Shown here piece after piece: positions 1 to 64,000 of a stretch of DNA of 64,000 nt. The first letter of the stretch is position 1; each line of letters opens with the position of its first letter. Location: positions 620,001 through 684,000 of the forward strand of contig NZ_QXED01000003.1 in the NCBI RefSeq assembly GCF_003583365.1, written 5' to 3'. The DNA comes from Fibrisoma montanum (lineage in GTDB: Bacteria > Bacteroidota > Bacteroidia > Cytophagales > Spirosomataceae). The notes beneath the pieces are model-generated. The model was not told the origin of the DNA. It made no database searches and saw only the letters and a list, made by a program, of their open reading frames with translations. Position numbers and translations under genes: made by a program.

Positions 1-1
1 C

Positions 2-829
2 GCGTACCGCGACCTGCAGGCCAGATCGCCCCGAAAACTCGCCCGCGTTGTCGAAATTCTGCGGCAGCATCCCGATACGAAGACCCGATGGGCTTCTATG
101 CTCCGGGATTCATCGCTGACCGACGACGAAAAAGACCGGTACCTGTTCATGCTGGCGGCCCGCTGGCCCGACGACATCCGCGGGCAGAACAACCCGAACG
201 ATCACGCGAGCTGGCACTTCATCAACTACGTCTACAACCCCGGCCTGGGGATAGCCCGTACCGATTCAACGCTGGCTACCGGCGAGAACATCCTGCAGGC
301 GTTCGAGCAGAACCGGAAAATCCTGACCAGCGACGCTCCCGATAGTAGCAAAGCCATTGCCCTCTGCTGGCTGTTTCACCTGGCGGGCGATGTTCACATG
401 CCCCTTCACACGGCCGCTCTGATCAGTCCGCAGTTTCCGGAAGGCGACAGGGGTGGGAATCTGTTCAAGATCAAAATGGCCATGAGCAACCCCACGCTCA
501 ACCTGCACTCCTTCTGGGACGGTATGCTGCTGGGAAAAGACGCGTTCAGAGCCGCCGACCAACTGGCTATTTCACTGAGTCAGGCGCATACCCGCCGTGA
601 ACTGCCGCGGCCCCGTAAACCCGATATCACCAGCTGGTCGAAAGAAAGCTTTGACCTGGCCCGCACCATGGCGTATCAGCAGGGGCAGCTTCAGGGCGGC
701 ACCGGCAACGACGGCGTCGTGCTACCTACCGGCTATGTGGACTCCGTGAAACCAATTGCCGAACAGCAGGTCGCCTGGGCCGGCCATCGGCTGGCGGTTG
801 AACTGCTGGCAGACGTTAAAAAGCGATAG
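2..829 (+). CDS. S1/P1 nuclease, 5' end cut by window
   Basis: Zinc-dependent exported nuclease of the S1/P1 family, which cleaves RNA and single-stranded DNA and removes 3'-phosphates from nucleotides. The frame is open from the first bases, so roughly 30-40 residues (signal peptide and the N-terminal Trp zinc ligand known for this family) lie outside the window. Landmarks visible in order are AYRDL, WHFINY, LFHLAGDVHMPLHTA, GDRGGN and NLHSFWD. The HxxxDxxxxxH and NLHxxWD patterns are the trinuclear zinc ligands of P1 nuclease, so the enzyme should be active. Likely role: periplasmic or extracellular nucleic acid scavenging. The gene is monocistronic as far as can be seen and is followed by a nested hairpin. 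Confidence 0.9.
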   Translation, partial: AYRDLQARSPRKLARVVEILRQHPDTKTRWASMLRDSSLTDDEKDRYLFMLAARWPDDIRGQNNPNDHASWHFINYVYNPGLGIARTDSTLATGENILQAFEQNRKILTSDAPDSSKAIALCWLFHLAGDVHMPLHTAALISPQFPEGDRGGNLFKIKMAMSNPTLNLHSFWDGMLLGKDAFRAADQLAISLSQAHTRRELPRPRKPDITSWSKESFDLARTMAYQQGQLQGGTGNDGVVLPTGYVDSVKPIAEQQVAWAGHRLAVELLADVKKR

Positions 830-849
830 TCGACGGTCAATTCACCATA

Positions 850-918
850 CACTAAATCGGGCAGCCGCTTTCCGGGACCGCGTGTGTACCTTGGTACCAT
901 GCGGTCCCGGCTTTAGTG
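850..918. terminator. Nested inverted repeat after the nuclease gene
   Basis: A perfect 10-bp stem (872-881 with 901-910, CCGGGACCGC) is enclosed by a 7-bp outer stem (850-856 with 912-918, CACTAAA). The 19-nt loop itself contains GGTACC half-sites. There is no T-run, so it may be a factor-dependent terminator, an mRNA-stabilising hairpin or a regulatory element for the next gene, which starts 41 bases further on. Confidence 0.45.
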
Positions 919-959
919 TAATACGTCCGGGGCTTCAGCGAGTAACGTAGTAACCCGCC

Positions 960-2159
960 ATGGTACCGAAACCCTTCTCCAGCCCCGCCCCTGCCCAATT
1001 CATACCCACCGTAGCAGACGTCGATCGGATTGCCGCCTTGACCGATCCGGTACTTCGTAACCTGCAAATTACCCAGTGCTATTCGGACGTATCGGCAGCC
1101 TTTCGGGCACAGATCGGTATGAGTGCGAACTGGTGTACATTCGCGACCTGGGCTTCCAAACAAGCCGGGCAGACCATTCGGCGTGAAGACCTGATCCGTA
1201 CGGTTGAAGCCGTATTAAGTACAGATCAGGCAATCAGCCAGGCGTTGCTGCGGCTCATTACCCTGGCCAAACAACTCGATGCTACACCCGATACGTCGGT
1301 GCTTCAGCAATCGGTCTGGTACGGGCTGCTGATCGCAGCCGCCGACCGAGCCAGTGATGCCGTCAGTCGCGGGAATAAAAAAGTATTCGAGGAGATAGCC
1401 CGGGAGTTCGCCCGCTTCATGGCTACGTGCGGGTCGGACACAGTATTTACGCAACCCCACCTGGATGCCTTCTGCGACGGCCTACGCCCCGGTGATCCAC
1501 CCCACGGCCAGCGGTATCTGCGTCAGGCTTTCACGCACTATTATCAATCGCGGTTTGAGACCGACCCGAAAAAGCAGTGTGAACTCCGGTTGCTGGCCAA
1601 TCTGGAAGTGGGTTTTCACGAGCAGACCCGACTCCAGCCCGAGATTGCCGAATCATTGAACGCAGCCACCATAGACGGCAATGAACTGAAACGCCAACTG
1701 CGCGAACTGCTCTTTCCGACCGGAAGCTGGCTGAGCCGTTTGCGGCTATCGTTCCTCGATCTGTTTGGGCAGACGAACGCGCTGGACAAGGCCCTCGACC
1801 GGCTGGTTAGTCTCGTACAGGTGCAAATCCGATCAGCTATTACGACCCACCTGATGACCCTGACCTTTCCGCCCAACGTGCGCTTACGACTGGGTCACGA
1901 CCTGACCACTACGTTCCCAGCATCACTCCGAACCCTAACCAACGCTGATTTACGGAGCCTGCTCGGGCAGATTGACCTGTCGCCCGATAGTCTGAACCAG
2001 AGCGGGGCCGTAGACTGGGCCAATCTACCCGAGCGGATGCATTTCATCGCTGATCTGTTCCGGTGCTACCACGAATCGGCCGACCTATTTTCCTCCGCCT
2101 TTACTATGGAGCAAATTACAGCGCTCAGAGCCGGGCAACGACCCACGGGCCGTTTATAG
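960..2159 (+). CDS. Conserved protein of unknown function, 399 aa
   Basis: I do not recognise a named family with certainty. The protein is cytosolic-looking: no signal peptide and no clear membrane segment. An early block, [16 protein letters not shown] followed by [18 protein letters not shown], has the look of a strongly conserved motif with an invariant Cys, and I recall similar blocks in uncharacterised proteins of actinobacteria and other phyla. The rest is mostly helical and rich in Leu and Arg; residues 230-310 are the most hydrophobic part. It stands alone between the nuclease and an exported hydrolase on the same strand. No catalytic motif can be named. Composition matches the neighbours, so there is no sign of recent transfer. 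Confidence 0.75.
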
Positions 2160-2261
2160 CTCATGATTGGTTGCAAATGCCATGGTAACCCGCGTTATTC
2201 GGGCCTGTTTTAGCAAGCTGAATTTTCATTTCATGTCACTTTTCTGCAATAAAACTGCCCG

Positions 2262-3569
2262 ATGAAACCACGACTACTGGTCACTTTTCTGCTGTTGTCT
2301 AGTTTGTTTACCTTAACCAACCCACCGCTTGCCCACGCCCAGGCTACCAAAGACGCGTTTCTGTTCGGCGATCCGCTGCCCGATGCCCCTGAACTGGCCG
2401 CCCGGGGCAGCTACGGGGTCGGCGTCCGTACGCTGAAACTGAATCATGCCGGTCAGGTCGACGTACTTCACGCTAAAGACGGGAAAGCCCCCCTGTATGA
2501 CCGTCCGCTTACCGTCGAAATCTGGTATCCGGCCCGCATCCCGGCGGGGAAAGCCGAACTGGTGCAATACGACGAGGTGCTGGGTGTCGCCAATGATCCG
2601 AAGCGGCCGCTGGTACCGTTTACGTTCATGGGACGAGCCCTGCGCGATGCGGAACCCCGCCCCGGCGACAGCCCCTATCCACTGGTGATTGTGTCGCACG
2701 GCTACCCCGGCTCCCGGCTGATGTTTACGTACCTGACGGAAAACCTGGCGTCGAAAGGCTACGTTGTGGTGTCTATCGACCATACCGAGTCCACGTACCG
2801 CGACGCAGCCGCTTTTCCGAGTACGCTGCTCAACCGGGCACCGGACGATCTGTTTGTGCTGAACGAGATGGCGCGGCTGAGCGAAAAAGGCAGTACCTCG
2901 TTTCTGGCCGGACTGCTCGACGCCAAGAACACCGCCCTCGTCGGCTACTCCATGGGTGGCTACGGCGTACTCAACGCCACGGGAGCCGGCTACAGCAACC
3001 AGGCCGTTGCGTTTTTCGGCCAGATGACCGGCGGCAGCACCGCGCTGCAGGTTCGGTCGACCAACGCGCCGGAGTACAAAGCTTCGCAGGACCCACGCAT
3101 CAAAGCGGTTGTGGCTTTTGCGCCCTGGGGTATGGAACGGGGCGTCTGGGATGCCGAAGGTCTGAAGGGATTAAACCGACCGACCTTGTTTATCGCCGGC
3201 AGCAAGGACGACGTATCGGGGTATGAAAAAGGCATCAAGGCCATCTACGACGGAGCCGTTAATGCCGACCGGTATATGCTCACGTACGTCAACGCCCGGC
3301 ACAACGTAGCGCCCAATCCGCCCCCGGCCGAATCGATGAAGCCGGGCTTGCCGCTGAACGAATACATGCGCTACGCCGAACCCGCCTGGAACGAACGCCG
3401 GATCAACAACATCAACCAGCATTTTGTAACGGCGTTTCTGGGCATTCACCTCAAAAAGCAGGACTACGGCAAATACCTTGATCTGAACGAAACCGACAGC
3501 GCGGGTCCGTGGACGGGCTTCAAACCCCGAACATCCGTAGGGCTGGAGATGCGCCACGCCCGACCCTAG
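2262..3569 (+). CDS. Exported alpha/beta-hydrolase
   Basis: Serine hydrolase of the alpha/beta-hydrolase superfamily, closest in layout to the platelet-activating-factor acetylhydrolase and dienelactone hydrolase group. A signal peptide ends near residue 27 (HAQA), so it acts in the periplasm or outside. The oxyanion strand [11 protein letters not shown] is followed by the nucleophile elbow GYSMGG with Ser230; a plausible Asp lies in [11 protein letters not shown] and the His in [10 protein letters not shown]. The 435-residue length is long for the fold because of an N-terminal extension with a [12 protein letters not shown] strand typical of this group. The substrate is probably an ester, but cannot be set from sequence. 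It ends 3 bases from the convergent cupin gene. Confidence 0.85.
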
Positions 3570-3572
3570 CCG

Positions 3573-4340
3573 TTACTCAAACTGAAAGGCAAAGTACATG
3601 CAGCGCCCTTTGCTCGTGTTCTGAATGGCGTGCGGTACGTTGGATTCCAGGAAGATGAGGGCACCAACCGCGGCCGGGTGCAGCGTACCGTTGATGCTTT
3701 CCTGAGCGGTGTTCTCAATCATGAGGAGGATTTCGGCGGCCCGGTGCGTATGGGGCGGGTGACTCCATAGCCCTTCGTTCAGCGTCGTTACGTGCATTTC
3801 GAAGCGCCTGGTCATGGCCGTGGCCCGGTCGAACATCCGCCGGATACCCCCCTGGCTGTGGGGCTGAAACGCTACGTCCCGAAAGTCGATCCAGAACGAT
3901 CCGCCGGCTTTTCGCCCCCGAGCGGTGTCGACGGGGGCGTTGGCTTCGTACCGCATAACGTAGTACGTGGCCGGTGCATTACCCCGGTTGTCGAAACCGT
4001 GTTCGTCGCCGGGCATCATCAGCGCAATACTGCCGGGCCCCAGGGTCGTTGTCTTCCCCTCGATGGTGACGGTCAGTTCGCCTTCTTTTACGATGATGAG
4101 TTCTTCGTCGTCATGCCGGTGCGACGGGTGCGGGACCTGGTGCGCCGGCAGGGTCGTTGCGTGAATCCGGACGCGTTTAAAGTCAGTAGTAGCCCCTTCC
4201 AGCAACAGCCGCTGCGCTACGTTTGCTTTCTGCGTAACCGGGGCTTTTGCCCATTCATACACCCCCGACTCAACGGCCTGCGCGACCAGTCGGCCAGCCG
4301 CGAACCAGCAACTAACACCCACCACCAAAGCTAGCTTCAT
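3573..4340 (-). CDS. Exported two-cupin protein
   Basis: Bicupin protein with an N-terminal signal sequence (cleavage near residue 21, LVAQA). The first cupin has HQVPHPSHRHDDEE and GDEHGF, giving the usual His-His-Glu plus His metal set; the second has HPPHTHRAAEIL and NVPHAIQN. Two complete metal sets suggest both barrels bind metal. Bicupins of this size include ureidoglycine aminohydrolase and oxalate decarboxylase, but neither can be assigned here and an exported location argues against the first. The start lies 6 bases after the stop of the membrane acyltransferase gene upstream, so the two are almost certainly one transcript. Confidence 0.8.
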   Translation of the reverse strand: MKLALVVGVSCWFAAGRLVAQAVESGVYEWAKAPVTQKANVAQRLLLEGATTDFKRVRIHATTLPAHQVPHPSHRHDDEELIIVKEGELTVTIEGKTTTLGPGSIALMMPGDEHGFDNRGNAPATYYVMRYEANAPVDTARGRKAGGSFWIDFRDVAFQPHSQGGIRRMFDRATAMTRRFEMHVTTLNEGLWSHPPHTHRAAEILLMIENTAQESINGTLHPAAVGALIFLESNVPHAIQNTSKGRCMYFAFQFE

Positions 4341-4346
4341 GTTCGG

Positions 4347-5618
4347 TTACAGTTTAAGTTTAATCCTTGCTCTACCCAGTACGGCCGTTATGCCAATAAT
4401 CAGGAAGGCAAACAACAGGGATTTCAGCAGGCCCAATACGCCCACCGTCAACCAGTCGGGCAGCGACAAACCCGACAACGCAGCAACGCTGTACCAAACG
4501 TACGGAATCAGGTAACAGGTCAACGTACTCGTGCCAGCGGGCCTGATGGTGTCGAACCAATGGCTTTTGCCGTTTATATCAACCAGGACGTACACACCAG
4601 CAAACACCAGGCAGGCAATGCCCGAGCAAAGCAGGACCCAGGTGGGTGTCGCCTGAATTTTGGAGATGATAAAAAACTGCCTCGAAGCAAGTCCAGCCAG
4701 GAGCAGCAACCCGCCCAGTCCGCTAAAGAGCAGAAGCAAGTGCTGGGCACTCTGGTTCTTACGAAACCGACTGAGCAGTACCGCAGCCAGCACCCCGGCC
4801 ATCGTAAAGGATTGAAAAGCCCCGTTGCCCAGGATCCAGTTCGACGGACCGTCGGGCCAGAGCTGCCGTAGCCAGCCAGCATGGCCAGCGATACATACCA
4901 GCGTAAAAAGCACCCAGGCCAGCAATGAACCGAGCGGTTGCCGATGAACGAACAGAAAGATAAGGGCACAGGTCAGGTACGTCCAGCCGATAAGGCCTAA
5001 AATTCCCCACCACTGCGGAGTCATTCGGCTCAGCTGATTACCGTCTCCGCCACGAAAGAGAATCGCCAGCCCGACCAGCAGGATCACCCCGGCTAGCTGC
5101 ACGCCCCTGACGACGTACTGGCTGGCGCCCTTCTGGCTAGGGTAGACGTTCCAGACCAGAAAAAAACCCACGACCATCAGGATCTGAAACCACTCGCTGC
5201 TGAGGCCCGTTGCCTGCGGGTTTAGCTCCGGCACATTGACCGTGAATACCCCCATAATCAGCAGGGCAGCCGAGCGAACGACAATATGCCGTATGATCAG
5301 TCCATAGGAATCGCCCTTCGCCAGCCGGTCATTGATCGCAAAGGGGATCGACATGCCCACGATAAAGAGGAAACAGGGAAAGACCACATCGGCCAGGCCC
5401 AGAAAATCAACATCAGCCGGCGAATGCTCCAGCCAGTCAGGAATGCCGGTCAGGGTCCAGAGATCATTGACGAAAATCATGAACAGCATCGTCAGCGCCC
5501 GGAATACATCAATGGATTGCACCCGTTTTTCCGGCAATTGCCTTCGGGTTTCTGGTGAAGCAGCGACTCGTTGATCAATCATAGGGATGTTGCCTGGTTT
5601 TACGGGGTAGACGGCCAA
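4347..5618 (-). CDS. DUF5009-type membrane acyltransferase, HGSNAT-like
   Basis: Integral membrane protein with about ten or eleven hydrophobic segments. The N-terminal RVQSIDVFRALTMLFMIFVN and DVVFPCFLFIVGMSIPFAI are the signature blocks of the DUF5009/heparan-alpha-glucosaminide N-acetyltransferase group, which moves acyl groups across the membrane onto extracytoplasmic sugars. A catalytic His could not be fixed by eye. An internal Met at base 5582 (MIDQRV) is an equally good start and would remove 12 residues. It is the first gene of a two-gene unit with the exported bicupin, suggesting work on the same envelope or periplasmic substrate; that link is inference. Confidence 0.85.
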   Translation of the reverse strand: MAVYPVKPGNIPMIDQRVAASPETRRQLPEKRVQSIDVFRALTMLFMIFVNDLWTLTGIPDWLEHSPADVDFLGLADVVFPCFLFIVGMSIPFAINDRLAKGDSYGLIIRHIVVRSAALLIMGVFTVNVPELNPQATGLSSEWFQILMVVGFFLVWNVYPSQKGASQYVVRGVQLAGVILLVGLAILFRGGDGNQLSRMTPQWWGILGLIGWTYLTCALIFLFVHRQPLGSLLAWVLFTLVCIAGHAGWLRQLWPDGPSNWILGNGAFQSFTMAGVLAAVLLSRFRKNQSAQHLLLLFSGLGGLLLLAGLASRQFFIISKIQATPTWVLLCSGIACLVFAGVYVLVDINGKSHWFDTIRPAGTSTLTCYLIPYVWYSVAALSGLSLPDWLTVGVLGLLKSLLFAFLIIGITAVLGRARIKLKL

Positions 5619-5790
5619 TACGGAGCTCCCTTCATAAAGCGGCAGATGGGGTCAAACTAATCAGGCATTCGGTAGACGGCCTGCTACAAAACCGGTTTCG
5701 GACTATTCAATCAGAAACTTTCGGCTGGGCTTCGGGGTTATCGCCCAAGCCAGGTTCGGGCTTTTCTTCATCTATCAACGTATTGCATTC

Positions 5791-6507
5791 ATGGCAGACA
5801 TTACCAAAACGGCACTCATCACAGGCGGCACAAAAGGCATTGGCTACGGCATCGCCGAAGTACTGATCAAGGAAGGCATCAAGGTGGCGATAACGAGCCG
5901 GTCGTCGGTTGCCGCCGAACTGGCCGCCAACCAACTAAACGAAATCAAAGCCGGATACGCCCTGGGCATCGGTGCCGATGTGCGCGACCTGGCTTCCCAG
6001 CAACGGGTTGTCGATACCATCCTGAGTCAGTGGGGTCGGCTCGATTACGTCATCGCCAACGCCGGTGTTGGCCACTTTGCGTCCATCCAGGAAATGACGC
6101 CCGAGCAGTGGCACGAAACCATCGATATCAACCTGACGGGGGTTTTCTACACCGCCAAAGCGACGCTGGCCCCCCTGAAAGAAAGTGAAGGCTACTTCAT
6201 TACGATTGCCAGTCTGGCCGGCACGAACTTCTTTGAGAAAGGTTCAGCCTATAACGCCAGCAAATTCGGGCTGGTTGGCTTCACGCAGGCCATCATGCTC
6301 GATCTGCGCAGTGAGGGGATCAAGGTAACGACAATCATGCCCGGCTCCGTGGCGACGCATTTCAACAACCACGAACCCAACGAGCAGGACGCCTGGAAAA
6401 TCCAGCCCGAAGACATTGGCCAGATGGTGGCCGATCTGATCCGGATGAACCCGCGGACGCTGCCCAGTAAAATTGAAGTTCGCCCCACCCGACCCGGCGG
6501 ACGCTGA
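5791..6507 (+). CDS. SDR family oxidoreductase
   Basis: Classical short-chain dehydrogenase/reductase, 238 residues, cytosolic. The nucleotide-binding TGGTKGIGYGIA is near residues 11-22, NAGVGH follows near 90, and the catalytic set is Ser in SLAG, Tyr154 and Lys158 in SAYNASKFGL. The Thr-Gly-Gly-Thr-Lys start and an Arg-rich region after the second strand favour NADP(H), as in 3-ketoacyl-ACP reductase-like enzymes. The substrate cannot be read. It has its own terminator directly downstream and no obvious operon partner. Confidence 0.9.
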   Translation: MADITKTALITGGTKGIGYGIAEVLIKEGIKVAITSRSSVAAELAANQLNEIKAGYALGIGADVRDLASQQRVVDTILSQWGRLDYVIANAGVGHFASIQEMTPEQWHETIDINLTGVFYTAKATLAPLKESEGYFITIASLAGTNFFEKGSAYNASKFGLVGFTQAIMLDLRSEGIKVTTIMPGSVATHFNNHEPNEQDAWKIQPEDIGQMVADLIRMNPRTLPSKIEVRPTRPGGR

Positions 6508-6521
6508 CCAACCCAACCGAA

Positions 6522-6547
6522 AAAGGCACCGGACGTCCGGTGCCTTT
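6522..6547. terminator. Perfect palindromic terminator after SDR
   Basis: A 13-bp perfect palindrome (522-534 with 535-547 of this kilobase) pairs AAAGGCACCGGAC with its complement. The A/T flanks form a short T-run on either strand, so it can act as a bidirectional intrinsic terminator between the SDR gene and the promoter region of the hybrid regulator. Confidence 0.75.
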
Positions 6548-6661
6548 GCATTCGGGCCTATACCCTACAAGGCAACTGGGTTATTCTGACTGACCACCCT
6601 GTCAACGTCAGACCGATTTCTATGCACTCAGCTTTGCCACTCCTTTAAATTAATAAGTCTT

Positions 6662-6713
6662 TGTAGATCAGTAAATCTACAGGATATCTTACTCCGTATT
6701 ATACTACGTATAA
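6662..6713. promoter_or_regulatory. Two short inverted repeats upstream of hybrid regulator
   Basis: Two dyads lie within the 65 bases before the regulator gene: TGTAGAT/ATCTACA (6662-6668 with 6675-6681) and TTATAC/GTATAA (6699-6704 with 6708-6713). The region is AT-rich, unlike the rest of the window. They are candidates for operator half-sites, possibly for autoregulation by the AraC output domain. No canonical TAnnTTTG promoter element was found here. Confidence 0.3.
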
Positions 6714-6726
6714 ACTTTTAGCAAGA

Positions 6727-9700
6727 ATGCGCTTCTGGCTACTGTTTCTTTTGCCTCTGTCCGTTCTGGCTCAACCCAAAGGATGGCAGGAACGCACGAT
6801 ATCCGACGGGCTGTCGCAGGGCATGGTCTATGACGTCAAACAGGATCAGAAAGGGTTTATATGGGCGGGCACGAAAGATGGGCTTAATCGCTACGACGGG
6901 TACACGTTCAAGGTTTTTACCCATGATTCCTATAACGCGTACAGCCTGTCTGACAATAACTGCTCGGCCTTACTGACCGACAGGCAGGGGCGTTTATGGG
7001 TCGGGACGCTAACACAGGGGCTGAATCTGTTCGACAACCGTACGCAGCGGTTCTACCACCTCGATATCCTCGATCAGGCCACACCCAATGCGGGCAATTA
7101 CGGGGTCTGGCTGCTGGCCGAAGACCCCACCGGTAACATCTGGGTTGGCACAGACAACTACCGGCTGTTCTGCATCAGCCTGCCTGAATCGCTCAAAACC
7201 GGCTTTCCGGACAAAGCTAATTTTACGGATCAGGTGCAGATTAAACGCCTGACCATGCCCCGGGTTGATGCGAGTGCGCCACTTCATTTCATCAATTTCC
7301 TGCCCGATGGCCGGGCGTTTGCCGGGAATGCCCACGGTGCCTACTCGTTTTCGTGGCGGCAGCCCGGCCAGATCCACCCGGCCAACCCCTTTACCGGCAA
7401 TTTTCGGGAGTTTTATTCGATGTATGCCGATGCTCAGCAGGAGTTCTGGGCCGCTACCACCACCAGCAGTCTGATCTGTCGGCTCGGAAACGTTCAGAAA
7501 ATCATTCCCCTGCCCCGCACCAATTACACGAGCGTCAACCTGCGTCGTATCGACAAGCATACCATAGCCTTAGCCACCCAGGATTTTCTCTGGCTGATGT
7601 CCCCCGCCGACCTGTTTCGTCAGGACAGTCTGACCAGCCGGAATGCCTTCGCAGCCCTGCCGGCCAATGTGTACGCCATTACCAACCTGGTCCGCGACCA
7701 GACCGGGGCGCTCTGGGTTGGAACCAGTGGCTACGGCCTCCGGCTGTTTAACCCCAACGTGAAGCAGTTTCAGTCCTACCTGCCCAACACGACCCTCTCC
7801 AACATCTTCGCGGATCGGCAGGGCCGGATTTACCTGCGGCACGAGTTTGCCTACAGCCTGCTCGACCGGGCGAATAACCGACTGCTGCCGTTCCTCAGCA
7901 ACGACCTTCCGCCCGCCGACCGACGACAGCGGTACCTGATGCAGGATCGACGCGGTACGTTCTGGGTGTCCAATGTTCATTTTGAAACGCACGTGCAGCA
8001 CCTGTTCAGGTTTTCGCCGGACTGGCAACTGCTCAAAAAATACCCACTCCCGGCCAATACGTCGTTCGGTTTCTTTGGTAACCAGACCATCGAAGACCGG
8101 GTCGGCTACCTCTGGCTTGGTGGTGCCGATGGAAAACTGCTTCGTTTTAACCCGACCACCGAACGGTTTCAGGTGTACAGCTACCAGTCGCTGCTGCCCC
8201 GGAGTGGCGCTCCCACCGAAACATTTGCCCTCTACGAAGATGCCGCGGGTACGCTCTGGATCGGCACCCAGAAAGGTCTGATCCGAGCCCGACCTACCCG
8301 GACCGGTCTGGTCTTTTCACTGTTTAAGAACTCAGCCACGAACCGGCAGAGCCTGACCAATGATTTTGTGCTTAGCCTGACCGACGACCCCTACGAGCCC
8401 AATCGATTCCTGTGGGTCGGCACCAAAGGCGGTCTGGAACGCCTGGACAAGCAAACGGGCCGCTTTGAACACTTTACGGAAGAACAGGGCCTGCCCAATA
8501 AGGTCGTGTACGGCATCCTGACCGATGAGTTCAAAAACCTGTGGCTGAGCACGAACCGGGGCCTGGCGTACTTCAACCCACGCACCCTTACGTTCCGGAA
8601 CTATACCAAAACCGACGGTCTGCAGGACGATGAATTCAATACCAGTTCGTTCTTTAAAACATCGGCGGGCGAACTACTGTTTGGGGGCGTCAACGGCCTC
8701 ACGGCCTTCCGGGCGTCGGCGCTGACCAACGCAGCTCCGAATGCCGCCCGACCGAACGCGGCCCGACCGTTCGTGGCCCGACCCAAACCTGTTGCGCACA
8801 TCATCGGCCTGAAAGTAAACAACCGAACCATCGACCCCGGCACGCCCGACGGCATCCTGAGCGAGAGCATCGAATACACCCCGTCCATCGATCTGGCGTA
8901 CGATCAGAACCTGGTGACGTTCGAGTTTGCGGTGATGGATTTCACTAATTCGGTTCGTAACCGCTTTCGCTACCGGCTAGAGGGCATCGATCAGGATTGG
9001 GTAGAAGCCGGCACCAACCGCTTCGCCAATTATGCACAGTTGCCCCCCGGCCGGTACACCCTGCAGATGATGGGCTCGGCCGACGGCGAAATCTGGAGTG
9101 CGCCGGTGTCCCTGCGCATTCAGGTTCATCCGCCTTTCTACCTGAGCTGGTGGGCTTACTGTCTGTATCTGGCCCTCCTGGTGGTCATTGCCTGGCAGTT
9201 GTACCGCTTCCAGATGCAGCGGGTCCTGCTTCAACAGCAGGTTGCTTTTGAACAAAAGGAAGCCAGTCGGCTGGCTGAGCTGGACGCACTGAAAAGCCGG
9301 TTTTTCACCAACATCTCGCATGAATTCCGGACACCCCTTACCCTGATTCTCGGTCCGCTGAGCGACCTGAAGCAGCGATTCCCCAACGAATCGGTACTCA
9401 CGCTCATGGAGCGCAACGGCCATCGGCTGCTCAGCCTGATCAATCAGCTGCTCGATCTCAGCAAACTGGAAGCGGGTCAGCTGACGGTCGAAACCGAACC
9501 CGGCAACATCGCGGCCTTTTTCCGGCTGCTCGCCGGTTCGTTTGGCTCCCTGGCCCAAAGCCGCCAGATTCAGTTTCGGTTTAGCCAGACTCAGGACGTC
9601 TGGTGGACGGCTTTCGACCGCGACAAGATTGAAAAAATCGTTACCAACCTGCTGTCCAATGCCTTTAAATTCACCCCGGCTGGACATGAAGTTTTCCTGA

Positions 9701-10854
9701 CCATATCGTATCCGGCGCCCGACAAAGCCGACCAGCTGACCCTGACCGTTCAAGACACCGGCATTGGCATTGCCGCCGACCATCTGGGGCATATTTTCGA
9801 GCAGTTTTATCAGGTCAAAACCGACGCCGGCCACTACTACGAGGGCACAGGCATCGGGCTGGCGTTGGTCAGCGAACTGGTCAATGTCCTGAACGGCACC
9901 ATCGAGGTCGACAGCACCGAGGGGGTCGGTACCACCTTCACGGTGCGGTTACCGCTGCAAGCCCTGGAAGCCCCCGTTCCGGCAACGGACGTACCCAGCA
10001 CACAGGCAATGGCCGATGCCCTCCGGGTACAGGCGACTGCGCCGGAGCCACCGACGGATGAACTGGATTCCGACATCCAGGAGAATGTTCTCCTGATTGT
10101 GGATGACAATGCCGACATCAGGGCGTATTTGCGGAGCATTTTTGAACGGGAGTATCAGATCATCGAGGCTGTTGATGGGCTGGAGGGCCTGGAAAAAGCG
10201 ACCATGACCCTGCCCACCGCCGTAATCTGTGACCTGATGATGCCCCGTCTCGACGGCTATGGCTTCTGTAAGGCCCTGAAAGCGCAGGAAACAACCAGCC
10301 ACATCCCGGTAGTCATGCTGACGGCCAAGGCTACACTGGAAGACCGGCTGGAAAGCTTCCGGCTCGAAGCCGTTGACTTTCTGACCAAACCGTTCAACCG
10401 CGAGGAGATTGAGGTGCGGGTCTGGAACCTGATTCAGCAGCGAAAACGCCTGTTTCAGTATTTCACCCTATCGCTGGGAACGCCTACGCCTACCCTGATT
10501 CCGCCGGCTCCGCTGACCGCCGAGCAGAAGTTCCTTGACCGGCTAACCAATATTGTCATGCAGCACCTCGACGACGCAGGTTTTGGGGTAGAGAAACTTG
10601 CTCAGGCTGCCAACCTGAGCCGGGTCCAGCTGCACCGCAAGCTCAAAGCCCTGACCAATACGACTCCGGTGTCTTTCATCCGGGAGATCCGGCTCCAAAA
10701 GGCCGCCGAACTCCTGACCACCAGTCAGGACAACGTCACCCAGATCGCCTATGCCGTCGGTTTTGAAAACCTGTCGTATTTCGCCAAGGTATTTCAGGAG
10801 CGGTATGGGGTATCGCCCTCTCAGTTCGGGAAGCCGACCGTAACAACCCCGTAA
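6727..10854 (+). CDS. Hybrid two-component system regulator, HTCS
   Basis: One-protein two-component system of 1375 residues. Order: signal peptide (1-15); periplasmic two-bladed Reg_prop beta-propeller region to about 700 with repeated WVGT motifs (WAGTKDGLNRYD, WVGTKGGLERLD); Y_Y_Y domain about 730-800; membrane helix 808-828; HisKA with His865 in NISHEFRTPL; HATPase with DTGIGI and EGTGIGLALV; receiver from 1120 with Asp1169 in ICDLMMP and Lys1221; AraC-type DNA-binding domain from about 1271. All phosphorelay residues are intact. Known relatives sense oligosaccharides and switch on polysaccharide loci. No SusCD pair or glycosidase lies next to it, so its target is elsewhere or unusual. 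A Pro/Ala-rich linker sits near residues 675-690. Confidence 0.95.
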   Translation: MRFWLLFLLPLSVLAQPKGWQERTISDGLSQGMVYDVKQDQKGFIWAGTKDGLNRYDGYTFKVFTHDSYNAYSLSDNNCSALLTDRQGRLWVGTLTQGLNLFDNRTQRFYHLDILDQATPNAGNYGVWLLAEDPTGNIWVGTDNYRLFCISLPESLKTGFPDKANFTDQVQIKRLTMPRVDASAPLHFINFLPDGRAFAGNAHGAYSFSWRQPGQIHPANPFTGNFREFYSMYADAQQEFWAATTTSSLICRLGNVQKIIPLPRTNYTSVNLRRIDKHTIALATQDFLWLMSPADLFRQDSLTSRNAFAALPANVYAITNLVRDQTGALWVGTSGYGLRLFNPNVKQFQSYLPNTTLSNIFADRQGRIYLRHEFAYSLLDRANNRLLPFLSNDLPPADRRQRYLMQDRRGTFWVSNVHFETHVQHLFRFSPDWQLLKKYPLPANTSFGFFGNQTIEDRVGYLWLGGADGKLLRFNPTTERFQVYSYQSLLPRSGAPTETFALYEDAAGTLWIGTQKGLIRARPTRTGLVFSLFKNSATNRQSLTNDFVLSLTDDPYEPNRFLWVGTKGGLERLDKQTGRFEHFTEEQGLPNKVVYGILTDEFKNLWLSTNRGLAYFNPRTLTFRNYTKTDGLQDDEFNTSSFFKTSAGELLFGGVNGLTAFRASALTNAAPNAARPNAARPFVARPKPVAHIIGLKVNNRTIDPGTPDGILSESIEYTPSIDLAYDQNLVTFEFAVMDFTNSVRNRFRYRLEGIDQDWVEAGTNRFANYAQLPPGRYTLQMMGSADGEIWSAPVSLRIQVHPPFYLSWWAYCLYLALLVVIAWQLYRFQMQRVLLQQQVAFEQKEASRLAELDALKSRFFTNISHEFRTPLTLILGPLSDLKQRFPNESVLTLMERNGHRLLSLINQLLDLSKLEAGQLTVETEPGNIAAFFRLLAGSFGSLAQSRQIQFRFSQTQDVWWTAFDRDKIEKIVTNLLSNAFKFTPAGHEVFLTISYPAPDKADQLTLTVQDTGIGIAADHLGHIFEQFYQVKTDAGHYYEGTGIGLALVSELVNVLNGTIEVDSTEGVGTTFTVRLPLQALEAPVPATDVPSTQAMADALRVQATAPEPPTDELDSDIQENVLLIVDDNADIRAYLRSIFEREYQIIEAVDGLEGLEKATMTLPTAVICDLMMPRLDGYGFCKALKAQETTSHIPVVMLTAKATLEDRLESFRLEAVDFLTKPFNREEIEVRVWNLIQQRKRLFQYFTLSLGTPTPTLIPPAPLTAEQKFLDRLTNIVMQHLDDAGFGVEKLAQAANLSRVQLHRKLKALTNTTPVSFIREIRLQKAAELLTTSQDNVTQIAYAVGFENLSYFAKVFQERYGVSPSQFGKPTVTTP

Positions 10855-10876
10855 ACCGACCAATCTGGTCATGTAT

Positions 10877-10914
10877 CACGAAAAAAAGCCCGAAAAACCG
10901 GGCTTTTTTTCGTG
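10877..10914. terminator. Bidirectional intrinsic terminator
   Basis: A perfect 16-bp inverted repeat (10877-10892 with 10899-10914) with a 6-nt loop. The arms hold seven A then GCCCG, giving a GC stem followed by T7 on both strands, the textbook form of a two-way intrinsic terminator. It closes the hybrid regulator gene. Confidence 0.9.
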
Positions 10915-11087
10915 TATGAAACAGGAGTGTCAGGAAATGATACAAAAGTGTTAGTCGAAGCCAGGCAGGTTTGGGTACTTTGCCTACGTGGTTCACCAGC
11001 ATCGTCAGGCCAATGAACGTATCCGCATCGAGCGGCATCAGGCCGCCCGTTTGTTGCTGATCCCATAACCCGCTAAAGCCAAAGTCT

Positions 11088-11657
11088 ATGAAGCCAATCC
11101 TGCCTGCTGCCCAACACTCAACTCATTCAATGGTCCAGGACGCTAACCGAATCGAATCCTTTACGACTCTGTACCGCCACTACGCCCCGAAGGTGTACCG
11201 GCTTTGTTTTACGCTTACCAAACATCCACAGCTGGCCCAGGACTGTACGCAGGACATTTTCCTGAAGGTACTCAGCAAGATCGACTCCTTCAACAACCGC
11301 TCAACATTCTCGACCTGGCTGTACGCCATTACGTACAATTACTGCATGGATCAGATTCGGGTGCAAAAACGCCTGACTACTGAACTCCTGTCCGACGAAG
11401 TTTCCAACCACGTGCCCGACGCCGGCCAGTCCGAAACGATCGACTGGCAGCTGACCATACTGGATCGGGTGCTGCAACACGTGCGCGATGAAGACGTGAC
11501 GTTGCTGCGGCTTAAATACGAGCGGGGGATATCGCTGCGTGACCTCAGCCAGCAGTATGGCGTGTCGGAGGGGGCACTGAAGATGCGTCTGAAACGGACC
11601 CGCGACGAGATCCGGAAGCTGCTTTCACGACCGGGCGCGAGCGATCTCCATGCGTAG
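11088..11657 (+). CDS. RNA polymerase sigma-70 factor, ECF-like
   Basis: Small sigma factor of 189 residues with only regions 2 and 4. Region 2 is FTTLYRHYAPKVYRLCF through STWLYAITYNYCMDQIR (core binding and -10 recognition); region 4 contains LRLKYERGISLRDLSQQYG and the helix-turn-helix SEGALKMRLKRTR. No FecR-type anti-sigma or SusC gene follows, so the usual Bacteroidota sigma/anti-sigma/SusCD arrangement is missing and the partner is unknown. An internal Met at base 11130 (MVQDANR) would also fit as the start. The gene is alone, with a hairpin region after it. Confidence 0.9.
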   Translation: MKPILPAAQHSTHSMVQDANRIESFTTLYRHYAPKVYRLCFTLTKHPQLAQDCTQDIFLKVLSKIDSFNNRSTFSTWLYAITYNYCMDQIRVQKRLTTELLSDEVSNHVPDAGQSETIDWQLTILDRVLQHVRDEDVTLLRLKYERGISLRDLSQQYGVSEGALKMRLKRTRDEIRKLLSRPGASDLHA

Positions 11658-11731
11658 CTTTCCCCGGCCGCACCGCCGGATGTTACCGCTGCGTTAAATC
11701 TGCCGTTTCGCCGGTTGATTCAAAAACAAAC

Positions 11732-11788
11732 GTCCGGCCAGCCTTTTTTACAATAAAAGGGCTGGAAACGCTTCAGGAACGACCGGAC
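11732..11788 (+). promoter_or_regulatory. Nested hairpin abutting the gtrA-like start codon
   Basis: GTCCGG (11732-11737) pairs with CCGGAC (11783-11788), which touches the ATG at 11789. Inside it CCAGCC (11738-11743) pairs with GGCTGG (11760-11765), with a T-rich loop. Folded, the RNA would hide the ribosome entry region; it may also serve as terminator for the sigma factor gene. Confidence 0.4.
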
Positions 11789-12196
11789 ATGAACCATCGA
11801 CTTGCCGAATTTTTCCGCTTTGCCAACGTATCGCTTTTCGCCACGGTGGTCGATTACGGCATTGGCTACCTGCTGACTCAACCGGGCCTGACGAGTCTCG
11901 TAGTGGCTACGGGCGTGGGGCACATCAGCGGTATGATCGTCGGTTTCGTCCTGAACAAATTCTGGGTGTTTCGGGATAAATCGACCACCGAGACCACCAG
12001 CCAGCTGATCCGGTACGTAGTCGTTTCACTGGGCAACGGCCTCCTCAATACGCTCGGTGTCTGGGGGCTAAATCATCTGGGCGTAGACAACTACTGGGTA
12101 GTTCGTATCCTTGTCGGCTCGACCGTGTTCGTGTTTTACAGCTACGTGTTCACCCGCCTGTTCGTGTTCATGCGCAAATCCCGGCCCGTGGTATAA
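11789..12196 (+). CDS. GtrA family membrane protein
   Basis: Small integral membrane protein of 135 residues with four hydrophobic helices. The order FFRFANVSLFATVVDYGIGY, GFVLNKFWVFR, QLIRYVVVSLGNGLLNTLGV and YSYVFTRLFVF is typical of the GtrA family, whose members move or present lipid-linked sugars for surface polysaccharide or O-antigen modification; several relatives are only named by similarity. There is no glycosyltransferase next to it, so its partner is not visible. It ends 7 bases before the convergent ankyrin gene. Confidence 0.85.
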   Translation: MNHRLAEFFRFANVSLFATVVDYGIGYLLTQPGLTSLVVATGVGHISGMIVGFVLNKFWVFRDKSTTETTSQLIRYVVVSLGNGLLNTLGVWGLNHLGVDNYWVVRILVGSTVFVFYSYVFTRLFVFMRKSRPVV

Positions 12197-12203
12197 ACCC
12201 GGC

Positions 12204-12698
12204 CTACACCCCTCGTTCGGCAAAGAGCCGGAGGGCTTCTGCATTCCCCTGCTGAACGGCCAGGTCGCGGGCGGTCAGCCCCCGGACGTCGCGGATGGTG
12301 GTATCGGCCCCGGCGTCGAGCAGCAGCTGAACCAGGGCGTGGCGACCGAACAACGTGGCAAACATCAGGGCGGTACCGTTGTTGCCGTTCCGCGCGTTCA
12401 CGTCGGCTCCGTTTTCAATGAGCAACGTAGCAATCTCGGGATAACCCTTGAAACTGACGCCCATCAGGGCCGTATTGCCCGTTACGTCCTGCAGGTTCGG
12501 ATTCGCCCCGGCGTTGAGCAGCAGCCGGGTGGCTTCCAGATGCCCGTCGTAAGCCGCCAGAATCAGCGGGGTGAATCCTTTGCCATCCTGGCTGTTCACG
12601 TTAACCTGGGCATTGATCAGTTCCTGAAGGTACGTTACGTCGCCCCGGCGGGCCGCATCAAACAGCAAATCTTCGGGGCGGTTGGATGTAAAATTCAT
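12204..12698 (-). CDS. Ankyrin repeat protein
   Basis: 164-residue cytosolic protein built almost entirely of ankyrin repeats, about four to five units. Consensus pieces are seen repeatedly: DGKGFTPLILAAYDGHLEATRLLLNAGANPN, NTALMGVSFKGYPEIATLLI and NNGTALMFATLFGRHALVQL (each a TPL/TAL then LL-GAD pattern). No extra domain or signal peptide is present. Such proteins bind other proteins; no partner can be named. It starts 37 bases after the stop of the flavin oxidoreductase gene, so a shared transcript is likely. Confidence 0.9.
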   Translation of the reverse strand: MNFTSNRPEDLLFDAARRGDVTYLQELINAQVNVNSQDGKGFTPLILAAYDGHLEATRLLLNAGANPNLQDVTGNTALMGVSFKGYPEIATLLIENGADVNARNGNNGTALMFATLFGRHALVQLLLDAGADTTIRDVRGLTARDLAVQQGNAEALRLFAERGV

Positions 12699-12735
12699 AC
12701 GTATTGGTTTATTGATAGTTTTCGGATTGATCGGA

Positions 12736-13872
<1,137 letters not shown>

Positions 13873-13910
13873 CTATTGTCAGCCGCGGGCGGACGTTTTC
13901 CATCATCTCT

Positions 13911-13918
13911 TATCTTTG
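13911..13918 (+). promoter_or_regulatory. Bacteroidota -7 element TAtcTTTG
   Basis: TATCTTTG matches the Bacteroidota -7 consensus TAnnTTTG exactly. No good -33 TTTG is found at the right spacing. Its end is 6 bases before the ATG at 13925, so a start of transcription at the usual distance would fall on or next to the start codon and yield a leaderless message. Confidence 0.35.
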
Positions 13919-13924
13919 CGGCTT

Positions 13925-14458
13925 ATGAACAACGCATGCATCCGGCCCGCAATGGAGCCGGACATCCCAACGATGAACCAACTTGTCAACAGTGCCTACC
14001 GGGGCGACAGCTCCCGGCGCGGCTGGACCACCGAAGCCGACCTCCTCGACGGCGTCCGGACCGACGAAGCGTCGCTGCGGGCCATGTTGCAGAACCCGGC
14101 GGCTACCCTACTGACCTACGAAGCCGATGGCCGCGTCCTTGGCTGCGTGTACCTCGAAACAAAACCGGATCATACCGGTGCGCCTACGCTTTATCTGGGT
14201 ATGCTGACCGTATCGCCCGATGCGCAGACAGGCGGCATTGGCAAGCAGCTCATGGCCGCAGCCGAACAGGTTGCCCGCAACCAGGGCTGCCGCAGCATCA
14301 CGATGACGGTGATTCCACAACGGCACGAACTGATTGCCTGGTACGAACGGCGCGGCTACCGGACAACGGGCGAAACCCGGCCGTTTCCGATGGACGACCC
14401 GCGCTTTGGTCTGCCTAAGGTTCCTCTGTCGTTCATCGTCATGGAGAAGAAGCTGTAG
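13925..14458 (+). CDS. GNAT family N-acetyltransferase
   Basis: 177-residue acetyl-CoA-dependent acetyltransferase. The reading frame is open for 25 codons further upstream, but MNNACIRPAMEPDIPTMNQL is the natural N-terminus of the fold. Motif A is YLGMLTVSPDAQTGGIGKQL with the acetyl-CoA-binding QTGGIG, and the later WYERRGYRTTGE is the common motif B region. The acceptor (amine, peptide or small molecule) cannot be told. The gene is divergent from the old yellow enzyme with 115 bases between the two starts, and shares the plus strand with the RidA gene. Confidence 0.85.
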   Translation: MNNACIRPAMEPDIPTMNQLVNSAYRGDSSRRGWTTEADLLDGVRTDEASLRAMLQNPAATLLTYEADGRVLGCVYLETKPDHTGAPTLYLGMLTVSPDAQTGGIGKQLMAAAEQVARNQGCRSITMTVIPQRHELIAWYERRGYRTTGETRPFPMDDPRFGLPKVPLSFIVMEKKL

Positions 14459-14605
14459 AATGAATCCGCAGACGGGCAACGGGTACGTTCGGCGTACGTT
14501 GACTGCCTCCCGCTGATTTGGTACTTTTTAGTAGTTTGCAGCCTTAACCTACCCATTACCAGGATCTGCGTATCGACTGGTAGACTAAACGCAATCAATC
14601 ACCAC

Positions 14606-15121
14606 ATGAAAACAATCACGTGTCTTTGCCTGCTCAGCTTTTCCATCAGTACTACGTATGCCCAGTCGGTGGAGGAAACGCTGACCAAGATGGGCATTAC
14701 GTTGTTTACCCCCGCCAAACCGATGGCCAACTACGTCAAGGCGGTCCGGACGGGCAATCTGCTGTTTCTGGCGGGCCACGTATGCACGCGCGCCGATGGT
14801 TCGGGAATTATGGGCAAGCTCGGCAAAGACCTGACCATTGAGCAGGGGTACGAAGCCGCCCGGGTCGCCACCATCTCGCTCCTCTCTACGCTGAAAGCTG
14901 AACTGGGTTCGCTCGACCGGGTGAAGCGCATCGTTAAGGTGACCGGTTTTGTCAACTCCGCCCCCGACTTCGGCGATCAGCCCAAGGTTGTCAACGGCTG
15001 CTCCGACCTGCTCGTGGCTACGTTTGGCGAACGGGGCAAACACGCCCGGTCGGCGGTGGGCATGGGAGCCCTGCCGTCGAATTACGCGGTAGAAATTGAA
15101 CTGGTAGTAGAAGTAGAGTAG
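14606..15121 (+). CDS. Exported RidA/YjgF/UK114 family protein
   Basis: 171 residues with a clear signal peptide (cleavage after TTYA, near residue 19), unusual for a family that is mostly cytosolic. The domain shows NLLFLAGHVCT, EQGYEAARVATISLL, LGSLDRVKRIVKVTGFVNS and ARSAVGMGALPSNYAVEIE. The Arg in KHARSAVG corresponds to the active-site Arg that binds the imine or enamine carboxylate in RidA. Known members deaminate reactive 2-aminoacrylate; this longer exported subclass is of unknown role. Convergent with the MpaB-like oxygenase gene. Confidence 0.88.
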   Translation: MKTITCLCLLSFSISTTYAQSVEETLTKMGITLFTPAKPMANYVKAVRTGNLLFLAGHVCTRADGSGIMGKLGKDLTIEQGYEAARVATISLLSTLKAELGSLDRVKRIVKVTGFVNSAPDFGDQPKVVNGCSDLLVATFGERGKHARSAVGMGALPSNYAVEIELVVEVE

Positions 15122-15174
15122 GCGTTTCAAGAGCAGCGCCAGTTAACAACGTTCAGACGAAGCCGCCCCACGAA

Positions 15175-16398
15175 TCAAGTTGGGTCGACCCCCCAGTCTT
15201 TTTTTAATGACTCGGGCAGGTAAAAATTAACATCGACGTTTCGTCCCATGAAACCAATCATCATTTTCAGCGCCACTCTGGCTAACATAGCCGCAACATC
15301 TTCAACAATAGGCGAACTTTTGACCAGGCTATCGACCTTATCAAACGTATTCATCAATTCCTGCAAATCCTGTAGTTTCTCAGGGTCGGCTTCAACTCCG
15401 ATAGTTGCTGCGATGTCGGGGCCAACCATAAAATGTATCCATTCAGGAACTTTACCGACCCAGCCTTCCAGTGATATTTCCTGTTTGAACTTAATTAAGG
15501 CACCCGTTAACTCACGCCCGTGGTCGCTTGGTTCAATCTGATGATCCAGAATGGCTTTTCCCAGCCTTCGGCCATCGGTACAGTTAGCTGGTAATAGATC
15601 GTCGTCTACACCCATCAGATAGCCCACAACCCGCCAGGCATGCAGAAAAGCCTCTTCCTCTTCAGGAGCCAGATTTATTCGCATTTTTTTCAGGCCATCA
15701 AGCACCAAAACGGAAAAAGCCATCAACGTTCCGGCCATATCTTCCTGGTTGATTGGCTCATCGTAAAGCGACGTCTGCCAGCCGTTCGTTCGCAGATAAT
15801 ATCGAATAGTAGCATGGATCAATCGTACTTTCTGAACTGTACGTATGGCCAGCCCTTCGGGTTCGAAACTATCTGGCGACATAACATTGACCACAAACTG
15901 GGCGGTTTCAACGATTCGACGCGTGAAAGCCTCCCGGGCCCCGTGGTGTTCGTTCAATCGGCCTGTCTGATACAGCACCATGGCCCCTTTTGCGCAGGCA
16001 TAACTCTCCGGTAACGATTTGCACGAAAGCACCAGCCCCATCAGGTGTCCATGCAGTTTGTAGACCTGCTGGGATAAGGCAATCAAATCGGGATCAAACC
16101 ACTCGGGCAGCTGGGTGGTCTGCCGGAAATAGTCTGAGATCTCGGCGGGCATATTACCGGGTACCGGATCGTCATTCCGCACCAGGTCCCGAAACAATTG
16201 GTTGACGTAGCCGCCCTGGCCGCGACCGAGCACCGTCGAAATCACGTCATCGGCTAAGGGGTCTGTACATTGCCGTTTCGCGTCAAGAAACGCCAACGAC
16301 CAGTCATGCAGTGGTCGTTGCTGTATTGCTTCGATTCTACGACGAACTGAATCGGGCAGTACGATTGATCGGGTGTCGTCGGATGGGGATGCGCTCAT
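15175..16398 (-). CDS. MpaB/latex-clearing-type (DUF2236) haem oxygenase
   Basis: 407-residue protein of the ER-bound oxygenase MpaB/rubber oxygenase Lcp catalytic family (DUF2236), which holds a b-type haem and cleaves isoprenoid C=C bonds. The core runs LVLSCKSLPESYACAKGAM, TRRIVETAQFVVNVM and VRLIHATIRYYL. Arg161, Thr165 and His195 have the same spacing as Arg164, Thr168 and the haem-ligand His198 that I recall for Lcp of Streptomyces K30; the Lys that caps the haem there is Glu164 here. No signal peptide, so it should be cytosolic, unlike Lcp. The start is 6 bases after the kinase stop, implying co-transcription and perhaps a role in making or removing a signal. Confidence 0.85.
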   Translation of the reverse strand: MSASPSDDTRSIVLPDSVRRRIEAIQQRPLHDWSLAFLDAKRQCTDPLADDVISTVLGRGQGGYVNQLFRDLVRNDDPVPGNMPAEISDYFRQTTQLPEWFDPDLIALSQQVYKLHGHLMGLVLSCKSLPESYACAKGAMVLYQTGRLNEHHGAREAFTRRIVETAQFVVNVMSPDSFEPEGLAIRTVQKVRLIHATIRYYLRTNGWQTSLYDEPINQEDMAGTLMAFSVLVLDGLKKMRINLAPEEEEAFLHAWRVVGYLMGVDDDLLPANCTDGRRLGKAILDHQIEPSDHGRELTGALIKFKQEISLEGWVGKVPEWIHFMVGPDIAATIGVEADPEKLQDLQELMNTFDKVDSLVKSSPIVEDVAAMLARVALKMMIGFMGRNVDVNFYLPESLKKDWGVDPT

Positions 16399-16404
16399 AG
16401 TGTG

Positions 16405-18567
16405 TCAGGAGGTTATGGGTAGTTGCAGAGTAAATTCTGTGTATTTGCCTACATCAGATGCCACCGTCATCTGGCCGCCATGCCCTTTCGTTACAATGTC
16501 ATAGCTGATGGATAAGCCAAGGCCGGTACCCTCTCCCGTAGGTTTTGTCGTAAAAAATGGCTGATATATTTTCTTTAACTGGTCGGCTGGTATGCCCACC
16601 CCGTTGTCTCTGACCGTAAGCAACACGTGTCCGTTTTGCGTCATGGTTGTAATCCGGATCTGTGGATGATAGGCTGAGCCAAGGCGCCTGACCTGCTGAT
16701 CAACGGCGTAAAACGCATTATTGAAGAGGTTTATCAACACCCGGCCAATGTCCTGAGGTACCAGTTCGGGGGTACCAATGGCGGGGTCCAGAACCTTAAT
16801 TAACTCTACCGTCAGCGTTGGATTTCTGGCTCGCATCGTATGGTAAGCGAGCGTCAGGCATTCATCGGCCAGGGTGTTCAGATTGGTCGGCTGACGTTCA
16901 TGGACAGCGCTGGCGCTTCGGTTATGTTCGAGCATACTGCGAACGATCCCCGCAGCCCGCTGACCGTTCCGACTGATGTGCTGCATGTTTTCACGCAGGT
17001 CGTCAAGCAGGCTGTCGGCCAGACCGAGGTCCGGAGCCGGTTGATGCAATGCCTGCCTGAGTTCATCGGTCAACTCTATATTTACTTCACTGAAATTGTT
17101 CACGAAATTCAGGGGGTTCTGAATTTCGTGGGCAACCCCTGCCGTAAGCTCACCCAAACTGGCCAGTTTCTCCTGCTGGACAAGCTGATCCTGCGTCGTC
17201 TTCAACTGGTTGAGCGACTGCTGTAATTCGGCGGTCCGGGTTTTAACCTCGCGCTCAAGCGTTTCGTTCTGCGAAGCCAGCCACCCTTGTTTCTCCTGCT
17301 CCTGCGCAATAGCCTGTGTCGACAGGGTTTCTACTTCGGTAAGCTTGACAGCGAGCAGCTGACTAATCATGGCAAATTCACGGGCCAGAAAGAGCGACAA
17401 GGCCAGTGGTACGCTAAGTGCACTCAGGCTAAAAAAAAGGCTTCCAATGGTTGAGGGGTTGACGCCTGTCGGTAGGGGCAGGTAATAGACGTTGATAAAC
17501 AGCACCAAAAACAAGGCTTTTAGGGCATGACCTGCCACAACGATCGGCGCACCCGGTCGTTGCCGGCGCAGGGCCACAATGGTTACCCGCAGAAGTTCAA
17601 GTGAAAAAAGCACCCAGATAAACGGTCCGCCCAGCCATTTCAGCGGATTATCCGGAGCATTTGCCATGAATATGCTCAGCAATCCGGCCGCCGTAATGGC
17701 GTAGAAGAACCTCCCCTGCCGAAACGAAAACAGTAGGTAATGAGCAACAACACTGAACCAGAAACCGACCACACTCAATATAAATCCGACGATAAATAAC
17801 CACTCCTGAACGGCTACCCAACGAAACAGAAACGGCAGCGCACCGATAGCGTAGCCAATGGAAAATAGGATCGTATAACTCGCGAAATACAGATTTGTGA
17901 GCTGCTTTCGATTGTAATAAAAAAATGTGAAGTGAATGACGCCCAGGATCAGGAGCAGGGCGGACGGAATGAGGTTAATACAAACCAGAATGGTCCGGTT
18001 GCGGTAAAAATGAACCACCTGCACCGGCTGGGAAAGGCGAGCCGAAAATACGCTGTATGACAACGGAGCGGGAAAATGGGGCGATAGCAACGGACAGTAA
18101 GCCACCCGGACAGCCAGCACTGACTCGGTATTTGCCGTCAAAGGAAATCCAATCGGTTCACCCGAAGGCTGGTAGGCCCGGCTCGTTTGGGGCGTAGGGC
18201 CGATGACGCCGTACCGCTGAAGCAGCCGGCCATTCAGATAAATTTCAGAAGCAACGACCTGATTGACCTGTAACAGTGTGGTTGTGTTGTACTGCGGGGA
18301 CGGCTTCAGGCGAAGGCGGAGCCAGCCGATACCCGCCTGCTGCAACCGGGTGAACTGCTGAATGGGTTGGGTAGGATCAACCGTCGGCCAGTTCCGGTCG
18401 TCAAAGTTGGGACGGGCGTAATCCGGATTGTCGCCGGGCTGAAATCGCCACCCGGTTTGCAGCAACACCCCTTCCCTACCTAAATCGTATAGCCGAAACG
18501 TTTCAGATTCCTGCGCCGAGGCATTTAAAGCCACCAACAGGCAAATGAAAAAGAAGAGGTAGTTCAT
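16405..18567 (-). CDS. Membrane sensor histidine kinase, seven-helix type
   Basis: 720 residues. Signal peptide (1-19), a periplasmic jelly-roll-like domain about 20-190 with GWFRFQPGD-type and YLNGRLL strands (beta-galactosidase sugar-binding look), seven hydrophobic helices about 195-400, a coiled coil 400-465, then HisKA with His480 in LGELTAGVAHEIQNPLNF and HATPase with NLFNNAFYAV, DNGVGIP and GEGTGLGLSISYDI. All catalytic boxes are intact. No receiver domain and no response regulator nearby, so it is an orphan kinase. It is a paralogue of the kinase at 20352-22535 and is followed after 6 bases by the MpaB-like oxygenase. In the transcription direction it lies 160 bases after the ferredoxin gene. 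Confidence 0.93.
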   Translation of the reverse strand: MNYLFFFICLLVALNASAQESETFRLYDLGREGVLLQTGWRFQPGDNPDYARPNFDDRNWPTVDPTQPIQQFTRLQQAGIGWLRLRLKPSPQYNTTTLLQVNQVVASEIYLNGRLLQRYGVIGPTPQTSRAYQPSGEPIGFPLTANTESVLAVRVAYCPLLSPHFPAPLSYSVFSARLSQPVQVVHFYRNRTILVCINLIPSALLLILGVIHFTFFYYNRKQLTNLYFASYTILFSIGYAIGALPFLFRWVAVQEWLFIVGFILSVVGFWFSVVAHYLLFSFRQGRFFYAITAAGLLSIFMANAPDNPLKWLGGPFIWVLFSLELLRVTIVALRRQRPGAPIVVAGHALKALFLVLFINVYYLPLPTGVNPSTIGSLFFSLSALSVPLALSLFLAREFAMISQLLAVKLTEVETLSTQAIAQEQEKQGWLASQNETLEREVKTRTAELQQSLNQLKTTQDQLVQQEKLASLGELTAGVAHEIQNPLNFVNNFSEVNIELTDELRQALHQPAPDLGLADSLLDDLRENMQHISRNGQRAAGIVRSMLEHNRSASAVHERQPTNLNTLADECLTLAYHTMRARNPTLTVELIKVLDPAIGTPELVPQDIGRVLINLFNNAFYAVDQQVRRLGSAYHPQIRITTMTQNGHVLLTVRDNGVGIPADQLKKIYQPFFTTKPTGEGTGLGLSISYDIVTKGHGGQMTVASDVGKYTEFTLQLPITS

Positions 18568-18727
18568 AAAAGCCTGATGTTACATTGCCTTGTCGACAGA
18601 CGCATACACAACTGTCAGGTGCTTTCTGGGGCACACAACCAGCCTGAAGCGATTCGCGTCAATGTACTCATTCAGGGCATAATAACTGCAAAATCAGGAC
18701 CTTACATTTTTTTTACGGTAAGCATCG

Positions 18728-19048
18728 CTACTGCTCCGCGCCCCGAATCCGGAACACGCCCCCGGCCAGCGATTCATCCACGCGAAGCTGGCAGGACAAC
18801 CGGCTGTCGAAGTCGGCGTCGGGCAGGGTGTCGAGCATATCGAGTTCGGCATCCTGAGCCGATGGCAGCCTGTCAAGCCCGTCCAGGACCTGAACATGGC
18901 AGGTGGCACAGAGGGCCATGCCCCCACAGGTCGCTAAAATGTTGTATTCAGACGCTTTGAGCACTTCCATCAGGCTCAGGGTAATGCCTTCCGGTATTTC
19001 CAGCGTTTGCCGCGTACCGTCGCGGTCTTCTATGGTAAATTGAATCAT
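18728..19048 (-). CDS. 2Fe-2S ferredoxin, adrenodoxin/Isc type
   Basis: 106-residue soluble electron carrier. Cluster ligands are Cys41, Cys47, Cys50 and Cys86, in ATCGGMALCATCHV and LSCQLRV: the CX5CX2C...C spacing of adrenodoxin-like vertebrate-type ferredoxins rather than plant-type CX4CX2C. The acidic stretch SAQDAELDMLDTLPDADFD between them is the partner-binding face of this class. It lies just downstream of the ferredoxin-NADP reductase gene, the obvious electron donor. The final acceptor is not visible; the only oxygenase near is the MpaB-like protein, whose known relatives need no reductase. Confidence 0.92.
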   Translation of the reverse strand: MIQFTIEDRDGTRQTLEIPEGITLSLMEVLKASEYNILATCGGMALCATCHVQVLDGLDRLPSAQDAELDMLDTLPDADFDSRLSCQLRVDESLAGGVFRIRGAEQ

Positions 19049-19064
19049 AATAAAGGGAAGGAAG

Positions 19065-19132
19065 GGGAAGAGAGGGACGAAAGGGAGAAAATAGATCAGC
19101 GCATCACTATTTCCTTTCGTCCCTCTCTTCCC
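19065..19132. repeat. Purine/pyrimidine hairpin between FNR and ferredoxin genes
   Basis: An inverted repeat with a 20-bp perfect core (19065-19084 with 19113-19132), one arm almost all purine and the other all pyrimidine apart from one G. Further pairing inside (GAAAATAG with CTATTTC) extends the stem towards the loop. The left arm is preceded by a slipped near-copy of GGGAAG units (19055-19065). It sits in the 96-base gap between two co-oriented genes and could be an attenuator, processing site or mobile palindrome. Confidence 0.65.
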
Positions 19133-19144
19133 TTTACTCCTTTT

Positions 19145-20149
19145 TTAAAAAGTTGGTACGCCGTTGACGGTCGTGTACTTGAAACTGAGTTTCTGGTTCG
19201 GGTAGACGTACCTGAATGCGCTCTGGCACATCAGCGCGGCCTCGTGGAAGCCGCACAGGATCAGCTTGAGCTTACCCGGATACGTATTGATGTCGCCGAT
19301 GGCGTAGATCCGCTCGACGTTGGTAGAATAATCGGTCGTGTTGACAGCAATCGCTGATTTGTCGATGTTCAGGCCCCAGTCGGCGATGGGTCCGAGCTTC
19401 GGCGTCAGGCCGAACAGAGGAATCAGGTTATCGGCCTCCAGGGTCGTTACCGATTTATCTTTTGCGGTAATGTTTACCTCCTGCAAATGGCCATTTCCAT
19501 TGATGCTGGTGATGTTCGATTGCAGCACCAGGTTGATTCGGCCTTCTTTGGCCAGTTCGAACACTTTCTCGGCCGAATCCGGTGCCCCCCGGAACGTATC
19601 GCCCCGGTGCACGAGCGTGACCTGCTTCGCTACGTTGGCCAGGAAAATGGTCCAGTCGAGGGCGGAATCACCACCGCCGGCCAGCACTACGCGCCGGTCG
19701 CGCAGTTGCTCAGGGTTCTTCACCATGTAGGCTACACCCTTGCCTTCAAAGCGCTCCAGGTTCTCAATCTCCGGTTTGCGCGGTTCGAAACAGCCAAGAC
19801 CACCGGCAATGACAACGACCTGGCAATGCACAGCCGTACCGTCGGTGGTCGTGATGAGGTACGAGTCATCCTCCTGCTTCACCAGATTCTCAACGCGCTC
19901 GCCAAGCGTGAACGTCGGGTGAAACGGCTCAATCTGCTCCATCAGGTTGTCGACCAGGTCCTGGGCGTTGATGGCTGGGTACCCCGGTATATCGTAAATT
20001 GGTTTTTGAGGGTAAATCTCGGAGAGCTGGCCCCCCACCTGCGGCAGGGCGTCGATCAGGTGGCAGCGCATCTTCAGCAAACCAGCTTCAAAGACGGCGA
20101 ACAGACCCACCGGGCCTGCGCCGATAATGCATATATCAGTAGTGATCAT
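19145..20149 (-). CDS. Ferredoxin--NADP reductase, thioredoxin-reductase-like
   Basis: 334-residue FAD flavoprotein of the TrxR-like FNR class (YumC type). FAD-binding IIGAGPVGLFAVFEAG is at the N-terminus, the flavin loop LPQVGGQLSEIYPQKPIYDI follows, and NADP binding is in VVLAGGGDSALDWT with HRGDTFRG after it. There is no redox-active CxxC of thioredoxin reductase, which separates FNR from TrxR. The C-terminal YAIGDINTYPGKLKLI binds the flavin. It passes electrons between NADPH and ferredoxin; the 2Fe-2S ferredoxin gene follows 96 bases downstream across a hairpin. Both are probably one transcript. Confidence 0.93.
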   Translation of the reverse strand: MITTDICIIGAGPVGLFAVFEAGLLKMRCHLIDALPQVGGQLSEIYPQKPIYDIPGYPAINAQDLVDNLMEQIEPFHPTFTLGERVENLVKQEDDSYLITTTDGTAVHCQVVVIAGGLGCFEPRKPEIENLERFEGKGVAYMVKNPEQLRDRRVVLAGGGDSALDWTIFLANVAKQVTLVHRGDTFRGAPDSAEKVFELAKEGRINLVLQSNITSINGNGHLQEVNITAKDKSVTTLEADNLIPLFGLTPKLGPIADWGLNIDKSAIAVNTTDYSTNVERIYAIGDINTYPGKLKLILCGFHEAALMCQSAFRYVYPNQKLSFKYTTVNGVPTF

Positions 20150-20351
20150 GGTTGTATTTGTCGTTCACAGGCCACCCCGACAACGGACCGGCCCTATCAA
20201 CAGAACGTGCTGTGTTGGTGAATAATTCGCCGTAAAAGTAGCCCGACGAATGTTGGTCCGGGCATCACAAATTGGAATGCAGGATAACCGGACGGAATGT
20301 ATGGCACCACATACCTACCTGACCACTACTCGAACGACTACGGCTCAGACA

Positions 20352-22535
20352 TCACGCGGGAATGGGCAGCGTTATCGTGAACTCCGTAAACTGCCCCGGT
20401 TCCGACTGCACGGTTAGGGTGCCACCATGGCCGTTGGTAATGATATCGTAACTGATCGACAGGCCAAGACCAGTACCCTGTCCGGTGGGTTTGGTGGTAA
20501 AGAACGGCTGAAAGATCTTCCCGATCACGGCAGCAGGAATACCCGATCCATTGTCCCGGATTTGAATGGACAGCCTGTCGCCCAGCCGCTGCGTACGTAC
20601 CGAAACGGTGGGCTGATAAGCGGCTGTTTCCTGTTTCTGCCGCTCACCGACGGCATAAAAAGCGTTGTTGAACAGATTCAGCAGCACGCGGCCAATGTCC
20701 TGCGGCACAACGCTGTAGCTCGGCAGGTCGCCGGCCAGATCAGTCAGGAGGGTGTAATTAACCGTTTTATCCGTTGCCGGATCGCCGGCCCGCCGTAATC
20801 CGTGGTAGCTGAGCCGCAGGTATTCATCGACCAGTGCGTTCAGATCGGTGGGCTGTTTCTGGCCGGTCCCGACGCGGCTGTGTTCCAGCATGCCCCGCAC
20901 AATATTGGCGGCCCGGTGCCCATGTTCACCAATCTTGGCAAGGTTCTGTTGCAGATCGGTCAGCAGGTCCCGTTCCAGATCGTGGTCCCGTTCGGCTTCC
21001 TTTTCGTGCTCTTCGTCCAGTTCCTGAACCAGTTCCAGCGACACTTCGGCGAAGTTGTTGACGAAGTTCAGCGGGTTCTGGATTTCGTGAGCGATTCCGG
21101 CCGTGAGTTCACCCAGGCTGGCCAGTTTTTCGCGTTGAATCAGCTGAGCCTGCGTAGCCCGCAGGTCAGCCAGGGATTGCTGCAACGCAGCCGTACGTTC
21201 GGCAACCTGCTGTTCTAGCGTTTCGTTCTGAACGGCCAGCAGGTGCTGCTTTTCCTGCTCCTGGGCGATCGTCCGGGCCGATAGGTCTTCTACTTCGCGC
21301 AGTTTCTGGCGCAGGGACTGGTACGTTCGGGCGTAGTCGCGCACGAGCGACAGGGATAAGCCAAGCGGAATAGCCAGCAGTGCAATCAGCACAGTTACGG
21401 TTGTAATGCTCATCAGAACAAGACTGTCTACATCGCCCAGTACGACCGAGAGAAAAGCCAGCACGATGAGAATAACGAAGCCAACCAGCACCACAAAAAA
21501 TATGATTCTCAGGGAATTCCAGGGCAATCGGGCATCGACATCCCCCCGACGCTTTCCCAGCCAGCTAACCCGTACGTACTCGATCAGCGACGCTGCAATG
21601 GCCACGCCAGCAACCGGCTCGGGTAAAGGGCCAATAACAATCTGATACATGACATCAACCAGTAACAGACAACTTATCAACCAGTAGACCTTGCCGCGTC
21701 GCCGGTTCAGGTAATGATACACGGCCGTCAACAGCAGCGCCAAACCAGCATAGCCAAGGAGATTGGCAACCAGGACGATCAGTGAATACAACTGGAGCGT
21801 GTTCGAAAGGGCCGACAAGCCGTTCAGCAGAAAAAAGGCACCAAAAGCCAGCATCATCAGCCCCAGCCACCAATTAATCCGTTGTGCCGCATTGGCGCGG
21901 TAAAACAGACTATGCAGCAGCCCCAGCAGCAGAAATATACCAGCCAGCGAATAATCCAGTCCGGCTATCCAGCGATGGCTCAGTATCAGGTTCTGACCAG
22001 CTTCGCTACGCTTCTCCAACTGCATCTTGAACGGATTTATGTCCACGTTGGCGTAGTAAACCGGCTGCCGGGGAAACCAGTAACGTACCGCCAGCAAGTG
22101 GCGACTGGTGTCTGTCAGGCGAAACGGAATGAGCTGGGCAATGCGTTGCGACCCCGCCGAATCAGTGCCCGGCGGCTGAAGAACGGCCAGCCGTCGACCA
22201 TCGAGATACACCTCCGACGATCCGTACTGCTCGATTACCAGCTGAAAATCCTGCCCCACGAGCCGCTTCTCGACCTTCACAGGCAACCGGAACCAACCGC
22301 GCCCGGATGCCCACAACGCCTTGTTTTCGATGAGCGGCTCGGCTGGCGACGTTAGCTCCCACGCCCGATCATCGTAGGTAGGGTCAGCCCAGGCCAGGCT
22401 ATCACCAGCCTGGAATCGCCAGTAGTTATCAGCGAGTTGCTGCATAACCCGGATGGTCTCTGCGCTATCTACCGACTGAGCACCGACGAACGAGGTGCTC
22501 AGCAGACCAAGGAAAATCAGAAGAAGGCGGTGCAT
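20352..22535 (-). CDS. Membrane sensor histidine kinase, paralogue
   Basis: 727 residues with the same plan as the kinase at 16405: signal peptide (1-19), periplasmic domain 20-185 with WYFRFQAGD-like and EVYLDGRRL strands, seven hydrophobic helices about 190-405, coiled coil, HisKA with His483 in LGELTAGIAHEIQNPLNF, then NLFNNAFYAV, DNGSGIP and GQGTGLGLSISYDI. An acidic insert (LDEEHEKEAERDHDLERDLL) follows the His box and is absent from the paralogue. No response regulator is close. The gene is divergent from the M16 peptidase gene, and separated by 200 bases from the FNR gene downstream. Confidence 0.93.
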   Translation of the reverse strand: MHRLLLIFLGLLSTSFVGAQSVDSAETIRVMQQLADNYWRFQAGDSLAWADPTYDDRAWELTSPAEPLIENKALWASGRGWFRLPVKVEKRLVGQDFQLVIEQYGSSEVYLDGRRLAVLQPPGTDSAGSQRIAQLIPFRLTDTSRHLLAVRYWFPRQPVYYANVDINPFKMQLEKRSEAGQNLILSHRWIAGLDYSLAGIFLLLGLLHSLFYRANAAQRINWWLGLMMLAFGAFFLLNGLSALSNTLQLYSLIVLVANLLGYAGLALLLTAVYHYLNRRRGKVYWLISCLLLVDVMYQIVIGPLPEPVAGVAIAASLIEYVRVSWLGKRRGDVDARLPWNSLRIIFFVVLVGFVILIVLAFLSVVLGDVDSLVLMSITTVTVLIALLAIPLGLSLSLVRDYARTYQSLRQKLREVEDLSARTIAQEQEKQHLLAVQNETLEQQVAERTAALQQSLADLRATQAQLIQREKLASLGELTAGIAHEIQNPLNFVNNFAEVSLELVQELDEEHEKEAERDHDLERDLLTDLQQNLAKIGEHGHRAANIVRGMLEHSRVGTGQKQPTDLNALVDEYLRLSYHGLRRAGDPATDKTVNYTLLTDLAGDLPSYSVVPQDIGRVLLNLFNNAFYAVGERQKQETAAYQPTVSVRTQRLGDRLSIQIRDNGSGIPAAVIGKIFQPFFTTKPTGQGTGLGLSISYDIITNGHGGTLTVQSEPGQFTEFTITLPIPA

Positions 22536-22716
22536 GCGTGGGTATCGACTTGACTGACGTAAATGAATGAATCAAAGGTACTCGATTATGAGCATCGTCC
22601 CGGCCAGTCATGAGCGCACCCTCGACCGATTATTTATTCTTTTTCAAGACCAATTATGCCGTTATTTCCCTGACATCTGCGTAAATTACCAACTTATTTA
22701 TGGTCAATACCCATTT

Positions 22717-25641
22717 ATGAGAAAAACTACCTTCAAGTTGGCAACGCTGCTGGCCCTGCTGGCCGTCGGTGTTGCTCAGGCCCAAACCAGGCTGGTGGAG
22801 AAGGTCACCCGCAAGGGCAACGAACTCCTGATTCCGTACGAAAAGTACGTACTGCCCAATGGCCTGACACTGGTCATTCACGAAGACCACTCCGACCCCA
22901 TCGTACACGTTGATGTGACCTACCACGTCGGCTCGGCCCGCGAAGAGATCGGCAAGTCGGGGTTCGCCCACTTCTTCGAGCACATGATGTTTCAGGGCTC
23001 CGACCACGTAGCCGACGATGAACACTTCAAGATCGTGACCGAGTCGGGCGGTACGCTCAACGGCACCACCAACCGCGACCGCACCAACTACTTCGAGACC
23101 CTGCCGAGCAACCAGCTCGAACGGGCCCTCTGGCTCGAAGCCGACCGCATGGGTTTCCTGCTGGATGCGGTGACGCAGAAAAAGTTTGAGATTCAGCGGG
23201 CTACGGTGAAAAACGAACGGGGCCAGAACTACGACAACCGCCCGTATGGCCTGGCCAGCGAGTACGTTGCCAAGAACCTGTACCCCTACGGGCACCCCTA
23301 CTCCTGGCTGACAATCGGCTACGTCGAAGACCTCAACCGCGTGAACGTCAACGACCTGAAGAACTTCTTCCTGCGCTGGTACGGTCCCAACAACGCCGTA
23401 CTGACCATCGGGGGCGATGTGAACCCCAAGCAGGTGGTATCGCTGGTAGAGAGGTATTTCGGCAACATTCCGGCCGGACCCGCCGTAACCAAAACGCAGG
23501 TACCGTCGCCCATGCTGGACAAAGACCGCTACGTATCGTACGAAGACAACATCCGGTTCCCGATGCTGCAGATCGTCTTCCCGACGGTGCCGAACTTCCA
23601 CCCCGACGAGGCTCCGCTCGATGCGCTGGCCGAAATTCTGGGCGGTGGCAAAAGCTCCCTGTTCTACAAGAACTTCGTGAAGAAACAGATTGCCGTGCAG
23701 GCCAATGCCTCGCACCCGGCCACTGAACTGTCGGGGCAGTTTGCCTTTACGGTGCTGCCGTTCCCCGACAAAAAACTGGACAGCATCGAAGCGGCCGTTC
23801 GGCAGACGCTGGTTGAGTTTGAAAAACGGGGCGTTACCGACGATGACATCAAGCAGTTTACGGCTACCCGCGAGGCTCAGCTCATCGACGGCCTGTCGAG
23901 CGTTTCGGGTAAGGTGTCACAACTGGCTTCGTTCCAGACGTTTCTGGGTAACCCGAACTACCTGCCGCAGGAGTTCAAGCGGTACAAGAGCGTAACCAAG
24001 GCCGATATTATGCGGGTGTATAATCAGTACATCAAAGGCAAAAACGCCGTGATCCTGACGGTGTATCCCAAAGGTAAAGCCGACATCGTGGCCAAGCCCG
24101 ACAACTACACCATCGCCACGACCGGTTATAAAGCCCCTGACTACGGCTACACCGGCCTGACGTACAAGAAACCAAAAGACAGCTTCGACCGGAGCGCGAA
24201 GCCCGGCCCGGGTCCGAACCCGACGCTGAAAGTTCCGCCCTACTGGACCGATAAGATGGCCAACGGCCTGAAAGTGATCGGTGCGCGCAACGACGAAGTG
24301 CCGACCGTTACGATGCTGTTCTCGATCAAAGGCGGGCATCTGCTGTCGGCTACCGATCCGTCAAAAGCCGGTATCGCCCAACTGACGGCCGCGCTGATGA
24401 ACGAGGCCACCGAGCGGTTCAGCAACGAAGAATTAAGCGCCAAACTGGAAAAACTCGGCAGCAACATCGACATCCGGGCCGGTACTGAGGAAATCAACGT
24501 ATCGGTTGAATCGATGGTCAAAAACCTGGATTCGACACTGGCCCTGGTCGAAGAAAAACTGCTGCGTCCGAAGTTCGCGGCCGAGGATTTTGACCGGCTC
24601 AAAAAGCAGCAGATCGAACTGGTCGCCAACCAGAGCACCCAGCCCGTTGTCATTGCCAACAAAGCCTACAGCAAACTGCTTTACGGCCCCGACAACATCC
24701 GCTCGATCCCGGTTAGCGGCACGGTGAAAACGGTCGAAGCCATTACGCTCGACGACGTTAAGGCCTTCTACCAGAAATACCTGTCGCCGTCGGTAACGAA
24801 CCTCGTCATTGTGGGCGACATCGACCAGTCGACGGCCCTGTCTAAGCTGGCGTTTCTGAACAAATGGGCACCTAAGTCCGTGACCCTGCCTAAAGCCGCG
24901 CCCGCCCGCAAAATCGACAAGACCCGCATTTACCTGGTCGACAAAGAAAAAGCGGCTCAGTCGGAAATCCGGATTGGCTACCTGACCGACATGCCCTACG
25001 ACGCTACCGGCGATTACTACCGGGCCGGCCTGGCTAACTACATGCTGGGTGGTGCCTTCAACAGCCGGATCAACATGAACCTGCGCGAAGACAAAGGCTG
25101 GACCTACGGCGCCCGCTCCGGCTTTGGCAGTACCAAAACCCCGGGGCCGTTCACGGCGCAGGCGGGTGTGAAAGCAGCCGCGACGGATAGCTCGGTAGTG
25201 GAGTTCGTTAAGGAAATTACCAACTACACCAAGTCGGGTATTTCGGAGCAGGAACTGGCATTCGTGAAAAGCTCGCTGGGTCAGGTAGACGCCCTGCGTT
25301 ACGAAACCCCGCTGCAAAAGGCATTTTTCCTCGGCCGTATCATCGAGTACGACCTGCCGCGCAACTTCGTGGAGCAGCAAAGCGAGATCCTGCGCAACAT
25401 CACCAAAGCGCAGATCGACGCCGTAGCGAAGAAAAACCTGCCGGTCGACAAGATGATCATTACCGTGGTAGGGAATAAGGAACTGATCAAACCCGGCCTG
25501 CAGCGGCTTGGCTACGAGTTGATTGAACTAGATAAGGAAGGCAACCCGGTTGTTACCGCAACCACGACCCCGTCAACCGATACGCCCCCCGCCAAAGCCG
25601 GTTCGTCATCGGACGGCGGAGCGAAGAAAAAAATCGACTAA
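22717..25641 (+). CDS. Exported M16 (pitrilysin-type) zinc peptidase
   Basis: 974 residues, two fused M16 units as in pitrilysin. The frame is open 50 codons further upstream, but MRKTTFKLATLLALLAVGVA is a signal peptide and sets the start. The first unit holds the inverted zinc motif HFFEH (His85, Glu88, His89) with the third ligand Glu in KNERGQNYDNRPYG. The second unit, from about residue 510, lacks HxxEH as expected for the inactive half, but keeps the NMNLREDKGWTYGARS substrate-binding Arg-Tyr region. Acts in the periplasm on peptides or unfolded proteins. Ends with a low-complexity Thr/Ser/Lys tail. A strong terminator follows. Confidence 0.93.
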   Translation: MRKTTFKLATLLALLAVGVAQAQTRLVEKVTRKGNELLIPYEKYVLPNGLTLVIHEDHSDPIVHVDVTYHVGSAREEIGKSGFAHFFEHMMFQGSDHVADDEHFKIVTESGGTLNGTTNRDRTNYFETLPSNQLERALWLEADRMGFLLDAVTQKKFEIQRATVKNERGQNYDNRPYGLASEYVAKNLYPYGHPYSWLTIGYVEDLNRVNVNDLKNFFLRWYGPNNAVLTIGGDVNPKQVVSLVERYFGNIPAGPAVTKTQVPSPMLDKDRYVSYEDNIRFPMLQIVFPTVPNFHPDEAPLDALAEILGGGKSSLFYKNFVKKQIAVQANASHPATELSGQFAFTVLPFPDKKLDSIEAAVRQTLVEFEKRGVTDDDIKQFTATREAQLIDGLSSVSGKVSQLASFQTFLGNPNYLPQEFKRYKSVTKADIMRVYNQYIKGKNAVILTVYPKGKADIVAKPDNYTIATTGYKAPDYGYTGLTYKKPKDSFDRSAKPGPGPNPTLKVPPYWTDKMANGLKVIGARNDEVPTVTMLFSIKGGHLLSATDPSKAGIAQLTAALMNEATERFSNEELSAKLEKLGSNIDIRAGTEEINVSVESMVKNLDSTLALVEEKLLRPKFAAEDFDRLKKQQIELVANQSTQPVVIANKAYSKLLYGPDNIRSIPVSGTVKTVEAITLDDVKAFYQKYLSPSVTNLVIVGDIDQSTALSKLAFLNKWAPKSVTLPKAAPARKIDKTRIYLVDKEKAAQSEIRIGYLTDMPYDATGDYYRAGLANYMLGGAFNSRINMNLREDKGWTYGARSGFGSTKTPGPFTAQAGVKAAATDSSVVEFVKEITNYTKSGISEQELAFVKSSLGQVDALRYETPLQKAFFLGRIIEYDLPRNFVEQQSEILRNITKAQIDAVAKKNLPVDKMIITVVGNKELIKPGLQRLGYELIELDKEGNPVVTATTTPSTDTPPAKAGSSSDGGAKKKID

Positions 25642-25662
25642 CGTACTCGTTACTAACCCAGT

Positions 25663-25715
25663 AAGCGCGGTGCGGTCGGCAGGTGAATCCTGTTGGCCGC
25701 ACCGCGCTTCGTTTT
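25663..25715 (+). terminator. Terminator of M16 peptidase gene
   Basis: A 13-bp perfect stem (25663-25675 with 25697-25709, AAGCGCGGTGCGG) with a loop that itself folds (CAGG/CCTG), followed by CGTTTTC. Good intrinsic terminator 21 bases after the stop codon. Confidence 0.75.
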
Positions 25716-25879
25716 CGGCGAGCGCGGCCGGACGACATACCGGGAAAGCGGCCGAAGTGACCGAGAAATTAGTTTTTAATTAGATTTTAACCATTGACAA
25801 TCTGAAAGGCGCGGGCGTACGTAAGGGAATTGTACGTATACAACTTTTTCACTGTTAACAATTAACTGATCCGCAAACT

Positions 25880-27448
25880 ATGTTTACCAATTCCCCACTC
25901 CGGACGTTACGTCAGGCCGCCACATTGCTGCTGGTCGGCTCGCTGATAACGCTGAATGCGTGTAAGCCCTCAGAAGTTGAGGAGATGAACACTCCCCGCA
26001 GCAGCGCCCGCTTGGCTTCTAATGCACCGGTTTACCTGCTTACTGACAACAACAGGCTGCTGCGTGTCACGCTGGCGAATACCACAATGCCAACGGCCAC
26101 CATCACGATCACCGGTATTGCCAGTGGTGACGTACTGCGGGGCATCGACTTCCGGCCGGCCACCGGGCAGCTCTACGGGGTTACGCGCGGTAGCCGCCTG
26201 TACGCCATCAACCCCATGACGGGTGCCGCAACGGCGCTGGGTTCAGGACCTTTCATGCCAACGGTCATGGGCGATGACATTGGATTCGACTTCAACCCGA
26301 CCGTCGACCGGATTCGTCTGGTAACCAACAACGGCCAGAACCTGCGTCTGAACCCGGAAACGGGAACCGTGCAGGTCATCGACGGCAATATCAACGGCGC
26401 ACCGGGCGCCCGCCTGACAGGGGCCGCCTACACTAACAACCGGTCGGGCGTGACCACCACCACGTTGTACGTGATCGATCCGGTTACCGACAAACTGTAT
26501 CGGCAGGACCCGCCCAACAACGGTACGCTGGTAGAAATCGGTTCGCTGGGCGTCAACGCGGCCGGCACCGGCAGTTTCGACATTGCCCCGGATGGCAATA
26601 CCCTGGCTACGCTGATTGTTGATAATCAACCCGCTTTCTTCGAGATCGATCTGGCTACGGGCCGCGCTACGAAGATTGGCAACCTGCCCGACGTTGGCAT
26701 GAGCATTGTGGGTCTGGCCATTCCGACCGAACCGGTCGCCTACGCGGTCGAAGGCGGTAACATGCTGGTAACGTTCAACCCGATGAATCCGTCGTCGCTC
26801 ATCCGGAAGACCATCATGGGTCTGCAGGACGGCGAAATGATCCGGGGTATCGACTTCCGGCCGGTCAATGGTCAGCTTTACGCCCTTGGCAGCACCAGCC
26901 GCCTGTACACCATCAATACGTCGAGCGGAGCGGCTGCGGTTGTTGGCTCAGGTCCGCTGAGCACCCCGTTGTCGGGCACCGAATTCGGCTTTGACTTCAA
27001 CCCGACCGTCGACCGGATTCGGGTAACGAGCAACACGGGCCAGAACCTGCGCCTGAACCCCGATAACGCAGCCGTAGCGGCTGTGGACGGTACGTTACGT
27101 CTGGCGGGTGGTGGCCGTATGCCGACTGTTCCGGCAGCTGCGTATACCAACAACTTCGCCGGCGCTACCACGACAACCCTCTACGTTATGGACAACAACA
27201 CCATGCAGCTGTTCACGCAGAACCCGCCCAACGACGGGGTGCTGAACGTAGTAGGCTCGCTGGGTATCATGATCGAAGGAGGCAACGGGTTTGACATCGG
27301 CGGTACGTCCAATGCGGCCTATGCCCTGCTGCGGTCCGGCGGTATGACCCGCGTGTACTCGATAAACCTCACTACGGGTGCCGCAACGATGACGGGTAAC
27401 ACCATGCTGGGACCTGTTTCCGGTATGGCGCTTGGCCTAGGTTTCTAA
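25880..27448 (+). CDS. Tandem DUF4394 lipoprotein
   Basis: 522 residues. The signal ends in a lipobox (SLITLNAC, Cys28), so it is a lipoprotein. Two DUF4394 domains of about 235 residues follow (40-285 and 290-520), each with a GIDFRPxxGQLYxLxxxSRLYxI strand, GFDFNPTVDRIRxxxNxGQNLRLNP and AAYTNNxxGxTTTTLYVxD. DUF4394 folds as a beta-propeller-like unit of unknown function. The copies are similar enough that short DNA blocks are still identical, so the duplication or later conversion is fairly recent. Monocistronic, with terminators on both sides. Confidence 0.88.
   Translation: MFTNSPLRTLRQAATLLLVGSLITLNACKPSEVEEMNTPRSSARLASNAPVYLLTDNNRLLRVTLANTTMPTATITITGIASGDVLRGIDFRPATGQLYGVTRGSRLYAINPMTGAATALGSGPFMPTVMGDDIGFDFNPTVDRIRLVTNNGQNLRLNPETGTVQVIDGNINGAPGARLTGAAYTNNRSGVTTTTLYVIDPVTDKLYRQDPPNNGTLVEIGSLGVNAAGTGSFDIAPDGNTLATLIVDNQPAFFEIDLATGRATKIGNLPDVGMSIVGLAIPTEPVAYAVEGGNMLVTFNPMNPSSLIRKTIMGLQDGEMIRGIDFRPVNGQLYALGSTSRLYTINTSSGAAAVVGSGPLSTPLSGTEFGFDFNPTVDRIRVTSNTGQNLRLNPDNAAVAAVDGTLRLAGGGRMPTVPAAAYTNNFAGATTTTLYVMDNNTMQLFTQNPPNDGVLNVVGSLGIMIEGGNGFDIGGTSNAAYALLRSGGMTRVYSINLTTGAATMTGNTMLGPVSGMALGLGF
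26288..26316 (+). repeat. 29-bp direct repeat, copy 1
   Basis: The 29 bases encoding the end of the FDFNPTVDRIR block are identical to 26993-27021. They mark the duplicated DUF4394 unit, 705 bases (235 codons) apart. Confidence 0.85.
26993..27021 (+). repeat. 29-bp direct repeat, copy 2
   Basis: Second copy of the block at 26288-26316, in the second DUF4394 domain. The codon use is also identical, which argues for recent duplication or gene conversion rather than selection on protein sequence alone. Confidence 0.85.
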
Positions 27449-27462
27449 GCATTTTTTGTGGG

Positions 27463-27507
27463 TTAACAAAGAAACCGAAGCTGTCTCAGCTTCGGTTTCT
27501 TTGTTAA
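27463..27507. terminator. Long perfect terminator hairpin
   Basis: A 21-bp perfect inverted repeat (27463-27483 with 27487-27507) with a 3-nt loop; the stem carries CGAAGCTG and A/T-rich ends. It lies 14 bases after the DUF4394 stop and faces a convergent gene, so it can stop transcription from both sides. Confidence 0.88.
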
Positions 27508-27564
27508 TAGCCCCTCCCCCGGTTTTGGGCGGCCCGGCGAAGCGGGCGAGAATAAAGGCAGTCA

Positions 27565-27966
27565 TCAATTCGGTTTGTGTCTCAAAAAATAGGCCTGGGG
27601 TTTCGACGCCCCGCCAAAGTGCGCCGTCAACAAGAACTCCTGTTCAGTGACCGCCCGGACCGAAAGGGCTGCGTTGTTATCCCGCTCGGACTGGACCAAA
27701 AAGTAATACGTCCTGCCCCGCTCAAGAGGCATAAAGAACGGCTGTTCCCGATCCAGCAACCCCAGACTATCGGCATCCGTTTCGACCAGTACCCATTCAT
27801 TCGACCCGATCCGGATGGGTTTATCCGCGTTGAGGGTTGTTCGCAGCTTTACGGTCCGTAAACTGAATTTTAACGGGAAAAAGAAATGCATCCTGGCCGT
27901 AGTTTGCCCGAACGACCACGGCACCAGGCCGAGGAACAGAACAAGGCATAGAGCTGGCTTTTTCAT
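27565..27966 (-). CDS. Small exported protein of unknown function
   Basis: 133 residues with a signal peptide (cleavage near SFG-QT, residue 21). The mature part is beta-rich: KPIRIGSNEWVLVETDAD, then MPLERGRTYYFLVQSE and a C-terminal LLTAHFGG. The order of an Ig-like strand set followed by a RGRTYYFLVQ strand recalls the DUF2846-type exported domains, but this is only a likeness in pattern. No catalytic motif. Convergent with the DUF4394 gene. Confidence 0.65.
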   Translation of the reverse strand: MKKPALCLVLFLGLVPWSFGQTTARMHFFFPLKFSLRTVKLRTTLNADKPIRIGSNEWVLVETDADSLGLLDREQPFFMPLERGRTYYFLVQSERDNNAALSVRAVTEQEFLLTAHFGGASKPQAYFLRHKPN

Positions 27967-28229
27967 AAACGTAGCATTTTGTTTGTATTCAATAAGCTAT
28001 GCATTTAACGCCTGTCTGCCAAACGTACCCCATCACTTTCATAAAAATTATCTGTTTGCCAGTCGTGGCAACCAGGTTCTGGTTAGAGCCCGGGGCAACG
28101 TTCCCTGATTGAAGGCGTTGCAGTATACGGTAAAGTTTCAGGAGCCAGCTGACCCGGTAATCGGTCCCGACGAATTTTTCGCTATTTTAGGGCAGTACCT
28201 ACACGCTACCTGTTCACTACGTCATTTGT

Positions 28230-29933
28230 ATGAAGTCTCTCTTTGTCAGTTCGTTCGTTCTTATCGCAACGGGTCTAATCAACTTTACCCACGCCCAGGA
28301 CCGACTCAGCGGCAAATCGTTTGCCACCCGGTCCGTCGTGATGGGGCAGCATGGTATGGCCTGCACCTCGCATCCGCTGTCGACACAAGTCGCCGTTGAG
28401 GTGCTGAAAGCGGGGGGCAACGCCATCGATGCGGCCATTGCAGCGAACGCCATGGAAGGGGTCGTTGAACCGCACGTCAACGGCATCGGGGGCGACCTGT
28501 TCGCGATTGTCTGGGACGCCAAAACCAAAAAACTGTACGGCCTGAATGCCTCAGGCCGGTCGCCGTATAACCTGACCCTGGCCGAATTCAAAAAGCGCGG
28601 GCTGACGCATATCCCCCCTACCGGGCCGTTGCCCGTATCGGTGCCGGGCTGCGTCGACGGCTGGTTTGAACTCCACAAAAAGTTCGGCAAAACGCCCATG
28701 CCAACGATTCTGTCGTCGGCCATCCGGTACGCCCGCGACGGGTACCCCATCCACGATGAAGCGACGTTTTACTGGGACTACATGATCCAGCGACTCGGCT
28801 CGTTTCCGAACGTAAAGGAAACCTACGCGCCTACCGGAACGGCACCAAACCGGGGCGAACTATTCAAAAATCCGGCCCTGGCGAACACACTGGAGAAGAT
28901 TGCCAAAGGTGGCCGGGATGCCTTTTATAAAGGGGAGATTGCCCGCACCATCGACGCCTTCATGAAAAAAATGGGCGGCTACCTGACCGCCAAAGACCTC
29001 GCCGACCATACGTCGGAATGGGTCGAACCGGTATCGACCAACTACCGGGGCTACGACGTCTGGGAACTGCCGCCCAACAGCCAGGGCATTTGCACCCTGC
29101 AGATGCTCAATATTCTGGAAGGCTATGACTTTTCAACGATTCCATGGGGCAGTCCCGAACACATTCACCGCTTTGTAGAAGCCAAAAAGCTGGCCTTCGA
29201 AGACCGGGCCAAGTACTATGCCGACCCCGCTTTTGCCAAAATTCCGGTCAACGAACTGATTTCAAAGTCGTACGCAGCCGAACGGCGTAAACTGATCAAC
29301 CCGGAGCAGGCCGCCAGGCGCGTAGAAGCGGGCAATCCGGCCCTCCGCGACGGCGACACGATCTACCTCACCGTTGCCGACAGTGAGGGCAACATGGTGT
29401 CCCTGATCCAAAGCAACTACCGGGGTTTCGGATCGGGGATGGTTCCCGACGGGCTGGGGTTCATGCTTCAGGACCGGGGCGAACTGTTCAGCCTGGTCGA
29501 CGGGCAGAATAACACCTATGCCCCCCACAAGCGACCGTTTCAGACCATCATCCCCGCGTTTATTACAAAAGACGGACAACCGTTTATGAGCTTCGGCCTG
29601 ATGGGGGGCAGCTTTCAGCCGCTCGGCCACGTTCAGATTGTGATGAACATGATCGATTTCGGCATGAATCCGCAAGAAGCCGGCGACGCGCCCCGCATCG
29701 ACCACCAGGGATCGTCGGAGCCGACGGGCGAAAAAATGCTGAACGCGGGCATCGTTACGCTCGAATCCGGCTTTCCCTACGAAAGCATCCGGGAACTGAT
29801 GATCCGCGGCCATCAGGTCGGCTATGCCCTTGGCGTCTACGGCGGTTATCAGGCCATCATGTACGACGCCAAAAACAAAGTCTACCATGGAGCAACGGAA
29901 TCGCGGAAAGACGGTCAGGCCGCCGGCTTTTAA
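28230..29933 (+). CDS. ggt: Gamma-glutamyltransferase
   Basis: 567-residue N-terminal nucleophile enzyme that hydrolyses or transfers gamma-glutamyl groups from glutathione and related peptides. Signal peptide ends near residue 24 (HAQ). The large-subunit block has HPLSTQVAVEVLKAGGNAIDAA and EPHVNGIGGDLF. Self-cleavage should occur before Thr377 in GDTIYLTVADSEGN, which becomes the nucleophile; SNYRGFGSG and GGSFQPLGHVQIVMN follow in the small subunit. The small subunit begins DTIYLTV rather than the common TTHYSV, so it belongs to a divergent GGT branch that may be specialised in acylase-like reactions. Convergent with an M20 peptidase, 12 bases apart. Confidence 0.92.
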   Translation: MKSLFVSSFVLIATGLINFTHAQDRLSGKSFATRSVVMGQHGMACTSHPLSTQVAVEVLKAGGNAIDAAIAANAMEGVVEPHVNGIGGDLFAIVWDAKTKKLYGLNASGRSPYNLTLAEFKKRGLTHIPPTGPLPVSVPGCVDGWFELHKKFGKTPMPTILSSAIRYARDGYPIHDEATFYWDYMIQRLGSFPNVKETYAPTGTAPNRGELFKNPALANTLEKIAKGGRDAFYKGEIARTIDAFMKKMGGYLTAKDLADHTSEWVEPVSTNYRGYDVWELPPNSQGICTLQMLNILEGYDFSTIPWGSPEHIHRFVEAKKLAFEDRAKYYADPAFAKIPVNELISKSYAAERRKLINPEQAARRVEAGNPALRDGDTIYLTVADSEGNMVSLIQSNYRGFGSGMVPDGLGFMLQDRGELFSLVDGQNNTYAPHKRPFQTIIPAFITKDGQPFMSFGLMGGSFQPLGHVQIVMNMIDFGMNPQEAGDAPRIDHQGSSEPTGEKMLNAGIVTLESGFPYESIRELMIRGHQVGYALGVYGGYQAIMYDAKNKVYHGATESRKDGQAAGF

Positions 29934-29945
29934 GTCGGGGCGGGG

Positions 29946-31220
29946 TTAGCGCGTCAGTCGATACATCAGCACGGCCGTACGTTGGATAAGCTGCGGATAC
30001 TCCTTCAGGTTGATGGTCTCCTCGATGCTGTGCGCGCCTTTCCCCGACGCGCCCAGTCCATCCAGGCAAGGCAGGTAGGCGGCAACGAACGACACATCCC
30101 CCGCCCCGCGCGACCCCGGATCACCGGCCGCGACCGGCCCCAGGCCCATGGCCTCGCTCACCTGGCTGACCACTTTGCGCAGGTCATCGTTGGCCGACGA
30201 AGGTTCCATCGATGGGATGCCATCCGAGAACGTAATGGTGGCCTTGGTCTGCGGCAGGCTTTTGTCGACAATCCCGCGCATCCGGGCGCGGGCGCTTTCC
30301 TTCTGCGCTTCACCCAGAAACCGCAGGTCGCCTTTCACCAGAGCCGCCCCCGCGACGATGTTGGTTTTGCCGACCGCTTCAGCTTTGGCCGTTTTGTCAT
30401 CGTAGCGCACTTCCGCCCCACCAACGATCAGGCCGGGGTTAAACGTCAGGTACTGCTCCTGGCTCAGCGCCCGCCGAAATTCGTTGAGGATGCGGGTGGC
30501 TTCGTAGATCGCCCCGTAGCCCAGGCTGCTGAAAACACCCGACGAGTGGCCGGAGCGAGCCTTTACGTTCAGCGTCCAGCTGCTCGCCCCCCGCCGACCC
30601 GTAGTAACCGTCCGCAGCCCCTGCGCCGTTTCGAACGCCAGCGCCAGGTCACACTGTTTCGCCCGTTCGATGAAGTCCCGCCGACTTTCGGGGCCGCCGG
30701 AGCTTTCTTCGTCGCCGGTGAAGTAGACCGTGATGGACGTATCATCGAGCAGACCCTGCGTTTGTAGCGCTTTGAGGGCCGCGATCACCAGCACGTCGCC
30801 CCCTTTCATGTCGTTGACGCCCTGTCCCGAGGCCGTCGAATCGTTCAGGCGGGTAAATGGCTCCATCGGCAGGCTCTTTTCAAACACCGTATCCAGGTGG
30901 CCGATCAGGAACAGCTTTTTGCCTTTCTTCCCCTGCCGCGTGGCCACCAGGTGCCCCGCGCGGTTCATCGAGTCGGGCAGCGTGATCCATTCGGTTTTGA
31001 AACCCAGTTTCTGGAGTTCATCCCCCATCAGCTTCCCGACCGTGCGGACGCCTTCCAGGTTGAGCGTACCGCTGTTGATGTTGACGACCTTTTCCAGAAA
31101 GGCCATCGTTTCGGGCATCTGGTTCTGAACCGTCTGGACGATCCCTTTCTCGGGTTTGGTAAGCGACTGGCTAAAGGCAACGTGGCTGCTGAGCAGGAGA
31201 GTAAATAGAAGTCTTTTCAT
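29946..31220 (-). CDS. Exported M20 peptidase, carboxypeptidase G2-like
   Basis: 424-residue zinc peptidase with signal peptide (1-18). Zinc-site residues: His108 and Asp110 in IGHLDTV, Asp137 in GQGVNDMKGG, catalytic Glu171 in GDEESSG with Glu172 as ligand; a dimerisation lid domain lies between, with SGHSSGVFSSLGYG. The layout fits the glutamate carboxypeptidase (CPG2) group, which removes C-terminal Glu from folates or peptides. It sits back to back with GGT, and both release glutamate from conjugates, so a shared scavenging role is plausible but unproven. Confidence 0.92.
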   Translation of the reverse strand: MKRLLFTLLLSSHVAFSQSLTKPEKGIVQTVQNQMPETMAFLEKVVNINSGTLNLEGVRTVGKLMGDELQKLGFKTEWITLPDSMNRAGHLVATRQGKKGKKLFLIGHLDTVFEKSLPMEPFTRLNDSTASGQGVNDMKGGDVLVIAALKALQTQGLLDDTSITVYFTGDEESSGGPESRRDFIERAKQCDLALAFETAQGLRTVTTGRRGASSWTLNVKARSGHSSGVFSSLGYGAIYEATRILNEFRRALSQEQYLTFNPGLIVGGAEVRYDDKTAKAEAVGKTNIVAGAALVKGDLRFLGEAQKESARARMRGIVDKSLPQTKATITFSDGIPSMEPSSANDDLRKVVSQVSEAMGLGPVAAGDPGSRGAGDVSFVAAYLPCLDGLGASGKGAHSIEETINLKEYPQLIQRTAVLMYRLTR

Positions 31221-31412
31221 CAGGTTGTTATGTGTTTATCTCCACCCCGTCAGTTTCCCGATTATCCTTCAGGGAGTTGGGGTAAGGTTACCGGCTAAAA
31301 TAAACAAACTTGCCCTTCCTCCGAATTTTATACGGCCATTCTGGTTATCTTCGTCAAAACGCACGGCTTCATCACTACATTTACCATCTCAATCCGTGCT
31401 CAGTCCGTACTC

Positions 31413-32969
31413 ATGAAACTAGCGTTCCTCGCCTTGCTTACCAGTTGCCTGATCCTGCCCGGCAGCTACGCCCAGAAACCCACCGCCGACAAAGAAAAAC
31501 CCGCCCCTAAAGAAGAAGCGCCGACTTTTTCGGGTAAGAGCCGCACCCTGGACCTCGACCGCCAGGTAGTGACCAATGGACAGGTCACGATCAAAGGCCA
31601 GCGCGTGCCGTACAAAGCCACGGCCGGGACCATTCCGGTTTGGGACGAGGAAGGCAAACCCGTAGCGGGTGTGTTTTTTACCTACTTCGAACGCTCCGAC
31701 GTAGCCGACCGCTCGGCCCGCCCGCTGGTTATTTCGTTCAACGGTGGCCCCGGCACGGCCTCGGTCTGGATGATGATCGGCTACACCGGGCCACGCATCC
31801 TGAAAGTCGACGACGAAGGCTATCCCGTTCAGCCCTACGGCATTAAAGACAACCCACATTCCATTTTGGACGTAGCCGACATTGTGTACGTCGATCCGGT
31901 CAACACCGGCTTCTCGCGCCCGGCCAACAAGGACGTTCCGGCGGCCAAGCTGTTCTTTGGCGTCAACGCCGACATCAAGTACCTGGCCGACTGGATCAAT
32001 ACGTTCGTGAGCCGCTACAACCGCTGGTCCTCGCCCAAGTACCTGATCGGCGAAAGCTACGGCACAACGCGCGTGTCGGGCCTGGCGCTGGAGCTGCAGA
32101 ACAATCACTGGATGTACCTCAACGGCGTCGTGCTGGTATCGCCTACGGACCTGGGCATCAAACGCGACGGACCGGCGCAGGGTGCGCTGAAACTGCCGTA
32201 TTTCACCGCAACGGCCTGGTACCACAAAGCCTTACCCGCCGATTTGCAGAAGAAAGACCTGACCGATCTGCTGCCCGAAGTCGAGAACTTTACCATTTCG
32301 GAGTACATACCGGCTCTGGCGATGGGTGGTTCGATGAGCGATCAGAAGCGGAAGGAGATTGCTCAGAAAGTGGCCCGGTATTCGGGACTATCAGAAACAG
32401 CCGTGCTGCAGCAGAACCTCGACGTACCGACCAATTTCTTCTGGAAAGAACTCCTCCGCGACAAAGGCCAGACGGTGGGCCGACTGGATTCGCGCTACCT
32501 CGGCATCGACAGCAAAGACGCGGGTGAAGCGCCCGACTACAACGCCGAGCTGACGTCCTGGCTGCACTCGTTCACGCCCGCCATCAACCTGTTCATGCGC
32601 GAGGAGCTGAACTACAAAACGGACCTGAAATATTTTATGTTCGGCCCGGTACGTCCCTGGGACAACACCAACAACCACACGGGCGAAGACCTGCGCCAGG
32701 CAATGGCCCAGAACCCGTACCTGCATCTGCTGGTTCAATCCGGCTACTACGACGGCGCCTGCGATTACTTCAACGCCAAGTACAACATGTGGCAGATGGA
32801 CGTTGGCGGTAAATTGAAAGACCGCATGGAATGGGAAGGCTACCGCAGCGGCCACATGATGTACCTCCGCAAAGAAGACCTCGCGACCAGCAACGAAAAC
32901 CTCCGCCAGTTCATTCAGAAAAGCATTCCGAAGAACAGCACTCCGGCAAAGTATTCGGGGAGCCGGTGA
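31413..32969 (+). CDS. Exported serine carboxypeptidase, S10 family
   Basis: 518 residues with a signal peptide (cleavage near GSYAQ, residue 20). Oxyanion NGGPG is at 110-114, the nucleophile is Ser215 in GESYG, and the triad Asp and His lie in SGYYDGACDYFNAKYNMW and YRSGHMMYL near the C-terminus. S10 enzymes remove C-terminal residues at acid pH and are common in plant-litter Bacteroidota. Its start is 192 bases from the divergent M20 gene. Codon use is the usual GC-rich type, in sharp contrast to the next gene. Confidence 0.92.
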   Translation: MKLAFLALLTSCLILPGSYAQKPTADKEKPAPKEEAPTFSGKSRTLDLDRQVVTNGQVTIKGQRVPYKATAGTIPVWDEEGKPVAGVFFTYFERSDVADRSARPLVISFNGGPGTASVWMMIGYTGPRILKVDDEGYPVQPYGIKDNPHSILDVADIVYVDPVNTGFSRPANKDVPAAKLFFGVNADIKYLADWINTFVSRYNRWSSPKYLIGESYGTTRVSGLALELQNNHWMYLNGVVLVSPTDLGIKRDGPAQGALKLPYFTATAWYHKALPADLQKKDLTDLLPEVENFTISEYIPALAMGGSMSDQKRKEIAQKVARYSGLSETAVLQQNLDVPTNFFWKELLRDKGQTVGRLDSRYLGIDSKDAGEAPDYNAELTSWLHSFTPAINLFMREELNYKTDLKYFMFGPVRPWDNTNNHTGEDLRQAMAQNPYLHLLVQSGYYDGACDYFNAKYNMWQMDVGGKLKDRMEWEGYRSGHMMYLRKEDLATSNENLRQFIQKSIPKNSTPAKYSGSR

Positions 32970-33073
32970 ACCAGAAGTAAAATTGGGAAATGTTCTTTCT
33001 AACCTCTAAAGTTTCAAAGACTTTTATACTCACCTGATACTATCTACTCATTATCAGTATATAACCAGTTACT

Positions 33074-33847
33074 ATGTTTCATGAACCACCCAAAAATTTC
33101 CTTTATTCTGCATACAAGATTGAAGTTGAACATTCCGATGGAGCAAAGTCAAAAAGTGGAGTTGCAACTGGCTTTGTCCTTGAAATAGCAGAACGAGTAC
33201 CGTGGATCATAACGAACAGACATGTTATCGACATTGATTATAAACAGGTAACTCCCAAATTCAAAGATTTTAAGCTATCAAAACTATCAATTACCGGCCG
33301 CAGAGCTGACGATTCCGAGTACACTTTTCAACTTCATGAAGATGCTAAATTTTATTTTCATGAGGACTACCAAAACGACATTGCAATTGTCGAAGCTAAA
33401 ATCTATCATTCTGATGATAAACCTCTCCATTGGCACTTTGGATTGGAGCATTTGGCTAATAACAATATTTACAAGGAGTTAGATGCGTATGATGAAATCT
33501 GTTACACTGGCTTCCCGAACACTTACGACAAGTTTAGCAATAGGCCTATTATCAGAAGTGGCCGAATAGCCAGTGACCCCAGGTTCGACTATTCATGGAA
33601 TAGAGATTATCAAGGTCAATGTGTTGCTTACGAAGGTTTTTCTTCTGAGGGAGCGTCTGGAAGTCCAATTTTTGCCCCACCACGAGGACTGCAAGGTATT
33701 CCTAATTCCAGACATGGCTATTTAATCGGAGTAAATGCAGGGCACATTCCAGATCATTTTGGCCATAGTGGTATTTCTTACTTTTACAAAACCTTGGCTT
33801 TACTTGAAATAATTGAAAAAAATAAGCTGGCAGAGATCACAAGCTAA
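33074..33847 (+). CDS. Trypsin-like (V8-type) serine peptidase
   Basis: 257-residue protein with a chymotrypsin-fold triad: His50 in IITNRHVI, Asp102 in YQNDIAIV and Ser195 in GASGSPIF. No signal peptide, so it is likely to be cytosolic, unlike most degradative trypsin-like enzymes. No PDZ or other domain. The gene is strongly AT-rich against its surroundings. Intracellular trypsin-like peptidase domains occur as effectors in bacterial defence and conflict systems, and here it stands 84 bases before a RES-Xre toxin-antitoxin pair. A defence role is inference; a housekeeping regulatory protease is the alternative. Confidence 0.78.
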   Translation: MFHEPPKNFLYSAYKIEVEHSDGAKSKSGVATGFVLEIAERVPWIITNRHVIDIDYKQVTPKFKDFKLSKLSITGRRADDSEYTFQLHEDAKFYFHEDYQNDIAIVEAKIYHSDDKPLHWHFGLEHLANNNIYKELDAYDEICYTGFPNTYDKFSNRPIIRSGRIASDPRFDYSWNRDYQGQCVAYEGFSSEGASGSPIFAPPRGLQGIPNSRHGYLIGVNAGHIPDHFGHSGISYFYKTLALLEIIEKNKLAEITS

Positions 33848-33902
33848 ATAGACGATAACTATGCGCTTCTACAATACACACATATAATAGAATTATTTCA
33901 CC

Positions 33903-33910
33903 TACATTTG
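33903..33910 (+). promoter_or_regulatory. -7 element TAcaTTTG before xre-res
   Basis: TACATTTG fits the Bacteroidota TAnnTTTG consensus, 20 bases ahead of the antitoxin ATG. No clear -33 partner. Located in the AT-rich spacer, it would drive the toxin-antitoxin pair. Confidence 0.4.
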
Positions 33911-33930
33911 TGCCATAATTCACACGCATT

Positions 33931-34323
33931 ATGACTGCGCCAACTCGCTTATCTCCCTTCAATGTAATAAGCTCTTCGCGGCAGGGAGCGTTACGCTCGC
34001 AGGTTGACGAAGTAGCCGCTTTAGTCGGACTGACCGATAAGGAGATGGCGTATGCCCTTAGCATGACGCCACGCAACCTGCACCGGCTCAAAGACGATCA
34101 GCGCTTCAGTGTCGATGCCTCCGAGCGGCTGCTGTTACTTAAAAATCTGCTGCTACACGCCCTGGACACGTTTGAAGGCCGTAAAGCAACCGTTTTGCAA
34201 TGGCTCAGAACGCCCATCCGCGAACTGGCTAACCAGGCCCCCATTCAATTGCTCGATACCGTAACCGGCTTTGGCCTGGCAGACGATGTCTTAGGGCGCT
34301 TAGATTACGGGCTACCGGCCTGA
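33931..34323 (+). CDS. Xre-type antitoxin (MbcA/ParS, DUF2384)
   Basis: 130-residue antitoxin. The N-terminal helices carry a degenerate helix-turn-helix (LTDKEMAYALSMTPRNLHRL); the C-terminal DUF2384 toxin-binding domain is WLRTPIRELANQAPIQLLDTVTGFG ending in LGRLDYG (split here into its recognisable parts LRTP, LLDT and RLDYG). It should bind the RES toxin and repress its own operon. The stop is 9 bases before the toxin start, the usual antitoxin-first order. Composition is close to chromosomal average, unlike the protease gene before it. Confidence 0.92.
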   Translation: MTAPTRLSPFNVISSSRQGALRSQVDEVAALVGLTDKEMAYALSMTPRNLHRLKDDQRFSVDASERLLLLKNLLLHALDTFEGRKATVLQWLRTPIRELANQAPIQLLDTVTGFGLADDVLGRLDYGLPA

Positions 34324-34332
34324 TCAGCGTCT

Positions 34333-34806
34333 ATGCCTATTCTTTACCGAATCATTCGCGATAAGTATCGGGACGAACCTCTATCCGTCATTGGTAGTCG
34401 GCTGTTTGGTGGCCGCTGGAATCCTAAAGGCGTAGGTGTCCTCTATGCAACATCGACGCCAGAGTTGGGCCTGGTTGAAACATTGGCCCATGCGCCGACT
34501 GTTCGTTATGAAGAACTGCCCACGTACTGGGTATTTTCGCTGGAAGTACCAGACGACATTCGTTACGTCAACCGGGAAGAATTACCGGACTATTGGCAGG
34601 ATGAAACCTATGAGCGAACACAAGGGTGGCTGAGTAATTGGTTAGCCACGCCTGACCAGCTCGGTGTTGCTCTCCCATCGGTGCTTGTGCCTCTGTCGTA
34701 CAACGTCATTCTCCATCCCGCTCATCATCTCTTCGAGAAGATTCAGGTTATTGCTCAGGAAGTTCAACCGGTCGATCGGCGGCTTTGGCGCACCTCAAAT
34801 TCGTAA
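34333..34806 (+). CDS. RES-domain NAD-degrading toxin
   Basis: 157-residue toxin of the RES family, which degrades NAD+ in the cell. The Arg-Glu-Ser set that names the family is visible: Arg28 in GGRWNPKG, Glu49 in LGLVETLAH and a Ser in the LPSVLVPLSYN region. Length and motif order are normal, so it should be active when free of antitoxin. Partner gene directly upstream. The next gene downstream, a TetR regulator, starts 52 bases later on the same strand and may be read through. Confidence 0.92.
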   Translation: MPILYRIIRDKYRDEPLSVIGSRLFGGRWNPKGVGVLYATSTPELGLVETLAHAPTVRYEELPTYWVFSLEVPDDIRYVNREELPDYWQDETYERTQGWLSNWLATPDQLGVALPSVLVPLSYNVILHPAHHLFEKIQVIAQEVQPVDRRLWRTSNS

Positions 34807-34858
34807 CTTATCGTTCAGCAGTATTGATTCGGCTTACTTCCCAACAAAAGTTTCAGCA

Positions 34859-35401
34859 ATGACCTTCGATAGCAAAGAATCCTGGATTCTGGTCGGCTAT
34901 GGCCTGTTCGCCAAAGAAGGGCCGGCCGCGTTGAAGGTAGAAGTCATGGCCCGGCTGGTGAACAAAAGCAAATCGTCCTTTTACCATCACTTTGCCGATG
35001 TCGATGTCTTTACGGAGCTTTTGCTGAACTACCATCTCAAACGGTCGCACATCATTGCCCAGCGAGAAAGTCGGTGCGAACGGATAACGCCCGATCTGAT
35101 CCACGTCCTCCTCGATGTAAAACAGGATCTGCTTTTCAACCGGCAGTTGCGCGTGAACCGGCACAATCCGGCGTTCAATACATGCCTCGAACGATCCACG
35201 CAAGCCGTGGAGAGCGCTTTCCTGGCTGTGTGGGCCAAAGACCTTGGCCTCGCCGACAAATCCCATCTGGCCCACTCCCTGTTTAAGCTCACCCTCGAAA
35301 ACTTCTATCTGCAGCTCACCGAAGCGACGTTGACCTACGAGTGGCTTGCCCAATACTTCAGCGAAGTACGCTCAATGGTTACCGAGTTCAAGAAACCATA
35401 A
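34859..35401 (+). CDS. TetR/AcrR family transcriptional regulator
   Basis: 180 residues. The start at MTFDSKESW is chosen because the open frame further upstream lies inside the RES gene. The DNA-binding domain is short: GYGLFAKEGPAALKVEVMARLVNKSKSSFYHHFADVDVF in pieces, with the classic SSFYHHF end of the recognition helix. The C-terminal ligand domain is not recognisable. Such regulators usually repress neighbouring genes on binding a small molecule; the closest candidate target is the small membrane protein gene downstream, with an inverted CCGG-type repeat between them. Confidence 0.85.
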   Translation: MTFDSKESWILVGYGLFAKEGPAALKVEVMARLVNKSKSSFYHHFADVDVFTELLLNYHLKRSHIIAQRESRCERITPDLIHVLLDVKQDLLFNRQLRVNRHNPAFNTCLERSTQAVESAFLAVWAKDLGLADKSHLAHSLFKLTLENFYLQLTEATLTYEWLAQYFSEVRSMVTEFKKP

Positions 35402-35546
35402 GAAACCTGCCCCGATTGTACGCTGCCGTCTAAAATTACCGGAACGTGGCCGTCATCTTTGCCGGTAGTCAGGCAGGCTGCAGCCGGCGAACACAAGCGT
35501 TTAGACCTTATGCACATGCCTGCCAACCCACAAGTCAGGTATACTC

Positions 35547-35978
35547 ATGTCGCATTCATTTCACAAATTCTGGCTGAAAGTCACGGCGTTTGTTGTCGGC
35601 TCGTTCGGGCCGGTTTTCTTCCTCGGGACGATGAAGTCTACATCGGAACCCGCCCGGCTAACACTCGATCTGTTGAGCTGGCCGGTTGATAGCGCCACCA
35701 CCTATGATTCCCCCGACACGCAATTTTTATCAGCGCTTACGGGCGGCTTCCTGTTGGGCTGGGGCGTCATGATCTGGTGCCTGTCCGTATGGGTTTATGA
35801 CAAAGCACCGGAGGCTGTTCGCAAAACGGTCCTGACCGGCGTTCTATCCTGGTTTGTGCTGGACAGTGCCGGTTCCATTGCCTCCGGAAATACCTCCAAT
35901 GCTTTTTTCAACATACTCGTCCTGCTGATCGCCGTAGGGCCTTTGTGGCGTCCGGCCCGTGCGTTGGCAAACCAGTAA
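35547..35978 (+). CDS. Four-helix membrane protein of unknown function
   Basis: 143 residues with about four hydrophobic helices (AFVVGSFGPVFFLGT, ALTGGFLLGWGVMIWCLSVW, TGVLSWFVLDSAGSI and AFFNILVLLIAVGPLW). The conserved-looking core is LSALTGGFLLGWGVMIWCLS and WFVLDSAGSIASGN with an Asp inside a membrane segment. I recall similar unnamed proteins in proteobacteria but no function. It follows the TetR regulator on the same strand. Confidence 0.7.
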   Translation: MSHSFHKFWLKVTAFVVGSFGPVFFLGTMKSTSEPARLTLDLLSWPVDSATTYDSPDTQFLSALTGGFLLGWGVMIWCLSVWVYDKAPEAVRKTVLTGVLSWFVLDSAGSIASGNTSNAFFNILVLLIAVGPLWRPARALANQ

Positions 35979-36106
35979 TGGCTGTCGTGAGGTATGTCAG
36001 GCAACCAGTCGTTGCGCCGGTAACGGCTCGCGATACGTAGTTCGGACCAGCACGCGTAACCCAGCCAGGCCATCAGTGTGTACTACCGGACGCAACCAAT
36101 CGGTTT

Positions 36107-36166
36107 GTTAGCCTGTCCTGTGAACTAACTGCGCTGTATTTTTCTTTCCAGTTCAGGACAGGCAAC
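36107..36166 (+). promoter_or_regulatory. Hairpin over the transglutaminase start region
   Basis: GTT-A-GCCTGTCCTG-TG-AACT (36107-36126) pairs with AGTTCAGGACAGGCAAC (36150-36166), 17 pairs with two small bulges and a 23-nt loop. It ends 3 bases before the ATG at 36170. In RNA it would hide the ribosome entry site; in DNA it could be an operator. Confidence 0.55.
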
Positions 36167-36169
36167 GTT

Positions 36170-37192
36170 ATGGAAACGGGTACACACGTAAATTTTCGGG
36201 CACTTTGCTGGTGTCTGCTCATGCTTTTACCGGTGCTGCTATCCTCCCGGCCCGGGACTGAGCCGCCCCGCGAACGCAGCGTAGCAGTTACCTACACGAC
36301 CGTGGTGAAGGACATTCCGGCCGGCACAAAAACGATGCAGCTTTGGGTGCCGATCCCCCGAAACAGCCCGTATCAGCAGATCACGGACCTGGTCATTACG
36401 TCGCCTTATCCGTACGAAATCGACACTGGTCGGTTCGGCAATCGAATGCTTCATCTTACGCTTAAAAATCCCGAGCCCACCATCTTTACAGTCGATGTGC
36501 GTTTCAACGCCCTGCGGAAAGAGCACATTCAGGAACGGTTGTATACCCAAAACGCAACAGGACCTATGCCCACCGATCCGGACATGGGGCGGTGGCTTCA
36601 GCCCGACCGGCTGGTGCCCATCGACGGCAATATTAAACGCTGGTCCAGGGAAATTATCGATTCGGTTGGGGCGAAGACCGATCTGGAGAAGGCCCGGGCC
36701 ATCTACAACCACGTCATCTCAACGGTGAAGTACGACAAGACCGGCACCGGCTGGGGGCGGGGCGACATCTACTACGCCTGCGATACCCGGCGCGGCAACT
36801 GCACCGATTTTCACGCCATGTTCATCGGCTACGCCCGGGCTGCGGGTATTCCGGCGCGGTTTGCGATCGGCGTCTCCCTGCCCACCGATCGGCCTTCCGG
36901 CGAAATCGGCGGGTATCACTGCTGGGCGGAATGTTACCTGACCGGTATCGGCTGGGTACCGATTGATGCGTCAGAGGCCGCCAAAAACCCGGCGAAACGC
37001 GGGTACTACTTCGGTGCGCACGACGAAAACCGGATTGAGTTTACGATGGGCCGCGACCTCAGTCTGTACCCCGGCCAGAAAGAGCCGCTCAATTATTTCA
37101 TTTATCCGTATGCCGAAGCCGACGGTAAGCCGATGCCAATTGAGGAAAAACACATCCAGTACCGCGACCTGAATACGACTGATAACCGGTAA
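36170..37192 (+). CDS. Exported transglutaminase-like protein
   Basis: 340 residues with an N-terminal hydrophobic segment (10-25). Papain-like transglutaminase core with Cys211 in RRGNCTDFHAM, His250 in GGYHCWAE and Asp266 in VPIDASEA, the complete triad. The preceding 40-130 region is a beta domain (YTTVVKDIPAGTKTMQLWVP) common in bacterial transglutaminase-superfamily proteins, most of which are peptidases or amidases rather than crosslinkers. Exported to the periplasm or membrane-anchored. A strong hairpin covers its start region. Confidence 0.88.
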   Translation: METGTHVNFRALCWCLLMLLPVLLSSRPGTEPPRERSVAVTYTTVVKDIPAGTKTMQLWVPIPRNSPYQQITDLVITSPYPYEIDTGRFGNRMLHLTLKNPEPTIFTVDVRFNALRKEHIQERLYTQNATGPMPTDPDMGRWLQPDRLVPIDGNIKRWSREIIDSVGAKTDLEKARAIYNHVISTVKYDKTGTGWGRGDIYYACDTRRGNCTDFHAMFIGYARAAGIPARFAIGVSLPTDRPSGEIGGYHCWAECYLTGIGWVPIDASEAAKNPAKRGYYFGAHDENRIEFTMGRDLSLYPGQKEPLNYFIYPYAEADGKPMPIEEKHIQYRDLNTTDNR

Positions 37193-37532
37193 TTACTCCA
37201 CTCATAAATAGCTGTTTAGGAAAACCCACTGCCTGGCCAGCGCAGAACCGGGTCCAGCTAATCATTAGCAGCAGGCTTGCTCTCCCAAAACGACATGGGT
37301 TCAGTGATCTGTGGTAAGGTTATATCACAGCGTATATTAACTATCCCTATCTGGCCCATAACTCCCGACTAATCAGCCGCTACGTCGTCGATATTACGCA
37401 GAAAAGCCCTAACTTTTACCATCCGTTTCAGCTGATTCACACAGCAATCTTAACAGTTCATCCCATTCTTGTTTTTCACCCCGACCCGCAAAGCCGACTT
37501 TTGCATTAACCTCAGAAACGAACCGAATACCC
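37193..37532. other. 340-base gene-free spacer
   Basis: No convincing reading frame on either strand: the antisense frame that enters it is an overlap shadow of the next gene. No strong hairpin, repeat or RNA gene was seen. It should hold the promoter of the secreted protein at 37533. Confidence 0.5.
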
Positions 37533-38192
37533 ATGAAAACACTAACTACCCTTTGCCTGCTGCTGGCCGTTGCCCTGACCTCGTTCGCGCAGATCGCCAA
37601 CGACAATAGCTTCGCGGCCCAGATCGACAACAAGGAATTCAAAACCCAGCCCCGCCGGATCAAGATTGGTCCGTACTGGTGGGTAACGGCCAACGCCAAC
37701 AAACCTGACAAATCGCTGCGGATCTGGCTGGGCAGCTTCGACAACAAAGACATCGTAGAACCGGGCGAGTACCTGATCGTCGACGCCGACAACCCCGATA
37801 CGCCGGAGAACTGGAAAAAGGCGCAGTCTACGAAAGGGTACAAGGGCATCGCGGTGGTGAAGTACGTAGAAGAAACCCGCGAGCCGCGCATGGAATACCA
37901 CGTCGGTAAGTCGCTGAACAACAACGAAACCATCTCGGTAAAAAAAGGCGCTGACGGTTTCCTGGAGGCTTCGTTCAGCTGCAACCTGGAAGGGTCGTAC
38001 TGGAAGGAGAAAGCAACGGCTACGGTGTTCGGCGGTGTCGGCCGGCTGGTGTCGAAGATGGAAGATAAGGCCGTTACGAAAGCATCGGGCTACGATTCCA
38101 ACATCGATCCCGAAGGCAACGGCTACAAGAAGCAGGGCAAAACCGACACGATCGCCGTAACGAACGGTACGTTTAAGCTGAAGATGAATTAA
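37533..38192 (+). CDS. Secreted protein of unknown function
   Basis: 219 residues with a clear signal peptide (cleavage after SFA, residue 19). The mature protein is beta-rich and aromatic, with GPYWWVTANANKPDKSLRIW, GEYLIVDADNPDTPENW, and a Gly-rich FGGVGRLV; the pattern of an N-terminal strand set followed by a small C-terminal TNGTFKLKMN suggests one compact beta-sandwich. No catalytic residues stand out. Monocistronic; its 3' end carries a large palindrome shared with the convergent gene. Confidence 0.7.
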   Translation: MKTLTTLCLLLAVALTSFAQIANDNSFAAQIDNKEFKTQPRRIKIGPYWWVTANANKPDKSLRIWLGSFDNKDIVEPGEYLIVDADNPDTPENWKKAQSTKGYKGIAVVKYVEETREPRMEYHVGKSLNNNETISVKKGADGFLEASFSCNLEGSYWKEKATATVFGGVGRLVSKMEDKAVTKASGYDSNIDPEGNGYKKQGKTDTIAVTNGTFKLKMN

Positions 38193-38199
38193 AGGTATT

Positions 38200-38267
38200 G
38201 CACGCAGATTTTTATGATGCTTATGATTCAAAATGATTTCCATAATTAATCATAAAAATCTGCGTGC
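38200..38267. repeat. 19-bp perfect palindrome with AT-rich loop
   Basis: GCACGCAGATTTTTATGAT (38200-38218) pairs perfectly with 38249-38267, with a 30-nt AT-rich loop that repeats TATGAT-type words. It lies between two convergent stops. The form is that of dispersed intergenic palindromes I recall in Bacteroidota genomes, so other copies may exist; it can also end transcription from both sides. Confidence 0.7.
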
Positions 38268-38276
38268 TATCACCCA

Positions 38277-39818
38277 TCAATTCGCTGGTTGGGGCAGGGG
38301 CGCTGAGTTGCTGATAAACGCAATCTTCTTACTGTCCGGCGACCACGATGGCGTATTGATTGTTCCCTGACCGCCGTAGACGTAGGCAATCACCCTGGGC
38401 GTTGATTTAACCGGATTACCGCCCTCGATAGGAATTAGCCGAAGGTAAACATGCTTGTAGAACGGATGATCGTCGGGCGATACGTCTTTCCCGAACGACA
38501 GGATAACCATCTGCTTACCATCCGGCGAAATGTGCGGAAACCAGTTGTTAAACTCGTCGTTGGTAATCTGCTGCTGATCACTGCCATCGGCCCGCATCCG
38601 CCAGATCTGCATCGTACCCGAACGCGATGAATTGAAGTAGATGTACTGCCCGTCCGGTGAGTACTCGGGGCCATCGTCGAGGCCTTTTGCCGTGGTGAGC
38701 CTGGTTTCGGGGCCACCATCGGCACCAACCCGATAAATGTCAAATTCCCCGTCGCGCTGGCCGGTAAAAATCAGCGATTTGCCGTCGGGCGACCAGCCGT
38801 GCAGATACGAGTGGCCAACGGGCGTAATCTTTTTTGGTTTGCCACCCTGCACGGGTACGGTATAAACAATCGACTTATTCGCGTCTTCTTTACTGCTACT
38901 GCTGAGGCCCAGCATTTTGCCGTCGAACGACAGTACGTGGTCATTGTTATTATTTGTGACGTAATCCGTGTTGAGGAGCGTCGGCGTCTTTTTCTTCAGA
39001 TCGAACCGGTACATCTTGCCGTTGCTGTTGTAAAGCAGCGCCCGGTTGTCGGGCGTCCAGTTGGGAGCCTGCAGTGACTCTGGCGAATAATATAGAATCT
39101 GGCGCTGACCATTGGCCACGTCCATCACTTCGATGTTGCTGCCGATGTATTCGCGGTACGGCACGAAATTTTCCCTGGCCGGCACGCTGATCCGAACATC
39201 CCGGAATGTACCCCGTTCGAGCACATCTTTATTGTGCGACCCGACAAACAGTCCAACATAAACCTCATCACCCAGGTCGAGGTCGGTTACCTGCTCCGTT
39301 ACGAACGGCTCACCGAATTTGGCCACGCGCATGGTGTACGTCCGGCCGCGCCGTTCGAGCTGAATGACGTCGGCTCCCGTGAGCGTCGACTTGATCTCTT
39401 CTGTATTGGCCCCGGCCGTCCGGCGGAACTGCAGCGACGTCAGCCCGTCCCCGTGTTCAACGGCGTTGATATGCGGGGAGTTACCTTCCAGGCTTTGGCG
39501 CACCATCCAGCCCACTTTCCGGTGCGGATCAACGCCATTGCCGATAAACGAGGCCCGCGTGTACAGGATGAAATCGCCTTTCATGCGTTTCCACATGAAA
39601 TGGAATTCGTCGTGGTCGAACCACACGTTATACCCCGAACCTCCCAGTTCGTACTGCTGCGTCTTAGTGTCGAACCTGGCATATCCCGGCTTGAGTACCG
39701 CGCCAATGTCGCCGTGACCGTCGAAGATACCGAGGGGTTGTTTTTGCGCCAGAACCGGTTTGTTCAGCAGAAAGGGGCTGATCAGTGAGATCAGCAGGAA
39801 TAGGCTGCAATTCTTCAT
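38277..39818 (-). CDS. Exported PD40 (TolB-type propeller) protein
   Basis: 513 residues from the start at MKNCSLFLLISLISP, a signal peptide; the frame is open 17 codons further upstream. The N-terminal 25-230 is a concanavalin-like (DUF1349-type) domain with GYNVWFDHDEFHFMWKRM and YTRASFIGN. From about 235 on, PD40 blades repeat WSPDGKSLIFTG, YSPDGQYIYFNSS, ISPDGKQMVILS and WSPDSKKIAFIS, forming a six-bladed propeller. Relatives are periplasmic binding or scaffold proteins; some pair with enzymes acting on polymers. No catalytic residue can be named. Transcribed after the M14 gene, separated by a terminator. Confidence 0.88.
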   Translation of the reverse strand: MKNCSLFLLISLISPFLLNKPVLAQKQPLGIFDGHGDIGAVLKPGYARFDTKTQQYELGGSGYNVWFDHDEFHFMWKRMKGDFILYTRASFIGNGVDPHRKVGWMVRQSLEGNSPHINAVEHGDGLTSLQFRRTAGANTEEIKSTLTGADVIQLERRGRTYTMRVAKFGEPFVTEQVTDLDLGDEVYVGLFVGSHNKDVLERGTFRDVRISVPARENFVPYREYIGSNIEVMDVANGQRQILYYSPESLQAPNWTPDNRALLYNSNGKMYRFDLKKKTPTLLNTDYVTNNNNDHVLSFDGKMLGLSSSSKEDANKSIVYTVPVQGGKPKKITPVGHSYLHGWSPDGKSLIFTGQRDGEFDIYRVGADGGPETRLTTAKGLDDGPEYSPDGQYIYFNSSRSGTMQIWRMRADGSDQQQITNDEFNNWFPHISPDGKQMVILSFGKDVSPDDHPFYKHVYLRLIPIEGGNPVKSTPRVIAYVYGGQGTINTPSWSPDSKKIAFISNSAPLPQPAN

Positions 39819-39910
39819 ACAGATGACCATCGCCGGATTTGTATGGCGGTTCCCAACTAAGCCAGCCACTGGCTCAATCTACTGATGGGCGTCGAAACCG
39901 GATGAAAACG

Positions 39911-39948
39911 CGTCGGCGGAACCGTTATCAAGTACGGTTCCGCCGACG
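39911..39948 (-). terminator. Terminator of the M14 peptidase gene
   Basis: A 15-bp perfect stem (39911-39925 with 39934-39948, CGTCGGCGGAACCGT) with an 8-nt loop, followed on the minus strand by CGTTTTC. It lies 32 bases after the M14 stop and separates that gene from the PD40 protein gene. Confidence 0.78.
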
Positions 39949-39979
39949 TATTCGCTGGTTTTGTCGATCAGTGCTGCGG

Positions 39980-42853
39980 CTAATTTCCCCCGCTACTCTT
40001 CACCGCTGATCCAGTTTTCACTTCGGCCGTGGTGGCCGGGCTGGCCGGGGTATCGAGGTGGTTCCAGTTGATCAGTACGTTCCAGAGCAGAGGGGCGTCG
40101 TGGTGATTCAGGTAGCGGTGCAGCGGGTCGAACGTAAACGCGACTACCCGCCCCGAACCAATCGGTACGTTGAAAATGCTACCGTGGCCGATGATCGTCT
40201 GCTCGTTGCGCACCATACCCGACAAGACGTACGGTTCCTCTTTCTTCGGCGCGGCCTTGGCATCCTTCACCGGCTTTTTGCCGGGCATCCCCATGATTTC
40301 GCCTTTGTACTCCTCCTCATCCTTGAGAGGTTTGGTGCCGTATTGCATTACCATCATGTCGCGGTTGTACTTCCGGGTTTGCAGTAACGGCGCAATCCCC
40401 CGGAAGATCGGGAAGGTTTCCGGGTAGCCGTACATGATCGGGCTATCGGGTTTGCGGTTCTTGGCCATTACAATGGAGCCGGGATGAAACAGCGTTGGGG
40501 CAGCCGCTTCCTCCAGTTCACGGGCGATACCGGTCTGGGCGATCATCAGCGACGAGTTATCGAGGGTTACGAGCACCCCACCCTGCTCTACAAACTTCTT
40601 CAGGTTTTCGACCCCGTCGAAGCCCGGCCCACCGGTAATGTCGCTGGTGGCATCTGGGAAGCCGTGCGACGGAAACTCGGCCGTTTTGGTATACGGCAGC
40701 GGCCCGTATTTCCTGTCGATTTCGTGGATGAAGTTGGCCGCTGAACCGCGCATCCGGGGCACCAGAATGACGTCGAATTTCTTCCGCAGATCGCCCGCTT
40801 TCAGGTGGTCTTTGTTGATGGACGTATACGGAATGCCGCGCTGCTCGAAAGTGTAGCGGGCCCAGCCTTCGTCCTGCGTATTGTACCAGCAATGGTAAAT
40901 GGCCACCCGGGGCAAACTAACCTCGTGCTGACGGATCGGGGCACCAACCCCAGTCGGTTCGGCTTTGGTCGCCTGTAAATCCAGCCCAAACTGCGTAGCC
41001 AGCTTCTTCGACTGGTCGGCGGTCAGGCCTTTGAACAGCACCGCCCCGGCCGCCAGGGTGTCTTTCATGCCGGCGAAGGTTGCTTTGGTGTCCAGCACAA
41101 CGGCTTTGGCTGTTTTGCTCTGGGTTTTTAGCCAGAGCATGGCGGGCAGGACGTTGGTCTGCGCTTTGTAATTCAGGACGTAGTTCGTACCATCGCCACC
41201 AATCGTTCCGGCGTATGTTACGTCGTCGCTGATCAGTTTGAGATCGCCCGCGTTGTACGTCACGCTGTCTTCGGCTTTCACGTCCACGCCGTAGAGGTAG
41301 CCGAGCGTCCAGGCAATGTCGTCGTAGGGCGGAAACTTGGCTTCCTTGGGGTAATTCTGTTTGGTCAGCAGCGATACCGCCAGGTTGCGGTACGGCTGAT
41401 TCAGCAGCACCACATAATCCCCTTGATTCTTGCCCGACTCGGCCTTGTGTACCTCGATGGCCTGCGCCCGGAGCTGATTGACCAGATAAGCCGCCATGGC
41501 GGGGTCGCGCTGGTTCTTCGGAATCACAAACGCGCGGGGCGTCTCTTCAGCACCTTTCCGAAGGTTGTTCAGCCCTTTCTGGTAAAAATTTCTGAGCAGC
41601 AAGCGGCTGTTGGTAGCCCCGTACGACAGCGACGCCAGCACCCCGGCCTGCATGTAGTTGATGTTGTTGCGGTACGACCAGTACACCTTTTCGGTCGGTG
41701 GCGCGGGGCGGTACCATTCCTTGCTCGTGGCCGGATCGCCCGCGTATTTCTGTTCGGCCAGGTCGCGCAGGTACGTATTGGCGCCGGCGTTACCGAACGT
41801 TTCATAGAAGCGCCCGACGGCATTGTGGTTGTTGGAAATCCAGAGGGCGTAACCAGGGTACCAGCCGTCGTAGAACGCCCACGTGAACACCCCCGGCACG
41901 CCCTGCGCGGCCAGGGTCGTAATGTCATGGTGGGCCATAATCTGCCATTCACCGATGGTAATCGGGTCGATGGTTTCGTTGTACGGGCCGGTACCGGTCG
42001 AGATGTACAGCAACGGCACCGACTCGTGCAGATCAAGACTGGCCGTGGGATGCCACTCGTAAAAGATCTTGTACAAGGCTTTGGTCAGCGCCTGCGATAC
42101 CTGCAATCCATCGCGGTTGTTGTCGTGGTACGTGTACTTACCCCAGTACGGCGGTGATTTCGGGAAGCCATCGTCATATTCCTTGCGGGCCTTGGTGTAG
42201 CGGTAATACCAGTCGACCTGCTTGTCCCAGCCGTCGGGCTCCGACACCGGGTTGATCAGCACGATGATGTTATCGCGGATGGTTTTGATGTCTGGCGACT
42301 GGCTGGTAATCAGCCGGTACGTCAGTTCCATCAGCATCTCGGGCGATCCCATTTCGGGCGAGTGCAGGCCCCCGTTGAGGTAGTACACCAGCTTGGTATC
42401 CCCCAGGATTTTCTCCACATCCTGCGGATTGACCTTGCGCGGGTCGGCCAGCAGCGCCAGTTGTTTTTTGTAATGATCGAGCCGTTTCAGCGACTCTTCA
42501 TTCCCCACCACCACCAGGTTGATGGCCCGGCCTTCTTCGCTGGTGCCCACCTGCTGCATCGTTACGTTCGGCGAGGTCTGCGCCAGCTTCTGGTAATAGG
42601 CGTAAATGTCGGTGGTGCGGTGAATGACACCGGGCGTTCCGATGATCTGGCCGAAGTGCTTGCGGGGCGAAGGTACCTTCGGATCGTCGGGGAGGTTCAG
42701 CACCGACGCCGGCAAGAACCGCGGGTCGGTAGTGTATTCCTTAATTTTTTCGTTATAGGTCTCATCATAAGACTGCTGCGCCAGAAGCGGGGCACTGACC
42801 AGCCCAAGACACAGAACAGACAGGAGACAACAGCGTAGATGGTTTGACTGCAT
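39980..42853 (-). CDS. Large exported M14 zinc carboxypeptidase
   Basis: 957 residues from MQSNHLRCCLLSVLCLG, a signal peptide. The M14 domain takes up about 65-420: HxxE zinc ligands His164 and Glu167 in GGLHSPEMGSPEM, then the third ligand His in SLDLHESVPL, and NPVSEPDGWD. The second half (about 430-950) is an M14-associated domain of unknown fold with a GATase-like look (DVILVPRMRG, GGVLVTLDNSSL) and a C-terminal hydrophobic-strand region. Large M14 proteins of this plan are common in Bacteroidota and degrade peptides outside the cell or in the periplasm. It has its own terminator. Confidence 0.9.
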   Translation of the reverse strand: MQSNHLRCCLLSVLCLGLVSAPLLAQQSYDETYNEKIKEYTTDPRFLPASVLNLPDDPKVPSPRKHFGQIIGTPGVIHRTTDIYAYYQKLAQTSPNVTMQQVGTSEEGRAINLVVVGNEESLKRLDHYKKQLALLADPRKVNPQDVEKILGDTKLVYYLNGGLHSPEMGSPEMLMELTYRLITSQSPDIKTIRDNIIVLINPVSEPDGWDKQVDWYYRYTKARKEYDDGFPKSPPYWGKYTYHDNNRDGLQVSQALTKALYKIFYEWHPTASLDLHESVPLLYISTGTGPYNETIDPITIGEWQIMAHHDITTLAAQGVPGVFTWAFYDGWYPGYALWISNNHNAVGRFYETFGNAGANTYLRDLAEQKYAGDPATSKEWYRPAPPTEKVYWSYRNNINYMQAGVLASLSYGATNSRLLLRNFYQKGLNNLRKGAEETPRAFVIPKNQRDPAMAAYLVNQLRAQAIEVHKAESGKNQGDYVVLLNQPYRNLAVSLLTKQNYPKEAKFPPYDDIAWTLGYLYGVDVKAEDSVTYNAGDLKLISDDVTYAGTIGGDGTNYVLNYKAQTNVLPAMLWLKTQSKTAKAVVLDTKATFAGMKDTLAAGAVLFKGLTADQSKKLATQFGLDLQATKAEPTGVGAPIRQHEVSLPRVAIYHCWYNTQDEGWARYTFEQRGIPYTSINKDHLKAGDLRKKFDVILVPRMRGSAANFIHEIDRKYGPLPYTKTAEFPSHGFPDATSDITGGPGFDGVENLKKFVEQGGVLVTLDNSSLMIAQTGIARELEEAAAPTLFHPGSIVMAKNRKPDSPIMYGYPETFPIFRGIAPLLQTRKYNRDMMVMQYGTKPLKDEEEYKGEIMGMPGKKPVKDAKAAPKKEEPYVLSGMVRNEQTIIGHGSIFNVPIGSGRVVAFTFDPLHRYLNHHDAPLLWNVLINWNHLDTPASPATTAEVKTGSAVKSSGGN

Positions 42854-43038
42854 AAGCGCGTAGGCTAAGATTATTCCGTAAAATAGCACGGATAGCTAAT
42901 TTTTTACAAGTAAATCCCCGCAAACCTTGCCATACAGCTAAAATAACAGGCCCTAGCCTCAACTTATTTGTTTCGCCACCATCCGCTGCTGATTTTTGTC
43001 CCTGAATCTCCATTCGAACCAGTTGTCCATATAACCTG

Positions 43039-43446
43039 ATGAAAGAACAATCTCGTCGCGCGTTTGTCAAGAAGACCGTTGTCGCAGGCTTAAGCGCCAC
43101 GACCGTGCCCGCCCTGTCGGCTGCGGCCCCCAAAGATGTATTTGTCCACCACGTATTATTTTACCTGAAAAACGCCGGAAATGAGGCTGATAAAGCCAAA
43201 CTACTGGAAGGCCTGAACAAATTAGCTAAGGTCCCCACCATCAAAATGGTGCACATCGGCACCCCGGCGGCCACCAACCGCGACGTAATTGACCGGAGCT
43301 ATACCTTTTCGTGGCTGTGTTTGTTCGATAGTGCGGCCGACGAAGAAGCGTACCAGAAGCACCCCATTCACGACGAGTTCCGGAACAACTATGCCTCGCT
43401 GTGGGAGAAAGTCGTTATCTACGATTCGATAGGCCCCAGACGATAG
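43039..43446 (+). CDS. Tat-exported Dabb-domain protein
   Basis: 135 residues. The N-terminus SRRAFVKKTVVAGLSATTVP is a twin-arginine signal, then a stress-responsive A/B barrel (Dabb) domain: VFVHHVLFYLKNAG, LEGLNKLAKVPTIKM, SWLCLFDSAADEEAYQKHP and YDSIGP. Dabb domains form ferredoxin-like dimers and occur in monooxygenases and ring-closing enzymes, but also in proteins of unknown role; export by Tat is typical for the Bacteroidota branch found with sugar-metabolism genes. A hairpin terminator follows. Confidence 0.88.
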   Translation: MKEQSRRAFVKKTVVAGLSATTVPALSAAAPKDVFVHHVLFYLKNAGNEADKAKLLEGLNKLAKVPTIKMVHIGTPAATNRDVIDRSYTFSWLCLFDSAADEEAYQKHPIHDEFRNNYASLWEKVVIYDSIGPRR

Positions 43447-43452
43447 CCGACG

Positions 43453-43486
43453 CGAACCGGTAAACCAATGATCGTTTACCGGTTCG
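43453..43486. terminator. Terminator hairpin after Dabb gene
   Basis: A 13-bp perfect stem (43453-43465 with 43474-43486, CGAACCGGTAAAC) and 8-nt loop, 6 bases after the stop codon. No strong T-run on the plus strand. Confidence 0.65.
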
Positions 43487-43549
43487 TTACTCAAACAACG
43501 TAATTTTTACTTACTTGGCGCTGCAAACCCTAACCCGACGCCTGTTGCC

Positions 43550-44998
43550 ATGCTCCGCCTTCCACCTGTCAGTCTGCTGCTGACGTTTCTCTTCTTTTCT
43601 ATAACGTATATTGCACAGGCTCAGGCGGTTCAGCTCACGAATGTGCCCAAACCACGGGTCATCGTTCTGACCGACATCACCAACGAACCCGACGATCAGG
43701 AATCGCTGGTGCGGTTTCTGGTCTATGCCAACGAATACGACGTTGAAGGCATCGTCGCGACTACGTCGACTCACCTGCGGGGCCAGGTCCGGAAAGACAA
43801 AATTGTGGAAGCCATTGACGCCTACGGACAGGTACGTACCAACCTGCTGAAGCACGCGCCGGGTTACCCAACAAAAGAGCAGTTGATGGCAGGGGTCACT
43901 GAACACGTACCGCTGTATGGTATGGCAGGCGTAGGAGCGGGCAAAACGTCGTCCGGGTCGCAGCTCATCGTCAAAGCGGTCGATCGGGCAGACGACCGGC
44001 CCGTCTGGGTAAGCATGTGGGGTGGGGCCAACTGCCTGGCGCAGGCGCTCTGGGATGTTCGTCAGTCCCGCAGTAAACCCGAGCTGGATAAATTCGTCGC
44101 CAAATTACGGGTCTACTCCATCTCTGATCAGGACGATTCGGGTCGATGGCTCCGGCTGGAGTTTCCCGGTCTTTTCTACGTAGTGAGCCCCAGCAATACC
44201 GACTGGCGCGAATACTGGCGGGCAACCTGGACCGGTATTTCGGGGGATCGTCAGTACCGCAACGGACCCATGCACCATTTTACGCTGGTCGACAACCCCT
44301 GGCTGGAGCAGCATGTCATGAAGAACCACGGTCCGCTGGGAGCGCTGTATCCTAAACTGGCTTATATCATGGAAGGCGATACCCCCTCGTTTCTGGGGCT
44401 GGTCAACAACGGCCTGGGCAGCAGCCTGAGTCCGGCGTACGGCGGCTGGGGCGGACGCTACGTCTGGTACCAGTGTTACGCCGAAACGCACCCCATCTGG
44501 ACGAACTCGCAGGATTCGCGCGATGAGGTGGTGGCTCAGGACGGCAAAACCTACGTGTCGGATCAGGCCACGATCTGGCGGTGGCGCGAAGCATTCCAGC
44601 ACGATTTTGCCGCCCGCATGGACTGGTGCGTAGCAGCGAACTACGCCGACGCTAACCATAATCCGGTTGTTGCCCTCCAGGGCGACAAGGGCAAGGCCAT
44701 CGTTCGACTGACCGTAGCACCGGGCGCAACCGTAACGGCCGATGCCAGCGGAACCAGCGATCCGGACGGGCACGCGGTGACTTACAACTGGTTCGTGTAC
44801 AAAGAAGCCGGAACGTATGCCGGTGCATTAGCCTTAACGGGCAGCGCTACGCCAACGGCCCGGTTTACGGCCCCAACGGTTGACAAACCCGTCGATATCC
44901 ACTTAATCTGCGAGGTAAGGGACAACGGCACGCCAAACCTGTTCGGCTACCGGCGCCTGCTTGTCACCGTTGATCCAAAGCAGGTCAGCAACCGCTGA
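43550..44998 (+). CDS. DUF1593 nucleoside-hydrolase-like exported protein
   Basis: 482 residues with a signal peptide (cleavage near QAQA, residue 25). The N-terminal DUF1593 domain (about 35-330) has the nucleoside-hydrolase-type acidic entry VLTDITNEPDDQESLVRFL and GGANCLAQALWDV; the second part (about 390-480) is an Ig-like, PKD-type domain with ASGTSDPDGHAVTYNW. Relatives are annotated as sugar-binding or hydrolytic proteins of plant-polymer-degrading bacteria, with unproven activity. The acidic DxxNEPDD cluster suggests metal binding. It ends 2 bases from the convergent lipoprotein gene. Confidence 0.87.
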   Translation: MLRLPPVSLLLTFLFFSITYIAQAQAVQLTNVPKPRVIVLTDITNEPDDQESLVRFLVYANEYDVEGIVATTSTHLRGQVRKDKIVEAIDAYGQVRTNLLKHAPGYPTKEQLMAGVTEHVPLYGMAGVGAGKTSSGSQLIVKAVDRADDRPVWVSMWGGANCLAQALWDVRQSRSKPELDKFVAKLRVYSISDQDDSGRWLRLEFPGLFYVVSPSNTDWREYWRATWTGISGDRQYRNGPMHHFTLVDNPWLEQHVMKNHGPLGALYPKLAYIMEGDTPSFLGLVNNGLGSSLSPAYGGWGGRYVWYQCYAETHPIWTNSQDSRDEVVAQDGKTYVSDQATIWRWREAFQHDFAARMDWCVAANYADANHNPVVALQGDKGKAIVRLTVAPGATVTADASGTSDPDGHAVTYNWFVYKEAGTYAGALALTGSATPTARFTAPTVDKPVDIHLICEVRDNGTPNLFGYRRLLVTVDPKQVSNR

Positions 44999-45000
44999 GA

Positions 45001-45381
45001 TCACTTTGTCACGACCTGCACTACGTAGGTCTTGCGGGGCTGACCACTCCCCTGCTCACCGGCCCGCTTCTCGCTGAACACGACTTTGGCAGTACCGGTG
45101 GTCACGCCTTTGATCTCGAAGATAGCCGGCCCGGAATTGTCGCGAGTCAACGTATCGACGGGCGGAGCGAGTTGTCGACGGGATACTTCGACGACTTCAG
45201 TATTGTCCGACGAACCGATCAGCTGGATGGTACTGTCGCCCTGACTGGCCAGCCTGATTTCCTTAATTTCGCCGACTGCCACCCGCAGCCGCTGCTGCCG
45301 ACCCGTATTCTCATTTCCATTTTTACCGGTGGCGCAAGCGCTTAGCCCGGCAATGAGCAACGTATAGACGATCTGTTTCAT
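45001..45381 (-). CDS. Small lipoprotein with Ig-like domain
   Basis: 126 residues from MKQIVYTLLIAGLSAC; the lipobox Cys is residue 16. The frame is open 9 codons further upstream, but this start gives a normal lipoprotein signal. The mature part is beta-rich: GEIKEIRLASQGDSTIQLIGS, then AIFEIKGVTTGTAKVVFSEK and TYVVQVVTK. The strand order is reminiscent of chagasin-type inhibitors and BACON/Ig domains but no diagnostic loop is seen. Function unknown. Confidence 0.7.
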   Translation of the reverse strand: MKQIVYTLLIAGLSACATGKNGNENTGRQQRLRVAVGEIKEIRLASQGDSTIQLIGSSDNTEVVEVSRRQLAPPVDTLTRDNSGPAIFEIKGVTTGTAKVVFSEKRAGEQGSGQPRKTYVVQVVTK

Positions 45382-45467
45382 GCTCCCTATAACTGCTGAG
45401 CGCAGCAACGGTTTACGCGGGGGTGGTCCATCCGCTTCAACGAACCAACGGCAGGTACGTAGCAGGA

Positions 45468-46331
45468 TCAGGATTTGCGTTTGCCCGGGCGGGTAGCGTC
45501 GCAGACGCCCCGAAAATAACCAACGGATTCGGCAATGCCCGCCAGTGGGTCTTTCATATCTTTTTCGTATTCCAGGCTGCAGGAACCCGTATACCCAACC
45601 TTTCGGAGTGCGCCGACGAACGCAGGGATATCGATTACTCCCCGGCCCAGTTCACAGGTTTTTCCTTCTTTGGAAGCCGCCGTTACGTTTTTGAGGTGGA
45701 TGTCAAAAATGCGCTTGGCGTACGTTTGCAGATCCGCAACGGGATCATCACCATTCCGGCGGTCGTGTCCCATATCGAAACAGAAACCAATGCGTGAATC
45801 AAGGTCTTTGATCTCTTTCCAGATAGACACTGCATTGGGATAGAGTTCAATATCCGGCCCGTGGTTGTGGATCGCAAACCGCATGTCGTACGCCTTCACT
45901 TTTTTATCGACGTACGGCAAAAGCTGGGTATTCGGTACGCCGATGATGAGCTTCACCCCCACCCGTTTGGCATACTCAAACGCCCGGTCGACCTCCGCTT
46001 CGGTTTTCATGTAGATCGGTCCGACGGCGTAGCCCGTTACGTTGGATTGCTTCAGCTTTTCGTGGAACGCGGCAATCTGTTCCGGGGTGCTGTCGAGCGG
46101 CAGGTGGAAATCTTTGATGCACAAATAGCGTACATCCACCTTACGCATCATCTCAAGCGCCTGATCCAGTTTAAAATGAACGAAGGAGTACCCGGCCATG
46201 CCGAGTTTAAACAAGTCCTCATCGGGCGCACTGACGGGTTGGGTAGCGTTGCCGGCAGCCAGCACCGGACTGAAGCCCGCCATGGTCAGGTAGCCGCCGG
46301 TATTTTTCAGAAACGATCTGCGGGTTGTCAT
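45468..46331 (-). CDS. Tat-exported TIM-barrel sugar isomerase/epimerase
   Basis: 287 residues. TTRRSFLKNTGGYLTMAGF is a Tat signal. The xylose-isomerase-like TIM barrel follows: GMAGYSFVHFKLDQAL, YLCIKDFHLPLDS, FAIHNHGPDIE, FCFDMGHDRR, FDIHLKNV and SLEYEKD; the Glu, His, Asp and Glu at the strand ends form the divalent-metal site. Exported members of this superfamily in Bacteroidota act on 3-keto-sugars (hydration or isomerisation after 3-keto-glycoside cleavage). A DUF1080 gene of that pathway is at 50431, but no GFO/IDH dehydrogenase is in the window. Divergent from the DUF1330 gene. Confidence 0.85.
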   Translation of the reverse strand: MTTRRSFLKNTGGYLTMAGFSPVLAAGNATQPVSAPDEDLFKLGMAGYSFVHFKLDQALEMMRKVDVRYLCIKDFHLPLDSTPEQIAAFHEKLKQSNVTGYAVGPIYMKTEAEVDRAFEYAKRVGVKLIIGVPNTQLLPYVDKKVKAYDMRFAIHNHGPDIELYPNAVSIWKEIKDLDSRIGFCFDMGHDRRNGDDPVADLQTYAKRIFDIHLKNVTAASKEGKTCELGRGVIDIPAFVGALRKVGYTGSCSLEYEKDMKDPLAGIAESVGYFRGVCDATRPGKRKS

Positions 46332-46555
46332 TAAGAAACCTTGATTAGTTGTTGCTTATTAAAGCAGGAACCCAACGCCGGCTAACCTTCGGTGGCGCAC
46401 ATTTCCGGATTTATCTTTACATCGTACGTAAGCCGGGCATCCTTTTCAGCAAAATTCATCATTTTAGCGGCATCGGTAGTCCAGGCCGACCAGACTCAGC
46501 CGGTAGCGGCCGCTGCGTGCCGTCTGGATCGTTTCACTACTCAATCCGTTGCCCG

Positions 46556-46858
46556 ATGGTATACTATACTCAGGTGCTGTTCGTCGTTGAGGGGCAGGAA
46601 GCCATATTTGAATCGTTTGAAGAGCAGGTGCTGCCGCTCCTCAGCCAGTTCAACGGCGAACTGCTGTACCGGATACGACCACCCCGGTCCGCCGTGCTGA
46701 CGACCAGCATTGGCTACCCCTACGAAATTCACCTGGTTTGTTTTCCCAGGCAGACCGATTTTGAAGCCTACCGCGACAACCCCCAGCGACTGGCCTGTCT
46801 GCCCCTGAAAGACCAATCCATTGCCCGGGTATTGCTCATCGAAGGGAAGGCCCTGTAA
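46556..46858 (+). CDS. DUF1330-like small protein
   Basis: 100 residues from MVYYTQVLFVVEG; the frame is open upstream for 69 codons without coding character, so the short start is preferred. The chain is a dimeric alpha-beta-barrel-like ferredoxin fold: TQVLFVVEGQEAIFESFEEQ, YRIRPPRSA, IHLVCFPRQTDFEAYRDNP and VLLIEGKAL, matching the DUF1330 layout. Activity unknown. Convergent with the mutarotase gene, 35 bases away. Confidence 0.75.
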   Translation: MVYYTQVLFVVEGQEAIFESFEEQVLPLLSQFNGELLYRIRPPRSAVLTTSIGYPYEIHLVCFPRQTDFEAYRDNPQRLACLPLKDQSIARVLLIEGKAL

Positions 46859-46893
46859 TCAGCCTGGGCCAGGGTCAGACGTCAGTTGGCTTC

Positions 46894-47235
46894 TTACTTT
46901 TCGAACTGAAAAATCTGTTCCATCAGCACCCACTTCTGGCCGGGTTTAGCACCCGGTACGGCCTGCTGGTAGTTCCACATCAGCTCCTCCCAGCGCTGAA
47001 CATGGGGGTTGCCGGCGTCCATGGCGGCTTTTTTCTCGAACGAGAAATTGTCGTCGGTTTCCAGAATCATCACCATTCGGGTGCCGAACCGGTAAATCTG
47101 AAGATCGAGTACACCGGTAGCCAGGTCGTTTTGCCGAACCTCGGGCCAGCCTTTACCGGGCGCGTGCCAGGCTTCGTATTCCTTGATCAGGTCAGGGTCG
47201 TCTTTCAGGTCGAGGGTTAAACAGAATCGCTGCAT
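46894..47235 (-). CDS. L-rhamnose/L-fucose mutarotase
   Basis: 113-residue RhaM-type mutarotase that interconverts alpha and beta anomers of deoxyhexoses before their catabolism. Tyr20 and His24 in EYEAWH match the catalytic Tyr and His of E. coli RhaM (Tyr18, His22), followed by WPEV, YRFGTRMVMILE and QRWEELM. It lies 36 bases after the TIM-barrel isomerase gene and closes the four-gene minus-strand unit with the isomerase, alcohol dehydrogenase and aldo/keto reductase, pointing to L-fucose, L-rhamnose or L-galactose use. Confidence 0.88.
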   Translation of the reverse strand: MQRFCLTLDLKDDPDLIKEYEAWHAPGKGWPEVRQNDLATGVLDLQIYRFGTRMVMILETDDNFSFEKKAAMDAGNPHVQRWEELMWNYQQAVPGAKPGQKWVLMEQIFQFEK

Positions 47236-47271
47236 AGGGGATGCTTCTGTCCGAAGCGGAAACGAGGTGAG

Positions 47272-48093
47272 TTAATGACTTGACACAAAATACTGTTGGT
47301 AGGCACGGATCGTCTGCTCAGCGGCCGCATCGGGATCAGGCCAGGGAAACGCTTCGGCGGAGATATAACCGCCGTAGCCAATCTCGGTCAGGGCCTCGAC
47401 GATCCCATTCATCTCCGTGTGCCCGAAGCCAACGGGACGGCGGTTACTGTCGGCAAAATGAACATGCCCAATAGCCGTCCCCGCCGAGCGGATACTGTCG
47501 GGCAACGACGCTTCTTCCAAATTCATGTGGAACAGATCGGCCAGCAGGCGCACGTTACGGGTTGCCAACGTAGTAAGCAAAGCAACGCCGTCGTCCAGGC
47601 GGTTGATCAGGTTGGTTTCGTAGCGATTCAGCGGCTCGTAAATCAACGGTACGCCCTGGCGTTCGGCATAGTCACCGAGTTGGTTCAGCCCCTCGGCCAA
47701 CCAATCTAGAGCCTGCTGCCGCGATGCGGTTGGCGCTGCGTTCCCCTGCATGGAGCCAATAATGGCCGGAGCCTGAACCTGCGCGCCGAATTCGATCATG
47801 TCCTGAATAAACTGCCTGGCCTTAGCCCGAACAGCGGGGTCCGGGTCGGTTAACGTTAGTCCATGCATGACTTTACCGGCCCCGGTCCCAACCGCGGCTA
47901 TCGCCAGGTTATACTGCTCGCCCAATGCGGTCAGTTGGTTGGGGGCGATGGCGTCTGTCGAAGCGGTGAAGAGTTCAACGGCATCAAACCCCAGCGTGGC
48001 GGCTTTCTGCATACCCGCTTCCAGATCGTCCCAGTAAATCCAGGGCCCCGTTCGGATCGACGGCACCAACGCAATGGTTACGCAGGATTTCAT
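47272..48093 (-). CDS. Cytosolic TIM-barrel sugar isomerase/epimerase
   Basis: 273 residues from MKSCVTIALVPSI. Two more Met codons upstream (48105, 48114) overlap the dehydrogenase stop, so the start is not certain; 48093 leaves a 4-base gap. No signal peptide, unlike the superfamily member at 45468. Metal-site pieces: PLIYEPLNRYETNL (Glu), LADLFHMNLEE (Asp, His), GHVHFADSNRRPVGFGH (His) and ISAEAFPWPDPD (Glu). The PLNRYETNLINRLDDGV block is that of hydroxypyruvate isomerase, ketose 3-epimerase and IolI-type enzymes. Third gene of the four-gene unit. Confidence 0.86.
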   Translation of the reverse strand: MKSCVTIALVPSIRTGPWIYWDDLEAGMQKAATLGFDAVELFTASTDAIAPNQLTALGEQYNLAIAAVGTGAGKVMHGLTLTDPDPAVRAKARQFIQDMIEFGAQVQAPAIIGSMQGNAAPTASRQQALDWLAEGLNQLGDYAERQGVPLIYEPLNRYETNLINRLDDGVALLTTLATRNVRLLADLFHMNLEEASLPDSIRSAGTAIGHVHFADSNRRPVGFGHTEMNGIVEALTEIGYGGYISAEAFPWPDPDAAAEQTIRAYQQYFVSSH

Positions 48094-48097
48094 GCGG

Positions 48098-49126
48098 CTA
48101 GTCATCCAGATCAACCATTATTTTTGTAATGGGTCCCGGATTTGCCGACCAGTCGGCCAGCGCAGCCCCGGCTTCATCCAGGCTGACGGTTCGGCTGATT
48201 ACCGCGTCGACGGGGAACCGCCCCGACTCCAGATAGCTGATTACGTCCGGGAAGTCGCCCAGGCAGTTGCGGGAGCCTAATATTTCGACTTCCTTGCGCA
48301 CGAACGTACCGGTCTGATAAGCCACCGGCTGTTTGGCGTAGCCGATATAAACGACCCGACCCGTGTAGGCCACCTCATCGACAGCCGCGCGGTACGTAGC
48401 CGCATGGCCGACCGCTTCAATCACGACATCGGGACCATCGCCGTCGGTGATCTGCATCAGCGCTTCGTGCAGATCCACCTTCGTGGTGTTGATGGTGTGG
48501 GCAGCGCCGGCTTTGCGGGCAATCTCCATTTTGGCATCGTCAATATCGATTGCAATGACCTCGCCCCCCCGGTTCACCGACGAGGCTATGGCACCCATGC
48601 CGACAATTCCACACCCAATCACGGCTACCTTCTCCCCGGCGTCCACCCGACCACGGGCTGCCGCGTGGAAGCCAACCGTCAGGGGTTCGACCAGCGCCAG
48701 TTCCCGTACCGAAAGGGCATCGGACGTATGCAGCTTCTCCCAGGGCACGGCAATGTACCGCGTCATAGCCCCCGGCCGCCGAACGCCCATCGTCTTGTTA
48801 TCCTGGCAGGCATTGGGGCGTCCCTTCCGACAGGAGATGCACCGCCCGCAGTTCAGATACGGGTTGACGGTTACCCGCATCCCCGGCCGAAACGATGCCG
48901 GCACACTCGGGCCAGCGTCGATAATGGTAGCACCCACTTCATGACCCAGTACGTTTGGGTATTCCTGTAACTCAAACAGACCCCGGAAGCCATTCAGATC
49001 CCCCCCGCAAAACCCTACCCGACTCACCTGCAACAGGACGTCGCCGTCGCCGGGCCGCGGCATATCGATCGCCCGCACTTCCGTTTTGCCGGGTTCAACC
49101 AGAACCAGCGCACGTATTTTATTCAT
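48098..49126 (-). CDS. Zinc alcohol dehydrogenase, sugar-acid type
   Basis: 342 residues from MNKIRALVLVEPG. Catalytic zinc: Cys40 in GFCGGD and His62-Glu63 in LGHEVGA; structural zinc: Cys93, Cys96, Cys99 and Cys107 (CGRCISCRKGRPNAC). The Rossmann fold is VAVIGCGIVGMGA. The C-terminal KEVEILGSRNCLGDFPDV resembles the L-galactonate-5-dehydrogenase/threonine dehydrogenase group, so a sugar acid or polyol is a likely substrate. Its ATG (49126-49124) overlaps the last codons of the aldo/keto reductase by 8 bases, so translation is coupled. Confidence 0.9.
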   Translation of the reverse strand: MNKIRALVLVEPGKTEVRAIDMPRPGDGDVLLQVSRVGFCGGDLNGFRGLFELQEYPNVLGHEVGATIIDAGPSVPASFRPGMRVTVNPYLNCGRCISCRKGRPNACQDNKTMGVRRPGAMTRYIAVPWEKLHTSDALSVRELALVEPLTVGFHAAARGRVDAGEKVAVIGCGIVGMGAIASSVNRGGEVIAIDIDDAKMEIARKAGAAHTINTTKVDLHEALMQITDGDGPDVVIEAVGHAATYRAAVDEVAYTGRVVYIGYAKQPVAYQTGTFVRKEVEILGSRNCLGDFPDVISYLESGRFPVDAVISRTVSLDEAGAALADWSANPGPITKIMVDLDD

Positions 49127-50075
49127 TGATTTCGTTCGGTTTACGCACATTATTCTCGGGTTTCCCTTCAAACCACATCCAGTTTTTAACCGGCGCTACC
49201 AACGCGTCAATGCGTTCGAGCAGGCCGTCGGGAATGGTAAAATCGAGGACGCGCACGTTCTGGTCGACCTGCCGCTGCGCATTCATACCGATGATGGTGG
49301 TGGCAATGGCCGGATGATCCAGGGCAAACCGGATCGCTACGTCGCTCAGCGCTATGCCGTGTTCACGGCACAGGTCAAGAAGCTTCGGCTGCAGGTCTTT
49401 AACCGGCTGGGGCGAATTCTGCCAGGCCGGAATGGGCGCATCCGACAGGATGCGCTGCATCAGCGGAGCCGCATTCAGCAAGCCAAATCCTTTCTGCTTC
49501 GACAGGGGAACCAGTTCGTCGTTGATCTCGTCGTTGAGCAGGGTGTAGTGCCCCCAGGAGAGAACCGTATCGACCTCTACTTCGCGGGCGATCTGCGCCA
49601 GGTACCGAACCGGCAGGCCCGAAAAACCGACGTAGCGCGCTTTGCCCTGCTTTTTCAAGGCCAGTGCCGCCGGAATGGCCTCGTTCAGCACCTGCTCCCG
49701 GTCGCCGAACTCGATGTCATGAACCTGAAAGAGATCGACGTAATCCGTTTGCAGTCGCTCCAGCGATTCGTCGATGCTGGTCATAACCCGCTGGTAGGAG
49801 AAATCGAAGACCCCGTTTGCATACCGGCAGCATTTGGTGGCCAGCAGAATGTCGTTTCGTTTGTTGAGAAGAGCCTTCCCCAGACGCTGTTCGGCGAGCG
49901 TATCACCATAAAACGGGGCGACATCGAAGAAATTGATGCCGTGGTCAATGGCCGAATGAACCGCCCGAATGGCGTCCTGCTCGTCCGTTGTGTCGAAGAC
50001 GTTTCCTAAGGGCGATGCACCAAACCCAATGCTGGATACGTGCATATCGGTCTTCCCGAGCCTTCTGTACTCCAT
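49119..50075 (-). CDS. Aldo/keto reductase, L-sugar dehydrogenase-like
   Basis: 318-residue NAD(P)-dependent (beta/alpha)8 oxidoreductase. The catalytic tetrad is complete: Asp51 and Tyr56 in NFFDVAPFYG, Lys81 in LATKCC and His119 in LFQVHDIE. The LGKTDMHVSSIGFGASPLG start and long C-terminal APVKNWMWFEGKPEN fit the L-galactose/L-fucose dehydrogenase (aldose 1-dehydrogenase) group. First gene of the four-gene unit with the zinc dehydrogenase, isomerase and mutarotase; the group would oxidise a deoxy- or L-hexose through a lactone and acid. Divergent from the DUF1080 gene. Confidence 0.9.
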   Translation of the reverse strand: MEYRRLGKTDMHVSSIGFGASPLGNVFDTTDEQDAIRAVHSAIDHGINFFDVAPFYGDTLAEQRLGKALLNKRNDILLATKCCRYANGVFDFSYQRVMTSIDESLERLQTDYVDLFQVHDIEFGDREQVLNEAIPAALALKKQGKARYVGFSGLPVRYLAQIAREVEVDTVLSWGHYTLLNDEINDELVPLSKQKGFGLLNAAPLMQRILSDAPIPAWQNSPQPVKDLQPKLLDLCREHGIALSDVAIRFALDHPAIATTIIGMNAQRQVDQNVRVLDFTIPDGLLERIDALVAPVKNWMWFEGKPENNVRKPNEINE

Positions 50076-50430
50076 GAAATTACGTTTACGAATTAGGTTG
50101 AGGGTCTTTGTCAGGTACGGCTGATTGTGTCGTCACCTGAGCCGGCAAGATACGGTGAAATCGCCGTAAGCGCACCCGGCGTCAGGCTGGGCCGTTCGGG
50201 GTGATCCCACATTTCTTTCCACCCTTATCAGTAGATACGTCGGCTTGCTTTATTTACTCAGTATTTGCCGGGACGACCCCAACTTTTTTATCGTTCCGAA
50301 ATACGAGGCATCTTCTGAAACCAGAGGCCTTCTTCCCGTCACCCGAAGTTTCTCCGTATCCCGGAATGGCAAAAGTGCCCCTACCGGGCAGGACAGTACT
50401 TTTTCAGACCGTTTGTGTTCTTCATCCCGT
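50076..50430. other. 355-base divergent promoter region
   Basis: No gene is seen between the divergent aldo/keto reductase and DUF1080 genes; the open frame before 50431 lacks coding character. It should carry two opposed promoters and operators. A weak dyad AAAAGT/ACTTTT with GCCC/GGGC lies near 50371-50405. No exact TAnnTTTG was found. Confidence 0.45.
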
Positions 50431-51162
50431 ATGAAACGAATTCCTTACTTGACCGGCTTCATTTGTCTGAGTCTGCTTGTTGCGTCAGGGCTGGCCCTGG
50501 TCTCTTTTCGATCGGCCGACTCGTTCGCTGCCGGAACTGCATCGACACCCACGCAGACCGTCGCCAGGGGGTGGCGCCAGCTATTCAACGGCAAAGACCT
50601 GAGCGGCTGGAAACACGTTGGGCAGGGGCGTATGTCGGTCGATAAAGGCCTGATTCGGGGGCATGGCGGGATGGGACTGCTCTACTGGACCAAAGAGACG
50701 TTCAGCAACTGCACCCTGCGCATTGTGTACCGCATGGAAAAAGAAAACAGTAACGCAGGCGTCTTTATCCGCATCCCCGTCGAACCGCGGGAAGAATGGA
50801 TGCCGGTCCATTACGGCTATGAAGTGCAGATCGACAACCACCCCGAAACGTCTAACGAAGACGAGTACCACGTAACGGGCACGCTTTACTCCCTGACCAA
50901 ACCGCTGGCCAAGCCCGGAAAACCCGGCCCCAGCTGGAACACCATGGAGATTACGTTGGATGGCGACCGTACGATCGTGACCGTGAACGGCGTAAAGGTG
51001 ACCGATTACCGGGAAGGGCAGCCGGTTCCGGCCCGCAAATTTGACTTTGAACCGTACCGCGGAAGACGCCCCACGGCGGGGTACATCGGCTTACAGAATC
51101 ACGGAGCCAACGATGTGGTCTTCTTCAAAGAGGTGTCGGTGAAACCACTTGCCGCCCGGTAA
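50431..51162 (+). CDS. DUF1080 3-keto-glycoside hydrolase-like protein
   Basis: 243 residues from MKRIPYLTGFICLSLLVA, an export signal. The DUF1080 (3-keto-disaccharide hydrolase) jelly roll spans about 55-240: QLFNGKDLSGWKHVG, SNAGVFIRIPVEP, HYGYEVQIDNHPE and GYIGLQNHGANDVVFFKEV. In Bacteroides, members remove the aglycone from 3-keto-glycosides by a lyase-type reaction after oxidation by GFO/IDH enzymes. The TIM-barrel gene at 45468 could supply the following step, but the oxidase is not in the window. Divergent from the aldo/keto reductase unit. Confidence 0.88.
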   Translation: MKRIPYLTGFICLSLLVASGLALVSFRSADSFAAGTASTPTQTVARGWRQLFNGKDLSGWKHVGQGRMSVDKGLIRGHGGMGLLYWTKETFSNCTLRIVYRMEKENSNAGVFIRIPVEPREEWMPVHYGYEVQIDNHPETSNEDEYHVTGTLYSLTKPLAKPGKPGPSWNTMEITLDGDRTIVTVNGVKVTDYREGQPVPARKFDFEPYRGRRPTAGYIGLQNHGANDVVFFKEVSVKPLAAR

Positions 51163-51179
51163 TACGCCTGAACGCCGGC

Positions 51180-51452
51180 TTACCGATTACCATCTTTCAG
51201 GACCACCAGGTTGGCCGGCGGCTGCCAGGCGCCGTCCTGCCAGGTAAACTCGAAGGATTCTTCACTGATCGACCACATGGCCCATTTGCCGGCATTGATG
51301 GTGTTGCTTACGTTCAGGCGGTACTGCTTGGCCACCACACCCACCGAGTGGGCTTTCTGTTGATCGGTTCCCTGTTCCGGTAAGCTCGCAAGGGCTTTTT
51401 CGTAGGCTTGCTGCGTGATAATATACTCCGTTTGTAAATCCTGTCGGGCCAT
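51180..51452 (-). CDS. Small cytosolic protein of unknown function
   Basis: 90 residues from MARQDLQTEYIITQQAYEKA. The frame is open 49 codons further upstream with no coding character, so the short start is chosen. The content is a helical N-terminus and a strand-rich C-terminus, SEESFEFTWQDGAWQPPANL, with no family I can name. No signal peptide. Convergent with the DUF1080 gene, 17 bases apart, and divergent from the PI-PLC gene. Confidence 0.55.
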   Translation of the reverse strand: MARQDLQTEYIITQQAYEKALASLPEQGTDQQKAHSVGVVAKQYRLNVSNTINAGKWAMWSISEESFEFTWQDGAWQPPANLVVLKDGNR

Positions 51453-51661
51453 TCTGTTGATTGATTGCCGGGTAACACTTCGGTAGGAAGACCGTTCCCT
51501 CCCATGTCTAACGAAAATGACCGGCCACTTGATTGGTGCATTCGATAAGAAGTCCGAAACCGACCGACGCGTCCTGGCGCTCCGTCGTACCCGCAACATT
51601 TAACGTAGGGGTAATACAGGGGGCCGTAACTTTCAACCATCAAGGCTTCGCTTAGTTAACC

Positions 51662-52741
51662 ATGAAACAACGTCTTCCTCTTGTCGCCCTCGTCGTGGCG
51701 GCTTCGTTCACCCTTCCCGACATCGATTCCGCCAGGCTCAATCAGATTCAGGTGATCGGCTCGCACAACAGTTACAAACAGGCCATCGACCCGGCCTTGT
51801 TTGCCCTGCTGACCCGCACGGATTCAGTCGAACGTCGACCCAGCCGCTTTAAAGCCATCGAGTATAGCCACATCAGCCTGTCGGAGCAGCTTAACCTGGG
51901 GTTGCAGAACCTCGAAATTGATGTGTACGCCGATACTAAAGGCGGCAAATACGCCCACCCGAAAGGGCTGGCATTGGCTAAGGGGCAAAAACCGTACGAT
52001 CCGGACGGCGTGATGAACGCGCCGGGGTTTAAAGTGCTGCACATTCAGGACATTGATTTCCGGTCGAACTGCCTGACGTTCGCGGCCTGCCTCGACGAGC
52101 TGAAACGCTGGTCGGCGGCCCACCCGAACCACTACCCGGTTTTTATCACCATGAACGCGAAGGATGACAAGATCGACCAGCCGGGCTTCACGGTGCCTGA
52201 GCCGTTTACGGCCCGGGTGTATGACCAACTGGACAGTACCATCCTGGCCGGACTCGGCCGCGGGAAGCTGATTACGCCCGACGACGTGCGCGGCCGCTCC
52301 GAAACTCTCGAAAAAGCCGTGCTGGCCGGCAACTGGCCGATGGTGAAAGCCGCCCGGGGCAAGTTCATGTTCGTGCTCGACGAGTCGGAAACTAAACGGG
52401 CGGCCTACATCGCCGGGCACCCCTCTCTGAAAGGCCGGGTGCTGTTCACGAATGCCGAGCCGGGTACGCCCGAAGCCGCTTTCCTGATCCTGAACGACCC
52501 GATTGCCGATGGTGCTAAAATTCGGGAACTGGTTAAAAAAGGCTACCTCGTCCGGACCCGCGCTGATGCCGACACCCGCGAGGCCCGTCTGAACGATACC
52601 CGCAAATTTGAAGCCGCCTGTGCGTCGGGGGCGCAGATCATCACCACGGATTACTACGCCAAAAGCACGCATTTTCCGTCCGATTACGTCGTGAGTTTCA
52701 ACGGGGGTACGTATCTTCGGCTCAACCCTTTCCTTCGCTGA
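51662..52741 (+). CDS. Exported Ca2+-dependent PI-PLC-like phospholipase
   Basis: 359 residues with a short N-terminal signal (1-19). Belongs to the calcium-dependent phosphoinositide phospholipase C-like family (PI-PLC X, PF16670 type). The two catalytic His are His35 in VIGSHNSYKQA and His127 in FKVLHIQDIDF; Glu85 and Asp87 in NLEIDVYA fit the calcium site. It cleaves phosphodiester bonds of phosphoinositide-type lipids or glycerophosphodiesters. Its stop is 2 bases before the phosphoesterase start, so it is co-translated with an enzyme that can take the phosphate off the product. Confidence 0.9.
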   Translation: MKQRLPLVALVVAASFTLPDIDSARLNQIQVIGSHNSYKQAIDPALFALLTRTDSVERRPSRFKAIEYSHISLSEQLNLGLQNLEIDVYADTKGGKYAHPKGLALAKGQKPYDPDGVMNAPGFKVLHIQDIDFRSNCLTFAACLDELKRWSAAHPNHYPVFITMNAKDDKIDQPGFTVPEPFTARVYDQLDSTILAGLGRGKLITPDDVRGRSETLEKAVLAGNWPMVKAARGKFMFVLDESETKRAAYIAGHPSLKGRVLFTNAEPGTPEAAFLILNDPIADGAKIRELVKKGYLVRTRADADTREARLNDTRKFEAACASGAQIITTDYYAKSTHFPSDYVVSFNGGTYLRLNPFLR

Positions 52742-52743
52742 CA

Positions 52744-55404
52744 ATGACTAAGTTAACCGTGATTACCCTGTGCACCTGGCTGGCCATAAGCCTGTCCGTC
52801 AGTGCTCAGCGCCCCCAGCGGGCGTACCGCCACCGTGCCGACAAGCGGGTACTCAACGAAAAGTCGCCCCTGATTATGCCCTACAACCGGCTTACCCAAT
52901 CGGCCGGAACAGTGCTGAGTTACGGCGATCCCAGGCTGGAGAACCACACACTCGACCTGGCCGTGCTGCCGGGCGGACAGCAGCTGGTGATCGAAGACCG
53001 CTACGGCATCGCCATCCTCGACCGGGCCAGCCAAAAAATCGGGCAGCGGTGGGCGTTCAGCAGCGTTCCTGAGTACAAATCGATGATGAGCACCTACTCG
53101 GGCATTGAGACGTTTGTATACCAGAACCAGACGTACATCGTATGGGGAGCGTCGGAGCGGGAACGGGGTAAGTCGGGCGTGATGGTAGCCACCTGGGCGG
53201 GCGGCAAAATCGGGTCGGTCAGCTTGATTCCGTTCAGCGCCGTAGCCCCCGCCCCCATTGCGCTCGCCAACGACGTAGCGGTCAGTCTGGAAGCGGGTGA
53301 ACCTTATCTCTACGTTGTCCTGAACGGCAATAACCAGCTCGCCAAAGTTCGGTTTGCGGATAGGACCGTTGTCTGGACGGCCCCCACGGGTGTGGCTCCT
53401 TTCGGCGTCGCGCTGGCCGGCGACCGTGCCTACGTAACGAACTGGGCCGGGCCGGTGCCGGACTCAACCCAGCAGCGCGAAACGGCGGGGGTACCCTGGG
53501 GCAGCGCCTACGTTGATCCGCGGACGGGCGCAATCGTGCAGGGAACCGTATCGGTCATTGACCAGAAAACGGGTCGCCCCGACACCGAACTGCGGGTTGG
53601 TTTGCACCCCAACGCCATCATCCCCGACCGATTGGGTCAGCGGCTGTACGTCGCCAACGGCAACAGCGACCACGTATCGGTCATCGACGCGCAGACCCGA
53701 CAGGTGACGGATTCCATTCCGGTAGGCCTGTTTCGGGGGCAAACGTCCTACATCGGCAGTACGCCCAACGCCCTGGCCCTCGACTCGTCGGGCCGCACGC
53801 TCTACGTCGCCAATGGGCTCGACAACGCCCTGGCGGTGGTGTCGGTGGCCGACAGACAGGTTCGGGGCTACATTCCGACCCAGGCTTATCCCGGCGGGGT
53901 TCTTTCTCTGGGCAACGACCTCTACGTAACCAACCTCGAAGGCAGCGGAGCCCGCATTGCCACAGCTGTCGATCTGGGCAACAACCGGACCGCCGATCCC
54001 ATGAAACCCGGTCAGGAGGCCTACACGGCCCACCGGCAGCTGGCTACGCTGTCGGTCATTCCCGTTCCGACTGATGCTCAATTGACGAAATACACCGATC
54101 AGGTCCGGAAGCTGAGCCTGCAGTTCCGGCTGGCACTGGCCGAGCAGCTACCCCGTCCGGATGCCAGGCCCCGGCCCGTTCCCGAACGGATCGGCGAACC
54201 GTCGGTGTTCAAACACGTGGTGTACATCATCAAGGAAAACCGCACCTACGATCAGGTGCTGGGCGATATGCGGGAAGGCCGCGGTATGCCGTCGCTCTGC
54301 GTATTCGGCGACAGTGTGACGCCCAATCAGCACCAGTTGGCCCGCGAGTTCATGCTGCTCGACAACTACCACGTATCGGGCAAATCCTCCGCCGAAGGCC
54401 ACCACTGGGCCGATGCCGCGATGGTGACCGACTACACCGAAAAAAGCGTTCGGGCGTGGTTCCGGTCGTACCCGCACGTCCTCTACGATGCGCTGGTGTA
54501 CAACAAGAAAGGCATGATCTGGAACAACGCCCTCGACCACGGCAAAACGGTCCGCATCTACGGCGAAGCCTGCACCTGCCAGTTCGACAAGAAACAGTAC
54601 GACTGGCAGAAGCTGTACCAGATGCGCGAAGCCGGGCAACCGTTTTCCTACACCAACACAACCACCATTTCGCGGGTGCAGCCCATTCTGGCGATGGATT
54701 TTCCCGGCTGCGACGATGAAACGATCAGCGACCAGATGCGGGCCGATGCCTTTATCCGCGATCTGAACGCAGCAGCCGCCCGTTCCGGCGACGACTGGCC
54801 GAACCTGATGATCATGGCCCTGCCCAACGACCACACAGCGGGCCTGAGTCCGCAGTTTCCCACCCCGCGGGCCATGGTGGCAGACAACGACCTGGCCGTC
54901 GGGCGGATTGTGGAAGCCATCCAGAAGAGCCGTTTCGCCGACAATACCGTTATTTTCATTACCGAAGACGATTCGCAGTCGGGTTGGGATCATATTTCGG
55001 CCTACCGAACGACGGGCTTCGTGGTGAGTCCTTACTCCCGGCTTCGGCGGACGGTCTCGACCAACTACAACCAGACGTCGATGATGCGCACGATGGAACT
55101 GATATTGGGGCTGCCACCCATGAACGTCATCGATGCCACGGCTCTGCCCATGTTCGACTGCTTTACGGACAAAGCCGACCCGACGCCTTTTACGGCCCTT
55201 CAAAACCGGATTCCACTGGATGAGATGAACAAGCCCCTGTCGAGTCTGCGGGGCAAGGCGCTGCACTATGCCCGCGAATCGGTAGAGCAGGCAGAAGAAG
55301 GCATCGATACCGGCGAAGACGAACTCATGAACCAAATTCTCTGGTTCGCCACAAAAGGCGACAAGCCCTATCCGCGTTTCCGCCACGCCGGTGAGAAAGA
55401 GTAG
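52744..55404 (+). CDS. YncE-type propeller fused to phosphoesterase (A)
   Basis: 886 residues, signal peptide (1-22). An N-terminal YncE/YVTN beta-propeller (about 60-440) repeats RLYVANGNSDHVSVIDAQTR, TLYVANGLDNALAVVSV and DLYVTNLEGSG. The C-terminal phosphoesterase of the alkaline-phosphatase superfamily (PF04185 type, about 490-830) shows IIKENRTYDQVLGDM, SAEGHHWADAA, LPNDHTAG, DNDLAVG, ITEDDSQSGWDHI and GFVVSPYSR, with all metal-type residues. Typical relatives are acid phosphatases and phospholipases C. Follows the PI-PLC gene by 2 bases; converges on its paralogue B. Probably periplasmic or on the surface. Confidence 0.9.
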   Translation: MTKLTVITLCTWLAISLSVSAQRPQRAYRHRADKRVLNEKSPLIMPYNRLTQSAGTVLSYGDPRLENHTLDLAVLPGGQQLVIEDRYGIAILDRASQKIGQRWAFSSVPEYKSMMSTYSGIETFVYQNQTYIVWGASERERGKSGVMVATWAGGKIGSVSLIPFSAVAPAPIALANDVAVSLEAGEPYLYVVLNGNNQLAKVRFADRTVVWTAPTGVAPFGVALAGDRAYVTNWAGPVPDSTQQRETAGVPWGSAYVDPRTGAIVQGTVSVIDQKTGRPDTELRVGLHPNAIIPDRLGQRLYVANGNSDHVSVIDAQTRQVTDSIPVGLFRGQTSYIGSTPNALALDSSGRTLYVANGLDNALAVVSVADRQVRGYIPTQAYPGGVLSLGNDLYVTNLEGSGARIATAVDLGNNRTADPMKPGQEAYTAHRQLATLSVIPVPTDAQLTKYTDQVRKLSLQFRLALAEQLPRPDARPRPVPERIGEPSVFKHVVYIIKENRTYDQVLGDMREGRGMPSLCVFGDSVTPNQHQLAREFMLLDNYHVSGKSSAEGHHWADAAMVTDYTEKSVRAWFRSYPHVLYDALVYNKKGMIWNNALDHGKTVRIYGEACTCQFDKKQYDWQKLYQMREAGQPFSYTNTTTISRVQPILAMDFPGCDDETISDQMRADAFIRDLNAAAARSGDDWPNLMIMALPNDHTAGLSPQFPTPRAMVADNDLAVGRIVEAIQKSRFADNTVIFITEDDSQSGWDHISAYRTTGFVVSPYSRLRRTVSTNYNQTSMMRTMELILGLPPMNVIDATALPMFDCFTDKADPTPFTALQNRIPLDEMNKPLSSLRGKALHYARESVEQAEEGIDTGEDELMNQILWFATKGDKPYPRFRHAGEKE

Positions 55405-55450
55405 CCCGACTGCTGCGCAGGCGGACTGATTCTTTTTCGCCTTGTCATGG

Positions 55451-55493
55451 TCATGTCGGGTTATCGGGTTATAAACTCAATAGCCCGGCATGA
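55451..55493. terminator. Hairpin between convergent phosphoesterase genes
   Basis: A 14-bp stem with two G-T pairs (55451-55464 with 55480-55493, TCATGTCGGGTTAT) and a 15-nt loop. It lies 46 bases after gene A and 54 before the end of gene B, and can act on both strands. Confidence 0.6.
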
Positions 55494-55547
55494 TCCTGAT
55501 AGGACTTCAATTTGACACTATAGCCACATACTTCTTTTTTATCCGGA

Positions 55548-58007
55548 TTAATCATCGTCATCATCGCCTTTGTTCACGACCCGCACGAAAGCGCTTCGGC
55601 GGGGAGCGGGCAGCACGGCGTCTTCACCACGTAATCCTTTCCAGAGAATTTCGTTGAACAGATTATCGTCAATACGGTCAACATCGGCAAAATCCAGTTC
55701 GGCCGAACGCCGTGCGCTGCGGGTGTCGGCGGTATTGAGCGCGTCGAGGTCAACGTTGGCCGGAACGGATTGGTACGGCGTTAGTGTTGGCGTAGCCGAA
55801 AACGCCCGGAACATGGGGGTGGCTCCGGCATCGTACTGGCTCATGGGCGGCAAGCCGAGAATCAGTTCTATCGTTCGCAACATGCCCGATGTCGAGTACA
55901 TCGTATGGTCAACAAACTTCCGCTTTGTGTAAGGACTGATGACCAGGGCTGTCGACCGGTGCGCATCCACATGATCGGGGCCGTTCTGAGCGTCGTCTTC
56001 CAGAATAAAAATGGCGGATTCCATCCAGATCGGGCTTTTACTGATATGTTCAACCAGCAAGCCTACAGCCAGGTCGTTGTCGGCCACACAGGCGTAGGGC
56101 GTCATCTGCCCCACGGCCAGCCCGTGCGTATGGTCATTGCCGAGCCGAATTGAGTTAAAAGCAGGCACGGCGTTAGCGGTCAGCAACGAGTCGAAATCGC
56201 GTTTCCACTGGTAAAAGCGCGTCGTATCCTTGGTTTTATTGACGTAAAAAGTTGTGAAATTAGCGCAAACGTGCTGGTCGTCCAGTGCGGAAATGTTGCC
56301 TTTCGTTTTGTCGACAAACACACCGTAACTGCGGTAACTGACGCCCTTTCTCTTGCAGAAATCCCAGATGAAGCCGTCTTTGTCGTTGGCAATCTGCCGG
56401 CGGCCCATGCCCTCCGTCGTGCCCCCGCGCCGACCATAGCCGGTGGGCCAGGTTTTTTCGAGGTAGTCATTGGCATGGGCGGCCATGCTCCAGTTGTGCC
56501 CGTCGGCGCTCACCTCGGCGTCAACGTAGAAATTATCGAAGAGCACAAACTCGCGGGCCAGCTTGTGCTGATTCGGTGTGTATTTTTCACCAAACAGGCA
56601 AAGCGTCGAGTCGCCGTTGCCTTCTTTCATATCCCCGAACACCTGGTCGTAGGTCCGGTTTTCCTTCATTACGTAGAACACGTATTTGATGGGTGATTTC
56701 TCACCTACTTTCATAGGTATTGGATTACCCGGTTCCCCATCAACAATCAGTTCTTTTTCCTTTTTGTAGGGCGAGTTGGCGTACACCTTTTTCGAATAAA
56801 CCGATAGCGCGGCTTCACCGGGCTCATCGATAATGCTCATGGTTCCCTTCATGAGGTTACCGATGTACTGCAGCCGATCATTGGCTTTTACTTCACCCAG
56901 GTGCGTTTCGGAGCGAACCGAACGACTCACCGGCTGCGGGCCCTGCGGATTGGCAAACGACGTGAACCCTTTGCCGTTCGTGGCAAAGATGCGTTTGCCG
57001 ATTACCCGTACGTTGGTCGGGTACCAACCTACCGGAATAAACCCCTTCGAGGTACTTTTTCCCGGCTCGCTGACGTCAAAAACGGCCAGGCAGTTGTTGT
57101 CAGCATTAGCAATGTAGAGCTGTTTTTCATTGCTCGACAAAGCCAGCCCGTTCGTCACCGACCCAACCGGCGAGTTTGGGTACAGAGCCGCGTCCAGCAC
57201 TTCGATGACTTTTTTGGCCTTTGTGTCAATGATCGACACGCTGTTATCGCCCGCATTGGCCACAAATAGAAACGTCCCCTTCTTGTTTAGAATCAGCTCA
57301 TTCGGATTGTACGTAACGGGTATGGTATGCGTCAGCTTACGGGCCTGGGGGTCGTAAACGGCGACCTGCCTGCCACCCCAGAGCGAGATATACAGTTCCT
57401 TCCGATCCGGCGACAGCACACAAGTGTACGCTTCATGGCCTAAATCCTGCTTGTGTACCACGGCTTTGGTAGCCAGATCAATGACGTGTAGCGCCTTGCT
57501 TTCCTTCGTTACCACGTAGAGCCGGTTGCGGGCATCGTCGACTTCAATACCCACCGGTGAAATCTTCTCGGTCATCTTCTTGCCGAGAATCAGGCTGTCA
57601 GCCAGTACCAACCTGTTATTATTGACAGCGTACTTCAGAATCCAGTTGTCGTTTCCACCCGACGCGAACAGAAACTTCTCATCGCCACTGAACCGCAATC
57701 CGTAGAACGACTTCGGAATAACGACTTTGTCAATTACCTTTTCGGCACGAGCGTCGATTAGCTGGATGCTCTGCGTACCCTGGCCGTTATTAGTCACGGC
57801 CATGAGCTTACCCGACTTTGACACAGCAATGTTCAGCGGCAGGTCGCCCACCTCAAACGAGCGACCCGCCGGAGTCAGTCCCCAGCCGTTGGGCAGGAGC
57901 ACCCGCCGGGCTTCAAGTTCGGCATCTAGTTTATTGAGGTCCGGCTTTTTCTGCGCCCAGACACTGGTTGCAACAGCAAATACCAAACAAATCAAAACGG
58001 CTCTCAT
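55548..58007 (-). CDS. YncE-type propeller fused to phosphoesterase (B)
   Basis: 819 residues, signal peptide (1-18). Same plan as A: propeller about 40-400 (LYVVTKESKALHVID, LFVANAGDNSVSIID, LYIANADNNCLAVFD) then phosphoesterase about 445-740 with VMKENRTYDQVFGDMKEG, SADGHNWSMAA, RLGNDHTHG, DNDLAVG, ILEDDAQNGPDHVDAH and LVISPYTK. Both keep the metal residues but differ in surface loops (B has GYGRRGGTTEGMGRR). B has an acidic tail, KGDDDDD. It starts 103 bases after SusD without a visible terminator, so it is probably the third gene of the SusC-SusD unit. Confidence 0.9.
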   Translation of the reverse strand: MRAVLICLVFAVATSVWAQKKPDLNKLDAELEARRVLLPNGWGLTPAGRSFEVGDLPLNIAVSKSGKLMAVTNNGQGTQSIQLIDARAEKVIDKVVIPKSFYGLRFSGDEKFLFASGGNDNWILKYAVNNNRLVLADSLILGKKMTEKISPVGIEVDDARNRLYVVTKESKALHVIDLATKAVVHKQDLGHEAYTCVLSPDRKELYISLWGGRQVAVYDPQARKLTHTIPVTYNPNELILNKKGTFLFVANAGDNSVSIIDTKAKKVIEVLDAALYPNSPVGSVTNGLALSSNEKQLYIANADNNCLAVFDVSEPGKSTSKGFIPVGWYPTNVRVIGKRIFATNGKGFTSFANPQGPQPVSRSVRSETHLGEVKANDRLQYIGNLMKGTMSIIDEPGEAALSVYSKKVYANSPYKKEKELIVDGEPGNPIPMKVGEKSPIKYVFYVMKENRTYDQVFGDMKEGNGDSTLCLFGEKYTPNQHKLAREFVLFDNFYVDAEVSADGHNWSMAAHANDYLEKTWPTGYGRRGGTTEGMGRRQIANDKDGFIWDFCKRKGVSYRSYGVFVDKTKGNISALDDQHVCANFTTFYVNKTKDTTRFYQWKRDFDSLLTANAVPAFNSIRLGNDHTHGLAVGQMTPYACVADNDLAVGLLVEHISKSPIWMESAIFILEDDAQNGPDHVDAHRSTALVISPYTKRKFVDHTMYSTSGMLRTIELILGLPPMSQYDAGATPMFRAFSATPTLTPYQSVPANVDLDALNTADTRSARRSAELDFADVDRIDDNLFNEILWKGLRGEDAVLPAPRRSAFVRVVNKGDDDDD

Positions 58008-58110
58008 GGTGAAATTGGGGTTCTATATTTTTTTTTACGCGCCTTTGCAGACGAATGCTCATCATATAGCCAGCGCAAGTACACACCCGCGCCGGCCACA
58101 TTTAAGATCA

Positions 58111-59595
58111 TCACTGCTCCCACCACGCTTTGACATCGCTGCGGTCGCCACCAATAGCAGCAACGGCGGTAGCCAGGTTTTCGGGGTTGAGTGATTGTAA
58201 ATACGTCGGATATGGAACCCGAGACGGAAACTTATTCTCCGCCGGAATGCCCGACCCGCGTGGTAATACGGGATAACCGGTTCGGCGCTTTTCAAACCAC
58301 GACTGATAATCGACAAAGAAATATGCATAATACTTCTGTAGCATGATCTGCTCCAGTTGCTTTTCGGATGCGGCTTTGTCGTTGTAGGCAACGCCTTTTT
58401 GCTCCAGATACCCCGCCGGCAGCGTAGCCCCCCACTGCGTCATCGATGCCCGGATACCCGCTTCGTAATGCGCTTTCGGTGTTTTTCCAGTATTGTATCC
58501 CTTCAGGGCCAGTTCTGCTTTAATGAATTCGAGTTCGGCATAGGGCATCATCACGCCGAGTTGCGGCAGGGTTTTCAGGAGGTCCGTATAACTGGAGTTA
58601 CGCCCGACCACGTACTCCAGCGATGTCGGATAACCACTCTGAATACCTTGGTAGACACTGGCTCCGTTGACCGTCACGGGATTCATCCAGATAGCCCGGC
58701 GCGGGTCGTTGTCGGCGTTCATTTTGTTGACAAAAAACTCCGTAAAATACGTACCATCACGCCAATCCAGCGTTCGGGCGTTGAAGTACGGATTGAAATA
58801 GGGGAATGTACCGGGGTAGCGAAAAATAGCTTCGTCGGCGTTAGCTGCAAAGACCGGATACTTAATTGGATCAGCCAGAATGGCGTTGATCTGCTCCCTG
58901 ACGTTGATCTCCCCGTCGCGCTTCGAGATACGTAACAACAGCCGCAGGCGCAGCGAATTGGCAAACTTCTTCCACTTTTGAATGCCCACGTTTTTCCCGC
59001 CCGACAAGGCGTTGGCGTTGTAGACCAGATCACCCCCGTACGTCAGCGCTTTCGTATCGTCAAACAGACCGTTGGCCGTTTCGAGATCTTTCAAAAGTTG
59101 AACGTAGATATCCTTCTGTTTGTCGAAGGCAGGATTGAAAACGCCCTCCGTCGCTTTGATTGCCTGCGAATACGGAATGTCGCCGTACAGGTCGGTCAGG
59201 ATTGAGTACGCCCAGCTTTTGTAGACCAGTGCAATGGCCTTGTAGTTGTTTTCCTTTAACCGGTCGGCAATGGCGTAGATATCTTCAATGTCAGTTATGT
59301 TCGTGTAAAAGTTCGACCAGACACCAGCACCCGGATTAACCACGTAACGGTGCAGCCCACCCCCGCTCGTGCTGGCTCGTGGCGCATCGACCTGCATGAG
59401 TTCGTGGGTAAATGACCGGCCCGCCGAGACGCTCGCATTCACGATGCGGTATTGCAGTTGTCCCAGCATAACGCCCGGCGTAATTTCCTGGGGGCGGTTT
59501 GGATCAATATTCAACTCGTCAAAATTGTTGGTACAGGCGGTCTGCAAGAGGGCGACCAACGTTAGAAAAATACCTGTGATACGTATCGTTTTCAT
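58111..59595 (-). CDS. SusD/RagB-like outer-membrane lipoprotein
   Basis: 494 residues of the SusD-like 2 branch. Lipobox Cys21 in ALLQTAC, then NNFDELNIDPNRPQ, the usual N-terminus of this branch. SusD lids sit on top of their SusC barrel and bind the nutrient. Helical TPR-like pieces IEDIYAIADRLKENNYKAIA and YKSWAYSILTDLYGDIPYSQ are typical. The start is 10 bases after the SusC stop. Members of this branch are often linked to small or non-glycan nutrients, which would fit the phosphoesterase gene downstream. Confidence 0.93.
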   Translation of the reverse strand: MKTIRITGIFLTLVALLQTACTNNFDELNIDPNRPQEITPGVMLGQLQYRIVNASVSAGRSFTHELMQVDAPRASTSGGGLHRYVVNPGAGVWSNFYTNITDIEDIYAIADRLKENNYKAIALVYKSWAYSILTDLYGDIPYSQAIKATEGVFNPAFDKQKDIYVQLLKDLETANGLFDDTKALTYGGDLVYNANALSGGKNVGIQKWKKFANSLRLRLLLRISKRDGEINVREQINAILADPIKYPVFAANADEAIFRYPGTFPYFNPYFNARTLDWRDGTYFTEFFVNKMNADNDPRRAIWMNPVTVNGASVYQGIQSGYPTSLEYVVGRNSSYTDLLKTLPQLGVMMPYAELEFIKAELALKGYNTGKTPKAHYEAGIRASMTQWGATLPAGYLEQKGVAYNDKAASEKQLEQIMLQKYYAYFFVDYQSWFEKRRTGYPVLPRGSGIPAENKFPSRVPYPTYLQSLNPENLATAVAAIGGDRSDVKAWWEQ

Positions 59596-59605
59596 GTCAG
59601 ATCGC

Positions 59606-62600
59606 TTATAGTTTGAAGGTTAGGTTTACGCCCATCGTGCGGGTTGAGGGGAACTGGGTCAGCTCCACGCCCGGCGTCAACGTGCCACTGTTCAGGTTGC
59701 CACCCTCAGGGTCAAAACCAGGGAATTTCGTAAAGTTGAACAGTTCCCGCCCGAAGAATGCCAGACTGCTTTGCCGGATCCCCACCCGGCTCAGTAAGGA
59801 CACGGGCAGGTTAAATTCAAACCGGACTTCCCGGATCTTGATGAACGACGCATCGAAGATGTTCGTCTCGGCGTTGCTGATCTGGTAATAGTTGTCATAG
59901 TACGCGCTGGCTGGCACTTTCACTGTATTCGGCACAAACGAGCCATCGGGCTGCTTTACTACGCCGTCGCCGATGAGACCGCCATCGCGACCGGGCAGCG
60001 TCACCGTGGTTTTACCCAGTGTGTTGTTTTTGTGGTTGGTCTGTGAATACATGCTGCCGCCCTTCTGTCCATCGACCAGCACACTAACCCGCACATTCTT
60101 GATCGTAAATTCGTTGGCAATGCTGGCTTTCCAGTCGGCAAAGGCGTTGCCCCATTTCTTCGTCACCGGGTCGAGGGGAGCCGGTAAGCCAACCGACGAG
60201 TAGATGATCTGGCCATCCGGCGACCGCTGGAAACCACGGCCGTAAAGGTCACCCATCCGGCCGCCTACCCGCGCTTCAATCGTTACGTTACCGCCGTGAT
60301 TGTAAATAATCTGGTTAGTGATGCCCTCAGCTAATTCGCGGACATAACTGCGGTTTCGCGACCAGAGCAGCGTTGTGTTCCAGCTAAAAGTCTGGTTCAC
60401 AATAGGCTTGGCGGTCAGCTTCAGTTCAACACCTTTGCTGTTAATCAGACCGGCGTTGATGAGCGCGTTGGCGTAGCCCGACACCGGATCGAGCGGAATG
60501 GCCAAAATCTGGTTGCGGCTGTTGTTGTTATACACCGCTACGTCCAGGCCCAACCGGTTGTTGAACAACCGGATGTCGGCCCCAAACTCATAGCTTGACG
60601 TAATTTCCGGTTTCAAATCAGCATTAAACAGCGTTGATGGGTTGGTGAAGTTATTGCCGTAAATCCGGTCATAATACTTCGCCGTCTGGTACGGACGCGT
60701 ATCGTTCCCTACCTGCGCCCACGACGCCCGAACCTTCGCGAACGAGACGGCCCGCGGCAGGGTGAACAGTTCGTTCAGCAGGAAGCTCGAACTTACCGAG
60801 GGGTAGAAAAACGAGTTGTTCTTAAACGGCAGCGTGCTCGACCAGTCGTTGCGGCCTGTTACGTCCAGGAAGATTTTCTCGTCGTAGGAGAACTGGGCGG
60901 CTCCGTATAAGCTGTTGATAGCCTTCTGGGTTTTCAGGGGATCAGCCACGGCTTGGTCCAGACTGTTTGAAATCTGGTAAATGCCCGGCTGAGCCAACTG
61001 GTCGGCGTAGAGCCCGGCGAAGTCGTACGTCTGCCGCATGGCGTTACCCCCCACTGAAGCCGTTACGCCAATCAGGCTACTTAGTTTATCACGGTAGGTG
61101 AGCAGGAAATCCGTGTTCGATTCATAACTGAAAACGTTCTGCTCCCGATACATGCCCCGTGGATACTTAGTCATGCTGAACGGCCGCTGCTGCGATCGAA
61201 ACTCAAACGACATATCCAGACCCGTACGAACGAGCAGGTCCAGTTTGTCCGAGAACGTGTAGTTCGCGGATACGTTGCCGATGACACCGTGCTTGTTCAT
61301 CTTGTTCAACATCTCGTACATACCCAGATACGGGTTATCGGGTCCGGGGTTAAACGGGTTCCGCTGTTGTACGTTTTCCAGACCAGGCTGCCAGTACGGC
61401 TTGAACCACTCCGGCCGGATGTTCGGGGCCGTGCCGATAATCAGAAAATACATCAGCGACTGGTTATTGTAGCCTGCGGCCGGCAGGTTGTCGCTTTTCT
61501 TGTTCGTGTAATTGACTTTCCCATTGATTTTGAGCCGGTCGGCAACCTTCTGATTCACCGACAAAGCTGCGTTGATACGCTCGAAGCCGGTGTTGGGAAT
61601 GATCCACTTGTTCTTGAAATGCGTTATTGCTACTCGCGCAGATCCGTTTTCGCCCCCGCCCTCCAGTGCGACACTGTTGGAATACGTGACACCGGTCTGA
61701 AAGAAGCCAGAAATGTAATCTTTGTGGGGCACCCAGGGTGTTCGTTCGGTTGGTTTACCGTCGGGCGCATTGGGGTTATACTGAAAATACGACTGGCCAT
61801 TAAACCTCGGTCCCCATGCCCGGCCAGCCGCCACTGACGTACTGGTGTTGGGACCATCCTGGCTGTCGAGGTAGGAATAGTAGGCATCGGTACGTCCTTC
61901 GCCATACTCAAACTGATAATCGGGGTAACGATTTACCTGTTCAATGTTGACGTTAGAGTTGACCGTTATGCCGATGCCTTTATCTTTCCGAACACCCGAT
62001 TTAGTTGTGATAATAATGGCACCACCCGCGGCCCGGCTTCCATATAGAGCCGTAGCACCGGGGCCTTTCAGCACCGTCACCTTTTCAATATCATCTGGGT
62101 TCAGATCCGACAGGCTCGACCCATAATCGACCGGGCTATCCTGCGAGAGGTGGGATGTAAAACCGGTTCCCGTGATCCGGCTGCTGACCGGCACACCATC
62201 CACTACGATCAGAGCCTGATTGTTTTCCAGGTTCAGCGACGACTCCCCGCGCAATGTAATCCGCGACGACCCCATCGGTCCCGCGCCCGTTCCCTGAATG
62301 TTCAGCCCAGCTACCTTACCCGACAGCGAATTGACCCAGTTGCTGGTGCGCGCGTCTTTCACTGCGTTTTCGCTGACCGTCTGGGCCGCGTAACCTAATG
62401 ACTTCTCTTCCCGTTTGATACCCAGCGCCGTTACAACCACTTCGTTAAGCATCTGGTCGTTGGGTTTAAGCTGTACGTCAATTTGCGACTTGTTGGCGAG
62501 GGGCACTTCGGTCGTTACGAAACCGACGAAACTAAACACCAGTACATCGCCTGGTTTCAGCGTCCTGGCGGGCGTAAGCGCGTAAGCGCCCGTTGCATCC

Positions 62601-62800
62601 GTTACGGCTCCGTTGAGTGTGCCTTTAATCACGACGTTAACTCCCGGGATGGGCTGGCCCTTGTCGTCAGAAACGACGCCTTTGATCATGGCCGTTTGTC
62701 CGAACAGACTACCAGCGCTCAACAGAAGCGCCATAACGAGTGTAGATACTGGCGTACGAACGGCCTTGAGCAGCTGAAGAAGTAAACAGTTGTGTTCCAT
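59606..62800 (-). CDS. SusC/RagA TonB-linked outer-membrane transporter
   Basis: 1064 residues. Signal peptide (1-35), then a carboxypeptidase-regulatory-like domain (about 36-120: IKGVVSDDKGQPIPGVNVVI), the linker LNEVVVTALGIKREEKSLGY, the plug domain (about 130-250) with the SusC hallmark NLNPDDIEKVTVLKGPGATA and YGSRAAGGAIIITTK, and a 22-strand barrel to the end. No N-terminal secretin/STN domain, so no sigma/anti-sigma signalling through this receptor. Length and ending (TMGVNLTFKL) are normal. It imports a ligand captured by SusD, driven by TonB. Confidence 0.95.
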   Translation of the reverse strand: MEHNCLLLQLLKAVRTPVSTLVMALLLSAGSLFGQTAMIKGVVSDDKGQPIPGVNVVIKGTLNGAVTDATGAYALTPARTLKPGDVLVFSFVGFVTTEVPLANKSQIDVQLKPNDQMLNEVVVTALGIKREEKSLGYAAQTVSENAVKDARTSNWVNSLSGKVAGLNIQGTGAGPMGSSRITLRGESSLNLENNQALIVVDGVPVSSRITGTGFTSHLSQDSPVDYGSSLSDLNPDDIEKVTVLKGPGATALYGSRAAGGAIIITTKSGVRKDKGIGITVNSNVNIEQVNRYPDYQFEYGEGRTDAYYSYLDSQDGPNTSTSVAAGRAWGPRFNGQSYFQYNPNAPDGKPTERTPWVPHKDYISGFFQTGVTYSNSVALEGGGENGSARVAITHFKNKWIIPNTGFERINAALSVNQKVADRLKINGKVNYTNKKSDNLPAAGYNNQSLMYFLIIGTAPNIRPEWFKPYWQPGLENVQQRNPFNPGPDNPYLGMYEMLNKMNKHGVIGNVSANYTFSDKLDLLVRTGLDMSFEFRSQQRPFSMTKYPRGMYREQNVFSYESNTDFLLTYRDKLSSLIGVTASVGGNAMRQTYDFAGLYADQLAQPGIYQISNSLDQAVADPLKTQKAINSLYGAAQFSYDEKIFLDVTGRNDWSSTLPFKNNSFFYPSVSSSFLLNELFTLPRAVSFAKVRASWAQVGNDTRPYQTAKYYDRIYGNNFTNPSTLFNADLKPEITSSYEFGADIRLFNNRLGLDVAVYNNNSRNQILAIPLDPVSGYANALINAGLINSKGVELKLTAKPIVNQTFSWNTTLLWSRNRSYVRELAEGITNQIIYNHGGNVTIEARVGGRMGDLYGRGFQRSPDGQIIYSSVGLPAPLDPVTKKWGNAFADWKASIANEFTIKNVRVSVLVDGQKGGSMYSQTNHKNNTLGKTTVTLPGRDGGLIGDGVVKQPDGSFVPNTVKVPASAYYDNYYQISNAETNIFDASFIKIREVRFEFNLPVSLLSRVGIRQSSLAFFGRELFNFTKFPGFDPEGGNLNSGTLTPGVELTQFPSTRTMGVNLTFKL

Positions 62801-62859
62801 TCTGGACGATCATCTGATAGGTTCGACGGCGAATCTACCCAGACGACCGGCGATCAGGC

Positions 62860-62900
62860 GTCCGAGCCGTTCGGCGCGGTTCGGGCCGAACGGCTCGGAC
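62860..62900. promoter_or_regulatory. 15-bp perfect palindrome upstream of SusC
   Basis: GTCCGAGCCGTTCGG (62860-62874) pairs perfectly with 62886-62900, 11-nt loop. It lies between the AraC-type gene stop and the SusC start, 60 bases before the SusC ATG. No T-run follows on the minus strand, so an operator or leader hairpin is at least as likely as a terminator. Confidence 0.6.
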
Positions 62901-62925
62901 ATTACCAATCACAACTAATTAACTT

Positions 62926-64000
62926 TCAACTACTTATTTGTTTTACCTTATTTTTAAATTGTGCCCGCTTCGCCTTACTTTCGCTTAACACAAGCCGTTG
63001 GTACTCAGTTGGGCTCATACCGGTTACAGCCTTAAAATACGTATTGAACGTCGTCTTTGACTGGAAACCAACCTGACGCATCAACTCGGCCATACGGCGG
63101 CCCCGGGGGTTTTGGTTCAATAACCGAATCATCTCCTGCACACGGTATTCGTTGACGTACACGTAAAAATTTTTTCCGGCCTTTACCGACAATATCTGGG
63201 ACGTATGCTGCCGGGATATAGCGAGCCGTCCGGCCAGGTCATCTAGAGAAAGCTCAGGATTGCGGTAAGGTTTCTCGCGCTCCATGAGGCTTTCTAATGC
63301 CTGCCATTGTTCCTCAATCTGATCCTGAGTCAATCCCGATTTTTTATACATAACCGCCTGCCGGTTTTCCTCAATGGATGGAACAGCGATTTCTTCAGAA
63401 AGCGTTGGTGCAGATTCGGCCTTCTGAGTAAAGAAAAAGCGAAGGCAGACGAACGAAATCAAACCGAAAATCAGGTATGGAATGAGGTGGCCTTCCCATT
63501 CGATCTGGAGCCACTCGGTCAGCAGTTTCGACCCTTTTCCAGTCAGACCAGCCGCAATGAACAATCCGCTGATTCGTTGTAGCAGGCTCTGATCAGCCTG
63601 GGAAGGTATTGGACTACGGCGTAGCATCACCAGCAGATAGCTGTGATACAACAGCAGCGAAATCACACCCAGGTTTCCGTATGGAGTAAAAATCGTCTTG
63701 AATAAGGCTGGGTTTTTCAGGGGCAGCTGCGTCAGCACGCTGAAGATGTAAAGAGCGAAAGCCGCGAAAAACGGAATGAGATGTAGTATATGAACAGGCC
63801 GGGACAATGGTTTACCGAGCAGTTGCCGGTACTGAAAATAGACCAGTGGCCCGTAGGCAAAGGTAGTAAAGCTGTTAAGCCGCCGAAACAGAACGGGGTC
63901 GTGTAAAATACCGAGAAGGTACAATTTAATGCCCAGGTGTAAAATCACCAGCGTCAGCAGGGCTTTGATGTAGCTGTAATCGCGGGACTGCGCGTGTCGG
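62926..64000 (-). CDS. Membrane-anchored AraC-type regulator, 5' end cut
   Basis: The frame is open to the window edge, so the N-terminus is missing; the first possible GTG at 63948 lies inside a membrane segment and is not a start. The N-terminal half has about five to six hydrophobic helices (LVILHLGIKLYLLGILH, YGPLVYFQYRQLLG, LIPFFAAFALYIFSVLTQL, NLGVISLLLYHSYLLVML, LIPYLIFGLISFVCLRFF). The C-terminal AraC domain has DDLAGRLAISRQHTSQIL and a second helix-turn-helix AELMRQVGFQSKTTFNTYF. Proteins of this plan are common in Bacteroidota but their signals are mostly unknown. It sits just upstream of SusC on the same strand, a natural regulator of that unit. Confidence 0.9.
   Translation of the reverse strand, partial: RHAQSRDYSYIKALLTLVILHLGIKLYLLGILHDPVLFRRLNSFTTFAYGPLVYFQYRQLLGKPLSRPVHILHLIPFFAAFALYIFSVLTQLPLKNPALFKTIFTPYGNLGVISLLLYHSYLLVMLRRSPIPSQADQSLLQRISGLFIAAGLTGKGSKLLTEWLQIEWEGHLIPYLIFGLISFVCLRFFFTQKAESAPTLSEEIAVPSIEENRQAVMYKKSGLTQDQIEEQWQALESLMEREKPYRNPELSLDDLAGRLAISRQHTSQILSVKAGKNFYVYVNEYRVQEMIRLLNQNPRGRRMAELMRQVGFQSKTTFNTYFKAVTGMSPTEYQRLVLSESKAKRAQFKNKVKQISS

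Follow-up and report, generated by a model that had tools for sequence, protein, structure and literature searches.

The locus and its two genes

The window, a 64,000-nucleotide stretch of the Fibrisoma montanum contig NZ_QXED01000003.1, carries the gene of a sensor histidine kinase (HK1) followed by that of a homologue of the MpaB/Lcp-type haem oxygenases (MPAB; Table 1). The six-base spacing between the kinase stop and the oxygenase start, claimed in the original prediction, was confirmed by the ORF coordinates, and judging by this short gap the two genes are probably co-transcribed. A sigma-70 promoter scan returned fewer sites than were found in shuffled sequence, and no full match to the Bacteroidota promoter consensus is present in the window. 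The half-site of that consensus was matched once, 38 bases before the gene of a further kinase, HK2, and does not occur in the spacer upstream of HK1.

Table 1. Positions of the genes and features of the locus, numbered along the window.
Feature	Position	Strand	Basis
HK1, seven-helix sensor histidine kinase, 720 aa	16405..18567	-	ORF and domain matches
HK1 periplasmic beta-rich domain, residues 33-179	18031..18471	-	AlphaFold2 strands
HK1 seven helices, residues 181-448	17224..18027	-	AlphaFold2
HK1 kinase core (phosphotransfer with His480, ATPase), residues 459-720	16405..17193	-	domain matches, model, motifs
Gap from HK1 stop to MPAB start, 6 bases	16399..16404	.	ORF coordinates
MPAB, MpaB/Lcp-type haem oxygenase homologue, 407 aa	15175..16398	-	ORF and PF09995
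Predicted haem site: Arg161, Glu164, Thr165 distal; His195 proximal ligand	15814..15918	-	roles transferred from LcpK30
HK1-MPAB unit, lacking in Fibrisoma limi	15118..18729	.	alignment

The HATPase_c domain of HK1 scored 79.8 bits (cut-off 26.4), HisKA fell slightly below its cut-off (23.8 against 26.9 bits), and 7TMR-DISM_7TM (PF07695) remained below threshold (18.7 bits, cut-off 29). The H-box His-Glu-Ile is found at residue 480, and the N, G1 and G2 motifs are intact. A moderately confident AlphaFold2 model (pLDDT 76) predicts a periplasmic beta domain, seven long helices (residues 181-218, 223-246, 251-279, 286-302, 309-334, 340-360 and 371-448), the last of which extends into a long signalling helix, and a cytoplasmic kinase core for which the best Foldseek matches are ZraS, LvrB and HK853. 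Residues W40, W60, W82, R84, Y110 and G113 of the periplasmic domain are conserved among 16 relatives, and the domain may resemble the sugar-binding jelly roll of glycoside hydrolase family 2.

The oxygenase homologue

MpaB and Lcp cleave isoprenoid double bonds. Fungal MpaB, after which the Pfam family is named, cleaves the prenyl side chain double bond in the mycophenolic acid pathway; as a eukaryotic, ER-bound, biosynthetic enzyme it is set apart by description from the MPAB of the window. MPAB matches PF09995 (MPAB_Lcp_cat) at 83.1 bits, above the curated cut-off of 23, and its sole strong sequence relative among solved structures is the rubber oxygenase LcpK30 (PDB 5o1l/5o1m; E 1e-28). 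The AlphaFold2 model of MPAB (pLDDT 88.7, pTM 0.90) also finds its best fold match in LcpK30 (5o1m; Z 31.9, rmsd 3.5, 342 residues aligned), followed by t-anethole oxygenase of Stenotrophomonas maltophilia (8s1j; Z 19.8, 262 residues), whose name points to a small alkene as substrate and which is similar in fold but only 14% identical in sequence; VIA-align structure rows with Z < 3 were disregarded.

The Arg, Thr and His spacing of the Lcp haem site, noted for the oxygenase in the original prediction, was borne out. Arg164, Thr168 and His198 of LcpK30, whose roles are described in the available part of PMC5522427, correspond to Arg161, Thr165 and His195 of MPAB, spaced 4 and 30 residues apart in both proteins, and the structurally important arginines 195 and 202 are present as 192 and 199. 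All 44 aligned MPAB homologues retain R161, T165 and H195, 41 retain E164, and a broad set of further residues is likewise invariant. MPAB is probably a haem-binding protein, to go by these correspondences. Two residues important for rubber cleavage are replaced, the catalytic base Glu148 of LcpK30 by Gly138 and the distal ligand Lys167, conserved in 59% of Lcps according to the part of PMC5522427 available, by Glu164; MPAB should therefore not be called an Lcp, and its chemistry may differ. Of the designation "MpaB/Lcp-type", the haem residues, PF09995 membership and predicted fold hold, and membership of Lcp proper does not.

MPAB further differs from the secreted Lcps in its polar N-terminus, in which a hydropathy scan revealed no hydrophobic segment, signal peptide or membrane anchor, and in that its gene is accompanied by a kinase gene, not by rubber catabolism genes. 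In 13 of the 15 members of its own clade an N-terminal membrane helix is followed by basic residues, an arrangement that would place the enzyme at the inner face.

A two-gene unit absent from Fibrisoma limi

At the colinear locus of F. limi, the closest named relative, exactly HK1 and MPAB (3.6 kb) are missing: window positions 13001-15117 (83%) and 18730-23000 (81%) align to sequences that lie merely 14 bases apart there. The GC content of the unit is 0.519, against 0.581 and 0.563 in its flanks, and third-position GC is 0.539 for MPAB and 0.605 for HK1 (mean 0.681, sd 0.084, 32 genes). Because of this joint absence and low third-position GC, the two genes seem to form a single mobile unit. 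The ferredoxin and FAD reductase (18728-20149) were considered as further members acting as electron donors and rejected as members, since F. limi keeps both without the pair and since, in the other genera searched, the FAD reductase is located away from the MPAB positions identified there. Both proteins could conceivably supply electrons in trans.

In Runella sp. MFBS21 (L037), MPAB is preceded by two tandem kinases, which are the best matches of HK1 and HK2 (33% and 36%). Tandem pairs of such kinases also occur without MPAB in the bacterial family, and HK2 is present at the F. limi locus without the HK1-MPAB pair; full synteny was therefore rejected, and only the order "kinase then MPAB" was retained.

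Recurrence of receptors and terpene cyclases beside MPAB

The pairing was checked for recurrence in other genomes. It recurs for the oxygenase with some receptor, which speaks for the original prediction, whereas the HK1 subfamily mostly occurs without an oxygenase. HK1-type kinases are common (64 of 150 genomes of the family) and, by gene position in these genomes, adjoin an MPAB-type oxygenase in just two cases, the window genome and Runella sp. MFBS21 (G123). The recurrent unit is thus an MPAB-type oxygenase with some receptor, not an HK1-type kinase with an oxygenase. All 23 examined MPABs of the window lineage in this bacterial family are accompanied, at a distance of up to 2.6 kb and on the same strand, by a receptor of kinase or cyclase type, and none of the 23 examined from other lineages of the family is (Fisher p 2e-13, with loci treated as independent despite shared ancestry); of the weaker MPAB matches, 23 of more than 100 rows were examined. 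In a tree of 100 MPAB domains, receptor-linked rows make up 32 of 40 in the wider clade of the window and 4 of 60 elsewhere. Unlinked rows in the former include L027, L030 and L065, of which the sequences of L030 and L065 stop 36 and 132 bases past MPAB. Six repeats of counted contigs (L017, L018, L130, L131, L133 and L143) had been dropped beforehand; the related-locus search carried forward the top 80 of 271 loci, and scripted kinase, seven-helix and cyclase calls used profiles built from the proteins of this analysis, not Pfam.

Pfam matches for all 23 partner receptors place HATPase_c in 17 and a guanylate/adenylate cyclase domain in six, with 7TMR-DISM_7TM in 17 and 7TMR-DISMED2 in 16; receptor output varies while MPAB is constant. 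Guanylate cyclase-AAA genes also lie near MPAB in Chloroflexota (L044 and others), and were not counted as linked because they are on the opposite strand.

A Pyr4-like terpene cyclase is encoded within 1.5 kb of MPAB in 13 of 15 rows of the window MPAB's own clade. Nine of ten putative cyclases scanned with Pfam match PF25129 (Pyr4-TMTC), the remaining one being DUF6989, and W56, E57 and D83 are kept in all 28 cyclases from MPAB loci. Unlike most close relatives, the MPAB of the window has no terpene cyclase nearby; the single PF25129 gene of its genome (G000:C35) is on another contig, adjoining another MPAB. Outside the bacterial family, an MPAB falls within the 1.5 kb flank at 2 of 13 PF25129 loci from other genomes. 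In other phyla MPAB is fused to a squalene-hopene cyclase in L051 and, by our own profile, in L058 and L067, and such a cyclase lies near MPAB in L041. A lineage of 13 MPAB-DUF5995 rows has receptors and no adjoining terpene cyclase; DUF5995 and caspase/GDSL fusions, which mark this one lineage, were rejected as a common denominator.

Proposed function and alternatives

We tentatively favour, at somewhat short of even chances, the reading that HK1 and MPAB are a functional, heritable unit in which the isoprenoid chemistry of MPAB modulates the adjacent receptor. MPAB would be a haem protein of the cytosolic side that uses O2 to oxidise a lipid of isoprenoid type, located within or on the inner membrane and made or reshaped in most close relatives by the co-encoded Pyr4-like membrane cyclase. 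The oxidised product, or loss of the substrate, would alter the state of the adjoining seven-helix receptor, which would relay the change by phosphotransfer in the window or by cyclic nucleotide synthesis in a sister lineage. We infer the isoprenoid substrate, the direction of signalling and the response of the receptor to MPAB chemistry. The repeated neighbourhoods of oxygenase, sensor and terpene cyclase hint at an unstudied sensing of terpene-like molecules. A broader proposal is possible but more doubtful: an oxidised-terpenoid signalling system in Bacteroidota and scattered other phyla, with cyclase and MPAB making or clearing a ligand on the inner membrane, dedicated seven-helix receptors with interchangeable outputs (phosphorelay, cyclic nucleotide and others), and the window as a minimal two-gene mobile form.

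The adjacency is not due to chance. The genome is rich in kinases (122 HATPase_c matches), and a kinase lies about 3 kb away at 3 of 20 unlinked MPAB loci, but the linkage contrast given above refutes coincidence at that level, the pair is present or absent as one unit with respect to F. limi, and the window genome holds three separate receptor-linked MPAB loci; coincidence is very improbable. More weight, while still unlikely, is due to the idea that the kinases are pathway-specific regulators that activate a small pathway of terpenoid metabolism or isoprenoid degradation. MPAB and the cyclase would then be mere enzymes of this pathway, and its product would be used elsewhere, as a membrane lipid, pigment or antibiotic. 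An FAD oxidoreductase adjoining the cyclase in Runella sp. MFBS21 would fit such a pathway, as would the response regulators in MPAB clusters, among them one CheY-like and one receiver-cyclase protein. Several receptors may, however, accompany a single enzyme (in L132 three kinases precede MPAB and two follow the cyclase), no prenyltransferase was noticed among the annotated proteins beside the MPAB/cyclase clusters, and no other enzyme arrived with the two genes of the window.

Slightly less probable again is that MPAB is a haem-based sensor subunit and not an enzyme, binding O2, NO or CO in its globin-like fold and setting kinase activity by docking on HK1 or its signalling helix beyond helix 7. 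LcpK30 has a 3/3 globin fold resembling globin-coupled sensors (PMC5522427, in the part available), and the MPAB of the window is soluble, stands without a cyclase neighbour and does not have the Lcp catalytic base. Against this, the recurrent neighbours and fusion partners of MPAB are terpene cyclases, the Arg and Thr of the distal side, on which catalysis by LcpK30 depends, are invariant together with further residues, and the receptors of most relatives have a periplasmic domain of their own (7TMR-DISMED2).

Relation to known systems

MPAB_Lcp proteins are common in bacteria and, to our knowledge, known almost solely as rubber oxygenases. HK1 shares seven helices, a periplasmic domain and kinase output with the 7TMR-DISM receptors of Pseudomonas such as SagS, but stays below the Pfam cut-off that most partner receptors pass; we know of no oxygenase or cyclase partner of the Pseudomonas receptors. 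CqsA/CqsS, in which a lipophilic-signal synthase is encoded beside its membrane receptor kinase, offers a comparable gene arrangement, although the enzyme is unrelated and the signal here is only proposed. Should a large class of MPAB proteins and cyclases lie in receptor clusters, an entire signalling chemistry would have been overlooked, and the ligands of orphan seven-helix receptors would become testable, with enzyme product as input and kinase activity as readout. The window would provide the minimal two-gene version, and F. limi a natural empty-site control species.

The bacterial Pyr4-like transmembrane cyclases XiaH, TylF and ZigF (PMC13307353) are of the same protein kind as the clade's cyclases, but are located in meroterpenoid biosynthetic clusters. 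According to the available part of PMC13307353, such cyclases were mined only where other terpenoid genes are nearby, 264 of 1107 initial bacterial candidates being retained on this basis, and the words kinase, oxygenase and Bacteroid- are absent from the text of the study. The literature searched, which was mainly open-access, yielded no description of an MPAB/DUF2236 gene in such a pairing with receptor kinases. In the part of PMC8538451 available, on a rubber degrader, a figure legend lists kinase genes a few genes from lcp, without comment.

A pair of genes probably gained as one unit

A histidine kinase with seven predicted helices (HK1) is followed on the minus strand, after only 6 bases, by a homologue of the MpaB/Lcp-type haem oxygenases (MPAB), as the original prediction had it. 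The kinase core of HK1 is intact, and a periplasmic beta domain is predicted in addition to the helices. MPAB scores 83.1 bits against PF09995 (cut-off 23), and its solved relatives by sequence are two entries of the latex clearing protein LcpK30. When its AlphaFold2 model (pLDDT 88.7) is compared with solved structures, LcpK30 gives a Z of 31.9 (342 residues aligned) and t-anethole oxygenase a Z of 19.8.

Coordinates of the two genes in the window
Feature	Coordinates	Strand	Length	Basis
HK1, histidine kinase	18567..16405	minus	720 residues	ORF
MPAB, MpaB/Lcp-type protein	16398..15175	minus	407 residues	ORF; PF09995 match

Gene order at the locus is the same in Fibrisoma limi BUZ 3, where the alignment jumps from window position 15117 to 18730 with 14 bases between, and the genes absent are exactly HK1 and MPAB. 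The two genes are one unit. As to the event that separates the two genomes, the low GC in this segment and at its third codon positions favours gain over loss. The second kinase of the window (20352-22535) has an F. limi orthologue (L210:8817-10999) that is broken into two overlapping frames, through either gene decay or a fault in the assembly. Elsewhere in the window, the gene at 33074-33847 has a third-position GC of 0.329, far under the window mean of 0.681, and is probably foreign.

The predicted haem site

The haem-site residues of LcpK30 are Arg164, Thr168 and His198 (PMC5522427), and these correspond to Arg161, Thr165 and His195 of MPAB with identical spacing, as had been noticed from the sequence. 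All three, together with the equivalents of LcpK30 Arg195 and Arg202, are present in 44/44 aligned homologues from several phyla. Whereas these residues are common to both proteins, the distal ligand Lys167 of LcpK30 is replaced by glutamate in MPAB (and in 41/44 homologues), and the channel base Glu148 by glycine (44/44). A conserved acid would appear to have shifted to a position beside the haem, which would point to a working site with altered chemistry and count against simple rubber oxygenase activity.

Recurrent linkage to receptors

That the pairing should recur in other genomes is borne out among 150 Spirosomataceae genomes: a kinase or seven-helix receptor lies on the same strand within 2.6 kb of MPAB in all 23 matches that come nearest to the window protein, at E-values of 4e-56 or lower, versus 0 of the 23 weaker family matches taken into the comparison, although such counts are inflated by shared ancestry. 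Pfam assigns HATPase_c to 17 and a class III cyclase to 6 of the 23 partner receptors, with 7TMR-DISM_7TM in 17 and 7TMR-DISMED2 in 16. The pattern is the same in separately named genomes (best 80 of 271 loci). In a tree of 100 MPAB domains the window protein belongs to a clade of 15 rows with a support of 99; 14 of these rows are receptor-linked and 13 also have a Pyr4-like terpene cyclase; 32/40 rows of the surrounding clade are receptor-linked versus 4/60 of the remainder. The receptor may be 5′ or 3′ of MPAB, with kinase or cyclase output and with or without a terpene cyclase, and MPAB stands alone or is fused to caspase, GDSL and DUF5995 domains. These varied arrangements imply that the linkage, which is near certain, has been kept or remade through rearrangement. 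A literature search found no report of it.

In the window's own genome (L014:6256-11286) and in F. limi (L017), the gene for a 1676-residue protein comprising caspase, GDSL, MPAB and DUF5995 runs 4 bases into that of a 7TMR-DISM histidine kinase. These parts are separate in sister genomes, where the receptor may end in a class III cyclase, and a mycobacterial locus (L055) echoes the Cytophagales fusion with a DUF5995 relative 36 bases downstream of MPAB. The family's unlinked MPAB lineage (L015, L187-L190, L195, L200) is repeatedly adjoined by what we take, from the first residues of its protein, to be an MnmE-like gene, often with a metal-dependent-hydrolase-like gene, presumed on like grounds, on the opposite side.

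Terpenoid neighbours and the proposed function of MPAB

The setting of the pair is richer than was apparent from sequence alone. Many relatives encode a membrane protein of ~220 residues directly 3′ of MPAB, and 9 of 10 scanned match PF25129 (Pyr4-TMTC). Within the family, matches over the cut-off occur in 18/150 genomes, 9 of the 18 within ~1 kb of MPAB by position, and 28/28 cyclases from MPAB loci retain the W-E and D residues. Squalene-hopene cyclase shares one polypeptide with MPAB in a myxococcal locus (L051, by Pfam) and lies near it on a gammaproteobacterial contig (L041). In the window's clade, 13/15 MPABs carry a membrane helix at the N-terminus, with basic residues after it. The window MPAB has no such anchor and its locus no terpene cyclase, the genome's only PF25129 gene being the membrane protein of a second cluster, L016.

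The simplest model is that the constant part, an isoprenoid-type oxygenase at the inner membrane face, would alter a membrane isoprenoid, and that the variable part, the receptor, would read the alteration. Since cyclase and anchor are absent, the window copy may use an isoprenoid that the host already contains, or else the L016 product. A role for MPAB as a haem sensor suits the window copy about equally well, and it is only the relatives that tip the balance. That MPAB is an enzyme is a little more likely than not, and terpenoid sensing is a good working hypothesis. The nearest work, on bacterial Pyr4-like cyclases, began with 1107 candidates and retained 264 with neighbouring terpenoid genes (PMC13307353), a filter by which receptor-linked cyclases could have been set aside.

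Several further loci bear description. L016 (5229-9731) encodes in a row MPAB, the Pyr4-like cyclase, a seven-helix HisKA_2 kinase and a LytTR response regulator, in genes that overlap or nearly do so. A profile built in this analysis indicates a fusion of MPAB with squalene-hopene cyclase, like that of L051, at L058 and L067 (Myxococcota). In the MPAB-TMTC-kinase cluster of L131, the gene at 11902-12948 immediately follows one for a CheY-like protein, and its product joins a response regulator to a guanylate/adenylate cyclase domain.
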